Positions 1-64,000 of a stretch of DNA of 64,000 bases are shown in pieces (position 1 is the stretch's first letter; each line of letters starts with the position of its first letter). The translations under genes were made by a program, and so were the position numbers. Source of the DNA: Nitrospinota bacterium (GTDB lineage: Bacteria > Nitrospinota_A > UBA7883 > JACRLM01); assembly GCA_016208975.1 (NCBI GenBank), contig JACQXA010000004.1, positions 993,015-1,057,014 of the forward strand. The letters run 5' to 3'. Under the pieces are notes generated by a model. The model was not told the DNA's origin. It saw nothing but the letters and a program-made list of their open reading frames with translations, and did no database searches.

Positions 1-393
<393 letters not shown>

Positions 394-416
394 TTAAGTT
401 TGTTCCTTTCCGCCTT

Positions 417-1589
417 TTAAATTCCGGCGGCCTTGCGCAGGGTTTCGGCCATGTCGGTTTTCTCCCAGTGGAATTCCGGAAGCTCCCTGCCGAAATGCCC
501 GTAAGCCGCTGTCTTGCGGAATATGGGTTTGCGCAGACCCAAGGTCTTTATGATGCCGTAGGGGCGCAGGTCGAAATGCTCCCTCACGATCTTCTGTATC
601 TTTTCCTGGTCTATCTTGCGGGTGCCGAAAGAGTCCACCAGCACCGAAACAGGCTCCGCCACGCCGATGGCGTAGGCCAGCTGGACCTCGCACTTGTCCA
701 TAATCCCAGCCGCCACCAGGTTCTTGGCGATGTAACGGGCCATGTAGGAGGCCGACCGGTCCACCTTGCTAGGGTCTTTCCCCGAGAAAGCTCCGCCGCC
801 GTGGGAGCCCACGCCGCCGTAGGTGTCCACTATAATCTTGCGCCCCGTCAACCCCGTGTCGCCGTGGGGGCCGCCGATAACGAACCGCCCGGTGGGATTG
901 ATATGGAACTTCACCTTTTTCTCGTCGAAAAGGTTATGGGGCATGATAGGTTTTATTATTTGCTCGATGACCTCTTTTTTCAGATCGGCCTCGGAAACGT
1001 CCTCGCTATGCTGGGTGGAGAGGACCACCGTGTCTATCCTGTGGGGGTTGCGGTTGACGTATTCGATGGTCACCTGCGCCTTGGCGTCGGGCCTAAGGTA
1101 GGGCATCTTGCCGTTCTTGCGAAGCTCCGTGGTGCGCGCCATCAGCTTGTGGGCCAGCAGGATGGGCATGGGCATATATTCCGGGGTCTCGTTGGTGGCG
1201 AAACCGAACATAAGCCCCTGGTCGCCGGCGCCCTGGTTCTCCGGTATTTCCCGGACAACGCCCATGGCTATATCCGCCGACTGGCCGTGCATCACGTTGA
1301 GCACGCCGCAGGATTTATAGTCGAACCCCATGGCCGACTCGTTATAGCCGATATCCTTCACCACGTCGCGAGCTATCTGGGCCACATCCACTTTCACGGA
1401 GGGGTCGCAGGTAAACTCGCCGCCGATAAGCACAAGGCCGGTGGTGCAGAAGGTTTCACAAGCCACGCGGGCCATAGGGTCTTGCCCTATGATGGTGTCC
1501 AGCACCGCGTCGGATATCTGGTCGCAAATTTTATCGGGATGACCTTCCGAAACTGACTCGGAAGTGAACAGGTAATTGATCCGGCCCAT
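417..1589 (-). CDS. metK: S-adenosylmethionine synthetase
   Basis: Makes SAM from methionine and ATP. The 390-residue protein has the family length (about 385-400). It carries the N-terminal [17 protein letters not shown] motif (residues 11-27), the central GAGDQG motif near residue 120 (methionine/ATP site), and the [19 protein letters not shown] phosphate-binding loop near residue 265. ahcY follows after 23 bases, so SAM synthesis and SAH removal are in one transcription unit. I saw no S-box, SAM-II or SAH riboswitch in the leader; a possible promoter and a perfect palindrome lie upstream. Confidence 0.98.
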
Positions 1590-1653
1590 ACAAAGTCCTC
1601 AAAAATGACGGTTTACAAAGACTTCCCCAAAATAAACAAGAAAGTGATATTTC

Positions 1654-1681
1654 AGTATAACCCACTGCAATGCTATTACAA
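1654..1681 (-). promoter_or_regulatory. Possible sigma-70 promoter of metK-ahcY
   Basis: On the minus strand TTGTAA (1681-1676) and TATACT (1659-1654) are separated by 16 bases, about 65 bases upstream of the metK ATG. The match is moderate and this is a prediction by eye. Confidence 0.35.
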
Positions 1682-1690
1682 AGGCATTTT

Positions 1691-1704
1691 TGCACCGCGG
1701 TGCA
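1691..1704. promoter_or_regulatory. Perfect 14-bp palindrome upstream of metK
   Basis: TGCACCGCGGTGCA is a perfect inverted repeat, 9 bases upstream of the putative metK -35 element. Its size and position suit a dimeric regulator's operator, but no regulator is identified and chance occurrence is possible. Confidence 0.3.
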
Positions 1705-1761
1705 TCGGCGCCTTGGGGCGGAAAAGCCCATGTGAAAGCGCATAAACGGGCAAACGCGGTG

Positions 1762-1910
1762 GTAGTGTCTCAGTTTGAAAGTGCAGGGGAGATTCTTCAC
1801 TTACGCTCAGAATGACAACATAAAAGCCGTTGATAACACTGTCATCCTGGGCGAAGCGCAGGCGAAGTGAAGGATCTGTCTGTTATTTGAGATTCAAACT
1901 GAGGCCCACC
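1762..1910. repeat. 149-bp palindromic interspersed repeat, copy 1
   Basis: Starts GTAGTGTCTCAGTTTGAAA and ends in TTCAAACTGAGGCCCACC, so the ends are imperfect inverted repeats. An inner pair (AGATTCTTCACTT ... AAGTGAAGGATCT, and CTCAGAATGACA ... TGTCATCCTGGG) makes nearly the whole element able to fold as one long hairpin around a central segment near 1823-1845. Nearly identical copies lie at 30294-30443 and 54282-54430. No open reading frame inside is convincing. It sits between the divergent metK and ccmH-like genes. Confidence 0.9.
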
Positions 1911-1933
1911 AACACGGTGGCGGTCATGCCGAC

Positions 1934-1961
1934 TTGGCAGGGTTATGTTATCATTTAATAT
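1934..1961 (+). promoter_or_regulatory. Possible promoter of the ccmH-like gene
   Basis: TTGGCA (1934-1939), a 16-base spacer and TAATAT (1956-1961), ending 24 bases before the ATG at 1986. Only a partial consensus match. Confidence 0.3.
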
Positions 1962-1985
1962 GTAGTCCAATTTGGCCGGATAAAA

Positions 1986-2501
1986 ATGAAACCATTTATC
2001 AGCGCCGCCTTTTTATTTCTGGCGGTTTTTTTGTTTTCAGCCCCCGCCTGGGCCCAAGGGGAAGGGGGGCCTCCGCCCGGCGTGACCGACGCGGTTTATG
2101 AAAGGGCCGCCCGGGACCTTATGTGCCTGTGCGGTTGCAACCAGACCATAAAAAACTGCCCGCACATAAATTGCGAGTTCGCGGTGCCAGCGAGGGTTAA
2201 AATCCGGCAGATGTCGCTTTCCGGCAAGTCTTACGACGAAATAGTAGTGAATTTTGTCCAGGAAAACGGTGAGAAGATTCTGGCCCAGCCTAAAAAGGAA
2301 GGGTTCAACCTGGTGGGTTATATCCTTCCCTTCATTGCCATCAGCTTCGTGGGATTTATGGTTTATAGGATAGTGCGGGTATGGTCAATTAAAGGCGAAG
2401 CTTTAAGCGCGCCCGCCAAGACCACCGCCGCGCCCCAGGCGCAGGCCGGTGGGGAGCTTATGGAGCGGCTTAAAAAAGAACTTTCCGAATTCGAGGATTA
2501 A
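1986..2501 (+). CDS. ccmH: CcmH-family cytochrome c maturation thiol protein
   Basis: CcmH keeps apocytochrome CxxCH cysteines reduced for heme attachment at the periplasmic face of the inner membrane. The 171-residue protein has a signal peptide (about 1-23, ending PAWA), a cysteine cluster (Cys47, 49, 51, 58, 63, in the motif LMCLCGC), a helical region, a membrane segment near 110-132 and a short cytoplasmic tail. Classical CcmH has LRCxxC; here the second cysteine is displaced and three more are added. The next gene, a CcmI-like protein, starts 5 bases downstream. No other ccm genes are in the window. The family call is good; the exact partner cysteines are uncertain. Confidence 0.8.
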   Translation: MKPFISAAFLFLAVFLFSAPAWAQGEGGPPPGVTDAVYERAARDLMCLCGCNQTIKNCPHINCEFAVPARVKIRQMSLSGKSYDEIVVNFVQENGEKILAQPKKEGFNLVGYILPFIAISFVGFMVYRIVRVWSIKGEALSAPAKTTAAPQAQAGGELMERLKKELSEFED

Positions 2502-2506
2502 TCAGC

Positions 2507-2926
2507 ATGCTTGTCCTGGTGGAGCTTATTCTTCTGGCGGCCGTATTGTTCGCCGTGGCGTACCCCTTGTTGAACCCCAGGATAGCCGAGGCCCCCGGCG
2601 CCCTGCTGGAAAATGAGTTGACCGGCCTCCTGTACCGGCGGGACTCCCTGTACGCCGCTCTTAAGGATCTGGATTTCGACCAAAAGACAGGCAAGCTGGA
2701 CGACGCTGATTACGCCGAGATGAAGACCCGGTTTGAGTCGGACGCAATGGCCATCTTGGCCCAGATAGAGGAAATCGAGAAAGGGGCCAAAACCCCTTCT
2801 GCCACAAAAGCGGGGGAGAGCCGGACGAAATCTTCAAAAACCGCGTTCTGCGTAAAATGCGGCGCCAGGATTGGAGCGGATCACAATTTCTGCCAAAGCT
2901 GTGGCGCGCCCGTGAGCCGGAGTTAA
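2507..2926 (+). CDS. CcmI-like membrane protein with C-terminal zinc ribbon
   Basis: The 139-residue protein has one N-terminal membrane helix (about 1-20). It is followed by a helical segment with ELTGLLYRRDSLYAALKDLDFDQKTGKL, the pattern seen at the start of CcmI/CycH proteins, and then DADYAEMKTRFESDAMAIL. The C-terminus is a zinc ribbon, CVKCGARIG then CQSCGAP (two CxxC knuckles, about residues 114-133), in place of the usual TPR domain of CcmI. Tight linkage to the ccmH-like gene suggests a role in cytochrome c assembly. With one N-terminal helix the ribbon's side of the membrane is not decided by the sequence. Confidence 0.65.
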   Translation: MLVLVELILLAAVLFAVAYPLLNPRIAEAPGALLENELTGLLYRRDSLYAALKDLDFDQKTGKLDDADYAEMKTRFESDAMAILAQIEEIEKGAKTPSATKAGESRTKSSKTAFCVKCGARIGADHNFCQSCGAPVSRS

Positions 2927-2941
2927 TAAGGGCCGTATCGT

Positions 2942-3433
2942 TTAATAAGCCATCACCAGCGTAACCTGACTTTTCCCGGCGCCCGCCGAATAGGCGTAAA
3001 CCGCCACCGCCGTGGAGCCTGGTTTCCCAACCCATCGGCCCGAATACATCCCTTTGGACATCACCGAGGGGCCCATCGCCAACCCCTGCCCGGCGAATTG
3101 CGCCTCGTAAAAACTCCTGACGCCGTCCAGGTCCTGGGGTGTGGTGATCATGAAAGTAACGTCGTCCACTCCATCTATACGGCTGGGCTCCGAGGCTCCT
3201 TGGGGTAAGGGAGGGGTTTTAGCCTGGCGCTGGTGGTTGTCCGCTCCGGCGGTCACCGTAACGGTTGAGCCATCGCCGGTTTTTACGCTGGCTCCGGAGC
3301 CGGTTATGGTTACGCCCAGTTCCTCCAGCGCGTTTTTCTTGTTGGTTTTACCGGAATCATCCCCTGTAAGGGAACAAGCGGCGCAAGCAAGGGAGATTGA
3401 TAGCGATATCGCCAGCAGGCCAAGGCGGGTCAT
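2942..3433 (-). CDS. Hypothetical small lipoprotein
   Basis: Not recognised. The 163-residue protein starts with a hydrophobic signal ending ...LACAACS, consistent with lipid attachment at Cys20, though the lipobox is weak. A polar linker follows, with a SGKTNKKN stretch, then a small domain containing DDVTFMITTPQDLDGVRSFYEAQF, resembling domains in which a short helix follows a beta strand. It begins 10 bases after the stop of the Crp/Fnr regulator upstream, so the two are probably one operon and the lipoprotein may be under the same control. Confidence 0.65.
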   Translation of the reverse strand: MTRLGLLAISLSISLACAACSLTGDDSGKTNKKNALEELGVTITGSGASVKTGDGSTVTVTAGADNHQRQAKTPPLPQGASEPSRIDGVDDVTFMITTPQDLDGVRSFYEAQFAGQGLAMGPSVMSKGMYSGRWVGKPGSTAVAVYAYSAGAGKSQVTLVMAY

Positions 3434-3443
3434 AAAAGACCGG

Positions 3444-4112
3444 TCACCCGATAAAGAGGCTTTTATTCACTAAAAGCCCTCTGCCTTTCATCGCTATTTT
3501 GCCCTCTTCGATGAGTTTGTGGATGGTGCGGTAAACCGTTTTTTCGGAAACGCCCAGCCGGTGCGACACCTGGTTGTAGGTGGGGCGTTTTTCCAGCAGG
3601 TAGCCATCTTCAAGGCGCCGCCCTTCCCGCTGGGCGGCGGCGCGGAGAAAATCCACCACACGCCCGGTTCCATCCATGGCGCCCAAACGCTCAATCATCT
3701 CGTTGGCGGCCAATAACCTGTTTATCAGAACCTTAGCCAGGTTTTCCCCGACGGCGGGGTACTGTTTGATTATTTCCTGGAACTTGTCGCCGGGGATCTT
3801 GTATAACCTGCATTCCTCCAGGGCCACCGCCGTGGCGGAACGTAACCGGTTCTCGAAAAGGGAGAGTTCCCCAAGTATGTCTCCGGCTGGCACGGTATAA
3901 ACGATGATTTCCCGGTTCTCGTCGTTATCTATGATTATCTGTATGGAGCCTTTGGCGACAAAATAGATGCCGTCGCTCAAATCGTTCCGGTAGAAAATGA
4001 AGGAGCCTTTTTCAAACCTCACCGGCGCCAGGCGGCGGGATATCTCCAGAAGCCGGGCGTCGTCCAGCCCCGCGAACACGTTGATCCGTCTTAAAAATTC
4101 TATTTCACCCAT
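3444..4112 (-). CDS. Crp/Fnr-family transcriptional regulator
   Basis: The 222-residue cytoplasmic regulator has an N-terminal cyclic-nucleotide-binding fold (about 10-120; FEKGSFIFYRNDLSDGIYFVAKGSIQ and GDILGELSLFENRLRSATA, the latter close to the phosphate-binding cassette), a long dimerisation helix and a winged helix-turn-helix (about 150-215) with RPTYNQVSHRLGVSEKTVYR as recognition helix. There are no N-terminal cysteines as in FNR, so an Fe-S sensor is unlikely. Whether it binds cAMP is not decided. Its stop lies 10 bases before the lipoprotein gene. Confidence 0.85.
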   Translation of the reverse strand: MGEIEFLRRINVFAGLDDARLLEISRRLAPVRFEKGSFIFYRNDLSDGIYFVAKGSIQIIIDNDENREIIVYTVPAGDILGELSLFENRLRSATAVALEECRLYKIPGDKFQEIIKQYPAVGENLAKVLINRLLAANEMIERLGAMDGTGRVVDFLRAAAQREGRRLEDGYLLEKRPTYNQVSHRLGVSEKTVYRTIHKLIEEGKIAMKGRGLLVNKSLFIG

Positions 4113-4165
4113 GGCTATTCATATTCAGGGCAGGATGACCGGGGAATGGCGCTGTTCTGGTGCGG

Positions 4166-4669
4166 TTAGTTGGTGAGGACATCCTTGATCATCTCCACCA
4201 CCTTCTCCTCCCGAACGCCCTTGGACTCCGCGATCTCGCTTACAATGAGCTTGTGGGCGTTGTCGAACACCTGTTGCTCGCCAAAAGAAAGCCCCTTGGT
4301 GTTCCTGAGGAAATACAGGTCACGGTAAACGGAAGCCACCTCGAATAGCGAACCGCTTTTTATTTTCTCCAGGTAAAGCTTCTGGCGTTTGTTCCAGTTG
4401 GACTCCACAGCTTCGGAGCGGTCGTCTTTCAGGATTTTCATTATCTTGGAGACTTCCCGCTTGTTAATCACCCCGCGAAGGCCCACCGTGTCCGCAGACC
4501 GGATAGGGGCGGTGATAACCATGCCGCTTTTCTGGAACCTTATGATATAACAGGCTTCGAACGCGCCGCCGAACTCCCGTTTCTCAATCCGCTCCACCAC
4601 GCCTATGCCATGGGCCGGATAAATTACCTTGGTTCCAACCGTGAACGCAGATTGACCACCGCTCTTCAT
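4166..4669 (-). CDS. carD: CarD-family transcriptional regulator
   Basis: CarD binds the RNA polymerase beta subunit and stabilises open complexes. This 167-residue protein has the N-terminal RNAP-interacting Tudor-like domain (FTVGTKVIYPAHGIGVVERIEKREF, then YIIRF and VITAPIRSADTVGLRGVI) and the helical C-terminal domain with conserved NWNKRQKLYLEKIKSG and VYRDLYFLRNTKGLSFGE. The ATG at 4669 was chosen because GGGGG lies 8 bases upstream; an in-frame ATG at 4684 has no ribosome site. It stands alone, divergent from prmA. Confidence 0.93.
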   Translation of the reverse strand: MKSGGQSAFTVGTKVIYPAHGIGVVERIEKREFGGAFEACYIIRFQKSGMVITAPIRSADTVGLRGVINKREVSKIMKILKDDRSEAVESNWNKRQKLYLEKIKSGSLFEVASVYRDLYFLRNTKGLSFGEQQVFDNAHKLIVSEIAESKGVREEKVVEMIKDVLTN

Positions 4670-4828
4670 TGTTTCGACCCCCATTTAGCATACTGTGTAC
4701 GGCCCGCGGCCGTGAAAGGAACTGCCATGAAAATATGGTAGATTATACCTTTTTCTACCGCTTCTGTCATATTTTTATCTGAACGCCGGTAACGCTCACA
4801 GATATTAAAGAGCCGTTGGAGACGATTG

Positions 4829-5683
4829 ATGAACCAGGTTTGGGTGAAAATAACCTTTACGCTTTCAGGGGCGGACCCAGATGAGGCCGCCGGCGCCCTG
4901 GCATACGACTGGGACGCCACCACCGAGGTGGGGGAAGCCTCCATACAAGGGACAGAGATTTCCATCTGGCTGAAAGAATCCGATTTCTCGCCGGAAAAAG
5001 CCCAATCCATCTCCCAACTGATAACAGCGCAATTTCCCACGGCCTCCGTAAGCTCCCCGATTGTGGAAAGACAGCCCAGCGAAGACTGGCTGGCCCGGTG
5101 GAAAGAGTCTTTCACGCCGTTGGAGCTAGGAAACAAAATTGTGGTCATCCCATCCTGGTGGGTAAAGGATGTCCCGGAAGGAAGGGCCCGTATTATATTG
5201 GACCCGGGCATGGCTTTCGGCACCGGGCATCACGGCACCACTTCGGCCTGCGTGGAGTTCATCGAGCGCAAAACCCCTCCCACACTTCTGGACATAGGAT
5301 GCGGCTCGGGCATATTATCCATAGTGGCGGCAAAGATGGGAGCCGCGCTTACGGTGGGGATAGATAACGACGCCGAAGCCACGCCCATAGCGGTGGAAAA
5401 CGCCCGGAGAAACATGGTTAACACCCTTTTCGCCACGGGGGAGGCCGACTGCGTGGACAAACAATTCCACATGGTGGTGGCCAACCTGTTCTTAGGCCCG
5501 CTTGTGGCCAACGCCGCCAGGTTTTATGGGCTGGTGGCCCCCGGTGGGGAGCTGGTCGCCTCTGGTATGCGGTTGGATCAGGCCCCGGCCGCGTTGACAG
5601 CGTTTGAAACCGCCGGGTTCATTTTGAATGAACAGGTTATAAAGGAAGGATGGGTCACCATGGCCCTTCGCAAGAGCGCTTAG
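4829..5683 (+). CDS. prmA: Ribosomal protein L11 methyltransferase
   Basis: Methylates ribosomal protein L11 with SAM. The 284-residue protein has the N-terminal L11-recognition domain, the linker motif LDPGMAFGTGHHGTT (PrmA signature) and the Rossmann SAM-binding motif LLDIGCGSGILSI, followed by VVANLFLGPL, the NPPY-like motif region of the family. The ATG at 4829 has GGAG 7 bases upstream; the TTG immediately before it is an unlikely start. The next gene starts 3 bases after its stop. Confidence 0.95.
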   Translation: MNQVWVKITFTLSGADPDEAAGALAYDWDATTEVGEASIQGTEISIWLKESDFSPEKAQSISQLITAQFPTASVSSPIVERQPSEDWLARWKESFTPLELGNKIVVIPSWWVKDVPEGRARIILDPGMAFGTGHHGTTSACVEFIERKTPPTLLDIGCGSGILSIVAAKMGAALTVGIDNDAEATPIAVENARRNMVNTLFATGEADCVDKQFHMVVANLFLGPLVANAARFYGLVAPGGELVASGMRLDQAPAALTAFETAGFILNEQVIKEGWVTMALRKSA

Positions 5684-5686
5684 ATA

Positions 5687-6373
5687 ATGACCGATTTTAG
5701 CGAAGATTTCGACTCCCCCGTATTCCCATTGCCGGAAACGGTGTTTTACCCGAAGACCACTTTGTCATTGCTGGTGTTCGAACCGCGCTACCTGGCCATG
5801 GTGGATACCGCTTTAAAGGGGGACCGGCTCGTTTCCATGGCCAATTTCCAGCCAGGCTGGGAAGAGGAATACTTCGGCAATCCCGCCATACGGGAGATGG
5901 TATGCGTGGGAAAGATAGTAAACCACCAGCGGCTTGCCGATGGAAACGTGCACATTACCCTGCTGGGCCTTACCCGGGCCAGGGTGTTAAGCGAGGATTT
6001 CAGCAGGGATTACCGCATGGCCAGGCTAAAGGCCATTCCAGACGCCAGCCCCGGGGAAGACGAGTGGGCCCTGACCCTCCGCAAAGCCCGCGAGGTTTTG
6101 AAATTGTGGCGGGCAACCGCCACGCCTGAAAAATTAAAAACGGTGACCGTTTCCAACTGGGAAAATCCGGTGGAAGATGAGCTGGTTTCGTTCTCCTACA
6201 AGCTGGCGGATACTTTAAAGGTGGACATCAACGCGAAAATCGGCTTGCGGGAGGCCCAATCCACGCTGGAACGTCTTGAAATGGAACGGTCTATACTTTC
6301 AGAGGTGGCCGAAGTCCTCTCGAAGGGGATTCGCAGGCTGGGTGGTATTTTCTACGGGTTTTCACTGAACTAG
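5687..6373 (+). CDS. Lon N-terminal (substrate-binding) domain protein
   Basis: The 228-residue protein consists of a stand-alone LON N-domain: FPLPETVFYPKTTLSLLVFEPRY, then a conserved VCVGKIVNHQRLADGNVHITLLGLTRARV segment, and a helical C-terminal half. There is no AAA+ ATPase or protease domain, so this is not the Lon protease itself. Such proteins are widespread, of uncertain function, and may bind unfolded protein. It is probably translationally linked with prmA (3-base gap). Confidence 0.88.
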   Translation: MTDFSEDFDSPVFPLPETVFYPKTTLSLLVFEPRYLAMVDTALKGDRLVSMANFQPGWEEEYFGNPAIREMVCVGKIVNHQRLADGNVHITLLGLTRARVLSEDFSRDYRMARLKAIPDASPGEDEWALTLRKAREVLKLWRATATPEKLKTVTVSNWENPVEDELVSFSYKLADTLKVDINAKIGLREAQSTLERLEMERSILSEVAEVLSKGIRRLGGIFYGFSLN

Positions 6374-6378
6374 GCCTA

Positions 6379-6747
6379 TCAGGCCGAGGTAGTCAGCGCC
6401 CCGCCTTTGGACTCCAGCTGGTTCATAGCCGCTTTCCCGGCTTCATCGTCCTGGGTTTTATTTTGTTCCTTGACGGTTTCCCTGATTTCGGATGTGGAAC
6501 GGGCAATGGCTCGTTTAACATTGTCCAAAGCGGCGTCCACATTTCCCAGATGGGCCTGTTTCAGCACACCCTTGGGCTGGGCTTTCACCGGCTGGCTGTT
6601 GTACCCGATCATTGGCGTGTCCCCCACAGGGCCGTTCTTCTCCGAAAACCTCACCCCGCCGGAGGTGTTTAGAGACCTGAAAACCCTCTCCGCCGTGGAA
6701 TTAGAACTCAATCCCGCCCGGAACTTGCCTGTCATTTCCACTGCCAT
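6379..6747 (-). CDS. Hypothetical protein
   Basis: Not recognised. From the ATG at 6747 it encodes 122 residues beginning MAVEMTGKFRAGLSS. It is polar, has no membrane segment, and has a helical middle (AALDNVKRAIARSTSEIRETVKEQNKTQDDE). Its stop is 5 bases from the stop of the convergent Lon-N gene. The start is uncertain: an ATG at 6801 would add 18 residues rich in basic amino acids, and neither has a strong ribosome site. Confidence 0.5.
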   Translation of the reverse strand: MAVEMTGKFRAGLSSNSTAERVFRSLNTSGGVRFSEKNGPVGDTPMIGYNSQPVKAQPKGVLKQAHLGNVDAALDNVKRAIARSTSEIRETVKEQNKTQDDEAGKAAMNQLESKGGALTTSA

Positions 6748-6890
6748 GATTTTACGCCGATAATTTTGTAACAAACCGAGCCGCTTACAATGGACTCCCA
6801 ATTACATACTATCTTCATGGATTGGCTTTTTCAAAACATTTCTAATCCGCCACGCAGGAATTTTCCTATGGTAATCGGGGTTAGATTCAT

Positions 6891-6896
6891 TATAAT
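6891..6896 (+). promoter_or_regulatory. Possible -10 element of the peroxiredoxin gene
   Basis: A perfect TATAAT about 50 bases before the peroxiredoxin ATG, without a good -35 match 16-18 bases upstream. The flanking TTCATTATAATTCC is loosely like a PerR box but not close enough to call. Confidence 0.3.
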
Positions 6897-6944
6897 TCCC
6901 ATTTTCTAGACCGTTGCGATCTTTATTACTGGGAGGTTAACGAT

Positions 6945-7535
6945 ATGGCTACTTTAGTTCAGCAGGCGGCCCCGGATTTTTCCGCCGACGCGGTGATGCC
7001 GGATAAAACTTTCAAGCAAATACGGCTTTCCGATTACAGAGGTAAATGGCTGGTATTGTTCTTCTATCCTCTGGACTACACCTTCGTATGCCCCACCGAA
7101 ATCACGGCCCTTTCCGACAGGGCTTCGGATTTCACCAAGCTGGGCGCCGAAGTGGTGGGTTGCTCGGTGGACTCCAAGTTCACCCATCTGGCCTGGATGG
7201 AAACCCCGCGCGCTAAAGGCGGCCTGGGTAGCATCAGCTTCCCGCTGTTAGCCGACCTCACCAAAAAAATCAGCAGTGACTACGGCGTGCTTATCCCCGC
7301 CGGCATAGCCCTGCGCGGCCTGTTCATCATAGACCCCGACGGCAAGGTGGCCTACGAAGTGGTCCACGACCTGGGCATCGGCCGGAACGTGAACGAGACC
7401 CTGCGGGTTCTGGAGGCGATCCAGACCACAAGGAAAACTGGCGAGGTTTGCCCGGCGGACTGGAAACCCGGCGCCGACACCATGAAAGGCGATCCCAAGG
7501 GTTCCCAGGAGTATTTTTCGAAACACGGCAAATAA
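6945..7535 (+). CDS. 2-Cys peroxiredoxin (AhpC/Prx1 type)
   Basis: Reduces hydrogen peroxide and organic peroxides in the cytoplasm. The 196-residue protein has the thioredoxin-like core with peroxidatic Cys49 in [13 protein letters not shown] and resolving Cys169 in GEVCPADW, the typical 2-Cys arrangement. The ribosome site GGGAGG lies 9 bases before the ATG. An intrinsic terminator follows the stop, so it is probably a single-gene transcript. No dedicated reductase (AhpF) or OxyR is adjacent. Confidence 0.95.
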
Positions 7536-7562
7536 CCGCGTTTCACAAGATTTGTCTCCGGG

Positions 7563-7593
7563 CGGCCCGTCTAAAACGGCGGGCCGTTTTTTT
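7563..7593 (+). terminator. Intrinsic terminator after peroxiredoxin gene
   Basis: CGGCCCG (7563-7569) pairs with CGGGCCG (7580-7586) across a 10-base loop, followed directly by seven T residues (7587-7593). Confidence 0.88.
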
Positions 7594-7604
7594 ATGGCTG
7601 TAAC

Positions 7605-8513
7605 ATGATTCAACGTAAACCGTCATCAAGCGCCGCCGGTAAAACCACAGGCGTATCACGCCCCATGGGCGCCCACATGTCCATAGCCGGGGGAGTGGCC
7701 ACGGCGCCCGCCCGGGCCGTGGCTGTGGGGGCAAACACCATCCAGATTTTTACGCGGAACAATACCCAATGGAAAACCAAGCCGCTGACAGGCGAAGAAG
7801 CGCTCCTCTTCGCGGAAAACGCCAGGCGGACGGGTGTAAGCGTATTCGCCGTCCACTCCTGCTACCTGATAAACCTGGCCTCGCCGGATAAAGAGATACT
7901 CTCCAAGTCCCGAGAGGCGTTTATAGACGAGATGGACAGGGCCGACGCGCTAGATATCCCATGCCTGGTGTTCCACCCAGGCGCGCATATGGGGGCTGGG
8001 GAGGAGAAGGGCATCCAACGGATCGCCGACTCCCTCAACTGGGCGCTGGATAAAAGGCCTCGTTCGAAAGTGACTTTGACGCTGGAGACCACCGCGGGCC
8101 AAGGCACAAGCCTGGGGCACAGGTTCGACCAACTGGCGGCGATACTGGAGAAAATGGCGCCGCCGGAGCGGTTGGCCATTTGCGTGGACACCTGCCACAT
8201 CTTCGCCGCAGGTTATGACATCAGCGCTGAAGCGGGATACAACGAAACGTTCAGAAGCTTCGATTCCACCCTGGGCGCTGGCCGGATAAAACTTTTCCAT
8301 GTCAACGACAGCAAGACCCCGCTGAACTCCCGGGTTGACCGGCACGAACACATCGGCAAAGGCAAAATCGGGCTTGAGGGTTTTCGACTGCTTATGAACG
8401 ACCAGCGGTTCGTAAACACCCCGATGATTTTAGAAACGCCCAAAGGGCCGGATGGCAAGGAAGACATCGTGAATTTGAAGACGCTGAGGAAGTTGACGGG
8501 CAGGCGGAATTAA
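7605..8513 (+). CDS. nfo: Endonuclease IV (AP endonuclease)
   Basis: Cleaves DNA at abasic sites in base excision repair. The 302-residue TIM-barrel protein has the family motifs GAHMSIAGGVATAPARA near the N-terminus, IFTRNNTQWKTK, VHSCYLINLASPD, FHPGAHMGAGEE, ICVDTCHIFAAGYD and FHVNDSKTPLNSRVDRHEHIGKG, which hold the zinc-binding His, Glu and Asp residues. An in-frame ATG at 7665 (MGAHMSIAGG) would give the usual compact N-terminus; the extra 20 residues from 7605 are polar and may not be translated. The coding region is convergent with recN, 20 bases between stops. Confidence 0.93.
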   Translation: MIQRKPSSSAAGKTTGVSRPMGAHMSIAGGVATAPARAVAVGANTIQIFTRNNTQWKTKPLTGEEALLFAENARRTGVSVFAVHSCYLINLASPDKEILSKSREAFIDEMDRADALDIPCLVFHPGAHMGAGEEKGIQRIADSLNWALDKRPRSKVTLTLETTAGQGTSLGHRFDQLAAILEKMAPPERLAICVDTCHIFAAGYDISAEAGYNETFRSFDSTLGAGRIKLFHVNDSKTPLNSRVDRHEHIGKGKIGLEGFRLLMNDQRFVNTPMILETPKGPDGKEDIVNLKTLRKLTGRRN

Positions 8514-8533
8514 AACCGGTTGATCCAGGATAT

Positions 8534-10237
8534 TCAACCCACGTCGTTCAGCGCCTCTTCCGCCCATTTCAAGGCGCTTTCCCTGGCGCCGTCGCCACCG
8601 GCCATGCGGGCGAGGTCTCGAATCCTCCCATCGCGGTCCAGCGGGATAACCGCCACGGCCACCCGGTTTTTCTTCACCGATTTTTCGACGAGGTAATGGC
8701 CGTGCGCCTGCCGCGCAACCTGCGCCAGATGGGTTACACAGAACACCTGGCAGTTCCTGGCCAGTTTCCTCAGCTTCTCCCCAAGCCTGTCGCCGGTAAC
8801 GCCGCCTATGCCCGCGTCCACCTCGTCGAATATCATCACCGGCACAGGCTGGTCCCCGGCCATGACGGTTTTTAAGGCCAGCATCAGCCTGCTTATCTCG
8901 CCGCCGGAGGCTATTTTCACTATGGGTTTTTCCGGCTCGCCCGGATTGACGCTGAAAAGTATCTCCGCCTTCCCCGCGCCGGTGGGCCCCAGCTTCACTC
9001 CCTTGGAGCCGATAACGCAGGGGCTTTCCGCCTCCTCCTCGTAATCGAATGCCATTTTCACCCGCGCCTTGGGCATGCTCAAATCCTTCAGCTCTTTCTC
9101 CACCTTGCGGGCGAAATCCCCGGCGCCTTCTTTTCGTTTGCGGTCAAGGCTCCCGGCCATCTCCGCCGCCTGGCCCCAAAGCTGTTTTACGCGGGCCTCC
9201 AGGGTTTCCATGTGGCTCCGGTCGAACTCTATGCTTTCCAGCTCGGCGCGGGCTTTTTCCAGATAGGCCAGAATCTCTTCTATGGTGTCTCCATATTTTT
9301 TCTTGAGCGTGTGGACGAGGTTGAGCCGGTCATCCACCTCCGCCAGCCTGTTAGGGTCGGTCTCCAGCGTATCGGCGTAGCGGCGCACGTTCCCGGCCAG
9401 TTCCACCATGGCGAAAATGGCGCCGGTTATTTCTTCGGCCATGGAGTTTGTGGAATCGTCGAGCTCGGCGATCTGTTCAATGGCCCCCCGGGCCCGCTGG
9501 GCTATGCCAGTTACGTTATCGTCTCCGTCTTCCAGCGCGTTCACCGCCAGGGCGCAAAGCTCCGCCAGTTTCTCGGAGTTCACAAGCCGCTTTTTCTCCC
9601 GCTCCAGCGCCTCGTCCTCCCCCGGCGCAAGCTCCGCCTTGCCTATTTCGTCCACCTGGAACTTCAGCAGGTCCAGCCGCCGCTCAATTTCCTTCTGGTT
9701 CTCTTTGAGGCCGGAAAGCCTGCGCCGCGCGGCGCCAAGCTCGTCATACACCTGCCGGTAGTCTCCCAATTCCGGTTTCAGCTTTAAAAAACTGTCGAGA
9801 AATGGAAGGTGTGATTGGGGGTTTATAAGCGTCTGGCTTTCGTGCTGGCCATGCAGGTCCATAAGCCGGGCGCCCAGCGCCTTCAATTGAGTTACCGTGG
9901 CCTGGGAGCCGTTTATGAAGGCCTTGCCCCGGCCGGAGCGGGAGACAACCCGGCGGATGATTACTTGGCCGCTGTCGTCTTCCAGCCCCTGCTCCGAAAG
10001 CCACATGGCCACGCCGCCCGCGTCTTGCGCGTTGAAGACCGCTTCTATCACCGCTTGTTCGGCCCCGGCCCGGATTACCTCTTCCGGCGCCCGGCCGCCC
10101 AGGGCCACCTCCAGCGCTTCTATAAGGATGGATTTACCGGCGCCGGTTTCACCGGTGAGGACGTTGAGACCCGGCCCGAACTCCACCGTGATTTCCTCAA
10201 CGATGGCGAAATCTTTTACGCGAAGCCCGGTGAGCAT
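8534..10237 (-). CDS. recN: DNA repair protein RecN
   Basis: SMC-like ATPase acting early in double-strand break repair. The 567-residue protein has Walker A GETGAGKS (29-36), a central coiled-coil with ENQKEIERRLDLLKFQVDEI, the signature region IASGGEISRLMLALKTVM and Walker B PVMIFDEVDAGIGG near the C-terminus. The ATG overlaps the TAA of the upstream diguanylate cyclase gene by one base (TAATG), so it is the third gene of a nadK-cyclase-recN operon with translational coupling. Confidence 0.96.
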   Translation of the reverse strand: MLTGLRVKDFAIVEEITVEFGPGLNVLTGETGAGKSILIEALEVALGGRAPEEVIRAGAEQAVIEAVFNAQDAGGVAMWLSEQGLEDDSGQVIIRRVVSRSGRGKAFINGSQATVTQLKALGARLMDLHGQHESQTLINPQSHLPFLDSFLKLKPELGDYRQVYDELGAARRRLSGLKENQKEIERRLDLLKFQVDEIGKAELAPGEDEALEREKKRLVNSEKLAELCALAVNALEDGDDNVTGIAQRARGAIEQIAELDDSTNSMAEEITGAIFAMVELAGNVRRYADTLETDPNRLAEVDDRLNLVHTLKKKYGDTIEEILAYLEKARAELESIEFDRSHMETLEARVKQLWGQAAEMAGSLDRKRKEGAGDFARKVEKELKDLSMPKARVKMAFDYEEEAESPCVIGSKGVKLGPTGAGKAEILFSVNPGEPEKPIVKIASGGEISRLMLALKTVMAGDQPVPVMIFDEVDAGIGGVTGDRLGEKLRKLARNCQVFCVTHLAQVARQAHGHYLVEKSVKKNRVAVAVIPLDRDGRIRDLARMAGGDGARESALKWAEEALNDVG

Positions 10238-11313
10238 TATTTTTTGCCGGGGCCGGCCAGGTTCAGCTCGGTCTTTACATTGTTCCTGCCGTTGTCCTTG
10301 GCCATATACAAAGCCTCATCAGCCATCAGCTGGCTTTGCTCGCCGGCGCGGCCGGGGCGCAAGGTGGCCAGCCCGCAGGACACGGTCATTTTCTCCACCT
10401 TGTCGCGCACGATGAACTCATGCTCTTCCACCGCCAGCCTGGCTTTTTCCACTATGGCCAGGGCTTGCTCCAGTTTGGCGCCGGAAACGACAATGGCGAA
10501 CTCCTCTCCCCCGTAACGGTACACCTCGCCGTCAATGCCCACCATGTCCACCAAAATGGAGGCCAGCGCCCGCAGGGCCTTGTCCCCCACGGCGTGACCG
10601 TATTTGTCGTTGAGTTTTTTGAAGAAATCCAGGTCCACCATGGCCAGGCAGGAGATGGCGCCGTTGCGTTCCACCCACTTTATCTCCTCTTCCAGCGCCT
10701 CGTTGTAGGCCCTGCGGTTGCCAACCTGGGTCAGGTCGTCCAGCCGTGCTTCGGCCCGGGCCCGGGCCAGCGACTGACGCAGGTCGTTTATCTGCATCGA
10801 ATAGCTGTCCAGCTGGGCGCTGATGTTCTTGTTGGCTCCGGCTATCTTCCGTGTGTCGTCCAGCAGGTTTACGATTATGTTCGACACCTGCTGGTAATCG
10901 GCCTTGTCTTCCATCTTCCCGGCGAACTCGCCCAGCTTTGCGCCATAATCCGCATTGGTTTCGGCGATCTTCTTCAGATCTTTGGCGATGGGATCGAGGA
11001 TCTTCGAGGTGGCCAGGTTGGCCTCTTCCACCGCTTTTATCTCTTCGGCAAGCTTCTTTTCCTGCTCGGCGGAGAGCCCCATTACGACGTGCTTTTCGTA
11101 TATCTGCTGGTTTACCCTGTCGCTGAACTTGGCGCCGCTGGCGATGAGGTTTTTGAGCGCCCTTACAAGATCCTGGTTTTCGCCCAGGAAAAACTCGTAC
11201 CAGATAAAATAGTTCACCGGCGTCACGGGGATGCCCTTTTCGGCCATGAAAGGAATGGCCTTCCTGGCGATATCCGTGGCCAGATCCACCTTCACTCGGT
11301 CAGATTGCTCCAT
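10237..11313 (-). CDS. Diguanylate cyclase (GGDEF domain)
   Basis: Makes the second messenger cyclic di-GMP. The 358-residue protein has a helical N-terminal region (about 1-185; FMAEKGIPVTPVNYFIWYEFFLGENQDL) of unknown ligand and a GGDEF domain with DDLTQVGNRRAYNEAL and the active-site motif GGEEF (268-272). The RxxD inhibitory site expected just before this motif is absent (the stretch reads DGEVYRY), so product inhibition is probably weak. No membrane segments. The start overlaps nadK by 14 bases and the stop overlaps recN. Confidence 0.93.
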   Translation of the reverse strand: MEQSDRVKVDLATDIARKAIPFMAEKGIPVTPVNYFIWYEFFLGENQDLVRALKNLIASGAKFSDRVNQQIYEKHVVMGLSAEQEKKLAEEIKAVEEANLATSKILDPIAKDLKKIAETNADYGAKLGEFAGKMEDKADYQQVSNIIVNLLDDTRKIAGANKNISAQLDSYSMQINDLRQSLARARAEARLDDLTQVGNRRAYNEALEEEIKWVERNGAISCLAMVDLDFFKKLNDKYGHAVGDKALRALASILVDMVGIDGEVYRYGGEEFAIVVSGAKLEQALAIVEKARLAVEEHEFIVRDKVEKMTVSCGLATLRPGRAGEQSQLMADEALYMAKDNGRNNVKTELNLAGPGKK

Positions 11314-12175
11314 GTCGTAAGGTTTCCCCCCATTTAAGCTTTCCCCGCAGGAGCTGATAATAGTTCTTGTATGGCGAAAGTATTATCCTGCTCACGGAAG
11401 AAGCTTTCTTGACCACCAGCCTGTCCCTAAAACCTACTTGCAGGCTCACCTGCCCGTCCATAGTGGCCAGGCCGTCCCCTTGCGTGGAAGGGGCCAGCGC
11501 GATTTCCACCTTGAGGCCGTCCGGTATCACGATGGGCCGGTTGCTCAAGGTATGCGGGCATATAGGGCTTATTATAATGGCTCCCACCGAAGGATGCACT
11601 ATGGGGCCCCCGGCGGACAGGTTGTACGCCGTGGAGCCGGTGGGGGTGGCCACTATAAGCCCGTCGGCTGTGTATTCGTTCACGAACACCCCGTCCACAT
11701 AAACCAGAAGATGAAGCATCCGGGTGTGCGCGCCCCGGTTTATAACTATGTCGTTAAGCGCGGTGTAACTGGCTATGGTCTTCCCCTCGCGGGATATGCC
11801 CACGTCCAGCATTATGCGGTCTTCAAACGCGTAATCACCGGAAAGCACCTGTTCCAGCGCCGGGAACATCTCCTCGTAGGCGAACTCGGTTAAAAACCCC
11901 AGGGCGCCCAGGTTCACCCCCAGAATAGGCGCCATGCGCCCTTCCATCATCCGGGCCACGCTCAAGAATGTGCCATCGCCTCCCATCACCACCACCATGT
12001 CCGCCTCGCGGGCAAGGTCGCTCTTTGTTAGCATGGACTTAATGCCCGCCGCCTGGGCCGATTCGTTGTCCACAAGGCAGTTCATGCCCCGCTGGACCAG
12101 CCATGCGGAAAGGCTTTGCAACCCTTCAACGGCAAGGGGGCTCTGGGTTTTGGCGACTACTCCAATATTCTTCAT
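11300..12175 (-). CDS. nadK: NAD kinase
   Basis: Phosphorylates NAD to NADP. The 291-residue cytoplasmic protein has the diacylglycerol-kinase-fold signature VVVMGGDGTFLSVAR (GGDGT at 65-69), GVNLGALGFLTEFAYEEM, and the conserved TPTGSTAYNLSAGGPIVHP loop. It is the first gene of an overlapping operon with the cyclase and recN. The window shows no obvious promoter in the 100 bases upstream, where selD ends in the same orientation. Confidence 0.96.
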   Translation of the reverse strand: MKNIGVVAKTQSPLAVEGLQSLSAWLVQRGMNCLVDNESAQAAGIKSMLTKSDLAREADMVVVMGGDGTFLSVARMMEGRMAPILGVNLGALGFLTEFAYEEMFPALEQVLSGDYAFEDRIMLDVGISREGKTIASYTALNDIVINRGAHTRMLHLLVYVDGVFVNEYTADGLIVATPTGSTAYNLSAGGPIVHPSVGAIIISPICPHTLSNRPIVIPDGLKVEIALAPSTQGDGLATMDGQVSLQVGFRDRLVVKKASSVSRIILSPYKNYYQLLRGKLKWGETLRHGAI

Positions 12176-12277
12176 ATAACAGGTTGCATGGAAGTGCTTC
12201 TACGGAATTGCTATAACATTATCACACCTGAAAAAAGCGGGCAATGACGAGAGCGAATAAGCTTTATTAAGCCTATA

Positions 12278-13357
12278 TCAGGGAGTGACGGTGACGCTTC
12301 CGGGCGGGCCGGGGTTGATTTCGCCTATCACGGAGGCCGCCTCGTCGCCCCCATTTTTCAGCCGGGCCAGAAGGCGTTCCGCTTTTTCTTCCGGCACAGC
12401 CATCAACAAGCCTCCGGAAGTTTGAGCGTCGCAAAGGATCAGAATTTCCACCCCGGCAATGCCCTCACCCGCCGTCACAATGGGTTTTACCCAGTTATGG
12501 TTCCGTTCCCCGCCTCCCTTTGTGCCGTTTACGGCGTAAGGCCCGATCCCGTCGTACCGGGGAACCCTGGAGAATGAAATGGTGGCGGAAACGCCGGAGG
12601 CTTCCAGCAGGTTTCTCAAATGCCCCAGCAGGCCGAACCCCGTAACATCGGTGCAGGCGCGGACGCCAAACTCCACCATGGCTTCAGACGCGTTCCGGTT
12701 GAGCCGGGTCATTTCCCGCTCGGCTTCGGCGAAGACACTGTCCGGGATGGCCGGGCCGCGCATCATTATGGAGCCTTTTATTGTGCCTTTCACCTTGGCC
12801 AGGTTGCTCAATATGCCCACGCCTATTTTCTTTGTGAGTATCAGGACATCGCCCGGCCTGGCGCCGCGGTTCGTGACCATTCTATCCGGATGTACCACCC
12901 CGGTGACCGCCAACCCGTACTTGGGCTCCGGATCCTCAATGCTATGGCCGCCCAGCAACACCGCACCGGCCTCCCTCACGGTATCCGCCCCGCCTTTGAG
13001 GATTTCGTTTATCACCTCGATACCCAATGAACACGACACGGCTATTATGTTAAGCGCCGTAATGGGCCGGGCTCCCACGGTGTAAACGTCGGAAATGGCG
13101 TTGGCGGCGGCTATCCTGCCGAAGGTGTACGGGTCGTCCACAATGGGGGTGAAAAAATCCACGGTCTGCACTATGGCCACGCTGTCGCTGATTTTGTACA
13201 CACCGGTATCGTCACCGGTCCCCAACCCGTATAGGATTGCGGGGTCAGTGAACGGCTCGATGCCTTTTAACGCCTTGCGCAGGTCCTCCGGACCCAGCTT
13301 GGCGCCTCAACCGCCGGCTTTGGCCAGCGTGGACAGCCTCAGTGTTTCCTTGCCCAT
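12278..13357 (-). CDS. selD: Selenide, water dikinase (selenophosphate synthetase), selenoprotein form
   Basis: Makes selenophosphate from selenide and ATP, the selenium donor for Sec-tRNA. The reading frame from the ATG at 13357 runs through an in-frame TGA (13309-13307) at codon 17, exactly where other SelD proteins have the catalytic Cys or Sec (here AKAGG-Sec-GAK). The rest is canonical: IVQTVDFFTPIVDDPYTFGRIAAANA, GGHSIEDPEPKYGLAVTG, MTRLNRNASEAM, TDVTGFGLLGHL and DAQTSGGLL. Length 359 residues with Sec, against about 347 in E. coli. A conventional gene finder would begin it after the TGA and lose the active site. A SECIS-like hairpin follows the TGA. No selA, selB or selC was seen. Confidence 0.93.
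13282..13306 (-). promoter_or_regulatory. Bacterial SECIS-like hairpin after the selD UGA
   Basis: Directly after the TGA on the minus strand, GGTCC (13294-13290) and GGACC (13286-13282) form a 5-bp stem with loop GGA. The loop lies 18-20 bases from the UGA, inside the distance window for bacterial SECIS elements, and contains the expected G residues. A GCGC/GCGC pair can extend the lower stem. Confidence 0.65.
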
Positions 13358-13408
13358 GGGTTTAATAATTGGTTCACGCTTTCACATTCAGCATAAGCGG
13401 GCATATTA

Positions 13409-13440
13409 CCCGGCGGCAAGTCAAATAACCTGCCGCCGGG
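13409..13440. terminator. Hairpin between tolC-like and selD genes
   Basis: CCCGGCGGCA (13409-13418) and TGCCGCCGGG (13431-13440) form a perfect 10-bp stem with a 12-base loop, 19 bases after the TolC-type stop. There is no clear U run on the minus strand, so termination would be weak or factor-assisted. Confidence 0.45.
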
Positions 13441-13458
13441 CATGGGGGGGGAGGGGTA

Positions 13459-14856
13459 TCAGTCTTCTTTTGAAGTGGACAGAAGGTTGTTCACCAATTC
13501 CACATCCTTATCTTCCAGCAAACCCGCCGAAGCCTTGAGCCTTAGGTGGTTCAACAGGTAGTTATACTCGGCCTGGGCCAGGTCGCGCCGGGCGGCAAAA
13601 ACCTGTTGTTGGGCGTTCAAAACATCCACCCCGGTGCGCAACCCCAGCTCGAACCCTTTCCGGGTGGAATCCAGCGACCGGAGGCTTGAAACCAGCGCCT
13701 GCCGCAAGGCCATGGCTTGGGACACCCCGGCTTTCACGCCAAGGTAGAGCGACCGGGTTTGAGCCCTGGTGGAACGCAACGATGTTTCCAAATCCTGCCG
13801 GGCTTTTTCTTCCAGCGCGGCGGCTTCCCGGGTTTTGGAAAGAGTGGCCCCACCGGCGAACAGCGGCAGTTGGGCCTGCACACCTACGACTTGGGCGGTG
13901 GTTTCACTGCCAACTCCAAAAGAGCCGTCGCTGGCGGTGGAGTATGAATAGGAGGCCACCAGGTCAACGGTGGGCAAATGTCCGGAGCGGTTCTTCTTCG
14001 TTTCCTCGCCAGCTACAGCCAGAGCCTGCCGAGCGATAATCAGCGCCGGATTGCCCTTTTCGGCCAGATCCAGCCATTGTTCAGCGTCGTCCGGCTCCGG
14101 AACCGTGAGGGGGATTTCCGGTTTCAGCGGAGCCAACTCCCCCGGATAAACCCCGGTGATTTTGGCCAGGGAATCCTTTTTCACCTCCAAGTCGTTCTGG
14201 ACGGATATTTCCAGCGCCATGGCCAGGTCGCGCCGGGCCTGGGCCTCGTGGGTGTCGGTTATGGTTACCGTGCCCGCCTCGAAAGCTTTTTGGGCCTGCA
14301 AAAGCTGGTTCTCGATAGCCTCTTTATACGACTGGGTGAACCTCAGGCTGTCCTGGGCGAACAATACGTCGAAATAGGCCTGCGCCGTCCGCGTTATCAG
14401 GTCTTGCCTGGCGCCGTTATATTGGGTTTCGGCCTGTTCGCCGGCAATGACCCCCTGCCGGTAACTCTCATAGTTCTGGAACCTGAAAAGCGGCTGGGTA
14501 AGCGTTACGGACGCCGCCCGGGAATCGTATCTTTTAACGCCGCCCGAAAGGGGGAAATTCTCCCCCGCGCCTTTGTAAGTGACTTCCTGATCGTTGTATT
14601 TGGACTCCCCGGCGGCGGTCACCGTGGGCAGTAGTAACGAAAGCCCCTGGTTGAATTTCTGTTTGCCCGCTTCCATGCTGGCCCGGGCGGCGGCGATGGC
14701 CGGGTCTTGCTCCCTGGCCATGCTGTAAACCGCCGCCAGGTCTATGGTCTTTTGCGGCTCCCCGGCGGCGGAAAATCCGGCGGACACCGCCAGCATGGGC
14801 ATGGCCATCAGAAAAACCCTGCCCAGATTGAATAAGCTTACGCCAGTTTTAATCAT
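13459..14856 (-). CDS. TolC-family outer membrane efflux protein
   Basis: Outer-membrane channel of the tripartite pump. The 465-residue protein has a signal peptide (about 1-29) and two repeated TolC domains: IDLAAVYSMAREQDPAIAAARASMEAGKQKFNQG starts the first and LAEKGNPALIIARQALAVAGEE the second, with long coiled helices typical of the periplasmic tunnel (DLITRTAQAYFDVLFAQDSLRF). GLRTGVDVLNAQQQVFAARRDLAQAEYNYL is the conserved C-terminal signature. It starts 6 bases after the RND gene and is last in the efflux operon. Confidence 0.93.
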   Translation of the reverse strand: MIKTGVSLFNLGRVFLMAMPMLAVSAGFSAAGEPQKTIDLAAVYSMAREQDPAIAAARASMEAGKQKFNQGLSLLLPTVTAAGESKYNDQEVTYKGAGENFPLSGGVKRYDSRAASVTLTQPLFRFQNYESYRQGVIAGEQAETQYNGARQDLITRTAQAYFDVLFAQDSLRFTQSYKEAIENQLLQAQKAFEAGTVTITDTHEAQARRDLAMALEISVQNDLEVKKDSLAKITGVYPGELAPLKPEIPLTVPEPDDAEQWLDLAEKGNPALIIARQALAVAGEETKKNRSGHLPTVDLVASYSYSTASDGSFGVGSETTAQVVGVQAQLPLFAGGATLSKTREAAALEEKARQDLETSLRSTRAQTRSLYLGVKAGVSQAMALRQALVSSLRSLDSTRKGFELGLRTGVDVLNAQQQVFAARRDLAQAEYNYLLNHLRLKASAGLLEDKDVELVNNLLSTSKED

Positions 14857-14862
14857 CGTCCG

Positions 14863-17800
14863 TCACCTCCCGGCCCGCCGGGCGTGAAACCGCTCCAGCC
14901 CGTTTTCCACCAATGAATAAACCGAAGGCACCACCACCAATGTAAGAAGGGTGGAGCTTACCATTCCTCCGATGACCGCTATGGCCAGGGGCGCGTTGGA
15001 GTCCGCCCCGGCGCCAACCCCCACCGCGGCGGGAAGCAGGGCCAGTATGATGGTCATCGAGGTCATTATCACCGGCCTCATCCTCACGGGGCACGCCTCC
15101 GTGAGGGCGTCCCGGATGGATTTGCCTTCCCCTCTCAACTGGTTTGTCATGTCTACCAGCAAGATGGAGTTTTTCGCCACCAGCCCCACCAGGAGCACAA
15201 GGCCTATCATGGAGTAAATGTTCAGCGTCTGGCCCGTGGCCCAAAGCGCCGCCACCCCGCCAATGATGGCCAGCGGCTGGGCCATCATGATTATCAACGG
15301 CTGGATGAACGAGTCGAACTGGCTGGCCAGCACCATGTACACAAGCACCATGGCCAGGGTGAACGCGAATATTATGTTCGCCATGGTCTTGCCGAACTCC
15401 TCGGCCTGGCCCACCATCTTCAGCGTGTAGCCCAGGGGCAGGATGGCGGCGGCCTCTTTCTGGACTGCGGCGATGGCGTCGCCCAGCGGTATCGAAGGGT
15501 TACCGAAGAAAGCGGCGGAATATTGCAGGTCGTACCTGCCTATCACCGCCGGGCCCAGTTCGCGTTCCACTTTGGCCAGGGTGTCCAGCCTTACAAGCGA
15601 GCCGTCTTTGGCGCGCAGGTAGAGCCGGGAGATATCCCCGCTTCCGGTTACGCTCCCTTCGGCGGCCTTCAGCCGCACGTCGTACCGTTCGCCGTCGCCG
15701 GGTATGTCATTATACTTGGCTATGTCCAGTCCTCCGGCCATGGCGTTCACGGCCATCCCCACATCCTGGGCGGACACGCCCATATCGGTAGCCCGTACCC
15801 GGTCCACATCCACGGAAAGCTGGGGCAGGTCCAGTTGCAGGTCCAGGTCCAGCCTGCCAATCCCCTCCACTTTGGCGAGCCTGGCGCGAAGCTCGTTGGC
15901 CAGCCTTCCCACCTCGTCCAAATCCAGCCCGCGAAGGATGAACTGCAACGGCTCGCCGCGCATGCCGCCCACCATGGGTATGGGCGCCGCAAAAGCCCGG
16001 ACGCCGGGTATCTGCGAAAGCTCTTTGCTCAACACGGGGATGAATTCGTACTGGCGCAGTTTCCTGTCGTGTTTGGGGGTCATGCGCACAAAGGCCAGCC
16101 CCTGGTTCACCTGCCCGGCGGAGCCTAAACCTATCACGGTGAAATAACCTGCCACCTCTTCCTTGTGGGTGGCTATCACCTCCTCCACCTTCTTGAGCCG
16201 GTCGTCCGTATAGTTTATGGACGAGCCCAGCGGCGTGCGGAAGAACACCATGAACCGCCCCTCGTCCTCATCGGGCACGAAACCTTTGCCCGTGGCGTTG
16301 AAGAAGAACACGCTTGATGCCACAGTGATAACGGCCATGCCCACCACCGTCCACCGGTAACCCAATGCCAGCGCCAGGGTTTTTCGGTAAGCCCTGTCCA
16401 TGGCCTTGAACACGGCGTCCAGGAACATGTACGCCCTGCCATGCTGGCTGGGTATGGAAAGGTAACGGGAGCAGAGCATGGGGGTGAGCGTCAGCGACAC
16501 GAAAAGCGAGACTATCACGCCGAACGTGACCACCACGCCGAAAGACTGGAAGAATTTCCCGATGATGCCGCCCAAAAATATCACCGGCGCGAATATGGAC
16601 ACCAGCGTAAGGCTGGCCGCGATAACCGCGAAGGCCACCTGCGTGGAGCCGTTGACCGCGGCGCTCACCGGGTCCGGATCCAGATGCTCCCGGTGGCGGA
16701 AAATGTTTTCCAGCACCACTATGGCGTCGTCCACCACCACGCCGATGAGCAACAGCAGGGCCAGCAACGTGAGGGTGTTGAAAGTGTAGCCAGCCTGGTA
16801 CATCACCGCCACCGCGCCCAGTAGCGACACGGGAATGGCCATGGATATGATTATGGTGGCCCTCAGGCTTTTGAGGAACAGCCACACCACTATCGCTGTA
16901 AGCAACGTGCCCAGGAGAAGATGCTCCAGCAGGCCGTCCACCATTTCCTGTATGAAAATGGCGTCGTTGGAGGAAAGGATCAGCGTCATTCCCGGCGGAA
17001 GCTGGGGCTCTATCTCGTCCTCCACCTTTTGCAAAACGCTGTTGGCGATGGCCACGGTGTTGGCGTTGGGTATCTTCACTATGCCTATGCCCACCGTGGG
17101 TTTGCCGTTGAACCGGGCCAGCTGGCGGTAGTCCGCCTGGCCGTCTTCCAGTCCGGCTATGTCTTTAAGCCTCACCGGCGCGCCGCTCCTGCTGGCCACC
17201 ACCATGTTGGAAAGGGCGGCCATGTTGTGGAACTCCAGGTCCAGCTTCACCATGTCTTCGGTCTTGCCCGCCACAAGGAACCCGCCGGGGAGCATCAGAT
17301 GTTCCGTATTGAACGCCCGCACGATGTCCTGGGTGGTCACGCCGAAAGCGGCCATCTTGCCGATGTCGGCGTTTACCCGGATAACCCGGCGCCGCTCGCC
17401 GCCTATGCGTATCTCGCCCACGCCGTTCACCGTCTCCAGCTTCTTCTTGATGACATTGCGGGCGTACACGTTAAGCTGTTGAAGGGTCCTGTCCCCCTGG
17501 AGCGCCAGCCACAGCATGGGGTTGGAGCCGGTCTGCACCTTGGCCACCACCGGCGGGTCTATATCCTTGGGCAGTTTGCGGAGGACCTGGTTCACCTTGG
17601 ACTGCACCTCGTTGAACGCCACGTCTATGTTCTTGTCCAGCGTGAAATTTATGTTCACCTGGGAGACGCCCGGCGAAGAGGTGGACTGCACATGCTCGAT
17701 GCCCGGAACGCTGTTCACGGCGCTTTCGATAATGTTGGTTATGGACGAGTCCACCACGTCGGGGTTTGCCCCGGCCTGGACGGTGGTCACCGATATCATC

Positions 17801-17928
17801 GGGAACTCAATGTACGGAAACCGGTCCACCCCGATGCGATGGTAGCTGATTATCCCGAACAGCACCAAAACGCCGCTTAACATCCACGCCAGCACGTGGC
17901 GGCGTATGGATAGGGTAGGGAGGTTCAT
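14863..17928 (-). CDS. RND-family inner membrane efflux transporter (AcrB/MexB-like)
   Basis: Proton-driven pump subunit exporting drugs, solvents or lipids. The 1021-residue protein has the RND plan: TM1 near the N-terminus, a large periplasmic loop, TM2-6, a second loop and TM8-12. The proton-relay pair is seen in TM4 (GVVVDDAIVVLENIFRH), and SLTLTPMLCSRYL and GLVLLVGLVAKNSILLVDM are family motifs. The hydrophobe/amphiphile class is more likely than heavy-metal export, but the substrate is not decided. It follows the adaptor gene by one base and precedes the TolC gene by 6. Confidence 0.96.
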   Translation of the reverse strand: MNLPTLSIRRHVLAWMLSGVLVLFGIISYHRIGVDRFPYIEFPMISVTTVQAGANPDVVDSSITNIIESAVNSVPGIEHVQSTSSPGVSQVNINFTLDKNIDVAFNEVQSKVNQVLRKLPKDIDPPVVAKVQTGSNPMLWLALQGDRTLQQLNVYARNVIKKKLETVNGVGEIRIGGERRRVIRVNADIGKMAAFGVTTQDIVRAFNTEHLMLPGGFLVAGKTEDMVKLDLEFHNMAALSNMVVASRSGAPVRLKDIAGLEDGQADYRQLARFNGKPTVGIGIVKIPNANTVAIANSVLQKVEDEIEPQLPPGMTLILSSNDAIFIQEMVDGLLEHLLLGTLLTAIVVWLFLKSLRATIIISMAIPVSLLGAVAVMYQAGYTFNTLTLLALLLLIGVVVDDAIVVLENIFRHREHLDPDPVSAAVNGSTQVAFAVIAASLTLVSIFAPVIFLGGIIGKFFQSFGVVVTFGVIVSLFVSLTLTPMLCSRYLSIPSQHGRAYMFLDAVFKAMDRAYRKTLALALGYRWTVVGMAVITVASSVFFFNATGKGFVPDEDEGRFMVFFRTPLGSSINYTDDRLKKVEEVIATHKEEVAGYFTVIGLGSAGQVNQGLAFVRMTPKHDRKLRQYEFIPVLSKELSQIPGVRAFAAPIPMVGGMRGEPLQFILRGLDLDEVGRLANELRARLAKVEGIGRLDLDLQLDLPQLSVDVDRVRATDMGVSAQDVGMAVNAMAGGLDIAKYNDIPGDGERYDVRLKAAEGSVTGSGDISRLYLRAKDGSLVRLDTLAKVERELGPAVIGRYDLQYSAAFFGNPSIPLGDAIAAVQKEAAAILPLGYTLKMVGQAEEFGKTMANIIFAFTLAMVLVYMVLASQFDSFIQPLIIMMAQPLAIIGGVAALWATGQTLNIYSMIGLVLLVGLVAKNSILLVDMTNQLRGEGKSIRDALTEACPVRMRPVIMTSMTIILALLPAAVGVGAGADSNAPLAIAVIGGMVSSTLLTLVVVPSVYSLVENGLERFHARRAGR

Positions 17929-17929
17929 C

Positions 17930-19039
17930 TTACTTCACTCCTGCCGCTGGGGCCTGCCCCACGGTTTTCGGGTTCTTCACCGTCACTTGCGCCTTGTCGG
18001 TAAGGTATGAGGCTCCGTCCAACGCCACGGTCTCGCCACCGGCCAGGCCTTCGAGGATCTGCGCGGCCCCGGTGGCCCTGTAACCGGTCTTCACCACCCG
18101 TTGGGACGCCTGTTCCTTTTCCACAACGTAAACCACCTCACCGGCTGGCCGTTTCACCACGCTCTGCTCGGGGACTATCACGGCGTTCTCAATAACGTGA
18201 AGGGTCACCCTGCCGGTCACCGAGGCGCCTGGTTTCCATACGCCGGGATTGTCCATCTCCACCGCCGCCACCACCGCCCGGTTGCTGGCTCCAACCATGG
18301 GGCGCACATCGCTTATCGCTCCCTCATATTCCCCGGAGGAATCCGACGGGGTGGACAGGGCCACCTTAAGGCCGGGTTTCACCTGGTCGGCCACGGTCTC
18401 CGGAAAGGGCAGATATGCGCGAATCTTGGAGCCGGACGAAAGCTGGAAGACGGGTTTGCCCATGTCTATATAGCTTCCCTCAGAGACAAACCTTTGATCC
18501 ACCTGGCCGGTGATGGGCGCCACGATGCGGGTTTTATCCAGCTTCCGCTCCGCGGCGCTCCGCTGGGCGTTGGCCGCCTTGGCCTGCTCCTCCAGCGCCA
18601 TAAGCTGGGACTCGGCGTTGTCCAGCGTGACCTTGGAAATGAAATTCTCCGCCGCCAGCCCCTGGTAACGCTCCACCAGCCTGCGCTGATTGCCAAGAAG
18701 CGCGTCCACCCGCATGGCCTCCGCCCGGGCGGCCTGGGCGGCTATCTCGTTGTCGGTTGGGTCCAGCGTGGCCAATAGCTGGCCCGCAGTCACCCGGGTT
18801 CCCGCGTCAACGTAAACTTTGGACACCCGGCCAGGCGTCTCCGCCGACACCACCGGGGCGTTCTTGCTTTCTATCCACCCCACCACCTCTTCTACAACCG
18901 GCATGGAGGCCACCTCGGCCTGAGTTACGGTTATCGGTGAGCCGGTCTGCTTTTTGGCCTCGTCTTTCCCGGCGCTTTTACCGCAAGCCGCCAAAGCCAG
19001 AAGAGCCAGGGCAAAAGCCGTAAACTTGAAACTTCTCAT
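17930..19039 (-). CDS. RND periplasmic adaptor (membrane fusion) lipoprotein
   Basis: Links the RND pump to the TolC channel. The 369-residue protein has a lipoprotein signal with LALAAC (Cys19), a barrel-sandwich domain (VSAETPGRVSKVYVDAGTRVTAGQLLATLD), a helical hairpin (about 95-160), the second lipoyl half (DKTRIVAPITGQVDQRFVSEGSYIDMG) and a beta-barrel C-terminal part. The ATG overlaps the tetR stop by 4 bases (ATGA), so translation is coupled to the regulator. Confidence 0.94.
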   Translation of the reverse strand: MRSFKFTAFALALLALAACGKSAGKDEAKKQTGSPITVTQAEVASMPVVEEVVGWIESKNAPVVSAETPGRVSKVYVDAGTRVTAGQLLATLDPTDNEIAAQAARAEAMRVDALLGNQRRLVERYQGLAAENFISKVTLDNAESQLMALEEQAKAANAQRSAAERKLDKTRIVAPITGQVDQRFVSEGSYIDMGKPVFQLSSGSKIRAYLPFPETVADQVKPGLKVALSTPSDSSGEYEGAISDVRPMVGASNRAVVAAVEMDNPGVWKPGASVTGRVTLHVIENAVIVPEQSVVKRPAGEVVYVVEKEQASQRVVKTGYRATGAAQILEGLAGGETVALDGASYLTDKAQVTVKNPKTVGQAPAAGVK

Positions 19040-19755
19040 GCCGTTTTCCCTTTCCGCCGCTTTGCTTTTCCCGCCTTGTCCGCCGGCGCCTTGCCCGCAA
19101 CACTTTCGCCGGGGTTGGCCACAACGCCGTTGAGCAGGATATCCATCAGTTTTTCGCTATACCGCGCCATGTCGTCCCCGAAATCCACCGAGGGGAAATG
19201 CCTGAATATGTTCCTGGCCTGAAAATAGAAAATGTTGGAGCCCACAATTACCAGCGCCAGCGCCGCCGGGTCTATGTCTGTTCTTAAATCCCCCCGCTTC
19301 TGCCCGGCGCGGATGAAATCCCGCATGGCCTGGAAATTCTCGCCAAAGACTTTTTCAGCCAGGTCCCTGCCCAGCCGCTCCCCGTCTTCCAGAAGGCCGC
19401 GCCAGACGAGACGGGTAACCCTTTCCTTGGCGAAGATGTTCTCCATGTGGTTCCTGGATATCATCCGCAGGCTTTCGCCCATGGATGCGCCGTTTTCCAT
19501 GGATTGCCGCAGGTTGTCATGGCCGTCCTTGGCGCAACAGCGCATCACGGCCAGGTAAAGGTCCCGCTTGGATTTGTAGTGGTGGAAGATGTTGGCCTTG
19601 CTCATGCCCGACGCCTTGGCCACGTCGTTCATGGAGACCGCCTCAAACCCCGCCTTGGCGAAAAGCCGCTCCGCCGCCGCCAGTATCTTCGCGGCCCCGT
19701 CGCTCTCTTTCGGTTTGCCGCCCGTGCCGCCGCCGGCCCGTGTTCCCTTCGCCAT
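19036..19755 (-). CDS. TetR/AcrR-family repressor of the efflux operon
   Basis: The 239-residue DNA-binding protein has an N-terminal TetR HTH (KILAAAERLFAKAGFEAVSMNDVAKASGMSKANIFHHYKSKRDLYLAVM, about 20-70) and a ligand-binding C-terminal domain (RAGQKRGDLRTDIDPAALALVIVG). The ATG at 19755 has GGAG 9 bases upstream; an ATG at 19770 is less likely. First gene of the tetR-adaptor-RND-TolC operon and presumably self-repressing through the operator just upstream. A lysine-rich tail ends the protein. Confidence 0.92.
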   Translation of the reverse strand: MAKGTRAGGGTGGKPKESDGAAKILAAAERLFAKAGFEAVSMNDVAKASGMSKANIFHHYKSKRDLYLAVMRCCAKDGHDNLRQSMENGASMGESLRMISRNHMENIFAKERVTRLVWRGLLEDGERLGRDLAEKVFGENFQAMRDFIRAGQKRGDLRTDIDPAALALVIVGSNIFYFQARNIFRHFPSVDFGDDMARYSEKLMDILLNGVVANPGESVAGKAPADKAGKAKRRKGKTA

Positions 19756-19780
19756 GCGATAAATCTCCAAAACATAATAT

Positions 19781-19798
19781 TGACCGACTGGTCAGTCA
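19781..19798. promoter_or_regulatory. TetR-type operator of the efflux operon
   Basis: TGACCGACTGGTCAGTCA is an imperfect palindrome (7 of 8 positions in each half-site) of the kind recognised by many TetR/AcrR repressors, 25 bases upstream of the tetR start. Confidence 0.75.
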
Positions 19799-19859
19799 GC
19801 CAATTGCATTTTGCGCCAGCCCTGCCCGGGGCGCAAGAGTTTTTTTCACGCAATTTGAT

Positions 19860-20327
19860 TTACGGTATCGAGGCGGCTCGCGGCCATAAAGGAACATATA
19901 TGAGGTAATCCCGGCTGGCGGGCTGGCCAAGGGTTGTCCAGAACAGGGTGTCCGAACGGGTGGTGGAGCCGTCCTCCAAAAAGTAGGGGCCGCCGCCAAG
20001 AATGATGGTGTATGTGTAAAATCCGGGAAGTATGGATACGGCCCCGCCGGGCCCATCCCACACCTGGGCTAATGAAATGGTAAGGACACGAACACCGGTG
20101 GGCAGGTCCCGCAGATGACCAAGCTGTCCCAGGCTGTTTATCCCGAAACTTTCGCCGTCAATGAAAATCTCGAACCGCGCGCAGTCGCAAGAGCCGGCCC
20201 CGGTGGAGCCTTCAAACCAAGTGATGGTGGCTAAGGGGTTTAAATCCCGGCAGTCCAGGCACACCCCGCAGGAGGATGTAAAGAGGAACAACGAAACTGC
20301 CACGAACGATAACAGCCTGTTCTTCAT
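19860..20327 (-). CDS. Hypothetical lipoprotein, cysteine-rich N-terminus
   Basis: Not recognised. From the ATG at 20327 it encodes 155 residues: MKNRLLSFVAVSLFLFTSSC is a lipoprotein signal, and the mature part begins CGVCLDCRDLNP, with a further CDCARFEIFIDGESFG pair. The rest suggests a beta-sandwich fold (TGVRVLTISLAQVWDGPGG, GFYTYTIILGGG). An upstream ATG at 20366 adds 13 residues with no hydrophobic signal and is less likely. It stands alone between the tetR gene and the ParA island. Confidence 0.6.
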   Translation of the reverse strand: MKNRLLSFVAVSLFLFTSSCGVCLDCRDLNPLATITWFEGSTGAGSCDCARFEIFIDGESFGINSLGQLGHLRDLPTGVRVLTISLAQVWDGPGGAVSILPGFYTYTIILGGGPYFLEDGSTTRSDTLFWTTLGQPASRDYLIYVPLWPRAASIP

Positions 20328-20415
20328 GGCTCCGGCGCCTTTTACTCCATGGCCGTATAGCCGCAAGGCCGTCCGGCCTACTGTTTAATTTTACCTCTTC
20401 GCGTGTTTGGGGAAA

Positions 20416-20429
20416 AGGTGCGTTAAGGC
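20416..20429 (+). repeat. 14-bp direct repeat flanking the ParA island (left copy)
   Basis: AGGTGCGTTAAGGC is repeated exactly at 22715-22728. The two copies bracket 2.3 kb holding a hypothetical gene, a coiled-coil gene and parA, the last two visibly AT-richer than their surroundings. This is what an insertion with target duplication or att-type repeats would leave. Confidence 0.7.
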
Positions 20430-20430
20430 A

Positions 20431-20462
20431 GATAAAGCCCCTCGAAGTTGAGGGGCTTTATC
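20431..20462. terminator. Bidirectional hairpin terminator
   Basis: GATAAAGCCCCTC (20431-20443) and GAGGGGCTTTATC (20450-20462) form a perfect 13-bp stem around a 6-base loop. It lies 22 bases after the stop of the minus-strand 185-residue gene, just inside the left direct repeat, and has the U/A-rich stem ends of a bidirectional terminator. Confidence 0.8.
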
Positions 20463-20483
20463 AAGGACTGGTTGATGTGCCTG

Positions 20484-21041
20484 CTACTTCAGGAGCGCCC
20501 TTAGCCGGTTGGAGAGGCCGCCGCCTTTGTTGCCTGTCTCTTCCTTGGGGCCGATATGGCGGTCAGTATAGTCATATGAAGCTCTCGTGACAGACTCCTT
20601 GAGCTTGGCAAACGGTATGACCTCTTCTGTCTCTGGCCTTCCTTTAATGGCCACCTTGATGCCCTTGTCGACCTTCTCGACAAGGAAGGTAACCCTCTCG
20701 CTCACATTGGCAAGGCGGCCGCCTCCGAATTCGCACTCCACCCCTGCCTTCTTGCAGGCATCCCGGTAGGGGATGAGCACTTTCAGGTACGCATCCTTCT
20801 CTCTGGCGACGAGTTGCCGGACGTTCTCTTCGACCTTCTTTGCCTCGGCCTGGGCATTGTCGAGCTTTGCCTTGGCCTCAAGAACCGTCCTCCTGAGTGC
20901 TTCAAGCTCGTCATTGCCGGGCTTTGCAGGTACCGGCTTCTCTACGGGCTTTTCACCTCCTCTTTTCGGTTTTTCAGCCTTGGCGCTCGGGGTCTTCTTG
21001 GCCTTTTCCTTAACCGTGGTCTGAGCCTTTTTCTTTCCCAT
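20484..21041 (-). CDS. Hypothetical lysine-rich coiled-coil protein
   Basis: Not recognised. The ATG at 21041 follows a strong ribosome site, AAAGGAGGT, so the 185-residue product starts MGKKKAQTTVKEKAKKT. The first 50 residues are Lys/Ala/Pro-rich, as in nucleic-acid-binding tails. The middle is a predicted coiled coil (ELEALRRTVLEAKAKLDNAQAEAKKVEENVRQLVAREK), followed by a small alpha/beta region with VECEFGGGRLANVSERVTFLVEKVDKG. It is within the direct repeats of the ParA island, though its base composition is nearer the host's. Confidence 0.6.
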   Translation of the reverse strand: MGKKKAQTTVKEKAKKTPSAKAEKPKRGGEKPVEKPVPAKPGNDELEALRRTVLEAKAKLDNAQAEAKKVEENVRQLVAREKDAYLKVLIPYRDACKKAGVECEFGGGRLANVSERVTFLVEKVDKGIKVAIKGRPETEEVIPFAKLKESVTRASYDYTDRHIGPKEETGNKGGGLSNRLRALLK

Positions 21042-21174
21042 GGCTTGACCTCCTTTCTTGCCCCCATGACGCCGTGGAACTCTGCTGGGTGTCAAGCTTT
21101 ATGTTGAACTCAACATAACAAGCTCTTTGAATAAATTGTCCGGATTTTAATGAAGGTTTTAAATAAGTGTCGCG

Positions 21175-21675
21175 CTATTGCTTATCTTCGGAAGGCGGTG
21201 TTTCTGAAATAGGCGCTTCAGTTAGTAGCTGTTTTCGGTTAACATGCTGTGTTAGTTTTATGCTTTCATTGATGCGGCTTAGAATAGCATCCATAAGCGG
21301 TTTTTGAGATGGCTTTTTCTTTCCAAGAGAGACACCTATTTCTTTCCGTATCAGGTTTAAATCCGATGTGCTGAAAGAAGAAAGTCTTTCTTTTACTTGG
21401 TTGATATCTTCTTTCGCTTGATTTACGAGCTCATCATAAATGGAAATTGCCTGTTCCGGTGTTATTGTAGGTGTCTCCGTTCCAAGAGAAGACTTTTGCT
21501 TCCGATTAGAAGGCGTGGTTTTTGGATATGCTGACGGGAAAGCCCTTTTTACTCGCGTTTCAATATGTGATAACGTCCTTGACAAATCGCCGAGCACGTT
21601 CTTTATCTCAGCTATTTCGTTTGCAAGCCGCTTAACTTCTTCTTCGGGTGTATTGAAAATATCTTTTTCAGTCAT
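21175..21675 (-). CDS. Hypothetical coiled-coil protein, partner of ParA-like ATPase
   Basis: Not recognised. The 166-residue protein has an N-terminal coiled coil (EEEVKRLANEIAEIKNVLGDLSRTLSHIETRVKRAF, about 10-45), a basic linker, and a helical C-terminal part (PEQAISIYDELVNQAKEDINQVKERL). No ParB HTH or CTPase motif is visible. The start overlaps the 3' end of parA by 8 bases, so the two are translated together. AT-rich compared with neighbours. In this context it may act as the cargo adaptor or centromere-binding partner of the ATPase, but that is inference. Confidence 0.6.
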   Translation of the reverse strand: MTEKDIFNTPEEEVKRLANEIAEIKNVLGDLSRTLSHIETRVKRAFPSAYPKTTPSNRKQKSSLGTETPTITPEQAISIYDELVNQAKEDINQVKERLSSFSTSDLNLIRKEIGVSLGKKKPSQKPLMDAILSRINESIKLTQHVNRKQLLTEAPISETPPSEDKQ

Positions 21676-22558
21676 TTAGAAATTCCACACATTCTCTCCA
21701 TAGATTTTGAAAATCAGGGACTACTCCTCCGGGGACGCCACCGCCAGTTATAGCTCTTTTTATACCAACCCTTTCCCGGATATACGACTTAAAGAATCTT
21801 GCTTCAATCTTCTGAGTAGAAGTTGCTTCCCGACATACTCTTTCAACCTCACGCATATAAAATTGTACTTCTTTTGTCGGCTGATTACTCCATGTTTTTG
21901 CCTTATTCATAAATACGCCGATTTTAGGTAGGGGGTGCGGCTCTATACGCATTCTTAGCGAGTTTAGAATCAGGCTTGTTCCACGCGATGCAAAAAAGTC
22001 TGGATTGACGGGAATGAGCACCATGTCGCAACAGCTAAGCACGCTATATGAGAGCAAAGAAAATGATGGTGGGCAATCGAATAAAACATAGCTGTATCTG
22101 GGCATCTTGGGCGAATTCGTAATCTTTCCCAATAATCGCCTGATAAAATCTTTTACCGAGTCCCTGTCGAAAACCTCAAGCTCCAGCCAATATAAATCTT
22201 CAACAGAAGGAACGAAATGGAAATGTTCTGTTATTTCATAAACGAAATCTCGTTTTATTGAAAAGTCAAACTTCTGCTCAGGTCTGGCAAATGAGTCCAA
22301 TGCATCAAAGATGGATTTTTTGTGCTGAAGTGCTTTTTCATACCACTTTGAAAATCTATCTTCCAAATGACCCGTATCCTCATTTAATGTGATAGCCTGA
22401 GTAAGTGACATCTGAGCATCGAGGTCAAACATTAAAACATCCTCATTCGTCATTGAAGAAAGAATATCGCCAAGACACCAAGTGACTGTCGTTTTCCCGA
22501 CGCCACCCTTGAAATTAATGGTAGCTATTGTTTTAGGACTTTTATCAGCCGATGCCAT
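21668..22558 (-). CDS. ParA/Soj-family ATPase
   Basis: Walker-type partition ATPase. The 296-residue protein has a deviant Walker A motif KGGVGKTT (about 17-24), the A' motif MFDLDAQMSLTQ and switch II YVLFDCPPSFSLL; downstream LIPVNPDFFASRG fits the family. There is no N-terminal HTH, so it is a small (type Ib/Soj-like) form. The gene is AT-rich and lies with the coiled-coil gene in a 2.3-kb segment between direct repeats. It is more likely to belong to a mobile or plasmid-derived module than to be the chromosomal Soj, since no parB is adjacent. Confidence 0.88.
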   Translation of the reverse strand: MASADKSPKTIATINFKGGVGKTTVTWCLGDILSSMTNEDVLMFDLDAQMSLTQAITLNEDTGHLEDRFSKWYEKALQHKKSIFDALDSFARPEQKFDFSIKRDFVYEITEHFHFVPSVEDLYWLELEVFDRDSVKDFIRRLLGKITNSPKMPRYSYVLFDCPPSFSLLSYSVLSCCDMVLIPVNPDFFASRGTSLILNSLRMRIEPHPLPKIGVFMNKAKTWSNQPTKEVQFYMREVERVCREATSTQKIEARFFKSYIRERVGIKRAITGGGVPGGVVPDFQNLWRECVEFLND

Positions 22559-22714
22559 TATGCCCTCCTAAACGAGATAGCTAAACTTCCTTAGTTTACT
22601 CAAAGCGGCTCATCCAAAGCAATGGCAAAGCCCGATGCATTCGAATTTTAAAAACCTAAATTTCTCCAGCCTCCAAAACCCGGCTCAAGCTTGCTTAAAA
22701 TCTCCCGGAAGCAC

Positions 22715-22728
22715 AGGTGCGTTAAGGC
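22715..22728 (+). repeat. 14-bp direct repeat flanking the ParA island (right copy)
   Basis: AGGTGCGTTAAGGC again, identical to 20416-20429. It ends 7 bases from the stop codon of the RNA methyltransferase gene at 22736, so the island sits just beyond that gene's 3' end. Confidence 0.7.
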
Positions 22729-22735
22729 GGGCTGG

Positions 22736-24031
22736 CTAGACGAGACGGTTGAAAACGGCCACAACCTCCACGTGGGAGGTTTGCGGAAACATGTCCACCG
22801 GAACGGCTTTATGCAAATCAAAACCCTGGGCCACAAGATCGCCCGCGTCCCGGGCCAGCGACGGCGGGTCGCAAGACACATATATCACCCGGCGCCCGGC
22901 AAGCCTGGCCACCGTGGGCATAAGCCCCTTGGCGCCGCCCCGGGGCGGGTCTAAAACTATCACGTCGAACCGTTTCCCTTCCTCCGCCATTTTCGTGGCC
23001 ATGTGGGCCGAGTCCCCCTGGATGAACCTGGCGGACGCTATTCCAAGCCTTACCCGGTTGATTTCGGCGTAACGTACGGCTTCGATTCCCGACTCCACGC
23101 CCGTAATGTCCGCTCCACCCATGGCCAGGGGGAGGGCGATGTTCCCATTGCCGCAATATAAATCCAGCGCGGTCTCGTAATTTTTAAGCTGGGCGAACCG
23201 GGTAACTTTCTCCACCAGTTTCAGGTTGCCCGCCGGGTTCACCTGGCTGAACACTCCCGGCCCGAACTTTAACGGCTCCGCCAGCCCCACCTCCATGGCA
23301 AGCTCCACAGCCCCCCAGGATTTCAGCGCTCCCCGGCCCTCCTTGACGGACACCCCGCCCACCGATGGGCAGGCGCTCAACATGCCCGGCGCGACCTCTT
23401 CCCCAACCGTCCCGAAGGATAGCAATGTAACCCGCCCTTTCTCCTCCGGCAGGCCGGTTTCTATCTCCACTTCGTAAACTTCCTTCACCTTCCCCGCCAC
23501 GGTGGAAAGATATTGCCGGAGCTCGCCGAGAATGACGTTCACTTTTCCGTTGGACACGGGACATGCGGTTACCGGCGCCATGGAGCCGTATAGCCCTTTC
23601 ACGCGGAACCCCAGGTAAACCGCCGAACCGTCGTTATCCATTTTCATCCGCACCCGGGAGCGGTACCCCAGCTCCAGCGGCGAAGGCTCCACCGGCGCCA
23701 CAAAACACTCCACCTTTCCTATCCGGCGGAGCTGTTCGGTGACTATTTCGCGTTTCCATTCCAGCTGGGCGGGATATTCAAGGGAGATCCATGGACAACC
23801 GCCGCAGGAATTGGCGTGGGGGCACAAAGGCTCCCTGCGCGACGGGGATGGGGTGATAACCTGGGCCACGGAAGCCTCGGCGTGGCGCTTTTTGTCTTTT
23901 TCCACCCGGGCTAACACGGTGTCGCCGGGGAAAGCGCCGGTCACGAACACCGCCTTGCCTTCGTGACGGCCCACGCCGGCCCCGCCGAAAGCCAGCCTGT
24001 CTATGGTGATTGTTAAAAGGTCCGGGCTCAC
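22736..24031 (-). CDS. RNA m5U methyltransferase (TrmA/RlmD family)
   Basis: SAM-dependent methylation of uridine C5 in tRNA or 23S rRNA. The 431-residue protein has an N-terminal TRAM domain (about 5-60), the Fe-S cysteine motif CPHANSCGGCPW, the SAM motif ALDLYCGNGNIALPLA and the catalytic region VLDPPRGGAKG followed by IYVSCDPPSLARD, where the cysteine is the nucleophile. The start is a GTG at 24031; no strong ribosome site was seen. Whether it acts on rRNA U747/U1939 or tRNA U54 cannot be told from the sequence. GNAT gene 14 bases upstream, same strand. Confidence 0.9.
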   Translation of the reverse strand: MSPDLLTITIDRLAFGGAGVGRHEGKAVFVTGAFPGDTVLARVEKDKKRHAEASVAQVITPSPSRREPLCPHANSCGGCPWISLEYPAQLEWKREIVTEQLRRIGKVECFVAPVEPSPLELGYRSRVRMKMDNDGSAVYLGFRVKGLYGSMAPVTACPVSNGKVNVILGELRQYLSTVAGKVKEVYEVEIETGLPEEKGRVTLLSFGTVGEEVAPGMLSACPSVGGVSVKEGRGALKSWGAVELAMEVGLAEPLKFGPGVFSQVNPAGNLKLVEKVTRFAQLKNYETALDLYCGNGNIALPLAMGGADITGVESGIEAVRYAEINRVRLGIASARFIQGDSAHMATKMAEEGKRFDVIVLDPPRGGAKGLMPTVARLAGRRVIYVSCDPPSLARDAGDLVAQGFDLHKAVPVDMFPQTSHVEVVAVFNRLV

Positions 24032-24045
24032 AAGAACTACTGCGC

Positions 24046-24555
24046 TTAAAGATCCACGAGCCGGGCCATTCCCGTTTCATCGCAATCGGGGAACTTGTGG
24101 CATCGCACGCAATCGCTCCATATCTTGTGGGGGAACTCGTGTTTCTCCACCACGGTGAACCCCAGCTTGGAGAAGAATCCGGGGACGTACGTCAGACAGA
24201 AAACCTTCGGTATGCCCAATTTTTTGGCTTCGGCGATGGCGCGGGTCACAAGCTGGGCGCCAATCCCCTTGCCGGAATGGGCCTGGTCCACCGCCAGGCC
24301 GCGCACTTCGGCCAGGTCTTCCCAGGCCACATGCAGGCCGCACACCCCCACCACTTCGCCGTTCTCTTCGTAGATTATGTACTGGCGGATTGCCTCGAAC
24401 AGGTCGTTGAGGGAGCGGGGAAGCATAAGCCCCTTTTCCGCGTAACCGTTGATAAGGCTCTGGATTTTCCTGGCGTCGGCGATAACCGCCGGCCTGAAAA
24501 TGCCTGGCAAGGCTGGCGCCTCTTTTTGCGCCGTTGGGGTAATATTAACTTCCAT
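24046..24555 (-). CDS. GNAT N-acetyltransferase (short ArgA-like)
   Basis: The 169-residue acetyltransferase has the acetyl-CoA loop VRGLAVDQAHSGKGIGAQLVTRAI (GKGIG) and a C-terminal segment FFSKLGFTVVEKHEFPHKIWSDCVRCHKFPDCDE, which is typical of the short N-acetylglutamate synthases that start arginine synthesis. The cysteine-containing tail supports this over a generic GNAT. The ATG overlaps the TAA of the preceding small membrane-protein gene by one base (TAATG). No other arginine genes are near. Confidence 0.82.
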   Translation of the reverse strand: MEVNITPTAQKEAPALPGIFRPAVIADARKIQSLINGYAEKGLMLPRSLNDLFEAIRQYIIYEENGEVVGVCGLHVAWEDLAEVRGLAVDQAHSGKGIGAQLVTRAIAEAKKLGIPKVFCLTYVPGFFSKLGFTVVEKHEFPHKIWSDCVRCHKFPDCDETGMARLVDL

Positions 24556-24863
24556 TATCCCAGTTTATCTTTTTCCTCCTTATCCGCCAGCCATTTTTTA
24601 ACATGCGCCAACAGCTTTTTCTTGTCCACCTCCTCGAACAACGTTCCGAATATCCTGGCGTATGGAACAGCCTGGGCTCCGGCGGATTTGCGTTTTTCGC
24701 GGATAAGGCCCAGGGTGGCCTCTTTTGAAACGGGTTTTTTCGCCGGGACCGGCTCTTTGCCTTCGTAGAAAAGAGAGCCGCCCCATTTTAAAAGGAGCCA
24801 GACGAAGAAGGCCGCCAGCGCCAGCCAGGCGGCAATGATCACGGTGAGCAATATCAGGTTCAT
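24555..24863 (-). CDS. Small single-span membrane protein, unknown function
   Basis: The 102-residue protein has an N-terminal membrane helix (LILLTVIIAAWLALAAFFVWLLLKW, about 3-27) and a basic, helical cytoplasmic tail (KEATLGLIREKRKSAG, then IFGTLFEEVDKKKLLAHVKKW). Not recognised. It is translationally coupled to the acetyltransferase downstream by one base; XerD lies upstream. The coding potential is supported by the overlap and the coherent helix. Confidence 0.55.
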   Translation of the reverse strand: MNLILLTVIIAAWLALAAFFVWLLLKWGGSLFYEGKEPVPAKKPVSKEATLGLIREKRKSAGAQAVPYARIFGTLFEEVDKKKLLAHVKKWLADKEEKDKLG

Positions 24864-24913
24864 GGCCGTTTACCTCGCCTTCATACCATGGAGCCCCTGC
24901 TCAGGGCCGACCT

Positions 24914-25819
24914 TTATTTTGCCCGTGGGTGGGCGCTGTCGTAAACCTCCCTCATCTGTTTCTTGTTAACGTGGGTGTAAATCTGCGTGGTGGAGATGTC
25001 TGAATGGCCCAGCATCCTTTGTACCGAGCGCAGGTCCGCCCCGTGCTCAAGAAGATGGGTGGCGAACGAATGCCGGAGGGTGTGCGGGCTTATCTCCTTT
25101 ATGACACCCGCCTTTACCGCGTGTTTTTTCACTATTTTCCAAAAACCCTGCCGGGTCATGGCGCCCCCGCGGCGGGTTACGAAAAGCATGTCGGACATCC
25201 GGCCCTTGAGAAGTTTCGGGCGGGCTTCTTTACGGTACTCTTTCACCCGTTCAAGGGCGGTTTCGCCCATGGGCGTCACCCGTTCCTTGGAGCCTTTGCC
25301 CATGGTGGACACAAATCCCATTTCGAAATTCACGTTCCCGGCGCCAAGCCCCACAAGCTCCGAAACCCTTAGCCCCGTGGCGTACATCGTCTCCAGCATG
25401 GCCTGGTCGCGCAGGCCCTCGGGTGTTGAGACGTCCGGCGCGGTCAACAGCCTGTCCACCTCTTCTATGGAAAGGGTGTCCGGCACGGACCTCCACAGTT
25501 TTGGAGCGCCCACGATATCCGCCGGATTGCCTTTTATCACCCCTTCGGCGTTAAGGTAGCGGAAGAATCCTTTTACCGCCGCCAGGAGCCGGGCCACAGA
25601 GGTGGGGGAAAGCCCCACGTCCCGCAGGGATTTTAAGAACCTGGTGATGTCCATGGAGGTCATCTCCACCACTCCCGGCAAACTTTTGGAGTGAATACGC
25701 TCCAGAAGTTTTCTAATGTCCCTGTTGTATCCCTCTATGGTGGCCGGCGAGCGGTTTTGCTCAACCAGCAAGTGGTTCAAGAATCCGTCCAGAAGGATTT
25801 CCAGGTTGGGAGCGCTCAT
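24914..25819 (-). CDS. xerD: Tyrosine recombinase XerD/XerC
   Basis: Resolves chromosome dimers at dif with its partner. The 301-residue protein has an N-terminal SAM-like core-binding domain (about 5-95) and a catalytic domain with Arg151 (TGLRVSEL), His246-x-x-Arg249 (HTLRHSFATHLLEHGADL), His272 (MLGHSDIST) and the nucleophile Tyr281. Its length and lack of extra N-terminal arm fit Xer rather than a phage integrase. Which of XerC or XerD is not certain. It is divergent from the solute-binding protein gene. Confidence 0.88.
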   Translation of the reverse strand: MSAPNLEILLDGFLNHLLVEQNRSPATIEGYNRDIRKLLERIHSKSLPGVVEMTSMDITRFLKSLRDVGLSPTSVARLLAAVKGFFRYLNAEGVIKGNPADIVGAPKLWRSVPDTLSIEEVDRLLTAPDVSTPEGLRDQAMLETMYATGLRVSELVGLGAGNVNFEMGFVSTMGKGSKERVTPMGETALERVKEYRKEARPKLLKGRMSDMLFVTRRGGAMTRQGFWKIVKKHAVKAGVIKEISPHTLRHSFATHLLEHGADLRSVQRMLGHSDISTTQIYTHVNKKQMREVYDSAHPRAK

Positions 25820-25881
25820 TTATATCCGGTTAAAACAGGCTGGATGTGGATGTTTTATATCTCATTTTCAAAATGATATGT

Positions 25882-25922
25882 TAGCATACGTGGAACGAAT
25901 TTAGCAGAGCATGCGTATGCTA
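25882..25922. promoter_or_regulatory. Inverted repeat spanning the start of the solute-binding protein gene
   Basis: TAGCATACG (25882-25890) and CGTATGCTA (25914-25922) are perfect 9-bp arms. The right arm covers the start codon region of the gene at 25911, so either an operator or an mRNA hairpin hiding the start could be formed. A shorter CATTTTCAAAATG palindrome lies just upstream. Confidence 0.35.
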
Positions 25923-26939
25923 GGCGTCTTATGCTTTATGTCCAGATTTGAAAAATCCTTGGTTCTTATCAGGGGAAAGTTGCGTCTTGCGGCTTTGTTT
26001 ACGCTGGTTACGGGCGCCTTTTTCCTTCTTCCCGCCTGTGCGGACAAACCAACGCTTTTGCGGGTGGGAACCAATATTTGGCCCGGGTATGAATGCTTAT
26101 ACCTTGCCAGGAGCCTTGGCCAATACGATCCGGCGCGAATAAGGCTGGTGGAGTACCCGTCGGCCTCGGCTGTTATACGGGCTTACCGCAACGGGGCCAT
26201 CGAGGCGGCGGCCGTCACCATGGACGAGGCGTTGCTTCTTGTAGAACAGCGTCAGGCGGGCGTGATGACGCTTATAATGGATGTTTCCGAGGGGGCCGAT
26301 GTGATAATGGCCAAACCGGGCATTGGCTCCATTGCGGAGTTAAAAGGCAAAAAGGTGGGGGTGGAAACCGGAGCCCTTGGGGCTTACATGCTCACCCGGG
26401 CCCTGAATTACAAGAAGATGAGCCTTTATGATATCCATGTTGTGCCGCTGGAGCATAACGAGCATGAACGGGCGTACCTTGAGGGAAAGGTGGACGCGCT
26501 CGTGACGTTCGAGCCTGTAACCACGCGTCTTAAAAAAGCCGGGGGCAGGATCCTGTTCGATAGCGCAATGATACCCGAGGAAATCGTGGACGTGCTTGTG
26601 GTCCGGCAGGAGGTTTTAGAGGAACAGAATGAAAGCGTCCTGTCCCTCTTCCAGGGCTGGTTCTACGCGCTGGAGTATCTGAAAAAAAATCCGAAGGATG
26701 CGGCAAAGCGCATGGCCGCCCGGGAAAACATATCCCCTGAAGAACTCCTCCAGCTGTTGAAAGGGATTCGCTTCCCGGATATAAATGAAAACCTCGTCAT
26801 GCTTTCGGGCGAAGATCCGTCATTTAGAAAAACCGTCGGCATGCTCTCGGATATAATGTACACAAACAAGATCCTTTTTTACCGGATGGATCCCAACCCC
26901 CTGGTAACATCCTCCGTAATTGAGCAGATGGTCGAATGA
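25911..26939 (+). CDS. ABC-type solute-binding lipoprotein (SsuA/TauA/NMT1 type)
   Basis: Periplasmic-binding-protein fold. The protein carries a lipoprotein signal ending LLPAC, then RVGTNIWPGYECLYLARSLG, a conserved start of the NMT1/SsuA (nitrate, sulfonate, thiazole-precursor) family, with IRAYRNGAIEAAAVTMDEALLLVE and IGSIAELKGKKVGVETGA next. The start is 25911 or the ATG at 25938, which gives a more usual signal peptide; no strong ribosome site. It overlaps the histidine kinase gene by 4 bases (ATGA). No permease or ATPase is present, which suggests it senses rather than transports its ligand. Confidence 0.85.
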   Translation: MRMLGVLCFMSRFEKSLVLIRGKLRLAALFTLVTGAFFLLPACADKPTLLRVGTNIWPGYECLYLARSLGQYDPARIRLVEYPSASAVIRAYRNGAIEAAAVTMDEALLLVEQRQAGVMTLIMDVSEGADVIMAKPGIGSIAELKGKKVGVETGALGAYMLTRALNYKKMSLYDIHVVPLEHNEHERAYLEGKVDALVTFEPVTTRLKKAGGRILFDSAMIPEEIVDVLVVRQEVLEEQNESVLSLFQGWFYALEYLKKNPKDAAKRMAARENISPEELLQLLKGIRFPDINENLVMLSGEDPSFRKTVGMLSDIMYTNKILFYRMDPNPLVTSSVIEQMVE

Positions 26940-28789
26940 GAGGCTTCCCATTTCCCATGCGGGTCACCATCCCCCTGGCCCTTTTCGTATTGGTACTGGT
27001 TTCCGGTTTTGTGGAATATCAGCTTGCCATGTACGAGGCGGGCATAAAAATGGATAAAGATGTGAAAAACGAGGCCATGCTCCGGGGTTCCCGGCTGGCC
27101 TTTATTGTGGAACGCCTGTATCTGCACAACGATTTTGAAGGCGTCCAGACAGCGATCGCCTTTGAAGCCTCCGACCCGAGCTTGAACCATATCAGCCTTG
27201 TGGACGAGCATGATGTAACCCTTATCTCCACCCGTCTGGAAATGGTGGGCAAACACGCCATATCCGAATGGGGAGCGCTGGGAAAGGGGCTTTCCGAAGA
27301 AGGCAGGCGGTTTAACGCGGGCCAGTTCAATATCACCGGGGATGGAATGGTGGCCGCAACCTCGTTCCCTGTAAATATCGGGAATACGGAAAAGGAATTG
27401 AGGGCCAAGCACGTTGGCATGCTGTACATGGAGTACAGCCTTCAACCCCGCATAGACGCGGCCCATTATGAAGGCCTGCAACGGTTCAAACGGGACATCA
27501 CCAGCATAGGTTTTATATGCCTCGGCGTGGCGGTGTTTTTCGCCTGGATAGTCACGGCCAGGGTGAGGGTTTTGGAGGAGGCCAGCGAGCGCATAGCCGA
27601 GGGGGACTTTAAGGCCCCCATCGAACTGTCCGGCAGTGACGAACTGGCCACCGTGGCCGCCGCTTTCAACCGGATGGTCATGAAACTCAAGGAAAACATG
27701 GATTCCTTCGCGGAGAGCGAAAGCAGGTTCCGCGCCATGGCCGACAGCGCCCCGATGCTCGTCTGGACAGCGCCGCAAGAGCCATCCCAGAGGGATTATT
27801 TCAACAAGACATGGTACATCTTCACCGGGCTTTCCCCTCAAAACTCCCACGGCGGCAGATGGTTAATGGCTGTACACCCGGAAGACGCGCCCAAACTCCA
27901 GAAAATCTTTGAAAACGCCGCCATGACCCTCAAACCGTGGCAGGCCGAATTCAGGATAAAAAGAAAAGACGGCAAGTACCGTTGGATACTGGAGCGGGGC
28001 GTGCCACGGCTGTTCCCCACCGGCGGGTTCGCGGGCTACATAGGCTCCTCTCTGGACGTCACCGAGATGAGAAACGCCCAGGAAACCGCCAAGTTGCACG
28101 CGCACAGGCTGGAGCTTGTGAACAAGGAGATGGAGGAATTCACCTACGCCGCAAGCCACGACATGCAGGAGCCCCTCCGCACCATCACCAGCTTCTGCTC
28201 CTTCCTTAAAAAGGATTTGGAGGATAACAACAGCGTCAAAATCACCGCGGACGTGAATTTCATTGTGGACGCGGCAAAGCGGATGAAACAGCTTATAGAC
28301 GATTTGCTTCAACTTTCCCGCGCCGGGCGGATTGAACTTAAGTCGCAAGAGCTAAACCTTGAATCCCTGGCCCAGAAGGTTATAGTGGATTTACGGTCCC
28401 GCATAGACGAGACCGGCGGTACGGTTATTGTCGAAAAAATGCCAAATGTTATGGGCGACCCCATGTTCATAAGCCGGGTCCTGCAAAACCTTATCGCCAA
28501 TTCCTTGAAATACCGTGGGCAAAATCCACCCATCGTGAAAATCAGCGCCATCGCAAATGGGGACGACACGGAAATCACCGTTGAGGATAATGGCATTGGC
28601 ATCCGGCAAGAGTACATTGAACAGATATTCCTGCCGTTCAAGAAGCTCCACCCGGTGGCGCAATACGGGGGTACCGGCCTGGGTCTGTCGATAAGCAGGA
28701 AAATAATCGAGCGGCATGAGGGAAGAATCTGGGCCGAGTCAGAGGTTGGCAAGGGTAGCAAGTTTAAATTTACTCTAAAGTCCGTTTAA
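26936..28789 (+). CDS. Membrane histidine kinase with HAMP and PAS domains
   Basis: The 617-residue sensor has TM1 (about 9-30), a periplasmic domain (30-180), TM2 (about 185-207), HAMP (208-260), a PAS domain (SAPMLVWTAPQEPSQRDYFNKTW and WLMAVHPEDAPK, about 270-385), a HisKA domain with phosphorylated His408 in YAASHDMQEPLRTITSF, and a HATPase with EDNGIGI, FKKLHPVAQYGGTGLGLSI. The kinase core belongs to the class common in cyanobacterial-phytochrome-type kinases that use CheY-like response regulators. It is coupled to the solute-binding protein by a 4-base overlap, suggesting the periplasmic domain reads the loaded binding protein. Confidence 0.92.
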   Translation: MRGFPFPMRVTIPLALFVLVLVSGFVEYQLAMYEAGIKMDKDVKNEAMLRGSRLAFIVERLYLHNDFEGVQTAIAFEASDPSLNHISLVDEHDVTLISTRLEMVGKHAISEWGALGKGLSEEGRRFNAGQFNITGDGMVAATSFPVNIGNTEKELRAKHVGMLYMEYSLQPRIDAAHYEGLQRFKRDITSIGFICLGVAVFFAWIVTARVRVLEEASERIAEGDFKAPIELSGSDELATVAAAFNRMVMKLKENMDSFAESESRFRAMADSAPMLVWTAPQEPSQRDYFNKTWYIFTGLSPQNSHGGRWLMAVHPEDAPKLQKIFENAAMTLKPWQAEFRIKRKDGKYRWILERGVPRLFPTGGFAGYIGSSLDVTEMRNAQETAKLHAHRLELVNKEMEEFTYAASHDMQEPLRTITSFCSFLKKDLEDNNSVKITADVNFIVDAAKRMKQLIDDLLQLSRAGRIELKSQELNLESLAQKVIVDLRSRIDETGGTVIVEKMPNVMGDPMFISRVLQNLIANSLKYRGQNPPIVKISAIANGDDTEITVEDNGIGIRQEYIEQIFLPFKKLHPVAQYGGTGLGLSISRKIIERHEGRIWAESEVGKGSKFKFTLKSV

Positions 28790-28834
28790 CGCATAATTGA
28801 GACATGGCGGGGGTGGGTCATGGAGGTTAACGAT

Positions 28835-29290
28835 ATGGGAATGGCCTTGAAGAAGGCTGTAATCCTTCTGGCCGAAGACAATCCGGCGGACCAGGAGCTG
28901 ACGCGAAGGGCGTTGATGGACTGGTCGTTCCCCAATACCTTGCATGTGGTGGACGATGGCGCTGAAACAATCAGCTACCTGAAGCGCGAGGGAAGGTTCT
29001 CCAATCCGGATACAAGCCCCAAACCGGATATTATCCTTATGGACATCAACATGCCCAGGATGGACGGGTTTTCGGCGCTAAAGGAAATCCGGAACGACCA
29101 GTCGCTTAAAACCATGCCCATTATAATGCTCACCACCTCCAACCAGGAACGGGATGTGGCATGCTCTTATTCTCTTGGCGCCAACGCCTTTATAACAAAA
29201 CCGCTGGACTTCGAGCAGTTCCAGCGGGTTCTCCGCGTCTTGCAGGAATTTTGGCTTAGCGCCGCCACTTTGCCCCCGAAAAACGATTGA
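28835..29290 (+). CDS. Single-domain response regulator (Rcp1-like)
   Basis: The 151-residue receiver has the acidic pair AEDN (14-16), the phospho-acceptor Asp70 in IILMDINMPRMDG, conserved Thr (MLTTSNQ) and Lys (FITKPLD). No output domain. The Rcp1 class has the long loop GRFSNPDTSPKPDI seen here. The ATG at 28835 has GGAGGT 7 bases upstream; the ATG at 28820 forms part of that ribosome-site region. It follows the kinase by 45 bases and is its probable partner. Confidence 0.88.
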   Translation: MGMALKKAVILLAEDNPADQELTRRALMDWSFPNTLHVVDDGAETISYLKREGRFSNPDTSPKPDIILMDINMPRMDGFSALKEIRNDQSLKTMPIIMLTTSNQERDVACSYSLGANAFITKPLDFEQFQRVLRVLQEFWLSAATLPPKND

Positions 29291-30228
29291 CACCTCGCCG
29301 CAAACTATCGTCCCGTTCCGCCGGACCTCAAACCGTAAAACTCTCCGCGCCCGGCAATTTCGATCTTAAGCTTACGGTCCTATCCCACGGTTTTTTTCAA
29401 ACACCACCTTTTTATTGGGATGGCGGTAGAGGTCAATTGACCTTGGCCATAGCCCGGCCCGGGGGCAAAGCCGGGCCTTTCGCCATAACTATCCGCCAGG
29501 CGGGGGCAAAATCCGTCCGCCTGGTTCCATCTGCGCCGATAGACTCGAAAAATCTTGATCATGCGGCCAGGGTGGCCACCCATTGCCTCCGGCTGGGTGA
29601 GGACTTGTCGGAGTTCCACGCGTTAATAGAAAAAGAGGCCGGTGATGGAAGTTACGATGGAGCGGGTGGAGGCAGGTTGTTACGGTCCCCCACGGCTTAT
29701 GAGGACATTGTAAAGTCCATCCTGGGCACCAACGTGGCCTGGAGCCAGGCGGTAAAGATGATCCACTCCCTCTGCAAGCTGGGCGTGATGGAACCGGCCA
29801 CCGGCATTATGTTGTTCCCCGCCCCGGCGGATATATTGAAGGCTGGCGGTGAGTGGTTGCGAACGGAAGCCAGGGTGGGTTACCGGGCGGACTATGTTTT
29901 GGAGCTTTGCCACCGGCTGGAATCTGGTGAGCTGGATTTGTCCCCGGTGGACCGGGGTGAGCTGGCCGGCCCGGAACTGAAAAAACTGTTTCTTTCCATA
30001 AAGGGAGTGGGCAAATCCACCACCCATTATCTACTCATGCTCCATGGGGACTACTCGCATTTATCTATAGACTCCGCCACCCGAGCCCTCATGCGGCAAG
30101 TTACCGGCCGGGAACTGAAAGACGAAGAGATAGAAAAAAGATACGCCCGCTGGGGGCGGTGGAAAGCCCTAGCGCTATGGCGGGAATGGTTCACCAGTTC
30201 CGGCTGGGTGGATAAGGTTGCGAAATAA
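29287..30228 (+). CDS. HhH-GPD DNA glycosylase (AlkA/OGG1-like)
   Basis: Removes damaged bases in DNA. The 313-residue protein has an N-terminal AlkA-like domain and a helix-hairpin-helix (FLSIKGVGKSTTHYLL, about 235-255) followed by the catalytic Asp262 in HLSIDSATRALMRQV. No Fe-S cysteines, as expected for AlkA/OGG1. The start appears to be a TTG overlapping the response-regulator stop by 4 bases; no ribosome site is visible, so the start may be elsewhere. The substrate (alkylated or oxidised bases) is undecided. Confidence 0.75.
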   Translation: MTPRRKLSSRSAGPQTVKLSAPGNFDLKLTVLSHGFFQTPPFYWDGGRGQLTLAIARPGGKAGPFAITIRQAGAKSVRLVPSAPIDSKNLDHAARVATHCLRLGEDLSEFHALIEKEAGDGSYDGAGGGRLLRSPTAYEDIVKSILGTNVAWSQAVKMIHSLCKLGVMEPATGIMLFPAPADILKAGGEWLRTEARVGYRADYVLELCHRLESGELDLSPVDRGELAGPELKKLFLSIKGVGKSTTHYLLMLHGDYSHLSIDSATRALMRQVTGRELKDEEIEKRYARWGRWKALALWREWFTSSGWVDKVAK

Positions 30229-30293
30229 CCGGACGGGCCAGCCCTCTGCGTTGACATATATTGGCCTTGCATAACAACGTATTACGCAAAACC

Positions 30294-30443
30294 GTAGTGT
30301 CCCAGTTTGAAAGTGCGGGGGAGATTCTTCACTTACGCTCAGAATGACAATATAAAAGCCGTTGATAACATTGTCATCCTGGGCGAAGCGAAAGCGAAGT
30401 GATGGATCTGTCTATTATTCGAGATTCAAACCGAGGCAACACC
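30294..30443. repeat. ~149-bp palindromic interspersed repeat, copy 2
   Basis: Copy of the element at 1762-1910, starting GTAGTGTCCCAGTTTGAAA and ending TTCAAACCGAGGCAACACC. It shows scattered base differences, more than those between copies 1 and 3, so it is the more diverged copy. It lies between the glycosylase gene and ssrA. Confidence 0.88.
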
Positions 30444-30490
30444 CGCAAAACCTGCAAGACGCCGCGCCAACTGTGTTAACATAATCATGC

Positions 30491-30851
30491 GGGGGCGTTC
30501 CGGTTTCGACGGGAATGCCGGGATTTAAGGTCGCGCGCCGTGGAGGTTACAAGCCACGTAAATCCTTGTGACGTATGATAATCGCCAACGATTATCGCTA
30601 CGCTGTCGCCGCCTAACTAAGCGGCTAAGCCGTTCTGCCGTTTGCCTCCCGCAAAACGGACAGGGCGCAATATCGCGGGATAGCCGAAGGGAGTGGCCGA
30701 CCGGCCCAGAAGCGAAACAAAGGTTGGCTGGCGCCGTCAACGCCCGTTTCCGGGCAAACTGACGGGGCGAGACCTTAAAGCGGAAACTACGCGCGTAGAA
30801 GCCTTAGGTCAGGATTTTCGGACAGGGGTTCGACTCCCCTCGCCTCCACCA
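30491..30851 (+). ncRNA. ssrA: Transfer-messenger RNA (tmRNA)
   Basis: Rescues stalled ribosomes. The 361-base RNA has the acceptor stem GGGGGCG pairing with CGCCTCC, a T-arm GGGGTTCGACTCCCC, and an encoded CCA end. The tag reading frame is 30584-30616, ANDYRYAVAA followed by TAA, a normal YAVAA degradation tag of the type seen in deltaproteobacteria. The resume codon is GCC. Its 3' end carries an insertion-site duplication at 31635-31650 and a decayed remnant at 32530-32583. Confidence 0.96.
30836..30851 (+). repeat. attachment-site-like repeat at the ssrA 3' end (attL)
   Basis: CCCCTCGCCTCCACCA, the last 16 bases of ssrA, recurs exactly at 31635-31650. The two copies bracket 799 bases holding higBA, the arrangement left when an element integrates into the 3' end of ssrA. 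No integrase remains between them. Confidence 0.7.
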
Positions 30852-30968
30852 TTCCTTACGCTTGATCCATGTCAAAAACAGCCTTTGTTATTGCTCGTTC
30901 CATCTCCATGGGTCAGCATGTAAAGCGTAACTTGACAGGCTACATTAATGCTGGTAACCTTATGCTTG

Positions 30969-31259
30969 ATGAGGATCAGGAACGTTGTTCATCGAGGGTT
31001 GCGGCGTTTCATCGAAAACAATGAAACGTCCGGAATTGCATCCTCCAGCATTGAGAAAATCCGCAACATGGTCACCTTTCTGCTGGAAATGGGAAATGCG
31101 AAGGAACTGGAGGTATTTCCTGCCTGGAAAGCCCACCAGCTTACAGGCCCCCGCAAAGGAACCTGGAGCCTGTCAGTAACGAGAAACTGGAGAATCACAT
31201 TCAGAATTGACCATAACAAAAATGAAATCCTGGATCTCGATTATGAGGACTACCACTGA
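30969..31259 (+). CDS. higB: HigB-type toxin (RelE/ParE superfamily mRNA interferase)
   Basis: Ribosome-dependent mRNA endonuclease toxin. From the ATG at 30969 it encodes 96 residues: RIRNVVHRGLRRFIENNETSGI is the HigB start, with conserved FPAWKAHQLTGPRKGTWSLSVTRNWRITFRI. An ATG at 30948 would add 7 residues and is possible. It precedes its antitoxin, the reversed order usual for higBA. It lies between the ssrA 3'-end repeats, so it arrived as cargo of an ssrA-integrating element. Confidence 0.9.
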   Translation: MRIRNVVHRGLRRFIENNETSGIASSSIEKIRNMVTFLLEMGNAKELEVFPAWKAHQLTGPRKGTWSLSVTRNWRITFRIDHNKNEILDLDYEDYH

Positions 31260-31272
31260 AGGGAATTAATTC

Positions 31273-31569
31273 ATGATTAAAATCGCCAAGCCGAGCCATC
31301 CTGGCCCGTTTCTGAAATCAGAGGTTATTGAACCTCACGGCCTTTCCGTTACGAAGGCCGCTTTGATCTTGGGTGTAAGCAGGCCGGCCTTGTCCACTCT
31401 TCTCAACGGCCGGGCGTCGTTATCCCCGGACATGGCCCTTAGGTTCGAAAAAGCCTTCGGGCTGAATATGGACACGCTCCTACGGATGCAGGCCGCATTC
31501 GATATAGCCACCGCACGGGCCAGGGAAAAGACCATCAAGGTCGAACGGTACAACGCCAAAACTTCATGA
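31273..31569 (+). CDS. higA: HigA-type antitoxin (XRE helix-turn-helix)
   Basis: Neutralises HigB and represses the operon. The 98-residue protein has the HigA N-terminus HPGPFLKSEVIEPHGLSVTKAALILGVSRPALSTLLNGRASLSPDMALRFEKAFG, which is a full HTH with C-terminal helix. The toxin stop is 13 bases upstream. A ribosome site (AAGGGAATT) precedes the ATG. Confidence 0.92.
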   Translation: MIKIAKPSHPGPFLKSEVIEPHGLSVTKAALILGVSRPALSTLLNGRASLSPDMALRFEKAFGLNMDTLLRMQAAFDIATARAREKTIKVERYNAKTS

Positions 31570-32100
31570 CGGGATGTGGCGAGAACGGTTACTGTTGTAG
31601 TATCGTGGTTTTGGTGGCTGTGGTGGATTAGCCCCCCCTCGCCTCCACCAATCTTTTCCTTTCTTTCCGGTCTCTCCTCCCGCCTTCAACGGAATTTTCT
31701 CCGCAAATCGCTCGGCAGAATGTGGTTTGCAGGTTCTAACCACTCTTTCATCAGGATTTAAAACGGCAACTATTAAGGACATCCGCCTAACGGAGCTGGA
31801 GGCGCGCAATAATACAACCAGTCAAAATGTAATTAATTGAATCACAAATTCTAATTGTGTGCGTTTTTGTGTAAACATGTTGATTACAGCCGAAGAAAAC
31901 GTCGGTCGCCTATGGTTTAACGCTGGAAAGTGGAAGCGTAGTTTATAAGTCCCGGAAATGTAGTGGCATTTGCCAAATCAACCCGGCTTTTTTGGGCGCC
32001 TCATTTTATCGTTTTCAACGTTTATTATTCTGGGGTAATATGCTGAACCGCAACATAGTGTTGCAACCACCTTATTTATTTTAGCGGAGGGAACTCTAAA
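31570..32100. other. Gene-poor stretch downstream of higBA
   Basis: Contains the right-hand 16-bp ssrA repeat (31635-31650). I see no supported gene. An open frame to 31848 (ending ...LTELEARNNTTSQNVIN) has no start codon in a convincing position and may be a gene remnant. The last part, about 32030-32095, is AT-rich upstream of the next gene's ribosome site. Confidence 0.5.
31635..31650 (+). repeat. attachment-site-like repeat (attR)
   Basis: CCCCTCGCCTCCACCA, identical to the last 16 bases of ssrA. It marks the far end of the 799-bp segment carrying higBA. Confidence 0.7.
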
Positions 32101-32442
32101 ATGGGGCTTAAACGGGGTGCGCTTTTCATATCAGCGCTGGTTATTGGATTGACTATAACTGCAGGCACGGCCTTTGCCGAGCAGTGGTACTTCTACGTCA
32201 CGAATGCCACTGACGCCAAAATGACTGGTCTCTACGCCTCCGAAGATGGCCGCAAATGGGGCCGCTTCAACTTGGGCTCGGGTGTCAGCGCGGGCAAGAC
32301 AGTTAAATTGATCTGGGACAGCTCTACCGAGGATGAATCCTGCGAGCAATATCTCAAAGCCACTTTTTCAGACGGTAGCGACAGTAAATCCGACAAATTC
32401 GATTTCTGCGAGGATCTGGACGATCCGATCGTGTTCGAATAA
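32101..32442 (+). CDS. Secreted hypothetical protein
   Basis: The 113-residue protein has a signal peptide (about 1-26, ending TAFA) and a mature beta-rich domain: WYFYVTNATDAKMTGLYASEDGRKWGRFNLGSGVSAGKTVKLIWDSSTEDESCEQYLKATFSDGSD, with two cysteines (CEQYL, DFCED) able to form a disulfide. This pattern is shared by small secreted proteins of unknown function. A good ribosome site (GGAGGG) precedes the ATG and an intrinsic terminator follows. It lies between two ssrA remnants. Confidence 0.7.
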   Translation: MGLKRGALFISALVIGLTITAGTAFAEQWYFYVTNATDAKMTGLYASEDGRKWGRFNLGSGVSAGKTVKLIWDSSTEDESCEQYLKATFSDGSDSKSDKFDFCEDLDDPIVFE

Positions 32443-32467
32443 AGCATATTTGAGAGCAATATAAACG

Positions 32468-32504
32468 GCCGGGGCGGATCCAATTCCGCCCCGGCTGATT
32501 TTTT
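32468..32504 (+). terminator. Intrinsic terminator after the secreted protein gene
   Basis: GCCGGGGCGGA (32468-32478) pairs with TCCGCCCCGGC (32485-32495), an 11-bp stem with a 6-base loop, followed by TGA and a run of six T (32499-32504). Confidence 0.88.
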
Positions 32505-32964
32505 ATGGCGCGGTAACGCGGAACGTTGTGGAACTACGCCCGTAGAAGCCTGGGATCAAGGCTCAACTTTCATCACCTCCACCTTTTCACCCCAATAGCC
32601 ATTTCCCTGGCAGACATGATTTTCCCGCGCTCAAATAGTAAGGTATTAACCTAACTAGAGATCTGACCGGCGGAGCGCGCTTGGCGGGCGGTCACCGCGC
32701 TGATATGGCCTCGTACACAACGCGTGGAAAAGCAACCAGTTTGGATGACCAGGATTCGCCTCCGCCCTGCATCTATCCTCCCTCTTTATTCATATCGTCT
32801 TGTTTATCATAATCATGGATGACGGCTTTGACACAGGCCCTCATTAGATGCATTCTAAATATATCTAAAAGGATTGGTTTGTTTTATGCGGCGGCCTCAC
32901 CTTAAAAGTGACCGGAATAATCCGGACAAAGCCCGCATAAATCTTTAACGCAGGAGAAACGAAA
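32505..32964. other. Intergenic stretch with ssrA remnant and a leader inverted repeat
   Basis: Holds the decayed ssrA fragment (32530-32583). The 60 bases before the AHSA1 gene contain nested inverted repeats: TTTATGCGG (32883-32891) with CCGCATAAA (32933-32941), and CCGGA (32912-32916) with TCCGG (32921-32925). No gene supported in the rest. Confidence 0.5.
32530..32583 (+). pseudogene. ssrA: Decayed copy of the ssrA 3' region
   Basis: GGAACTACGCCCGTAGAAGCC (21 bases, one short word shown) differs from the ssrA segment at 30782 by one deletion and one substitution, and CACCTCCACC at the end matches the ssrA acceptor end. In between, similarity is lost. It is best read as an old attR-type duplicate from another integration at ssrA. 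Confidence 0.6.
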
Positions 32965-33471
32965 ATGGCTTCAACAACTGCCATACTGTCGCCGGTGAGA
33001 GGCCGTGAGCTGGTCATCACCCGCATCCTCGACGCTCCACGGGACCTGGTGTTCAAGGCCTGGACGGACAGGGAACGCCTGTTGCGCTGGTGGGCGCCAA
33101 AGGGATTTACAACGCCTTCTGTGAGCGTGGACCTGCGCCCAGGCGGCTCTTTCAATTATTGCATGCGATCGCCCGAGGGGCGTGATTTCTGGGGCAAAGG
33201 CCAATACCAGGAGATCATAAAGCCCCTTCTCATTATCTATATGGATTCTTTTACGGACGAAAAGGGCAATACTGTCCCCGCCTCCTATTACGGCATGAAT
33301 CCGGACTTCCCCCAGGAGACTCTGGTCACTGTAAGGTTCATTGAGGAGCCGGGAAAGACAAGGCTGACGTTGCGGCACACAGTAATAGGAGCCGCGGAAG
33401 AGCTGGAAGCCATGCGCCAGGGCTGGAACGAAATGCTGGACCGGCTGGAGGAACTTGTGACAAAGGGCTGA
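32965..33471 (+). CDS. AHSA1/SRPBCC-family protein
   Basis: The 168-residue START/Bet v1-like protein begins RELVITRILDAPRDLVFKAWTDRERLLRWWAPKGFT, the signature of AHSA1 (activator of Hsp90 ATPase-like) proteins, then LRPGGSFNYCMRSPEGRDFWGKGQY and a long C-terminal helix. Soluble, ligand unknown. Ribosome site AGGAG 9 bases before ATG. The next gene (113 bases further) encodes a RibD-type reductase, a pairing often seen in such accessory operons. Confidence 0.88.
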   Translation: MASTTAILSPVRGRELVITRILDAPRDLVFKAWTDRERLLRWWAPKGFTTPSVSVDLRPGGSFNYCMRSPEGRDFWGKGQYQEIIKPLLIIYMDSFTDEKGNTVPASYYGMNPDFPQETLVTVRFIEEPGKTRLTLRHTVIGAAEELEAMRQGWNEMLDRLEELVTKG

Positions 33472-33583
33472 ACAGGCCGCCGCCTCTGATTGCGCCAGAA
33501 GGACATGCGGGGTAAAGGAGGATTTTTTGCGCCCCGCACCCTAGTGGGGGAATATCATTGTGTAAGTCTAAACAAGGAAATCA

Positions 33584-34096
33584 ATGAACCGTAAAATCCA
33601 GTTGTTCATCGCCATGAGCCTGGATGGATACATTACCGGCCCCGATGGTGACATAAGCTGGCTGTTCACTGACCAGGACTACGGCATTACGAAGTTCATA
33701 GAGGGGGTGGACACCCTGATAATGGGACGGAAAAGTTACGACGCCATGCTCGCGCTCGGCTGGATGTACGAAGGGAAGAAAATATTTGTTTACACCCGCC
33801 GCACCCAGAACCCGGACGGCCAAAACGTTACTTTTACCTCATTAGCGCCCGAAAAGCTGATGGAAGATATCCGGCGCCAGCCCGGTAAGAATATCTGGCT
33901 GTTCGGCGGCGGGGAGGTGGTGAAACTTTTTCTGGACGCCGCGCTGGTGGATGAGATGGTGGTGGCCATACATCCGGTGGTTTTGGGCGGCGGCGCGCCG
34001 CTTTTCCCCCAAGGCGTGAGTCGTACCAACTTGGGCCTTGTCCGTTCGGAATCTTTCGATTCCGGGCTTCTTATAGCCACCTATCTTGTTTCATAA
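33584..34096 (+). CDS. Dihydrofolate reductase-fold protein (RibD C-terminal domain)
   Basis: NADPH-binding reductase fold. The 170-residue protein has [61 protein letters not shown] and [13 protein letters not shown], the signature of the RibD_C-type reductases. It is not the trimethoprim-sensitive FolA and its substrate is unknown. Its 3' end lies 49 bases before the chosen ispG start. Confidence 0.88.
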
Positions 34097-34145
34097 CTCC
34101 CTCCGGCGGGGATTAGATTGTTTTCGACTCGTCCGCCCGGCTAAA

Positions 34146-35198
34146 ATGGCATCCATGCGTAAATCACGGCAAATAATCCTGGGCGGCGTAATAATCGGCG
34201 GCGGCGCGCCGGTGTCCGTCCAGTCCATGACCAATACGGATACCCGCGATGTTTCCGCCACGGTGGCGCAAATCGCCCGGCTGGTGGAAGCGGGGTGCGA
34301 GATTGTCAGGGTCTCGGCGCCAGACGAAGAGGCGGCCAGGGCGCTTTCGAAGATCCGAGCCGGGTCGTCAATCCCGGTAATCGCGGACATCCATTTCGAC
34401 TACCGTCTGGCGCTGTTGGCGCTGGAATCCGGCGTGGACGCTCTGCGGCTGAATCCGGGCAACATCGGAGCGCGGTGGAAGGTGGAAGAGGTGGTTAAAG
34501 CCGCCAAGGGGCGCGGCGCGCCTATCCGCATAGGGGTGAACGCGGGCTCGCTGGAGCGGGAGCTTTTAATGAAACATGGCGGCCCAACGGCGGAGGCCAT
34601 GGTGGAATCGGCCTTGGGCCATGTTGGAATATTGGAAGACCTGGGTTTCCACGAAACAAAAATATCGCTGAAAGCCTCCAACGTGCGGCTTACGGTTGAA
34701 GCGTACCGTATGCTGGCCGGGAAGGTTGATTACCCATTTCACGTTGGCGTGTCTGAAGCGGGCACAAGATGGGCCGGAACCATAAAATCAGCGGTGGGCA
34801 TTGGAGCGCTTTTATACGACGGTTTAGGCGACACGGTACGGGTGTCCCTCACCGACGATCCGGTGGAAGAAGTGAAAGTGGCGTATGAAATATTGAAGGT
34901 TCTCGGTTTGCGAAACGCCGGGCCGGAGCTTATCTCGTGCCCCACCTGTTCCCGGTGCGAGATAGACCTGATAGGCATCGCAACGGAAGTTGAGAAAGAG
35001 CTTGCCACGATGAAGAAAAATATAAAAGTGGCGGTGATGGGATGCGTGGTGAACGGTCCCGGCGAAGCGCGCGAGGCGGACATCGGCCTTGCCGGCGGCA
35101 AGGGAGTGGGGCTGATATTCCGCAAAGGCGAAATCGTGCGGAAGGTGAAAGAAAGCGAATTGAAAGAAGCGCTGATGGAAGAAGCGAGGAAGCTGTAA
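34146..35198 (+). CDS. ispG: 4-hydroxy-3-methylbut-2-en-1-yl diphosphate synthase
   Basis: Penultimate step of the MEP isoprenoid pathway; a 4Fe-4S enzyme. From the ATG at 34146 it has 350 residues, starting [36 protein letters not shown]. The TIM barrel contains LRLNPGNIG and VGVSEAGTR. Fe-S ligands are Cys265, Cys268 (CPTCSRC), Cys300 and Glu307 in [10 protein letters not shown] longer frame from 34086 is open but adds residues not seen in homologues and overlaps the reductase gene. No clear ribosome site, so the start is approximate. Confidence 0.95.
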
Positions 35199-35221
35199 AG
35201 AATGATTAATGACTACCCGGC

Positions 35222-35470
35222 ATGAAATACAAAATTGAAATCAAGCCCAGGGCAATGAAAGATTTGCGTGGTATGCCGAGAGACCGGATAGAGAATATTT
35301 TGGCGAAAATTGAATGTTTGCAAGATAACATGGCCGGTGACGTGAAAAGGCTTACAAACCATACGCCCGAATACAGATTGCGGGCAGGGGATTACCGTGT
35401 CCTGTTCGAAGTGGCTGATGATATAATTACCGTGTGCCGGGTAAAACACAGAAAGGACGCGTATATCTAA
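35222..35470 (+). CDS. RelE/ParE-family toxin
   Basis: The 82-residue protein reads MKYKIEIKPRAMKDLRGMP, then IEC-LQDNMAGDVKRLTNHTPEYRLRAGDYRVLFEVADDIITVCRVKHRKDAY, the usual RelE pattern with C-terminal basic residues and the RVKHRKDAY end. It overlaps the antitoxin start by one base (TAATG), so the pair is a type II toxin-antitoxin module. Toxin first, as in higBA. Confidence 0.9.
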   Translation: MKYKIEIKPRAMKDLRGMPRDRIENILAKIECLQDNMAGDVKRLTNHTPEYRLRAGDYRVLFEVADDIITVCRVKHRKDAYI

Positions 35471-35679
35471 TGGCCAGCCAGTTGATTGAGCTTCATCCGG
35501 AAGTGCTCACCAAAAACGGCAGGAAGGAATTTGTGGTTCTTCCATACGAGGAGTTCGTGGCCCTTCAGCAGCTTCTGGAAGACATGGAGGATCTGCGTGA
35601 TCTCCGCACGGCCAAGACAGAAGACACAGGCAAACCCGACATAAGCCTTGAGGACGCAAAAAAAGAATTGCTGAAATAG
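35470..35679 (+). CDS. Phd/YefM-like antitoxin
   Basis: The 69-residue protein begins MASQLIELHPEVLTKNGRKEFVVLPYEEFVALQQLLED, a short DNA-binding beta-alpha form like Phd/YefM-type antitoxins, with a disordered, acidic C-terminal tail (DISLEDAKKELLK) that would wrap the toxin. Start overlaps the toxin stop. Family assignment is moderate. Confidence 0.75.
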   Translation: MASQLIELHPEVLTKNGRKEFVVLPYEEFVALQQLLEDMEDLRDLRTAKTEDTGKPDISLEDAKKELLK

Positions 35680-35771
35680 ATGCTACTTGGGGGCGGCTAT
35701 TCTTATTCCAGCTCAAAAAACCATCTCATTGCTCATTTTGTAACATTAAAACCGCTTAGGGGCAAAACATC

Positions 35772-36017
35772 ATGAAGCTGGAATTGTATCAGCGGGTGGC
35801 GCTGACTGTTGACCAGCCCGCAATAGGGTTGAAAAAGGGGGACGTGGCCACATTAGTGGATTATGCGCCACATCCATCAGGCGGTGAAGCTGGATGCGTA
35901 CTGAAAGTCTTTAACGCCCTCGGAGATTCAATCGCTGTAGTCACAGTGAAAGAATCCCATGTGGAGCCTTTGCAACAGGATGAAGTGCTGGCGATGAGGC
36001 ATTTGGTGAAAGCGTAA
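35772..36017 (+). CDS. DUF4926-domain protein
   Basis: The 81-residue protein (ELYQRVALTVDQPAIGLKKGDVATLVDYAP ... VVTVKESHVEPL) matches the DUF4926 pattern, an SH3-like beta fold often found beside toxin genes in toxin-antitoxin-like pairs. Here no partner toxin is adjacent. Its own role is unknown. The gene lies between the RelE pair and the restriction gene. Confidence 0.78.
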   Translation: MKLELYQRVALTVDQPAIGLKKGDVATLVDYAPHPSGGEAGCVLKVFNALGDSIAVVTVKESHVEPLQQDEVLAMRHLVKA

Positions 36018-36054
36018 TTATAGAATGTCCGATAGCAATATGGAGCAATAGGAT

Positions 36055-38022
36055 ATGCAGGCTAAGGAAACTAAAGTTCAAGATATTATTGAAGGAACCA
36101 AGCAGTACGTTATTCCTCTTTTTCAGAGAACGTATAGTTGGACGAAAAAGGAGTGGGAGATTTTATGGAAAGACCTGATTGAGCTCTGCGAATCCGAAAA
36201 TCCAAGGACTCATTTTATTGGCTCAATTGTAAATATGCCTACAGTCTCTGTGCCAGAAGGCGTGGCCAAATATCTCTTGATTGATGGTCAGCAACGGTTG
36301 ACGACGCTATTTATTCTTTTAACTCTATTGCGCGACAAAGCCAAAGATAATCAAAATGAAGAATTAGCCGAGGAAATAAGCAATACATTACTGGTGAATC
36401 CATATAAAAAAGATAATGACTATTTCAAGTTAATGCCCACCCAAATTGATAGAGATGCATACAAGAGACTGATAAAAGGTGAAAAAGATAATGCAGAGAA
36501 TCAACTAATTCAAGCATATACTTTTTTTGAAAAAAAGCTCAGGCAAGTTCAATTTAGTCACGAAAGGATAAAGGAAATCATCACCACCTATTTCTCGCTT
36601 GTAAGCATAGTGCTTGATGCTGATGACAATCCATACTTGGTTTTTGAAAGTCTAAATGCAAAAGGAAGGCCGCTTACGCAGGCTGATTTAATTAGGAATT
36701 ATTTTTTCATGCGTATTCATGTCGATAAGCAAGAAAAAGTTTATCAAGAGTATTGGCAGCCAATGCAAGATGGGCTTAAGGATAATCTCACAGAGTACAT
36801 CAGGCACTTTTTGATGAAAGACGGTAATATTGTAAAGCAAACTGACGTTTATTACGAACTTAAGGAAAAAGTAACATCGGCTAATGCAATTGACTACTTA
36901 AAGGAATTGCAGATATTTTCGGGTTATTATCAATGTTTGATTTCTCCGGAATTAGAACCCGAAGGAGATTTAAAAAAGTATTTTGATAGATTAAACAGAA
37001 TTGAAGTCACAACAGCGTACCCGTTTCTTTTGAACATCTACGGTAACTACATTAGCCAGAAAATCAGCAAAAATGATTTTCTGGCTATTTTATGTACTAT
37101 TGAGAATTATCTCATTAGGAGATTTGTTTGTAATGTGCCGACCAACCAACTCAACAAAATATTTCCAGCAGTTTATCCTCAATTAATTAAAAGTTACCCA
37201 GACCGTATTGTTGAAGGTGTTAAAACAATACTGCAAAGCAAAGGGTATCCCAAAGACAATGAGTTCTTATTGCGTTTTAAAGAAAATAAGTTTTATGGGG
37301 CCGGTGACAGGCAAATAAAAACTAAGCTCATTTTAGAAACTTTAGAAGCGCAATATGAACATAAGGAAGCAGTTTCGGTAGAAAACTTAACCATTGAGCA
37401 TGTGATGCCGCAGACTCTATCAGAAGGGTGGAAAAAACATCTCGGTGAAGACTGGGAGGAAACTCATGAATTACTGATACATACAATTGGCAATCTAACT
37501 CTGACCGCCTATAACCAAGAGTTATCGAATGACGATTTTGAATCTAAGAAGCAAACCTATGGCCAAAGTCATTTAGAACTTAACGGATATTTTGCCAACT
37601 GCTCCTCCTGGACGCGCGATGAAATAGAGACAAGAGCAGAGGTTTTAGCCCAACAAGCACTTTCAACATGGAATTACTTCGGCCAGGAAAACCCTTCACA
37701 ATCTGACATGATGGAGGTTACAGGGACAAAACCAATAGGGCTAAAGATTTTAGGACAAAAATTGAAGGTCCAATCGTGGCGAGATGTTTTAGAACAAACC
37801 CTCAATACAGTTGCCGACCTAGAGCCTGATAAATTTGACATTATTGCCAGAAGCTTTCCACGCTATCTTGGTAAGGAAAAAGGCAAATTCAGAGAGACAA
37901 GACAACTTCAAAATGGTTATTTCATTGAAGTCAACTTGTCCGCCCAAAATATTCAAAAATTTTGCTCCCAGGCGATTGAAACAATTGAATTAACATCCGA
38001 TGAGTGGGAAGTAACGTATTGA
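36055..38022 (+). CDS. GmrSD-type restriction endonuclease (DUF262-DUF1524)
   Basis: Type IV-like enzyme that cuts modified (for example glucosylated hydroxymethylcytosine) phage DNA. The 655-residue protein carries the GmrS/DUF262 half with YVIPLFQRTYSW (18-29) and LLIDGQQRLTTL (75-86), the nucleotide-binding DGQQR motif, and the GmrD/DUF1524 half with IEHVMPQ (447-453) and IGNLTLTAYNQELSN, the His-containing nuclease motif. A further C-terminal domain (about 560-655) of unknown function follows. The gene is strikingly AT-rich relative to its neighbours, so it is probably transferred. Confidence 0.93.
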   Translation: MQAKETKVQDIIEGTKQYVIPLFQRTYSWTKKEWEILWKDLIELCESENPRTHFIGSIVNMPTVSVPEGVAKYLLIDGQQRLTTLFILLTLLRDKAKDNQNEELAEEISNTLLVNPYKKDNDYFKLMPTQIDRDAYKRLIKGEKDNAENQLIQAYTFFEKKLRQVQFSHERIKEIITTYFSLVSIVLDADDNPYLVFESLNAKGRPLTQADLIRNYFFMRIHVDKQEKVYQEYWQPMQDGLKDNLTEYIRHFLMKDGNIVKQTDVYYELKEKVTSANAIDYLKELQIFSGYYQCLISPELEPEGDLKKYFDRLNRIEVTTAYPFLLNIYGNYISQKISKNDFLAILCTIENYLIRRFVCNVPTNQLNKIFPAVYPQLIKSYPDRIVEGVKTILQSKGYPKDNEFLLRFKENKFYGAGDRQIKTKLILETLEAQYEHKEAVSVENLTIEHVMPQTLSEGWKKHLGEDWEETHELLIHTIGNLTLTAYNQELSNDDFESKKQTYGQSHLELNGYFANCSSWTRDEIETRAEVLAQQALSTWNYFGQENPSQSDMMEVTGTKPIGLKILGQKLKVQSWRDVLEQTLNTVADLEPDKFDIIARSFPRYLGKEKGKFRETRQLQNGYFIEVNLSAQNIQKFCSQAIETIELTSDEWEVTY

Positions 38023-38065
38023 TCGGTAAAATGTATGTTCGCTACATGGACAATAAATGATGATT

Positions 38066-38092
38066 TGTCGAAAAAACACTCATTATTCGACA
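38066..38092. promoter_or_regulatory. Inverted repeat upstream of the purD fragment
   Basis: TGTCGAA (38066-38072) and TTCGACA (38086-38092), 13-base spacer. It ends 56 bases before the purD fragment start; the similar pair upstream of full-length purD ends 52 bases before its ATG. Confidence 0.55.
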
Positions 38093-38148
38093 TCCTATTA
38101 GCGCATGTTTTGGTAGCGAATATATATGGTAATAAAGGATCGTAAGTG

Positions 38149-38289
38149 ATGACCAATAACTCTCTAAACATCCTTATCCTAGGCTCTGGCGGGCGGGAAC
38201 ATGCGCTGGCGTGGAAAATCGCCCAAAGCCCGGCAGTCGCCAGAATATATTGCGCTCCGGTAAAATATCCGGTTATCGAAATACTTTAA
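38149..38289 (+). pseudogene. purD: Truncated duplicate of the purD 5' end
   Basis: ATG at 38149 opens a 46-codon frame. [20 protein letters not shown] and [17 protein letters not shown] align with the first 37 codons of full-length purD ([37 protein letters not shown]). After CAP the sequence diverges to VKYPVIEIL and a stop. It lacks the catalytic parts of glycinamide ribonucleotide synthetase and cannot be functional. The level of divergence indicates either an old duplication or replacement of the gene by a related allele. Confidence 0.85.
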
Positions 38290-38400
38290 CAAAATGAGCT
38301 ACGATCCGGATAATCCCTATAACGATATGCGAGGTGCTGATTAAATGAGCGGAATATCAATGAGTTATAGATATGTGTGCGCCTTGAGCATATGGCTTTA

Positions 38401-38433
38401 ATATGTCGAAATATATTGAATTTTTCGACATAT
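38401..38433. promoter_or_regulatory. Inverted repeat upstream of purD
   Basis: ATATGTCGAAA (38401-38411) and TTTCGACATAT (38423-38433) are perfect 11-bp arms around an 11-base spacer, ending 52 bases before the purD ATG. The same core is present at the same distance from the purD fragment, so it is probably a regulatory site of purD rather than chance. Confidence 0.6.
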
Positions 38434-38485
38434 CTGGCTTAAATGGCTATCAAGCGAACATTTAACACATGATTGATTATTGGCA

Positions 38486-39775
38486 ATGACTGATAACTCT
38501 ATTAATGTCCTGGTAATCGGCTCCGGCGGGCGGGAACACGCTTTGGTGTGGAAAATCGCCCAGAGCCCGCTGGTTAAAAAAGTTTACTGCGCGCCGGGCA
38601 ACGCTGGAATGGAAGGGGTGGCAAAACTGGTTCCCATCGGGGCCGACGAGCTGGGGAATCTCCTGCTTTTCGCCGATGAGAACGATATAGACCTGACAGT
38701 TGTGGGCCCGGAGGCTCCGCTGGTGGCGGGGCTTGTGGACGCTTTCGAGAACGCTGGGCTCATGGTTGTGGGCCCGCGAAAAGCGGCGGCCATGCTGGAA
38801 GGCTCCAAAGTGTTCATGAAGGGTGTTCTCACCCGGGCGGGCGTGCCCACGGCCCGGTACGAGGTTCACACAAGCCGCTCCGAAGCCGTGGCGGCGTTAC
38901 AGCGGTTCGGCGCCGCAGTGGTGATAAAGGCCGACGGGCTGGCGGCGGGCAAGGGGGTTGTGGTGGCCAAATCCCGGGACGAGGCGGTAACGGCTATAGA
39001 CGACATGGTGGTGAAAAAGGTGTTCGGCCCCGCTGGCGAGAAGATCATCCTGGAAGAAACCCTGATAGGTGAAGAAGCGTCCATTCTCGCCTTCTGTGAT
39101 GGCAAAAACGTGATAATGATGCCCTCGTCGCAAGACCATAAGAGAATAGGCGACGGCGACACCGGCCCAAACACCGGCGGCATGGGAGCATATTCGCCCG
39201 CCCCGGTGATAACGCCGGAGCTTTCGGACTGGATAGAGAAGAACGTGATGCTCGAGACGCTATCCACCATGGCTGGCGAGGGGAATCCGTACAAGGGCAT
39301 CCTGTACGCGGGCATAATGATAACCGCCGAGGGGCCTAAGGTGCTGGAGTTCAACTGCCGGTTCGGCGACCCGGAATGCCAGCCGCTCATGCGCAGGATG
39401 AAAAGCGACATCGTGCCGGTTCTGTTTTCCATAGCCGAGGGGGATTTGTCCAACACCCAAGTGGAATGGACGGAAGAACCGGCGGTGGGCGTTGTGATGG
39501 CGTCGAAAGGTTATCCCGGCGATTACGAGAAGGGCAAACCCATCTCCGGCCTTGAGGAGGCCAACGGCTCGCCAGGGGCCGTGGTTTTCCACTCCGGCAC
39601 AAAGAAAGGCCCGGCTGGCGAGATCGTCACCAACGGGGGCCGGGTGCTATGCGTAACCGCCACCGGAGTCACGGTGGGCCAGGCTATAAACCGGGCGTAT
39701 GAAGCGGCGGGCAAAATAAAATTCGAAGGGGCTGTTTACAGAAAAGATATAGGACGCCGGGCGCTGGAGCGATGA
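38486..39775 (+). CDS. purD: Phosphoribosylamine-glycine ligase
   Basis: Second step of purine synthesis (GAR synthetase), an ATP-grasp enzyme. From the ATG at 38486 it has 429 residues. Motifs: the N-terminal [30 protein letters not shown], the ATP-grasp segment VIKADGLAAGKGVVVAKSRDEA, LEETLIGEEASILAFCDG, MGAYSPAPV and VLEFNCRFGDPECQPLM. Its last 4 bases overlap the start of a solute-binding-protein gene. No ribosome site is clear. The inverted repeat upstream may regulate it. Confidence 0.97.
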   Translation: MTDNSINVLVIGSGGREHALVWKIAQSPLVKKVYCAPGNAGMEGVAKLVPIGADELGNLLLFADENDIDLTVVGPEAPLVAGLVDAFENAGLMVVGPRKAAAMLEGSKVFMKGVLTRAGVPTARYEVHTSRSEAVAALQRFGAAVVIKADGLAAGKGVVVAKSRDEAVTAIDDMVVKKVFGPAGEKIILEETLIGEEASILAFCDGKNVIMMPSSQDHKRIGDGDTGPNTGGMGAYSPAPVITPELSDWIEKNVMLETLSTMAGEGNPYKGILYAGIMITAEGPKVLEFNCRFGDPECQPLMRRMKSDIVPVLFSIAEGDLSNTQVEWTEEPAVGVVMASKGYPGDYEKGKPISGLEEANGSPGAVVFHSGTKKGPAGEIVTNGGRVLCVTATGVTVGQAINRAYEAAGKIKFEGAVYRKDIGRRALER

Positions 39776-41283
39776 GGCTTTCGTTTGCGGGGATTCTTCT
39801 AGCCTTGGCGGCGCTGGCCGGGTGCCAGAGGGCGGACAGGCCCCCGGCAGGTTTTACCGCCATCGCCATAGAGTCCGGCCCAGCCGTCATAAACCCCCTT
39901 CTTTCCACAGACGCCGCCGCCGCCAAGGTGGAAGGGCTTATATTCAACGGTCTTTTAAAAAGGGATGACGATTTTTCCCTCAAGCCCGACCTGGCGGAAA
40001 AATGGGATTACCAAACACCCCTTAAGCTCAGGATAACCCTCAGGCGCAATGTGAAATTCCACGATGGTTCCCCATTCACCTCTGCAGACGTGAAAGCCGC
40101 TTTCGATTTTATCCTGAACGAAAAGAACAGCTCGCCATTGCGAGGCTCTTTCTCCGAAATAAGTTCTGTGGATACGCTGGACGATTTCACCCTTATGCTG
40201 ACGCTCAAACGCCAAAGCGCCCCGTTGCTGGGCAACCTCACTTTTGGCGTTCCAAAAGCGGGGACCGCGAACAGCGGAGCCCCCATGGGCACAGGGCCGT
40301 TTATCTTGAAAGAGAGCGTTCAGGATGAAAAGCTGGTTCTGGTCCGCAACGACCTGTATTTCGAGGGCGCCCCGAAGCTTGCCGGGGTGATTGTAAAAAT
40401 AATCCCCGATGAAACTGTGAGGGTTTTGAGCCTGGAAAGCGGCGCGGTGAGCGCCATAATGAACCCCATCACGCCGGACATACTCCCCCGGTTCCAAAAG
40501 AACGCCAAGCTGAATGTGGCCACAACCCAAAGCGTCAGCTACTCATACCTGGGTTTCAACATGGAAGACCACCTCACGGGAAACATAGCCGTGCGCCGCG
40601 CCATAGCCTATGGAATAGACCGCGAGAGCATCATAAACTTCATCCTCAAGGGAATGGCCATCCCCGCCACCGGCCCATTGCCGCCGGGGTCGGAGTTTTA
40701 CAGCGGCGCCGTGGCGCAATACCCTTACGACCCGGAAAAAGCCATGCGTATTCTGGACGAGGCGGGATTTGAAGACCCGGACGGGCCTGGGCCGCAATTA
40801 CGGTTCACGTTGCGGTACAGCACTTCCCAGAACGAGCTTAGAAGGCGCATAGCCGAGGTGATGAAATGGCAGTTGGAGAAAATCGGCGTTGGGCTGGACG
40901 TGCGCTCCTATGAGTGGGGCGCGTTTTACGCGGACATCAGGAAAGGCGCCTTCCAGCTGTTTTCCCTGACATGGGTTGGCGTGGGGGATCCGGACATTCT
41001 CCATTACATGTTCCACTCCTCCTCAATGCCGCCAGACGGGGCGAACAGGGGACGCTATCGCAACCAGGAGCTGGACGGGCTTCTGGAGCGCGGCAGAGTG
41101 GCGGAAGGAACGGAGCGCAAAACCGCTTATAACGCGGCGCAGAAAATAATCGCAGTAGACCTGCCATATGTTTCCCTGTGGCATCCGCTGAATGTGGCCG
41201 TCACCGCTTCCAGCCTGAAAGGTTTCAAACTGGGGCCAGACGAGAATATAAAATCGTTGAAAACCGCGTTCATGGAAAACTGA
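39772..41283 (+). CDS. Peptide/nickel-type ABC solute-binding lipoprotein
   Basis: SBP_bac_5 (OppA/DppA) family periplasmic binding protein. The 503-residue protein has the lipobox LAALAGC (Cys18), then IESGPAVINPLLSTDAAAAKVEGLIFNGLLKRDDDFSLKPDLAEKWDY, a strong family pattern, and IAYGIDRESIINFILKGMAIPATGPLPPG. The ATG overlaps the purD stop (ATGA). Permeases DppB- and DppC-like follow directly; no ATPase gene is present in the window. Ligand unknown: dipeptide, oligopeptide or metal chelate. Confidence 0.93.
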   Translation: MRLSFAGILLALAALAGCQRADRPPAGFTAIAIESGPAVINPLLSTDAAAAKVEGLIFNGLLKRDDDFSLKPDLAEKWDYQTPLKLRITLRRNVKFHDGSPFTSADVKAAFDFILNEKNSSPLRGSFSEISSVDTLDDFTLMLTLKRQSAPLLGNLTFGVPKAGTANSGAPMGTGPFILKESVQDEKLVLVRNDLYFEGAPKLAGVIVKIIPDETVRVLSLESGAVSAIMNPITPDILPRFQKNAKLNVATTQSVSYSYLGFNMEDHLTGNIAVRRAIAYGIDRESIINFILKGMAIPATGPLPPGSEFYSGAVAQYPYDPEKAMRILDEAGFEDPDGPGPQLRFTLRYSTSQNELRRRIAEVMKWQLEKIGVGLDVRSYEWGAFYADIRKGAFQLFSLTWVGVGDPDILHYMFHSSSMPPDGANRGRYRNQELDGLLERGRVAEGTERKTAYNAAQKIIAVDLPYVSLWHPLNVAVTASSLKGFKLGPDENIKSLKTAFMEN

Positions 41284-42204
41284 GTGCGAGCATACATAAT
41301 CCGCAGGCTCATGGTTGCCTTGCCGGTGATATTCGGCGTGGTCACCATGGTGTTTCTAATCGTCCACCTCACCCCCGGCGACCCGGTGGAGATAATGCTG
41401 GGCGAGTCCGCCGCCGTGGCGGACAGGGAAACGTTACGTCGGGAACTGGGGCTGGACAGGCCGCTGGTGGAGCAGTACGCGGCTTTTTTGGGCGGCGTGG
41501 CCACCTTTGACCTGGGTAAATCGCTATACACTAAAAAGGGCGTGTTTGCCTCCATCCGTGATAAATATCCGGCTACGCTGATTCTTGCGTTATGCTCCAT
41601 GGCCGTAGCGGTTGCCATCGCCATACCCATGGGGGCGCTGGCCGCCGCTAAAAAAGACACGTGGGTGGACAGGGGCTCCATGTTCATGTCGCTCATCGGC
41701 GTCTCCATGCCTTCTTTCTGGCTGGGGCCTTTGTTGATACTCATCTTCGCGGTGGAGTTCAAATGGCTACCGGTATCCGGGATGGACAGCCCTGCAAGCA
41801 TAATCCTGCCCGCGCTAACACTGGGCTCGGCCATGGCGGCCATACTCTCGCGCCTCACCCGCTCCACCATGATAGAGGCGTTGGGGGAGGATTTCATATC
41901 CACCGCCAGGGCCAAAGGGGTAAAAGAGCGCGCCGTGCTTTTCCGCCACGCCCTGGCCAACGCGCTATTGCCCGTTACCACCGTGGCGGGGCTTCAGTTA
42001 GGCGCCATGCTGGCCGGGGCGGTGATAACGGAAACCATCTTCGCGTGGCCCGGTCTGGGCAGGCTCACCATCCAGGCCATTAACGCCCGCGACTATCCGC
42101 TGATACAAGGTTGCGTGTTGACCATCGCCGTGTCTTACGTGCTGGTGAACCTGCTGGTGGATGTGATGTACGCGGTAATAGACCCCAGGGTGCGGCGCCG
42201 ATGA
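41284..42204 (+). CDS. ABC transporter permease, DppB-like
   Basis: The 306-residue inner-membrane permease starts with GTG directly after the SBP stop. MRAYIIRRLMVALPVIFGVVTMVFLIVHLTPGDPVEIMLG is the usual DppB start; the EAA-loop is LSRLTRSTMIEALGEDFISTARAKGVKERAVLFRHALANAL. About six membrane segments. Its last 4 bases overlap the next gene's start. Confidence 0.95.
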   Translation: MRAYIIRRLMVALPVIFGVVTMVFLIVHLTPGDPVEIMLGESAAVADRETLRRELGLDRPLVEQYAAFLGGVATFDLGKSLYTKKGVFASIRDKYPATLILALCSMAVAVAIAIPMGALAAAKKDTWVDRGSMFMSLIGVSMPSFWLGPLLILIFAVEFKWLPVSGMDSPASIILPALTLGSAMAAILSRLTRSTMIEALGEDFISTARAKGVKERAVLFRHALANALLPVTTVAGLQLGAMLAGAVITETIFAWPGLGRLTIQAINARDYPLIQGCVLTIAVSYVLVNLLVDVMYAVIDPRVRRR

Positions 42205-43019
42205 AACCAAGGGTTCCGCTGACTCTGGCCCTTGGCGGCGCGCTTACCATGCTTTTACTTGCCATGGCTATCTTCGCCCCCTGGGTGGCCCCTTCATCCC
42301 CTTTCGACCAAAACCTGTACGCCGGGTTGGACGGCCCCGCCACCGGCCATGCGCTGGGGAACGACCGGCTGGGGCGGGACATGCTTAGCCGGATAATTTT
42401 CGGGTTCCGCGTCTCGTTCTCGGTTGGGTTTACGGTGGTCATAGTCTCCTCGCTTACAGGAACCGCCATAGGCGCCATCGCCGGATACGCCGGGGGGAAG
42501 GTGGATGAAGCACTGATGCGCGTCTGTGATGTGTTCATGGCCTTTCCAGGCATATTGCTGGCCATAGCTTTCATGGCCGCCACCGGGCCGGGGCTTGGAA
42601 ACGTGGTGGCGGCGCTGTGTCTTATGGGGTGGACAAGTTACGCGCGGCTGGCGCGGGGCCAGGCGTTATCGTTGCGGGAGCGGGAGTTCGTCACCGCCGC
42701 CGAGGCGCTGGGCGCCGGGCCGGGAAGGATAGTTTTTCTGCACATTCTCCCGAACATGCTGGCGCCTCTCATAGTGGAGGGCACTTTCGGTCTGGCCTCG
42801 GCCATGGTGGCGGAAGCGGGTTTAAGCTTCCTCGGGCTGGGGGTTCAGCCGCCCAATCCCTCATTAGGCTCCATGCTGGCGGAAGGAAGACAGTTCATCC
42901 TTGTGGCGCCCCACATGGTGGCCTTCCCCGGGCTTGCCATAATGGCGGCGGTGATGGGGGTGAATTTCATGGGCGATGGTTTGCGGGACTGGCTGGATCC
43001 GAAAAATAACGGGCGCTGA
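42201..43019 (+). CDS. ABC transporter permease, DppC-like
   Basis: The 272-residue permease starts at the ATG overlapping the dppB-like stop (ATGA). LAMAIFAPWVAPSSPFDQ, the HALGNDRLGRDMLSRIIFGFRVSFSVG signature and the EAA-loop REFVTAAEALGAGPGRIVFLHILPNMLAPLIV mark the DppC family. Its stop at 43019 is directly next to the end of the convergent TPR gene, without any spacer. Confidence 0.94.
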   Translation: MKPRVPLTLALGGALTMLLLAMAIFAPWVAPSSPFDQNLYAGLDGPATGHALGNDRLGRDMLSRIIFGFRVSFSVGFTVVIVSSLTGTAIGAIAGYAGGKVDEALMRVCDVFMAFPGILLAIAFMAATGPGLGNVVAALCLMGWTSYARLARGQALSLREREFVTAAEALGAGPGRIVFLHILPNMLAPLIVEGTFGLASAMVAEAGLSFLGLGVQPPNPSLGSMLAEGRQFILVAPHMVAFPGLAIMAAVMGVNFMGDGLRDWLDPKNNGR

Positions 43020-44135
43020 TCACTCCCCCCGGATGAACCGCATGCTCTTGCGGGCCACGTCCACGTCTTTGCGCCATTGGGAAAGAAGGTTCTTCTCGTC
43101 CTGGTATTCCAGCGTTATTTTCTTGTCGTTTTTCAGCCAGTCGTCTATCCGCATCAGCGTTTTTTCCGAGAATTCCCATTGTTGCCGCTCCATCCCCTCG
43201 CAAAGCTCCGCGAACTGGAGGGCCACGCCAACGTCACGGTAATTGCCGTCTGGCACGCCCCGTTTTTTAAGGATGTCCATGGCCCCTGAAAAATTGTGTT
43301 GGGCGGTGGAACAGTCCTTATACACCAGCGCCACCCGGCCCAGCACCCAGCGCGACCCTGCGTCTCTCGGGAATTTTACGGCGATATACTCCCCCAAATC
43401 CCGGGCGCGTGGATAATTTTTCTCGTACAGGCTTATCCACATCAGCGCCGCCCGGGCGTAATCCTCGGACAGCGATTTGCCTTCCACCGCCCGCCGGATC
43501 ATCTCCACCCCCTCCTTGCGCATGTCCCTGCCGTTTGTGATGAATTTGGTTATCACCCAGGCGGTCATGCCGCCTTCCTCGGCGCTCTTCCTGCTGGCGA
43601 AATAGTAGATCATGCCCAGCCCGAAATATATGTCCGGTATGTCGGGCCGCTCGGCCATGGCCCGTTCCAGGTTTTTCTTCGCCTCCACCGCGTCCATAAA
43701 CGCCTGGAGCATGTTTCGCTGGCGCGCCTCCAGAAGGCCCATGTAGCCGTACATCGCGCCAAGATACATCCGTGAGATGGTGTCATTAGGATTTTTGGCC
43801 AGGGCGCGCTCCAGAATTTCAATTCCGGTATTTGAGTGGTTGCTGAACCTCTTCAGGTCCGACAGGTCATTGAGCTTCTGTATTTTCTCCTGTACCCCGG
43901 CGGCGTAATAAAAATATCCGTCACCCCGGCCCGGGTTGGCCTTTATGTATTCGTCTATTATCTTCAGCCCATCTTCAAAATCGGTGTTGGATATCTTCAC
44001 TATGGCCAGGCGGATACGGTCCTCCCACCCTTTGGCAACCATGTCCGGTGGCAAGGCCTGGCTCACGCCAGGCGCAAAATACCCCAGGGCCGCCGCAAAT
44101 AAAGCGACACGAAACGCGTACATCTTAAACGTCAT
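43020..44135 (-). CDS. Secreted TPR-repeat protein, unknown function
   Basis: The 371-residue protein has a signal peptide (about 1-28, VSQALP) and several tetratricopeptide-like helical pairs: DFEDGLKIIDEYIKANPGRGDGYFYYAAGV, TGIEILERALAKNPNDTISRMYLGAMYGYMGLLEA, AKKNLERAMAERPDIPDIYFGLGMIYY. Predicted periplasmic scaffold. The start is the ATG at 44135 or 44123. Neighbours, the convergent ABC permease and the divergent exporter permease, give no clear partner. Confidence 0.78.
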   Translation of the reverse strand: MTFKMYAFRVALFAAALGYFAPGVSQALPPDMVAKGWEDRIRLAIVKISNTDFEDGLKIIDEYIKANPGRGDGYFYYAAGVQEKIQKLNDLSDLKRFSNHSNTGIEILERALAKNPNDTISRMYLGAMYGYMGLLEARQRNMLQAFMDAVEAKKNLERAMAERPDIPDIYFGLGMIYYFASRKSAEEGGMTAWVITKFITNGRDMRKEGVEMIRRAVEGKSLSEDYARAALMWISLYEKNYPRARDLGEYIAVKFPRDAGSRWVLGRVALVYKDCSTAQHNFSGAMDILKKRGVPDGNYRDVGVALQFAELCEGMERQQWEFSEKTLMRIDDWLKNDKKITLEYQDEKNLLSQWRKDVDVARKSMRFIRGE

Positions 44136-44273
44136 TCAATCCTTATTGCGTCCGGCGCCGCCGGGCGCTCCTATAATTAAAAAGTCTATCAATGCGCGTT
44201 GCAGGTTTGCAAGAATGCTAATGTGAATTTAAACTGGTTTCTAACGGCTTTGTTAAGGATGGTGTGGCTTTAA

Positions 44274-45956
44274 ATGCTGTTTTATTCGTTCCGCAAGCTT
44301 GAAAAGGCGCGTATACGGCTTTTGATAAATTCCTTCCGCGCCATCAGCCTCGGGCGGCTTGCCATCCTGGGCGGGCTGGGCGCGTTGTTCGTGGCGGGGG
44401 ATTATTTTTTCTTCCGCCGGATGCTCGGCTACATGGCCCACCTGCCATTCGAGGTCGGCGAGATCCTTATCATCCAGCTGTTAAACCTGCTGTGCCTCAC
44501 TTTCTTTTCCATGCTGGTTTTCTCCAACATCATCACGGCCATATCCACGCTGTTCATGTCGAGGGACCTGGATCTGCTCATGTCCTCCCCCATGCCGGTG
44601 ATGGGCGTGTTCGGCTCCAAAGGGCTCATCACGCTCATAAACTCATCCTGGATGGCGGCGCTTTTCGGCATACCCATTTTCGTGGCGTATGGTGAGGTGT
44701 ATTTCGCTCCCTGGGAATATTACGCCATCTTCATGGCGGCCTTCGCGCCTTTCCTCCTCATCCCCTCGGCCATGGGCATACTGGTCACCATGGCGCTTAT
44801 GCGCTTCTTCCCCGCCCGCAGGATCCACCAGATATTCTCGTTCGTAGGCCTTGTGTTCATCGCGGGGCTTGTGATGTTCTTCCGGTTCCTCCAGCCGGAA
44901 AAGTTTTTGGGCAAGAAAGATATTCCGGAGCAGGAGATACTGGCCTTCGTAAAAAAGCTGGAAGCGCCGGAGCATGAATGGCTCCCTTCTTCCATGCTGG
45001 CCCGGGCCCTGCAAGCTTCCGCCAGGGGTGAGTGGGACGTGTTCTGGACACAATCGGCATGGCTGTGGATTCTGGCGGCATCCGCCATGGCGGTGATGGC
45101 GGTGGCGGCGTGGAGGCTATATTACCAGGCCTGGGCGCTTTCCCAGGGGGCGCGGGAGCAGGGCGCGCCAAAAGAAGACAGGATATTTTATCGCGTCACA
45201 AAACGGCTCCTGAGGAAAGCGCCGGGGGAGGCCAGGGGCATAATTTTAAAAGACGTGAAAATATTCTGGCGCGACACCGGGCAATGGTCCCAGCTGTTCA
45301 TGCTGGCGGCGCTTATCATCGTTTACATCTTCAACATACGCAACCTGCCGCTGGACACGCTTTTTCTGAAAAACATCGTGTCTGTAATGAACATCGGGCT
45401 GGCGGGGGTGGTGCTTGCTGCGGTGGCGGCGCGGTTCGTTTTCCCCACCACCAGCGTGGAGGGGCGCAGTTTCTGGAGCCTCCACTCGGCGCCGGTTGAT
45501 TTCCGGGTGTTCCTGTGGTCAAAATTCTTCCTGTACCTTTTTCCCCTGGCGGCGCTGGCGGAGATACTGGTGGTGGTCTCCAACATCCTGCTGGGTGTGG
45601 ACCGGTTCGTGATGACCGTGTCGGCCGCTTCCATCATGGCCATGACCGTGGCCATCACGGGGCTGGGAGTGGGGATGGGCGCCATGTACCCGAAATTCGA
45701 TTACGAGAACATTGCCGAGGTGGGGGTTACCACCGGGGCCATTATTTACATGATCATCTCCATGGCGTACATCGGCGTCGCTGTGATGTTCGTTTCGGGG
45801 CCGGTGTATTCCCATCTTGCCAAAATCTATCTGGGAAGGGAAACTGGAAGCATCGCCATATGGGCGTCATACGCGGGCGTGTTGTTCACTTCGGGGGTTC
45901 TCACCATAATACCCATGCGAATGGGGGTGGCCGCGTTGAGGAAGATGGAAAGTTGA
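44274..45956 (+). CDS. Large ABC exporter permease (ABC-2-like)
   Basis: The 560-residue protein is mostly membrane-spanning (about 12 or more segments), starts LFYSFRKLEKARIRLLINSFRAISLGRLAILGGLGALFVAGDYFFFRRMLGYM and contains EARGIILKDVKIFWRDTGQWSQLFMLAALIIVYIFNIRNLPLD, TTSVEGRSFWSLHSAPVD and FDYENIAEVGV, a pattern found in the putative ABC exporter (ABC-2-like) permeases. The matching ATP-binding subunit is not adjacent in the window, which is unusual. A small cNMP-binding gene follows in the same direction. Confidence 0.78.
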   Translation: MLFYSFRKLEKARIRLLINSFRAISLGRLAILGGLGALFVAGDYFFFRRMLGYMAHLPFEVGEILIIQLLNLLCLTFFSMLVFSNIITAISTLFMSRDLDLLMSSPMPVMGVFGSKGLITLINSSWMAALFGIPIFVAYGEVYFAPWEYYAIFMAAFAPFLLIPSAMGILVTMALMRFFPARRIHQIFSFVGLVFIAGLVMFFRFLQPEKFLGKKDIPEQEILAFVKKLEAPEHEWLPSSMLARALQASARGEWDVFWTQSAWLWILAASAMAVMAVAAWRLYYQAWALSQGAREQGAPKEDRIFYRVTKRLLRKAPGEARGIILKDVKIFWRDTGQWSQLFMLAALIIVYIFNIRNLPLDTLFLKNIVSVMNIGLAGVVLAAVAARFVFPTTSVEGRSFWSLHSAPVDFRVFLWSKFFLYLFPLAALAEILVVVSNILLGVDRFVMTVSAASIMAMTVAITGLGVGMGAMYPKFDYENIAEVGVTTGAIIYMIISMAYIGVAVMFVSGPVYSHLAKIYLGRETGSIAIWASYAGVLFTSGVLTIIPMRMGVAALRKMES

Positions 45957-45977
45957 CCTTGTGGGGGACGGGGGAAA

Positions 45978-46448
45978 ATGAAGATAGATAACACGGACAA
46001 GGGCAAGTGGGTGGCCCTGCTTATGGGTGTAAAGTTCTTCTCCAATTGCACGGAAGAGGAACTGGCGGCGCTGTTGGACGTGGGGGAGGTGCGCCATTAC
46101 AAACTGCACGACTACATAATCAAGGAGGACGACGGAACGGAAGACCACTCTTTTTTCGTGATCCTCAAAGGCTCCGCCAAGGTTTTAAAGAAGGCTCCAA
46201 TGGCCATGAAAAAAGAGGTTGCGGCGCTTCCCGAAGGGGAATGTTTCGGCGAGATGGCCTTTTTGCTGAACACCGCCCGCACGGCCTATATCCTGGCCAT
46301 GGAGGATTGCTACATGTTCTGCATAAACGCCGAGGATGTGGGCAAAATGAACGACGCCATAAAAGCCAAGATATACCACCAGTTCGCAATTTCCATGGCC
46401 AACAAGCTGAAGTACCTAACTGAGAGTTTGTTGAGACCGTATTATTGA
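45978..46448 (+). CDS. Cyclic nucleotide-binding domain protein
   Basis: The 156-residue protein is a single cNMP-binding beta-barrel: KFFSNCTEEELAALLDVGEVRHYKLHDYIIKEDDGTEDHSFFVILKGSAKVL, then LPEGECFGEMAFLLNTARTAYILAMEDCYMFCI, where GEMAFLL is near the phosphate-binding cassette, and a C-terminal helix. No DNA-binding or enzyme domain. Not enough to say which nucleotide or whether it still binds one. 21 bases separate it from the exporter permease. Confidence 0.8.
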   Translation: MKIDNTDKGKWVALLMGVKFFSNCTEEELAALLDVGEVRHYKLHDYIIKEDDGTEDHSFFVILKGSAKVLKKAPMAMKKEVAALPEGECFGEMAFLLNTARTAYILAMEDCYMFCINAEDVGKMNDAIKAKIYHQFAISMANKLKYLTESLLRPYY

Positions 46449-46468
46449 GGGGAATCTTGTCTTTACAG

Positions 46469-46864
46469 CTACAAATTCAACCGTGAAACGATTGCCGCGC
46501 CGATTTTCCTGGCTAAAGTGACCATTCGCTCCATTTCTTCGGATTCTATAATAGCCCAGTCGTCTGGATACCTGCTTGCCACACCATGAGCAGTCAGTCT
46601 GTCGGACTCATCAATGAGGTTTTCTATTTCCGGGGCCTTTGTAGATGCCAATTGAATCAGTCGGCGCAAATTGTGTGTCCTGGGCGCTTCTATACCATGC
46701 AACGTCAAAAATGCTTTGAGAAGTTTTTCCGCATATTGCTGACAATGAAAACAGACAATATCGCTGGGTCATTCCGTATCCTTTAAAAGTATTTCAACGG
46801 CTCGAATAGCGCTTTCCGCCTTGGCCAGCCATTGGCGTGAGGCTTCAAGGTTCTTTTCGCTCAT
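46469..46864 (-). pseudogene. HEPN-domain toxin gene with premature stop
   Basis: HEPN protein of an HEPN/MNT toxin-antitoxin pair. From the ATG at 46864 the frame gives MSEKNLEASRQWLAKAESAI and IRAVEILLKDTE, a TGA at codon 32 (46771-46769), then in the same frame PSDIVCFHCQQYAEKLLKAF and LTLHGIEAPRTHNLRRLIQL. Without the TGA it would be a full 131-residue HEPN protein with the CFHCQQYAEK motif. Selenocysteine is not likely, as the position is not conserved. The gene is therefore likely inactivated by one nonsense mutation, unless reinitiation at 46708 yields a fragment. Confidence 0.85.
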
Positions 46865-47174
46865 ATACAACCGTGCCGTATTTGTCAGCGAAATAGACGA
46901 TGTGATTAACCATAAACCTTGAGCGCTGGTACTCTTCCGGGGTTTTAACAATAACGTCGAATGCGAAAGGATAGTCAGCTAAGGATTTGCTTGCGGCGCA
47001 GAACCTTTCTTGCGGCGTCAAATTTGTTTCAGCCACTACCAGGATATCCACATCGCTGTCTTCGTCCGCTTCGCCTGCCACCTGTGAGCCAAAAAGGACG
47101 ATTTTTTGGGGATGAAACTCGTCCACGAGGCGACGGGTGATTTCGTTTATGGTAATGGCAGGAATGGTTTTCAT
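46845..47174 (-). CDS. MNT nucleotidyltransferase antitoxin
   Basis: MNT (minimal nucleotidyltransferase), partner of HEPN; in known systems it AMPylates the HEPN toxin. The 109-residue protein has the signature IVLFGSQVAGEADEDSDVDILVV (GS and DxD metal-binding residues). It overlaps the HEPN gene by 20 bases. With the toxin broken, this antitoxin may be under no selection, though it is still open. Confidence 0.9.
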   Translation of the reverse strand: MKTIPAITINEITRRLVDEFHPQKIVLFGSQVAGEADEDSDVDILVVAETNLTPQERFCAASKSLADYPFAFDVIVKTPEEYQRSRFMVNHIVYFADKYGTVVYERKEP

Positions 47175-47297
47175 AACATATTAAACTGGTTACAGCATTT
47201 GCAATTGCTCATTAAATTACCATATACGCATCAATTGCTGGCCAATCAAGGATTACTTTGACATATTCCAGGATTAAGGTGGCTGTTTCCATCTTAC

Positions 47298-48602
47298 CTA
47301 CTCCCCCTCTATCCTTATCACCATGGTGGGCGCGGCGCAGACGTTGAGGGCGCCTATCTTCGCCAGGGCTTTTCGCAGGCTGGCTTCCACCGCCGTGTGG
47401 GTGGTGATAACCACGCTCACCGGTTTGTCCTCCGTCCGGCCACGCTGGATCATGGAGGCTATGGATATGCCGTTGTCTCCCAGCGCTCCGGCCAGTTGGG
47501 CCAGAACTCCGGGCCTGTCCGGCGCGGTGAACCGCAGATAATAACGGGATACGGTCTCGTCCACAGGGCGGGCCTTTATCTTCTTGCGCATGGCGCCCGG
47601 GGCGTTCATGGGCGGGCGTTTCCCCGCGCCGCCGTTAACCATCCGCTCGGCGATGTCCAGCGTGTCGCTCATCACCGCCGAGGCCGTTGGCCCAGCGCCC
47701 GCGCCCGGCCCCACCAGCATGTTCACCCCGGCGAAATCGCCAATCACCTCCACGGCGTTCAGCGCGCCGTTCACGTTGGCCATTGGGTGGCGTGAGGGTA
47801 TCATGGCCGGATGCACCCGGATCTCGATGGAATCGTTCACCCGTTTGGCCACCGCCAGCAGTTTTATCCTGTAGCCGAACTCCCGCGCCATCTCAATGTC
47901 TTCCGGGGTGATGGCGGTGATGCCTTCGATATAAACGCCCTTGAAATCCACCGGCGTCTCGAACGCCAGCGAAGCCAGCACCGCCGCTTTGTGGGCCGCG
48001 TCTATCCCCTCCACGTCGAAAGTTGGATCCGCCTCGGCGTAACCAAGCGTTTGCGCGTCTTTCAAAATCTCGCCGAAAGATTTGCCCTCGTCGGCCATGC
48101 GGGAGAGGATGTAGTTGGAAGTGCCGTTGATGATGCCGTAAACCGCCTCGATACGGTTGGCGCGGAAACCCTCCCTTAGCGACCGGATGATGGGCACCGC
48201 CCCGGCCACCGCCGCCTCGAAACCCAGCTCCACCCCTGCGGCCTCCACGGCGGAATATATCTTCTCGCCATGGACGGCCAGCAGGCGCTTGTTGGCGGTA
48301 ACTATGTGTTTGCCGTTCCGGGCGGCGGCAAGCGCCAGCTCCAGCGCCGGGGTTTCACCCCCCATTACCTCCACCACGATGTCCACATCGGGGGAGTTCA
48401 CCACATCGAACGGATCGCCGGTGAGAATGGCCTGGTCCACCACCTCGGAACGTTTCTTCGAGATGTCCTTTGCGGCGGCTTTGGTTACTTTTATGGGCGC
48501 GCCGATTTTCCGGGCCAGCTCCTCGCCACGGACGCGAAGGACTTCCAGCACTCCACACCCCACCACGCCAAGGCCGATTATCCCAAGCCGGACGGTTCGC
48601 AT
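47298..48602 (-). CDS. hom: Homoserine dehydrogenase
   Basis: Reduces aspartate semialdehyde to homoserine, for threonine and methionine synthesis. The 434-residue protein has the NAD(P) motif GIIGLGVVGCGVLEVL, IVVEVMGGETPALELALAAARNGKHIVTANKRLLAVHG, the active-site region YGIINGTSNYILSRMADEGKSFGEIL and QTLGYAEADPTFDVEGIDAAHKAAVL, and a C-terminal ACT domain (YYLRFTAPDRPGVLAQLAGALGDNGIS). The bare (non-fused) form. It starts 5 bases after the aminotransferase stop. Confidence 0.97.
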   Translation of the reverse strand: MRTVRLGIIGLGVVGCGVLEVLRVRGEELARKIGAPIKVTKAAAKDISKKRSEVVDQAILTGDPFDVVNSPDVDIVVEVMGGETPALELALAAARNGKHIVTANKRLLAVHGEKIYSAVEAAGVELGFEAAVAGAVPIIRSLREGFRANRIEAVYGIINGTSNYILSRMADEGKSFGEILKDAQTLGYAEADPTFDVEGIDAAHKAAVLASLAFETPVDFKGVYIEGITAITPEDIEMAREFGYRIKLLAVAKRVNDSIEIRVHPAMIPSRHPMANVNGALNAVEVIGDFAGVNMLVGPGAGAGPTASAVMSDTLDIAERMVNGGAGKRPPMNAPGAMRKKIKARPVDETVSRYYLRFTAPDRPGVLAQLAGALGDNGISIASMIQRGRTEDKPVSVVITTHTAVEASLRKALAKIGALNVCAAPTMVIRIEGE

Positions 48603-48607
48603 CGGCG

Positions 48608-49819
48608 TTATTTAAGCGCGTCGCGGATGCCGCGGATGGCCTGCCGGGTGCGATGCTCGTTCTCCACCAGCGCAAACCGCACATAATCATCCCCGCCGTC
48701 GCCAAACCCGATTCCGGGGGTAACGGCGACCTTGGCCTCGGTGAGAAGCTTTTTGGAGAACTCCAGCGACCCCATGCTCCGGAACCGCTCTGGGATCCGC
48801 GCCCAGGCGAACATGGTGGCCCTTGGTTTCTCCAGCGGCCAGCCTATCCTGTTAAGCCCTTCCACCAGCACGTCGCGGCGGTCCTGATATGTCTTGCGTA
48901 TCTCCTCCACGCAGTCCTGCGGGCCGTTTAGGGCTATGATGCTGGCTATCTGGATGGGCTGGAACATTCCGTAGTCCAGGTATCCCTTGATGCGTTGCAG
49001 GGCGTAAACAATCTCCGGATTCCCCACGCAGAAGCCCACGCGCCAGCCGGGCATGGCATAGGTTTTCGAGAGGGTGTACATCTCCACCGCCACGTCCTTG
49101 GCGCCGGGAACCTGAAGGATGGACGGGGCCTGATAACCGTCGAAGGCTATCTCTGCATAGGCCAGGTCGTGCACAACTATTATGTCGTGCGCCTTGGCGA
49201 AAGCCACCACCTTCTCGAAAAACGGGAGGTCCACACACACCGTGGTGGGGTTGTGCGGGAAATTCAGCATCATCGCCTTGGGCCGGGGCCACGCGCGCTC
49301 GTAAGCGTGGGTGAGGTTCTCGAAGAAATCCTCCCCCGTGGACAGGGGCACGTTTATCACATCACCGTTGGCGATTATCACCGCATAGGTGTGGATGGAG
49401 TAAGTGGGCGACGGCACCAGCACCGAATCCCCGGGCGAGGTGATGGCCAGCATGAGGTGGCTTATCCCCTCCTTGCTCCCGATGGTTACGATGGCCTCGC
49501 TCTCCGGATCCAGCTCCACGTCGAACTTGCGCTTATACCAGTCGCAAATGGCGTGGCGGAGCTTGGTTATGCCCCTGCTGGCCGAGTAGCGGTGGTTTTG
49601 CGGTTTTCGCGCCGCCTCCACCAGTTTGTCCACGATATGCGCGGGCGTGGCCATGTCCGGGTTGCCCATGCCGAAGTCTATTATGTCTTCCCCGGCCCGG
49701 CGCGCCTGGATGCGCATGTTGGTCACTTCCGCCAGCACATACGGCGGAAGGCGCTCTATCCTGGCGAATTTGCGTTTGGGCCCCGGTTCGGCTTTTGTCT
49801 CTTTCACTGCGTCGCTCAT
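48608..49819 (-). CDS. PLP-dependent alanine/aspartate-type aminotransferase
   Basis: Class I aminotransferase. The ATG at 49819 gives 403 residues: [70 protein letters not shown], and the PLP lysine K252 in [20 protein letters not shown]. The pattern is that of the AlaC-type (alanine transaminase) subgroup rather than AspC. It is in an operon with hom. A TTG six bases before the ATG is an unlikely start. Confidence 0.93.
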
Positions 49820-49852
49820 ATTCAACTCTTAAAGATGCAAGTCAAGCTACAT

Positions 49853-49881
49853 ATTCTAGTTTTGGCTGGCCCGGTTTGCAA
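49853..49881 (-). promoter_or_regulatory. Sigma-70-type promoter of the aminotransferase-hom operon
   Basis: On the minus strand TTGCAA (49881-49876), 17-base spacer, TAGAAT (49858-49853), about 33 bases before the ATG at 49819. Good match to the housekeeping consensus. Confidence 0.6.
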
Positions 49882-50078
49882 CGGCGTATGCCGCGCAAGA
49901 CCAAAAAACCTTTGTTGTCCGCTTCACGCTTATCGCCCGCTTCGGTAAATCCAAGGCCATGACAGCTTTCGTGGACGCCGGTGGAACTCGCCACCGCTGG
50001 CCAGCCCGGCGGGCCATTTACGGACGCATGGCTGTTGGCGGGAAAGGTGATGGGCCAAGATAAAGGCTTATCCTGGTT

Positions 50079-50351
50079 TTAGGCCACGCTTTCCTTGTCA
50101 ATGTCCCAGGAAGGGAACAGCAAAACCGCCGGATGGCATTTCAAAGCCCTGGCCAGGACCTTCGCCCTGTCCACGCCAATGTTTACCCTGCCGTTCTCAA
50201 TGGCGGAAATGGTTGATTGGGTAATTCCTGTGACTTTGGCCAGGGTTGTTTGGCTCATCTTCTGAAGCTCCCGGATGATCCTTACGGATTCCACCACGCT
50301 GACCTCCACATGCGTTTTGGCCGGGGAATACTCTTTTTTTAATTTGGTCAT
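50079..50351 (-). CDS. XRE-family HTH antitoxin-like regulator, orphan
   Basis: The 90-residue protein has a helix-turn-helix (VRIIRELQKMSQTTLAKVTGITQSTISAIENGRVNIGVDRAKVLARALKCHP), typical of HigA/antitoxin or phage-type regulators. The ATG at 50351 starts MTKLKKEYSPAKT; an open frame upstream extends into the tRNA-Val gene and is not used. No toxin gene lies beside it; the 250 bases downstream show no supported open frame. Confidence 0.78.
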   Translation of the reverse strand: MTKLKKEYSPAKTHVEVSVVESVRIIRELQKMSQTTLAKVTGITQSTISAIENGRVNIGVDRAKVLARALKCHPAVLLFPSWDIDKESVA

Positions 50352-50402
50352 GCCCTGTAATGGGGAAAACAGGTCGCCCGTGGAAATAACGATGATTAGG
50401 AA

Positions 50403-50478
50403 TGGTGGGCGGAGAGGGGATCGAACCCACGACATCCAGCTTGTAAGGCTGGCGCTCTCCCGGCTGAGCTATCCGCCC
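50403..50478 (-). tRNA. tRNA-Val (anticodon UAC)
   Basis: The minus strand gives a full cloverleaf of 76 bases including an encoded CCA: acceptor GGGCGGA with TCCGCCC, D-arm GCTCAGCCGGGAGAGC, anticodon stem CCAGC/GCTGG with loop CTTACAA (anticodon TAC) and T-arm with GTTCGATCC. Confidence 0.95.
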
Positions 50479-50607
50479 TTTGGTTTGCGTTAGGAATGAT
50501 AACACAGCGCCGGTTCAAGAAATAGCGCGCGTGTTAAGCCTCTATAAAAAGAACCCCCCGTGGCTTGGCCGCCACTGGGAATTCTTATCGCAGGTTTAAC
50601 TCTAAAA

Positions 50608-51366
50608 TTATTGTTCCGACGGTAGCGGCACCGCCAGCTCTTTCTCCAGCCGGTCGAAAAGCCGGTTGGTTATCAATATACTGGCCTTGGCCCCTTCCCA
50701 CCGCTGGCCTTTTATGGACTCGGCGAAGGGGACAACTTTCAACTGGGTAAGGTTGCCCCGGTCCAGAATACGGACGGTGTATTTATAACGTATCTTCCGC
50801 TCCATCCCCGCCAGCGGGTTCAAGGAGAGCATACCGTCGCCGCTCCGGCTTTCGTCATAAATCCAGCCGGTGATTATTACGCCGGATGACCTGTCCACCA
50901 CTTCCAGCGGCAGGTCCAGTATGGACTCCACAACCCGGTTCCACGCCACGCCGAACCGCATGGGGTAATCTTTCTGCACGGAGTTGTTGTCGTAAGTGAC
51001 CACGCGGATGGGCCGCGCCGCCGGGTCTATCACCGGGGCCAGGGCTGTTTGCGACCGTTCGTCCACCACGTCGAAATACTGCTTCTTGCTGTCCTGCGAA
51101 AGCTCCTCCACCTTTACCACCTTGGGCCGGGAGAGGGCGGTTTTAACGGCCTCCTCCTGGGTAATGGGGTTCACTTTCTCGCCGTTTAGGCTTACGGGGG
51201 TAATCTCCGCGTCCGGCTCATTGTCCGCCGGGCGTTTTGCCAAAGGCTGGGGCGCGCCGGTTTCGTCGTTTTTCCATATGAGCGAATCTGGCATCGAGGC
51301 GCAGGCCGGGAAAAAGGCCAAACCGCACACCATCGCCAACGCTATCGTTAAATTTTGTTTTTTCAT
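50608..51366 (-). CDS. BamC-like lipoprotein
   Basis: The 252-residue protein has a lipoprotein signal, MKKQNLTIALAMVCGLAFFP then AC (Cys22). The mature part has RFGVAWNRVVESILDLPLEVVDRSSGVIITGWI, matching the repeat pattern of BamC (NlpB), an accessory of the outer-membrane beta-barrel assembly machine; IRYKYTVRILDRGNLTQLKVVPF follows. GGTGG lies 5 bases before the ATG at 51366. No other bam genes are near. Calling it BamC itself would be too strong, but the fold is likely. Confidence 0.7.
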   Translation of the reverse strand: MKKQNLTIALAMVCGLAFFPACASMPDSLIWKNDETGAPQPLAKRPADNEPDAEITPVSLNGEKVNPITQEEAVKTALSRPKVVKVEELSQDSKKQYFDVVDERSQTALAPVIDPAARPIRVVTYDNNSVQKDYPMRFGVAWNRVVESILDLPLEVVDRSSGVIITGWIYDESRSGDGMLSLNPLAGMERKIRYKYTVRILDRGNLTQLKVVPFAESIKGQRWEGAKASILITNRLFDRLEKELAVPLPSEQ

Positions 51367-51488
51367 CACATCCACCGGGAAATAAGAGCTTTAAGTTTAA
51401 GAAGCGTTGCCGCGCCGCGTCAAGCACAATTAAGAGGCGGTGTGGTAATATTGAATAATGTTGCCGGTTCGACATTAACAAAACGTCA

Positions 51489-52265
51489 ATGATGGATAAC
51501 GATTCGCTGGAGATCGCCGGGCGGAAATTTTCGTCCCGCCTGTTGCTGGGCACGGGCAAGTTCCGCTCGGGCCAGTTGATGGCCCAGGCCATAGAGGCCT
51601 CCGGCTCGCAGATTGTCACCGTGGCCTTGCGCCGGGTGGACATCAACAATCCGCGCGACCATATCATGGCCCACCTGGATCCTTCAAAATATTTGATTCT
51701 CCCCAACACATCCGGCGCCAGAAACGCCGAGGAGGCTGTGCGGCTGGCCCGGCTGGCCCGGGCGGCGGGTGTTTCGGACTGGGTGAAACTGGAAGTCACC
51801 CCCGAGCCGCGATACCTTCTGCCAGACCCGGTGGAAACACTTAAAGCCGCTGAGATCCTTGTGAAGGAAGGTTTTATTGTCCTGCCATATATAAACGCAG
51901 ATCCTGTGCTGGCCCGGAGACTGGCCGATATCGGTACGGCGACGGTTATGCCGCTGGGCTCCCCCATTGGTTCCAACCAGGGCATCCGCACAAAAGAAAG
52001 CATCGCCATAATCATCGAGCAGTCGCCGGTGCCGGTGGTGGTGGACGCTGGGCTGGGCGCCCCCTCCCACGCGGCCGAGGCGCTGGAGATGGGCGCGGCG
52101 GCTGTGCTGGTGAACACCGCTATCGCCGTGGCCGGTGACCCGCCCGCCATGGCCCTGGCCTTTAAAAAAGGGGTTGAAGCGGGAAGGGCCGCATATCTGG
52201 CGGGGTTGGGCAAACCTTTGGAGCAGGCCGAGGCCTCCAGTCCGCTGGCCGGCCTGCCATGGTAG
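51489..52265 (+). CDS. thiG: Thiazole synthase
   Basis: Builds the thiazole ring of thiamine from 1-deoxyxylulose phosphate, dehydroglycine and ThiS thiocarboxylate. The 258-residue TIM-barrel has [42 protein letters not shown], Schiff-base lysine K100 (DWVKLEV), LEDPDPVETL-like [29 protein letters not shown] and [21 protein letters not shown]. First of a thiG-thiH-thiS-thiE run. No TPP riboswitch was recognised in the 120 bases upstream. Confidence 0.97.
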
Positions 52266-52269
52266 TTTC

Positions 52270-53427
52270 ATGGAAACGCCGGATCAAAGTTTCTTTCACA
52301 GCTTAACCGCCATGGAAAGTTCCGGCGCCTTGAGCGAGGCGCTGGAGCGCATCACAAAATCCACGGTTTCAGACGTTAATAATGCCATGGAGCGCCTGCC
52401 GGTTGCGTGGCCGGGGTTTCTGGCCTTGTTATCCGGACCGGCGGAAAACCATCTGGATGAAATAAAATCCCTGGCCAAAAACCTTACCGCCCAACGGTTC
52501 GGCCATACGGTAAACCTTTACATCCCCATCTATCTTTCCAACGCCTGCATAAACCAGTGCGCTTATTGCGGGTTCAACAGCCGGATGGACATCCGCCGGA
52601 AGACGCTTTCGCTGGACGAGGTGGGGCTGGAGGGGGAACGCCTTTTCAACGAAGGGTTCAGGAACATACTGCTGGTGGCCGGAGAAAGCCGGAAAGACAC
52701 TCCCCTAAGCCTGATGGAACAAAGCGTGCGGGCTTTAAAAGAGATGGGGTTTGTTTTCGTTGGGCTGGAGGCGGAGCCGTTGGGCGAGGATGAATACCGC
52801 ATACTTGGCGAGGCCGGGCTGGACGGGGTTACGGTGTATCAGGAAACATACGACCGGGAGATGTACGCCAGGGTACACAAGGCAGGGCCGAAAAAAGATT
52901 ATCAATGGCGGCTGGGCGCTCCCGAGCGGGTGGCCAAGGCCGGGATACGCTCGGTAAGCGTGGGGTTTCTCCTGGGTCTTGGGGAATTCTGCGCCGAAGC
53001 CGTGGCGCTGGCGGCCCACGTGAAATACTTGCAGAAACGGTTCTGGCAAACCTCCGTTTCGGTAAGTTTCCCCCGGATACATCAAGCGCCAGCCGGATTC
53101 GAACTGGCAAACGCCGTAAGCGACACCCGGCTTATAAAACTTATATCCGCCATGCGTCTGTTCAACCCGGACGTAACCCTTACCCTTTCCACCCGGGAAG
53201 CCCCGGCGTTGAGGGACGAGCTTTTCGGCGTAGGGATAAACCAGGTAAGCGCGGGCTCCAAAACCAGCCCGGGGGCATATACTGTTATCGGATCCGAAAG
53301 CTCCGCCGGGGAGCAGTTCCCCGTGGTGGACGAACGGCCTCCCCACGAAGTGGCCGAAGCCATAAAAAAAGCGGGGCTGGAATTCGTATGGAAAGACTGG
53401 GACAAAAACCTTCGCCCGGTGGCTTAA
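52270..53427 (+). CDS. thiH: 2-iminoacetate synthase (radical SAM)
   Basis: Splits tyrosine to give dehydroglycine for the thiazole ring. The 385-residue protein has the radical SAM cluster motif Cys93-x3-Cys97-x2-Cys100 in SNACINQCAYCGFN, then LLVAGESRKDTPL, GLDGVTVYQETYDREMYARVHKAGPKKDY and the ThiH-type VSVGFLLGLGEF and SVSFPRI. Anaerobic route to dehydroglycine, in contrast to ThiO. The ATG is 4 bases after the thiG stop. Confidence 0.96.
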   Translation: METPDQSFFHSLTAMESSGALSEALERITKSTVSDVNNAMERLPVAWPGFLALLSGPAENHLDEIKSLAKNLTAQRFGHTVNLYIPIYLSNACINQCAYCGFNSRMDIRRKTLSLDEVGLEGERLFNEGFRNILLVAGESRKDTPLSLMEQSVRALKEMGFVFVGLEAEPLGEDEYRILGEAGLDGVTVYQETYDREMYARVHKAGPKKDYQWRLGAPERVAKAGIRSVSVGFLLGLGEFCAEAVALAAHVKYLQKRFWQTSVSVSFPRIHQAPAGFELANAVSDTRLIKLISAMRLFNPDVTLTLSTREAPALRDELFGVGINQVSAGSKTSPGAYTVIGSESSAGEQFPVVDERPPHEVAEAIKKAGLEFVWKDWDKNLRPVA

Positions 53428-53428
53428 G

Positions 53429-53626
53429 ATGAACATAACCGTTAACGGACAGGCGACCCAGGCCCATGAAGGGGAAACCCTGGAACAGCTTATCGCCCGT
53501 TTTCAGATAAAGGGGCCCGTGGCCGCCCAACTAAACGAGATAATAATCCGCCGTGAGGCTCTGGCCGCCCAACCGCTTAAGGAAGGCGACAGGATTGAGC
53601 TTCTCACCATGATGGGCGGCGGCTGA
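53429..53626 (+). CDS. thiS: Sulfur carrier protein ThiS
   Basis: The 65-residue ubiquitin-like carrier ends in MMGGG, with the C-terminal glycine that is adenylated and thiocarboxylated. It begins MNITVNGQATQAHEGETLEQLI. It overlaps or nearly abuts thiH (2-base gap) and precedes thiE. Confidence 0.95.
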   Translation: MNITVNGQATQAHEGETLEQLIARFQIKGPVAAQLNEIIIRREALAAQPLKEGDRIELLTMMGGG

Positions 53627-53641
53627 CAGCAAGGCTTGAAC

Positions 53642-54274
53642 ATGCCTGATTTTTCGGAAATAGACATATATCCCGTCACGGGCCGGAGCCTGGCCAAAGG
53701 TTTGGGCGACGAGCAGATAATTTCAGCGCTGGCCCGGGGCGGCGCCAGGATTGTCCAACTGCGCGAGAAGAACCTTTCGGGCCGGGAATTCTACGAACTG
53801 GCCAGCCTTTACCGCCGGGAGACCCGCCGCCACGGCATGTTACTTGTCATAAACGACCGGGTGGACATGGCCCTGGCCGTGGAGGCCGACGGTGTGCATC
53901 TGGGCCGGGAAGACATGCCCATAACGGCGGCGAGGCGGGTGATGGGGCCTAAGGCCATCATAGGCGGGTCATCTCATTCCATTGAAGAGGCTTTGGGGGT
54001 GGAGTCTGCCGGAGCCTCTTATGTCAACCTCGGGCCAATATACCCAACCCCCACCAAGCCCGGCGCCACGGCCATCGGCCTCTCAGCCGTTAAACGGGCG
54101 GCGGCGGGGGCCATCCGTATTCCATTCACGGTCATGGGTGGCGTAACCATGGAAAACATCGGTGAAGTGGTTATGGCTGGGGCGCGGAAGATTGGCGTGG
54201 TATCAGCCATTTTCGGGGCCGAAGATCTGGAAATGGCCACCAAACGGCTCCGGGGGCGCATCCGGGGCTCCTGA
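53642..54274 (+). CDS. thiE: Thiamine-phosphate synthase
   Basis: Couples the thiazole and pyrimidine moieties. The 210-residue TIM-barrel contains YPVTGRSL, ARIVQLREKNLSGREFYELA, LLVINDRVDMALAVEADGVHLGREDMP, GGSSHSIEEALGVESAGASYVNLGPIYPTPTKPGATAIG and TVMGGVTMENI. The ATG at 53642 has AAGG 8 bases upstream. Last of the thi cluster; copy 3 of the interspersed repeat starts 7 bases after the stop. ThiC and ThiD are not seen. Confidence 0.97.
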   Translation: MPDFSEIDIYPVTGRSLAKGLGDEQIISALARGGARIVQLREKNLSGREFYELASLYRRETRRHGMLLVINDRVDMALAVEADGVHLGREDMPITAARRVMGPKAIIGGSSHSIEEALGVESAGASYVNLGPIYPTPTKPGATAIGLSAVKRAAAGAIRIPFTVMGGVTMENIGEVVMAGARKIGVVSAIFGAEDLEMATKRLRGRIRGS

Positions 54275-54281
54275 TAAACCG

Positions 54282-54430
54282 GTAGTGTCTCAGTTTGAAA
54301 GTGCAGGGGAGATTCTTCACTTACGCTCAGAATGACAATATAAAAGCCGTTGATAACATTGTCATCCTGGGCGAAGCGCAGGCGAAGTGAAGGATCTGTC
54401 TGTTATTTGAGATTCAAACTGGGACACCAC
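54282..54430. repeat. 149-bp palindromic interspersed repeat, copy 3
   Basis: Nearly identical to copy 1, starting GTAGTGTCTCAGTTTGAAA; ends TTCAAACTGGGACACCAC, the best-preserved terminal inverted repeat of the three (GTGTCTCAGTTTGAA against TTCAAACTGGGACAC). Lies between thiE and a small membrane-protein gene. Confidence 0.9.
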
Positions 54431-54489
54431 CGATAAATCCTGCGCCGGACGGGTATGTTATATTTAGAATATTCTTTGTGAGTTGAACC

Positions 54490-54846
54490 GTGGACATCAA
54501 GGAAATCTTCTTCTACCTTCTGGGCGCGCTGACCATAGCCCTTATCGCCAACCATTATTTCGAGCTGGGCATAGAGGCGCTGGACAACATCGAGGAATCG
54601 CTGGTCTCCTCCGGTGAGCGGGGCGGCGGGGCCATCCGGGAGATTGGCGGCCAATCAAACGGCGGCGACACCGATAAAAACCAGAGCCGGGAATGCTTGT
54701 CGGTGAGGCGAAGGGCGGGGGACGCCCGGGTAATGATACGCAAAAACCTGGAAGCCGCAAAGAAGGAAAATGACATCGTGAAAGCCAGGGATCTTGAAGA
54801 CCGTATCGCCTCACTAAACGAGGAGGAGCGGCAAGCCTGCCAGTAA
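54490..54846 (+). CDS. Hypothetical membrane-anchored helical protein
   Basis: The 118-residue product begins at a GTG: MDIKEIFFYLLGALTIALIANHYFELGIEAL contains one membrane helix. The C-terminal part is helical, with REIRE-like SVRRRAGDARVMIRKNLEAAKKENDIVKARDLEDRIASLNEEERQ, resembling a UvrB/uvrC-like motif (short antiparallel coiled coil). Function unknown. fxsA follows 3 bases after its stop. Confidence 0.6.
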   Translation: MDIKEIFFYLLGALTIALIANHYFELGIEALDNIEESLVSSGERGGGAIREIGGQSNGGDTDKNQSRECLSVRRRAGDARVMIRKNLEAAKKENDIVKARDLEDRIASLNEEERQACQ

Positions 54847-54849
54847 AAC

Positions 54850-55320
54850 ATGTTGTTTAAACTTTTCCTTCTATTCACCGTAACGCCTATCATCGAGTTG
54901 TGGCTGATCATTAAAATCGGCCAACGCATCGGCGCGCTGGATACGGTGGCCCTGCTGTTGATCTCCGGGGCGCTGGGGGCATGGTTCGCCCGGCAACAGG
55001 GTTTGAAAACCCTAAAGGAATTTTTCATGGCCACCCAGGCGGGGCAGGTTCCCGCAAGCCAGCTTTTGGACGGCGCGCTGATAATCCTGGGCGGCGCGCT
55101 GATGGTGGCGCCAGGGTTCATGACCGATATCTTCGGGCTGTTTCTGGTGATTCCGTGGACGCGCGCCCTGATCCGTCCGCTGTTCCTGCGCTGGGTGACG
55201 CGTCAGATGAAAGGCGCCGTTTTCGTATCCCACGGGCCGGGCCAGTTTCATTTCACCGGGTTCCCCGGCGATCACAAGCCCGGCGGCAAACCTGAAGACG
55301 ACAACGTGATAGACGTTTGA
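54850..55320 (+). CDS. fxsA: FxsA-family membrane protein
   Basis: The 156-residue protein has the FxsA pattern LFKLFLLFTVTPIIELWLIIKIGQRIGALDTVALLLISGALGAWFARQQG and GALIILGGALMVAPGFMTDIFGLFLVIPWTRALIRPLF, with three or four membrane helices. Known in E. coli as a suppressor of phage F exclusion; its native role is unclear. The next gene's probable start is 3 bases after its stop. Confidence 0.92.
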   Translation: MLFKLFLLFTVTPIIELWLIIKIGQRIGALDTVALLLISGALGAWFARQQGLKTLKEFFMATQAGQVPASQLLDGALIILGGALMVAPGFMTDIFGLFLVIPWTRALIRPLFLRWVTRQMKGAVFVSHGPGQFHFTGFPGDHKPGGKPEDDNVIDV

Positions 55321-55322
55321 GC

Positions 55323-55706
55323 ATGGTAAAAAAACCTTCCAGCGGACTTGTGCTTTTCGCCCATGGCAGTCGTGACGCCCGGTGGAAATCCCCTTTCATG
55401 GCGCTGGAGAAGAAAATGGCTTCCCGCCTGCCCGGCGCGCTGGTGAAGGCCGCGTTCCTTCAGGATTGCGAACCGAAGATCCACGATGTGGTGGACTCCA
55501 TGGCGGCCAAGGGATTAAACCGGATCACCGTTATCCCCATGTTTCTCGCCGTGGGCGCCCATTCGGCCAATGATTTCCCGAAGATAGCGGAACGCCTGCG
55601 GGCCGCCCATCCGGGTGTGGAAATTGAGTGGACCGAGGTTATCGGCCAATGGGAGGAAGCTCAGGACGCCCTGGCCGAGACCATGACGGCGCAACTGGCC
55701 CGCTGA
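55323..55706 (+). CDS. cbiX: Sirohydrochlorin cobalt/ferrochelatase-like (CbiX)
   Basis: Short single-domain chelatase; inserts metal into sirohydrochlorin for siroheme or cobalamin. The 127-residue protein starts MVKKPSSGLVLFAHGSRDARWKSPF, where HGSRD is the family's catalytic histidine motif, then AFLQDCEPKIHDVVDSMAAKGLNRITVIPMFLAVGAHSANDFPKI. It continues the fxsA run in the same direction. No other siroheme genes are in the window. Confidence 0.93.
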   Translation: MVKKPSSGLVLFAHGSRDARWKSPFMALEKKMASRLPGALVKAAFLQDCEPKIHDVVDSMAAKGLNRITVIPMFLAVGAHSANDFPKIAERLRAAHPGVEIEWTEVIGQWEEAQDALAETMTAQLAR

Positions 55707-55713
55707 CCGGCCG

Positions 55714-57132
55714 TTACGCCGACGCCTGTTTCCCCAGGTCGAACACCAGCGTGATCTCGTTGCCTTCCGCGTTGAACTCCAGGGAGGTTGCCATGGCCCT
55801 CATTATCATCACGCCCCTGCCGTGGATGGACTCGATATCCGTTTCTTCACCCAAAGCTTTGCGCCAGTTGAAACCCTTGCCCTCGTCGCGGATCCTGAAC
55901 CGGGCATCTTTCCCCTTCATGGCGAATTGCACCTCCACACGCCGCGAGGCGTAAGGCTCCTGACCGGAACGCTCCGCGATAAGCTCGGAGTAGCTGTCCA
56001 GATCGTCGTCTTTCAGGGAGGAGGGTATTTCCAGGTTGCCGTGGATTATGGCGTTGCCCAGGGCTTCGTCCAGCGTAAGCTCAATGGCCCGTTTCTGTAT
56101 ATGATCGGCGTCAACGATGTTGGATAGATACGATGACACGGCCGGGATGGTGGCAAGGTCGTTGGGCAACATGAACCGGCTCTCCTCGCTCACCATGTAT
56201 TTTAGCGCCTTGGACATTTGCACGGTCTGTTCGCCCGCATCCACCACCGCCGCCAGGCTGTTTATCACATCGGTCAGCTTGGAGTTGCAGTCTATCCCCA
56301 AATCCTGGGCGCGGCTCATGATGAACTTGCGCGCCTCCGTGTTCCGTTCCCGCTCCTCTTTTATCTCCAGCTCACGCCGCCCTTTCCTCTCCGCAAGCAG
56401 GAGGGCGGCCGCCCGCACCTCGTCGGCCATGATCTTGATTTCCGTGGTGGAATAAGCGGGCAGGTCCACGTTGAATCTTTCTTCCTGGAAACCGGTGATG
56501 GCGCTGGCGATGCTCTTTATGGGGGACACCACGGTTTTATGGATGAGGATAATCATCACCGCGGCCATGGCCACAAGGATGACTGAAACCACCAGCGCCA
56601 CCTGCCCGGCCAGCGCCTCGGTGGCCATCTTGCGCCCGGTAAGGTCGAACTCCATCACCGCCGCACCGTTCACCATTCCGGCGGGCACAGGCTTGCCGTC
56701 CAGCCCCATGTGGCAGGCTCCGCACCGCTCGTCGGTAATGAACGGGTAGATGAATTTGAGCCTTGTGTCAGACTCCAGTATCTCTTTAATCTCCCCGTCG
56801 CGCAGGGCATCTTCTTCCTCAACGCTTTTGGGAATCTCACCCCTGCGGATGCCGTGTTGCTTTATCACATGCTTGGAACGCACCATGCGGAAGCTGAAAT
56901 TCTGGCCGCTCTTAAGGAAGTTGATTATCCGGTCTATCTCGTCATAATCGTTGGTGCTCATCATTGTGGAAAGCAGACCGTACCTCACCAACAGGGCTTT
57001 TTCCCGGGCCTCTTTTCTGGCTGTGGCCTGGTAATCCGCCTTTAGCCGGGATGTCAAAATGGTGTTGGTGAGAAGGACGGCAAGCGCCGTGGACACCACG
57101 ATGATGGCCGCAAACCGAGTTTCCAGTTTCAT
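55714..57132 (-). CDS. Membrane sensor with c-type heme motif and RsbW-like ATPase domain
   Basis: The 472-residue protein has TM1 (about 8-25), a periplasmic domain of the DUF3365/Tll0287 type with one CxxCH heme motif (Cys137, Cys140, His141 in ERCGACHMG), TM2 (about 185-210), a HAMP region, a coiled segment, and a C-terminal HATPase of the anti-sigma/RsbW class (TLDEALGNAIIHGNLEI and FRIRDEGKGFNWRKALGE, then HGRGVMIMRAMA). There is no His-phosphotransfer domain. The TM-proximal ATG at 57132 is preferred over an open extension from 57180. No anti-sigma antagonist or sigma factor is adjacent. Confidence 0.85.
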   Translation of the reverse strand: MKLETRFAAIIVVSTALAVLLTNTILTSRLKADYQATARKEAREKALLVRYGLLSTMMSTNDYDEIDRIINFLKSGQNFSFRMVRSKHVIKQHGIRRGEIPKSVEEEDALRDGEIKEILESDTRLKFIYPFITDERCGACHMGLDGKPVPAGMVNGAAVMEFDLTGRKMATEALAGQVALVVSVILVAMAAVMIILIHKTVVSPIKSIASAITGFQEERFNVDLPAYSTTEIKIMADEVRAAALLLAERKGRRELEIKEERERNTEARKFIMSRAQDLGIDCNSKLTDVINSLAAVVDAGEQTVQMSKALKYMVSEESRFMLPNDLATIPAVSSYLSNIVDADHIQKRAIELTLDEALGNAIIHGNLEIPSSLKDDDLDSYSELIAERSGQEPYASRRVEVQFAMKGKDARFRIRDEGKGFNWRKALGEETDIESIHGRGVMIMRAMATSLEFNAEGNEITLVFDLGKQASA

Positions 57133-57435
57133 TGGAAAAGTGATGAACCCCTGATTTTTTGAAATTATAAACCAGAACACGCAAAGCCGGTGTTAATTAT
57201 CTACACGGCAATTGCGCGTTTGGGCCGCCTGGGGCCTTCCGTTGAGCGCTTTTCTTCCGGTGGAAAACGGGCCGGGCCGGCCAGATGGGCTTTTTCAACT
57301 TTTTCACCTTTTTCAAACATGCCAGGTTCGCCAGGTTTCTCAAAAGGCACATTCGTTGCTACTTAAATTTCCCGGATGTCTGTTTCATGGTACCGTCAAA
57401 ATAATGACGGAAACCGCTGGTATAACAGGGGCCAA

Positions 57436-58407
57436 ATGGAAACGAGGATGCTGACTTTCAACTGGCACGAGCCTTACATCGCCATGTTGCTCAAGACCGG
57501 CCATACATTCGACATCGCGCGGCCGGACCTGGGCAGAAATGGCGGCAGGCACTGGGACGTGCGGTTGCGCCCCTTGCCCGCGCGCGCCACTATGGTGGAC
57601 TGGCCTGCCGCTGTTCAACGTATGGATGAAGGAGCTTATTCGGTTATCCTCTGCCACAATTTCGCTGACATGGCGCGGGTCGCAAACAGCAAAACCCGCA
57701 AAATACTTTTATTCCACAATAAATTGGCGGCGGAGCTAAAAAGCGGCGCCGATACGGTAAGCCGGGCGGATTACCTGGACAAGGTAGCTCCTTTGGCCCA
57801 GGCGGCGGATCGTTTGGTGTTTGTCTCCAAATCCAAAATGGATGATTGGGGGTTTGGCCGGGGGGAAGTGATAGGACCCGGAATAAACGTTTTGGATTTC
57901 GGCCCTTACATAGGCGATATAAAGGGCGTTTTGCGGGTGGCCAGTTATTTCAAGGAACGGGGTTTCATGTTGGGCTACGAAACCTCGCAACAGGCCGTGG
58001 AGGGTTTCGAGAACCTTCTGCTGGGATTCAACCCCTCCATTCCCGGAGTGGCCCCGGCGGAGAGCTACGAAAAACTTTTGAATTATTATTCCAGATACCG
58101 GGTTTTTCTCCACACCACCTGTCACCCTTACGAGGATGGCCACAATATGGCCCTGCTGGAGGCCATGGCCGCCGGGATGCCGGTGGTGGCCTTAAAACAT
58201 CCCGCGTCAATCATCATCCACGGGCATAATGGTTTGGTGGGGGAGAGCGTGGAATCGCTCCGGGAACATATAGCGGTTTTGCTGGGTGACGAAACGCTGG
58301 CCAGGACGCTGGGCGCAAACGCCAGGAATTCGGTGGCGGAAAGATTCCCGATCGAAAAGTTCACCGGAGCGTGGAACAATGTTTTCACAGCGGCCCATGA
58401 GACTTAA
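57436..58407 (+). CDS. Glycosyltransferase (GT4-like)
   Basis: The 323-residue protein opens METRMLTFNWHEPYIAMLLKTGHTFDIA and has VSKSKMDDWGF and the C-terminal nucleotide-sugar part HTTCHPYEDGHNMALLEAMAAGMPVVALKHPASIIIHGHNGLVGE, where the E of LLEAMAAG is the catalytic carboxylate. GT-B fold, family 4-like. The ATG at 57436 follows AGGGG by 5 bases. It starts a run with Maf and two further glycosyltransferases, so it may act on flagellin or surface glycan. Confidence 0.78.
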   Translation: METRMLTFNWHEPYIAMLLKTGHTFDIARPDLGRNGGRHWDVRLRPLPARATMVDWPAAVQRMDEGAYSVILCHNFADMARVANSKTRKILLFHNKLAAELKSGADTVSRADYLDKVAPLAQAADRLVFVSKSKMDDWGFGRGEVIGPGINVLDFGPYIGDIKGVLRVASYFKERGFMLGYETSQQAVEGFENLLLGFNPSIPGVAPAESYEKLLNYYSRYRVFLHTTCHPYEDGHNMALLEAMAAGMPVVALKHPASIIIHGHNGLVGESVESLREHIAVLLGDETLARTLGANARNSVAERFPIEKFTGAWNNVFTAAHET

Positions 58408-58420
58408 GAAAGCCGGTTAG

Positions 58421-60304
58421 ATGAACGGAAAACAGGAAAGCGTGTTTCAGCGGAACCTGGCGGCCATCAGGGAGCGGGACAAGGCATTGGCCGAACGGCT
58501 GGAGTCTCTTGCCCCGTCACCCAGGATAACCCGTGAAAAGGGAGCCGGGCGGCGGGTTTTGATAACAGTAAACGCCCCGGGCGGTGAGGGGAAGCTTACC
58601 ATGCCCGACCTGGGCAAACCCCATCTGGACTCCATGGGTGAAGCCCTTTCCATGTCCCGCATGGTGGCGGCGCTGGGGTTGGGCTCGGGCAGGTTGTTCG
58701 CCGAAATTGTGGAGCGCACCGGGCCGCAGACTTTTGTTCTGCTCATCGAGCCGGACATAGACCTTTTCGCCGCCGTCATCGCCGAGGAGGATTTTTCAAA
58801 AGCGTTCAGGCAACCTAAGGTATGTCTTGCGGTGGGGGAAAAACCCCACGCGGCCACTATTATAAAGGCCGAGTCGGAGCTTTCGGTGTTCACTATCACC
58901 GATTGTTCGGTGATCGAAAACCCATGGTCGGCCCCGCTTTATATCGAATATTTCAACGAAGTGAAAGACCGGATTTCCCACCTTATGAAGATGGGCGGGC
59001 AAAACGCGGCCACCCTGGCGCAAATGGATGACAGCTGGCGGGACAACGTGTTGGAAAATCTGCCCGCAATCATCAAATCAGCGCCGGTGATGAGCCTTTT
59101 CGGCCGTTTTTCCGGAATGCCCGGGGTGGTGGTGGCCGCAGGGCCGTCACTGTCGAAAAACATCTGGTGGCTGGGCGCGTTGAAGGGGCGGGGGGTGATT
59201 ATTGCGGTGGATACCGCCGTCAGGGCCCTTTTGTCCGCGGGAATCACGCCCGATATTGTGGTGTCCCTGGATTCCCAGTTCAACAATTACCTGCATTTAA
59301 AGGGGGTGAAATTGCCGGACACGTTAATGGCGTTTAACCCCGTATCCTTTCCGCAAATCGTTAAAGAGCACGAGGGCCCCATGGTGTTCACTGGCTATAC
59401 CTACCCGCTGGTGGAATGGCTGGAAACGGTCATAGGCGAGCTGGGCTCGGTGCGGGCTGGCGGCTCGGTGGCCACGTCTGCGTTCGACCTGGCGGTGAAA
59501 ATGGGATGCTCGCCGGTGGTTTTGATCGGGCAGGACCTTTGTTACTCCACCCGCGCCACCCACGCTGAAGGAACGCTTTATGAGACCGAGACGCGGGCCG
59601 GGCTGAACACCCGGCTGGATGACGCCATCGTAGCCGGAGCCACCGGGGTGGTTGACCTGTTTGGAAGAGAGGCCCTGGCGTTGGGTAAAATGGAGGCATG
59701 GCGGCAATGGTTCGAGCTTGTCATCTTAGGCGTGGACCAACCGGTGTTTAACGCCACCGAGGGGGGAACGCCCATTCAGGGAGCTTCCCCGGTTTCCATG
59801 GCGGAGGTTGTGGCGCGGCACGGCAAGCCGGGCGGCGGGGAACCGGCGCTGGCCTGCATGGATTTCACCATGACGGGCGCCAGGGAGAAAGAGGTGGCGG
59901 AAGCGTTGCATTCCGCCAGGGAGGAGGCTCGCGCCGCCAAGTCCATCTGCGGGAAAGGGATGAATGCGCTGAAATCCGCCATTTCGTATATTACCGATGA
60001 GCTCTCCATTTCCAAGGCCGACAGCGCCATGGGCGAGGTAAAAAACCTGGCCAGGGAAATCCTGGAAAAGTCGCTGTTCGCGGAGTTGAACCGGTTCGCC
60101 GTGGAAAGCGCCCTGGACAGGGTGGAGAACATCCGCCGCAAAAGCGAGGCGCTGGAGAATAAAAAGGACCGGTTCACCATGAGCCTGGAGGCGTACCGCG
60201 CGCTTTTCACCGAAATTTACGAGATCGCCGCCAAGTTCGACAAGTCCGTCAGCCAGGCCATCAGGTCCATCAGCGGCGCGCGGGAGGGAGGGGCCGGACA
60301 ATGA
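58421..60304 (+). CDS. Motility-accessory-factor-like protein (DUF115/MptE-like)
   Basis: The 627-residue protein has the DUF115 (Maf, 6-hydroxymethylpterin pyrophosphokinase-like) core, with MPGVVVAAGPSLSKNIWWL (GPSLSKN at 241-247), VSLDSQFNNYLHLKG, PSVFPQIV and a set of conserved acidic and glycine residues, and a helical C-terminal third. In Campylobacter and Aeromonas such proteins act with sugar transferases in flagellin glycosylation. It overlaps the CgeB-like gene by 4 bases (ATGA). Confidence 0.85.
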   Translation: MNGKQESVFQRNLAAIRERDKALAERLESLAPSPRITREKGAGRRVLITVNAPGGEGKLTMPDLGKPHLDSMGEALSMSRMVAALGLGSGRLFAEIVERTGPQTFVLLIEPDIDLFAAVIAEEDFSKAFRQPKVCLAVGEKPHAATIIKAESELSVFTITDCSVIENPWSAPLYIEYFNEVKDRISHLMKMGGQNAATLAQMDDSWRDNVLENLPAIIKSAPVMSLFGRFSGMPGVVVAAGPSLSKNIWWLGALKGRGVIIAVDTAVRALLSAGITPDIVVSLDSQFNNYLHLKGVKLPDTLMAFNPVSFPQIVKEHEGPMVFTGYTYPLVEWLETVIGELGSVRAGGSVATSAFDLAVKMGCSPVVLIGQDLCYSTRATHAEGTLYETETRAGLNTRLDDAIVAGATGVVDLFGREALALGKMEAWRQWFELVILGVDQPVFNATEGGTPIQGASPVSMAEVVARHGKPGGGEPALACMDFTMTGAREKEVAEALHSAREEARAAKSICGKGMNALKSAISYITDELSISKADSAMGEVKNLAREILEKSLFAELNRFAVESALDRVENIRRKSEALENKKDRFTMSLEAYRALFTEIYEIAAKFDKSVSQAIRSISGAREGGAGQ

Positions 60305-62091
60305 ACGGTAATTATGAAAGGAACCTTAAAGCCCTGGGCGCAAAAAACCCGGCGCTGGCGCAGACGCTGGCGCAAATGCCCTCTGGGGCTCCGCTGGAAA
60401 TCGTGGTGGGCAAATCGGGCCAGCCTGTGCCGAAAAGGGATGGCGTGTTCATCCATTCGGCCTACCATCCCGAAAAAGAAGCCGAACTGTTCATCCAGCC
60501 CGATGGCGGCAAAGCCGGAACGCTGGCCGTGTTCGGGTTCGGCTTCGGGTATCATCTCGCCCGCGCCGGAGAATTGGCCGATCAGGTTTATGTTATCGAG
60601 CCATCGCTCGATGTTTTAAGGAGCGCGTTTGAACATCGGGATCTCTCGGCGGTATTGGAACGGGTTACGCCCGTTACGCCGGACCAGTTCCGGGAACTGG
60701 CTAAAACCTTGGATTATAAAAACGCCGCATGGCTCGACCTGGAGCCTGTGGCCAGAATGTTCGCCAAAGAACGCCAGTTGCTCCACGAACCGTTCTATTC
60801 AAGGGCCGTAAACGCCCATAGGCGATACAAGGTGATGGTTGTCGGCCCGGTTTACGGCGGCTCTGTGCCCACTGCGGTTTCCTGCGTCCGCGGTTTGCGG
60901 GAGCTGGGATTCGACGTGGATTTTGTGGACCACACCCCAAAAGCCGGTGAACTTTTCGGGATAGACGAGGTAACCGGCAACGCCTCGCACCGGCAGACGC
61001 TAAAAGCCATGTTCAACAATTACCTGGCGGAACGGGTGGCCGCCCGGGCGGATTTTTGGAAGCCTGACTTTATTCTTGTGATGGCCCAGGCTCCGCTGGC
61101 CCCGGCGGGCATAGAAAAACTCAAAGCGCTGGGAATTCCGGTGATGTTCTGGTTCGTGGAGAACTACCGGGTTATCCCTTACTGGCGGCTGGTGGCCCCG
61201 CATTATGACTATTTCTTCACCCTGCAAAAGGGGGAGTTTCTGGACATGGTCACGCAGGCCGGGGCGCCTTTCGCCAAGTACATTCCCCAGGCGGCGGACC
61301 CCTACGTTCACAAACCCGCCCCCCTTTCGCCGGAGGAAGCGGCGCAATATGGGGCGCAGGTTTCTTTTATGGGCGCGGGCTATCCAAACCGGCAGGGTTT
61401 CTTCGCTGGTCTGCTGGACCTGCCGCTGAAAATATGGGGCACCGAGTGGAACCTTTCCACGCCACTTGGCGCCCGTGTCCAAAACGCCAACCGGCGGATG
61501 ACTCCGGAAGAGTACGTAAAAATATTCAGGGGTACGCAAATAAATTTAAACCTCCACTCCTCCATCTCCAACACGGGGATAGACGCCATCCGCGATTTCG
61601 TCAATCCCCGGGTTTACGAGATATGCGCCTGCGGGGCGTTCCAGCTTGTGGACGAGCGGGACGAACTCCCGGAAATGTTCGAAACCGGCAAGGAGCTTAT
61701 AACCTTCTCCTCGCAGGAGGACCTGCGGGAGAAGATAGCCTATTACCTGGCCCATCCCGAAGAGCGCCATGCCGTGGCCACAGCCGGCATGCGCCGTGTA
61801 TTGCGGGAGCATACATTCGAAAACCGGCTGGCGTCCATGATGGCGGCTGTTATCCCAAGGGAGGAGGCGCGTATCGAAAACGCCCGGGCGGCGCTCCGGG
61901 GGAAAAACGACGTGGATTCCATCATCGCCCGGTCCAAAAGCCCGGGGTTAAAAGAATTCCTGGCGCCTTTAGCGGGACAGGGGAACCTGTCGCTAAAGAA
62001 GGTGATGGGCTCCATAGCTCGAGGCGAAGGGGCCTTGTCCAGGCCGGAGGCGTTGTTCGTGATTATTGATCAAATAGCGTCACAGGGATAA
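60301..62091 (+). CDS. CgeB/DUF3880-like glycosyltransferase with Maf-like N-terminus
   Basis: The 596-residue protein combines an N-terminal region resembling the Maf family (GTLAVFGFGFGYHLARAGELADQVYVIEPSLDVLRSAFEHR, about 70-115) with a C-terminal glycosyltransferase (about 175-530): YKVMVVGPVYGGSVPTAVSCVRGLRELG, MFWFVENYRVIPYWRLVAPHYDYFFTLQKGE, ISFMGAGYPNRQGFFA and SISNTGIDAIRDFVNPRVYEICACGAFQLVDERDELPEMFE, the CgeB/DUF3880 pattern. Probably cytoplasmic. Coupled to the Maf gene. Confidence 0.85.
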   Translation: MNGNYERNLKALGAKNPALAQTLAQMPSGAPLEIVVGKSGQPVPKRDGVFIHSAYHPEKEAELFIQPDGGKAGTLAVFGFGFGYHLARAGELADQVYVIEPSLDVLRSAFEHRDLSAVLERVTPVTPDQFRELAKTLDYKNAAWLDLEPVARMFAKERQLLHEPFYSRAVNAHRRYKVMVVGPVYGGSVPTAVSCVRGLRELGFDVDFVDHTPKAGELFGIDEVTGNASHRQTLKAMFNNYLAERVAARADFWKPDFILVMAQAPLAPAGIEKLKALGIPVMFWFVENYRVIPYWRLVAPHYDYFFTLQKGEFLDMVTQAGAPFAKYIPQAADPYVHKPAPLSPEEAAQYGAQVSFMGAGYPNRQGFFAGLLDLPLKIWGTEWNLSTPLGARVQNANRRMTPEEYVKIFRGTQINLNLHSSISNTGIDAIRDFVNPRVYEICACGAFQLVDERDELPEMFETGKELITFSSQEDLREKIAYYLAHPEERHAVATAGMRRVLREHTFENRLASMMAAVIPREEARIENARAALRGKNDVDSIIARSKSPGLKEFLAPLAGQGNLSLKKVMGSIARGEGALSRPEALFVIIDQIASQG

Positions 62092-62094
62092 CCC

Positions 62095-63828
62095 ATGGGC
62101 AGAAACATCCTTGTGTTAAACCTTACCCGGATGGGGGACCTCATCCAGACCACTCCGCTTATCCGTGGCCTGCGGGAGAAGGAGCCGGGTTGCAGGATAA
62201 CCATGCTGGCCAACGACAGGTTCGCTGGAATATTAAAGTTTGTCGACGGCATAGACGAGCTGGTGACTTTCGACATCCATGGGTTTGGCGCGCCCGGCGG
62301 CGGCGAGGAACTGGACGTTCTGGCGCTGTACGAATATCTGGACGGGCTCATACATAACCTTATGGAGCGCGGGTTCGACATCATAATCAACCTCAGCCAT
62401 TCAAAAATATCCGCGGTGCTTTCCATGCTCATCGGCGCGCCGGACGTGCGGGGGTTCCTTTCCACACCGCGCGGCGAGCGGCTGGTGAAAAACCCGTGGC
62501 TTGTATATTTCACCGCGTTTTTGGCCTTCCGCCGGTACAACCGGTTCAACCTGGTGGACATGTACATGCGCGGCGCCGGGGTGGAGCCTTCCGCCGGTAC
62601 AAGGCTCCACTTGAATCCGGACACTTCCGTTGATGAGTCTGTAAAGGCGGAGATGGTCATTCATGACATCAAACCCGGCCAGATCGTAATAGGGTTGCAA
62701 GCCGGGGCCAGCCGGGAGGAGAGGCGATGGGAACCGGCGAATTTCGCGAAGGTGGGGGATGCGCTGGCGGAAAAGTATGGCGCCAAAATTGTCCTTTTCG
62801 GCGCCGCCCAGGAGAAAAAACTGGGGGACGAAATTACCTCAACTATGAAATACCCGGCCGTAAATCTCATGGGCCAAACCAGCCTTCCCCAATTGGTGGC
62901 GTGGGTCAAACACATAAACCTCCTGGTCACCAACGACACCGGCACCATGCACATCGCCGCCGCATTAGGCACGCCCATCGTGTCGCTGTTCTTCGTCCAC
63001 GCCCGTTGCGAGGAAACAGGGCCTTATTGCGCCGGGGCTATGGCGCTTCAGGCGGACATCCCTTGCGCCCCATGCTCCCACCAGGCTACGTGTGATCATT
63101 ACTCATGCCTTAAATACATTACGGCGGAAGATGTGACGGCTGTCTGTGAAAGCGCTATTACAAAGTCGGGCGCGCCTCTGGATGCGGCGGGCCTTTTCGG
63201 CCGAGTCAGACTTTATGCAAGCTCATTGGGGGAAAGCGGCGGGGTGGAGTTTGTCCCGCTGAAAAAATACCCCATGGATAAATATGAACTATTCGCCTAT
63301 TTGTATGAACCACTGTTCCTGCAAGGGCTTGGGCATTGGGATTCGCCGGAGAAGATTGCTTCTGGTTCCGGTTTGTTCAACGACGCCGTATTAAAACTGC
63401 AGGAGCGGTTTAAGGCTCCAGACGGGGAACAATTGAAAATATGGCTAAACCGCGCGAGGGAAGGCGCCGAAAAGTTAATAACGCTGGCGGAGGAGACTGT
63501 CTCTATCACCGGTTCAATTGTGAAAGGGGACGTTGGAAAAAACTCCATGGATCCGGCGAAAATGGCGGAAACGATCCAGAGGATTGATACACAGGCGGGA
63601 ATTATGGCCAGAACATACGACGCGGTAAGCCCCCTGATTTACACATACCGGCGAAGGCAGGAAAACTTCGAGGGGGAAGACCCGAAAAATATCGCCCGGC
63701 AGGCCAGCCTGGCCGCCCGGTGGCTTATGGCCATGGCTGGAGCTTTTAATGTCGGGTTGTCCGCCGTTGAGAGGGGTTTTTTAGTGACTGGAACTGACAA
63801 GAATATTTCGACGCCGATCGGAGGATGA
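62095..63828 (+). CDS. Glycosyltransferase family 9 (heptosyltransferase-like)
   Basis: The 577-residue protein has an N-terminal GT9 domain (about 1-350): NILVLNLTRMGDLIQTTPLIRGLREKEPGCRITMLAND, VIGLQAGASREERRWEPANFAKVGDALAEKYGAKIVLFGAAQEKKLGDEI, and LVTNDTGTMHIAAALGTPIVSLFF. A 220-residue helical C-terminal extension (LFGRVRLYASSLGES onward) with no recognised family follows. The usual GT9 role is heptose addition to lipopolysaccharide, but with Maf and CgeB-like genes a flagellin or surface-glycan role fits as well. Starts 3 bases after the CgeB-like stop. Confidence 0.88.
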   Translation: MGRNILVLNLTRMGDLIQTTPLIRGLREKEPGCRITMLANDRFAGILKFVDGIDELVTFDIHGFGAPGGGEELDVLALYEYLDGLIHNLMERGFDIIINLSHSKISAVLSMLIGAPDVRGFLSTPRGERLVKNPWLVYFTAFLAFRRYNRFNLVDMYMRGAGVEPSAGTRLHLNPDTSVDESVKAEMVIHDIKPGQIVIGLQAGASREERRWEPANFAKVGDALAEKYGAKIVLFGAAQEKKLGDEITSTMKYPAVNLMGQTSLPQLVAWVKHINLLVTNDTGTMHIAAALGTPIVSLFFVHARCEETGPYCAGAMALQADIPCAPCSHQATCDHYSCLKYITAEDVTAVCESAITKSGAPLDAAGLFGRVRLYASSLGESGGVEFVPLKKYPMDKYELFAYLYEPLFLQGLGHWDSPEKIASGSGLFNDAVLKLQERFKAPDGEQLKIWLNRAREGAEKLITLAEETVSITGSIVKGDVGKNSMDPAKMAETIQRIDTQAGIMARTYDAVSPLIYTYRRRQENFEGEDPKNIARQASLAARWLMAMAGAFNVGLSAVERGFLVTGTDKNISTPIGG

Positions 63829-63836
63829 CAAGTTAT

Positions 63837-64000
63837 ATGGAGCCCGTAAAAAATAAACTGTTGGCGGCGGTTATGGCGATGACGCTGTCATTGGCCGGGT
63901 GCGGCCTGGAAAACAAGATAAACGAAACCTTGAATCCCCCCGTGGCGGACACCAGCCCCAAGGCGGTGTTCGCCGTGGATGGCGGAGTGTCCAAGGTGGG
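63837..64000 (+). CDS. Lipoprotein, N-terminal part (cut by window edge)
   Basis: The ATG at 63837 starts MEPVKNKLLAAVMAMTLSLAGC, a clear lipoprotein signal with lipobox LAGC (Cys22). GLENKINETLNPPVADTSPK follows. It runs beyond position 64000, so the family cannot be told. It lies 8 bases after the GT9 stop. Confidence 0.75.
   Translation, partial: MEPVKNKLLAAVMAMTLSLAGCGLENKINETLNPPVADTSPKAVFAVDGGVSKV

Follow-up and report, generated by a model that had tools for sequence, protein, structure and literature searches.

The window, a stretch of 64,000 nucleotides (G000:C4:993015-1057014) from a Nitrospinota genome of 2.97 Mb in 4 contigs that is listed as complete (G000), contains three copies of a repeat that is, with near certainty, a true MITE. 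Taken as a whole, our account, to which we give a probability of about 0.93, is that this is an orphan MITE with IS1-related ends that has been moved in trans and that carries a pair of REP hairpins as passive cargo. A MITE of an IS1-related transposon is ordinary in kind; its interior is informative.

Copies in the window and across the genome

A find_repeats-type comparison, aligned over the whole length of the copies, found the three to be mutual repeats (81-100% over 168 nt) at the sites given in the original prediction, the ends of which were off by at most one base (Table 1). Each copy is an element of ~151 bp that runs from GGTAGTGTCYCAGTTTGAA to TTCAAACTGRGACACCACC. The terminal inverted repeats that had been proposed are present, but the word given for them, GTGTCYCAGTTTGAA, was too short, the real repeat being the 19-nt GGTAGTGTCYCAGTTTGAA. 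The proposal of a single long hairpin holds, in that RNA folding of copy 3 yields such a structure at -62.4 kcal/mol (z = -6.8 versus dinucleotide shuffles). Furthermore, 8-bp duplications flank all three copies, agreeing at 7/8, 8/8 and 7/8 positions. An Rfam scan of the window matched the tmRNA and one tRNA only, and the repeat's identity as a structured RNA family was rejected on that ground. Some 40-48 bp separate copy 2 and its duplication from the downstream tmRNA gene (30491-30851), and the copy lies immediately 5′ of the likely tmRNA promoter. The window also contains a 112-nt direct repeat (38149-38260 and 38486-38597; 74% identity, 337 nt apart).

Table 1. Positions in the window of the three MITE copies, their REP hairpins and their flanking duplications
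Feature	Position	Strand	Basis
Copy 1, left target-site duplication AACGCGGT	1753..1760		sequence; 7/8 vs 1911-1918 AACACGGT
MITE copy 1, 150 nt, degenerate right end GAGGCCCACC	1761..1910	+	sequence, repeat comparison
Copy 1 REP-L, TGTC tag towards centre	1791..1817	-	sequence, structure
Copy 1 REP-R, TGTC tag towards centre, head-to-head with REP-L	1840..1876	+	sequence, structure
Copy 1, right target-site duplication AACACGGT	1911..1918		sequence
Copy 2, left target-site duplication CGCAAAAC	30285..30292		sequence; 8/8 vs 30444-30451
MITE copy 2, 151 nt, ~48 bp upstream of tmRNA gene	30293..30443	+	sequence, repeat comparison
Copy 2 REP-L	30323..30349	-	sequence
Copy 2 REP-R	30372..30408	+	sequence
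Copy 2, right target-site duplication CGCAAAAC	30444..30451		sequence
Copy 3, left target-site duplication GATAAACC	54273..54280		sequence; 7/8 vs 54432-54439
MITE copy 3, 151 nt	54281..54431	+	sequence, repeat comparison, folding
Copy 3, left terminal inverted repeat GGTAGTGTCTCAGTTTGAA, identical to IS1-related transposon end	54281..54299	+	sequence
Copy 3 REP-L	54311..54337	-	sequence
Copy 3 REP-R	54360..54396	+	sequence
Copy 3, right terminal inverted repeat TTCAAACTGGGACACCACC	54413..54431	-	sequence
Copy 3, right target-site duplication GATAAATC	54432..54439		sequence

The dozens of genomic copies originally foreseen number about 115. Specifically, a pattern for the core has 117 matches genome-wide at up to 3 mismatches (controls, 0), and a pattern for the end has 214 at up to 2 mismatches (reversed-pattern control, 9). 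From ~95 stretches around these matches 112 near-full copies were extracted, and the majority sequence of the copies is the 151-nt GGTAGTGTCTCAGTTTGAAAGTACAGGGGAGATTCTTCACTTACGCTCAGAATGACAATATAAAAGCCGTTGATAACATTGTCATCCTGAGCGAAGCGCAAGCGAAGTGAAGGATCTGTCTATTATTTGAGATTCAAACTGGGACACCACC. Clean copies are bounded by the fixed terminal inverted repeats GGTRGTGTCYCAGTTTGAA and TTCAAACTGRGACACCACC; the boundary is in every case the 19-bp end, not the foot of a REP. Among the 94 copies with both ends clean, the 8-bp duplication is perfect in 44 and agrees at 7/8 or better in 66, and when left flanks were set against shuffled right flanks a mean of 0.32 pairs reached 7/8 or better (maximum 2). It is this difference, 66/94 observed against 0.3 expected, that identifies the repeat as a true MITE; in a collection without a congener of the window genome, the evidence for insertion is the flanking duplications, not empty sites. 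The copies are thus neither confined to the window nor lacking a shared boundary, and the examination of their flanks that the original prediction proposed yielded both fixed ends and a target-site duplication. The middle of the duplicated target sites is rich in A and T.

The copies are intergenic, overlap with predicted genes never exceeding 75 nt in the 112 examined (genes were predicted by codon usage, with a model trained on the window). A gene lies to either side of 105 copies, and these neighbours are divergent in 39 cases, co-directional in 58 and convergent in 8. Among the 78 full-length copies there is no identical pair; the median distance is 5 positions to the consensus and 9 between copies, a degree of divergence that points to a burst no longer fresh; the decay of target duplications showed no link with copy divergence as a signal of age (Spearman p = 0.77). 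All 112 copies have one arrangement, which argues that the whole unit was amplified and not that REPs were inserted repeatedly. One copy, in L030, holds a 1.2-kb insertion (L030:1580-2775; G000:C3 ~141279-142474), which was rejected as an autonomous element because it is an IS3-type element, with two ORFs and ends TGACCTTCCCCC, that landed inside the MITE; AAGCGCAAGCGAAGT, present on both of its sides, is longer than usual IS3 duplications.

The REP pair in the interior

Two TGTC-tagged REP hairpins make up the interior of the MITE, head to head, with the tags facing each other. In the consensus, positions 31-57 (reversed) and 80-116 form the hairpins TGTC-ATTCT…AGAAT and TGTC-ATCCT…AGGAT; REP-L has 9 stem positions, including two G·A mismatches, and a 4-nt loop, REP-R is longer, and the tails are CTC/CTG. 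Such tags were found 244 times in the genome, with ~234 expected from the MITEs, and nearly all lie inside MITEs. At G000:C3:34327-34616, outside any MITE, TGTC-REP hairpins are repeated in tandem every 33 bp.

Matched by verbal description and not by consensus letters, this interior resembles the CGTC REP superfamily. In the sections cited here, the survey of Di Nocera, De Gregorio and Rocco (2013; PMC3733652) describes CGTC REPs as intergenic, often with CGTC changed to TGTC, with a short stem of 8-9 bp that opens with A-T and T-A pairs, a loop of 4-5 nt, a CCA-like tail and a tendency to occur as head-to-head dimers, and reports them without a dedicated transposase, without RAYT association and mostly without associated repeats. 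The same survey (section 7) reports REP dimers inside other palindromes, which it terms targets, and for two species the part cited saw no REP-free copies of the REP-bearing palindromes, which fits joint movement of REP and palindrome. The pair in the MITE shares with CGTC REPs the TGTC tag (a listed variant), the first A-T and T-A pairs, a short mismatched stem, the head-to-head and intergenic placement and the lack of a RAYT, but differs in that nearly all copies in G000 lie between transposon ends that are flanked by target duplications.

IS1-related transposons with the same ends

The search for an autonomous partner used patterns that kept the MITE end and excluded the MITE interior. In G014, a genome of the window genome's class, paired GGTAGTGTCTCAGTTTGAATTG ends lie 2.88 kb apart, and this element (G014:C45:7679-10559) has GGTAGTGTCTCAGTTTGAA at both ends and, between them, genes for an AAA-ATPase and for a transposase of 310 aa. 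With the Pfam model PF03400, DDE_Tnp_IS1, the latter exceeds the cut-off (28.9 bits against 24.1), but it falls short of that of the NCBIfam IS1 model NF033558 (68 bits against 100), and we therefore label it “IS1-related”. D78, D148 and E212 are invariant in an alignment of 16 sequences and, as judged from this conservation, are the predicted catalytic D, D and E.

DDE transposons of this kind, 2.1-6.5 kb long and with the 19-bp ends and 8-bp duplications of the MITE, are common in Alphaproteobacteria and occur in other Nitrospinota. A scan of 84,980 genomes kept 80 loci, mostly from Alphaproteobacteria, together with Nitrospinota, Nitrospira/Nitrospirales and Deltaproteobacteria. Paired ends, nearly all of them GGTAGTGTCTCAGTTTGAA with few mismatches, are present at 73/88 transposase loci (two of the 73, L303 and L341, are one and the same low-quality match), and 66 of these 73 have an 8-bp duplication at 7/8 or better. 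Many more elements carrying MITE-type ends and 8-bp duplications, 0.3-4.3 kb in size, are found in IMG/VR contigs. The MITE and the transposons share the outermost ~19 bp only, with no longer subterminal similarity. In the IS1 family, ends begin with GGT and the target duplication is 8-9 bp, and ends starting with GGT together with an 8-bp duplication were found at the IS1-related loci. The partner thus shares these features and a DDE_Tnp_IS1 match above the Pfam cut-off with that family, but it differs in its single long ORF, a D148-E212 spacing of 63 residues, its length and passenger genes and its NCBIfam score below the cut-off.

These transposons (L344-L420, for example L351, L354, L359, L361, L375 and L397) carry 1.5-5 kb of passenger genes, among them XRE with an M78 peptidase (ImmA/IrrE-like, toxin-antitoxin-like), a P63C domain, a NYN nuclease and a ClpP-like protease; the passenger in G014 is an AAA ATPase with relatives among defence ATPases. 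IS1595, suggested as partner by ends of the form GG…TGTC and a duplication of 8 bp, was rejected, PF12762 being absent from the genomes that carry MITE-type 19-bp ends (G000, G013, G014, G015 and G017). Literature searches on the end sequence and core words returned no relevant paper, and none was found that names the ISMhu11 subgroup.

Neither a single-sequence search nor a profile search detected a transposase of the IS1-related group in G000, so that the MITE there is an orphan. The search for a RAYT or IS transposase with matching ends that the original prediction proposed accordingly yielded an IS1-related DDE transposase in relatives and none of that group in G000 itself. The notion of a non-coding element moved in trans has fared well, given the 19-bp inverted ends, the 8-bp duplications, the copy number and the cognate transposase in relatives. 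We infer that the two 19-bp ends were recognised by an IS1-related DDE transposase acting in trans, the product of a transposon that G000 would have gained horizontally and later lost. This enzyme would have cut the 151-bp element and inserted it between genes at AT-rich sites, leaving 8-bp duplications, while the non-coding REP pair, needing no mover of its own, would have multiplied passively with it. Present mobility is doubtful, as no transposase is left in G000 and no identical pair exists among the 78 full-length copies.

REP pairs within other ends and alternative explanations

It is informative to compare the contents of these ends across genomes. In other Nitrospinota genera (G013, G014, G015 and G017), MITE-type 19-bp ends surround different TGTC-REP pairs: 13 of 16 mini-elements there, 131-141 bp long, contain head-to-head TGTC pairs, and six have duplications at 6/8 or better. 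The mini-elements with such ends in IMG/VR contain no REPs and have the look of simple deletion derivatives; the ends as such therefore do not entail REP cargo. In a genome of another phylum (G028; L441-L460), 10/20 sampled REP loci lie within GAGA[CG]CTTTGCATAA inverted ends, five with a perfect 6-bp duplication, and the same ends hold REP arrays of varying length (128-360 bp). Ends similar to these enclose REP pairs at 3/20 loci of a genome from the window genome's family (G001; L421-L440), and in G019 (L478-L483) the REPs at 5/6 loci lie in an element of 135 bp with [AG]AGCATTTTAA ends and TA on either side, the tags pointing outward. Three types of ends thus enclose TGTC-REP pairs: IS1-related with 8 bp, GAGACCTTTGCATAA with 6 bp, and TAGAGCATTTTAA with TA; the latter two sets form MITE families with TGTC-REP interiors. 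Transposases for GAGACCTTTGCATAA and TAGAGCATTTTAA ends were not found, and a search of IMG/VR for what might move the GAGACCTTTGCATAA ends led to 17 contigs but no clear paired element. Possibly of a fourth type are the inverted repeats GTTGTTGAAAAA / TTTTTCAACAAC, which surround a TGTC-REP pair in G013 (L496; G013:C87:2400-2900). In G032 and G036, REP pairs are present with no recognisable ends, and enclosure is therefore not universal. As far as these sequences indicate, ends and core have separate histories in other genomes. The broader proposal, that TGTC/CGTC-tagged REP pairs spread through bacteria as generic cargo in MITEs of unrelated transposon families, is one to which we would give slightly less than an even chance. 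REPs may have entered these unrelated sets of ends by capture during MITE formation or by insertion into existing MITEs.

The latter route recalls a possible, if rather doubtful, alternative in which the REP pair is an independent mobile element that prefers MITEs or other palindromes as insertion sites, the MITE then spreading the result. The REP dimers inside palindromes called targets in the cited part of the 2013 survey, the arrays of different length within the same ends in G028, the pairs with no recognisable ends in G032 and G036 and the tandem array in G000 would all fit; the one arrangement of the 112 copies in G000, however, speaks for amplification of the whole unit. This alternative concerns the first entry of the REPs, not the spread of the unit, and is compatible with our main explanation. 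Quite different, and very improbable indeed, is movement of a REP/REPIN-type element as single-stranded DNA by a RAYT (a Y1 tyrosine transposase) with the hairpins as its recognition sites, in which case the inverted repeats at the ends would be incidental. The interior does fold into hairpins, and G000 has one Y1_Tnp match (G000:C4:348583). Movement by a RAYT or of the IS200 type leaves no 8-bp target duplication, whereas such duplications are typical of DDE transposition and are seen at the MITE; the clean copies never end at a REP foot; and no TGTC REP lies beside 28/30 Y1_Tnp loci of the phylum, including that of G000 itself (L322), the remaining two being weak (a single intact-looking tag at 45; a poor match). 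A RAYT was rejected as mover on the last of these grounds. The REP-like character originally suggested is thus retained for the interior, but the mover would be a DDE transposase and not a RAYT.

It is also worth considering that the hairpin might be kept for host use, as a terminator, an RNA stability element or a protein binding site, with copy number reflecting selection. Although the hairpin of copy 3 is very stable, the copies are all intergenic and compensatory change occurs in 16 cells against 6.5 in shuffles, we regard this as improbable: divergence is equal at paired and unpaired positions (0.0347 and 0.0360 per site), and selection on the hairpin was rejected because paired sites change no slower; most of the compensatory excess traces to two polymorphic pairs (10/142 and 47/90) and could be shared by descent among related copies; the stem is followed by no T-run; and the copies between convergent genes, where a terminator is expected, are 8 of 105. 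Nothing points to a general host function, although single copies may affect their neighbours.

As an orphan with IS1-related ends, the repeat resembles the known bacterial MITEs (NEMIS/Correia, RUP, Nezha, Chunjie and MITEAba12) in being small, non-coding, intergenic and of high copy number, with inverted ends and target duplications, and probably in having been moved in trans; it differs from them in its IS1-related transposon ends and in an interior made of two REPs head to head, a type of pair also found without such ends. With REPINs and their RAYTs (REPtrons) it shares paired palindromes, high copy number and a position between genes, but no RAYT accompanies the repeats and 8-bp target duplications do. 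CGTC REPs are widespread, and the MITE of G000 bears on the question of their mover, which the 2013 survey left open: here REP pairs appear to have been multiplied ~115-fold by DDE transposition with target duplications, a datable and countable case. If this were general, REPs without a RAYT could spread by riding in MITEs, and the palindromes termed targets of REPs may be carrier ends.
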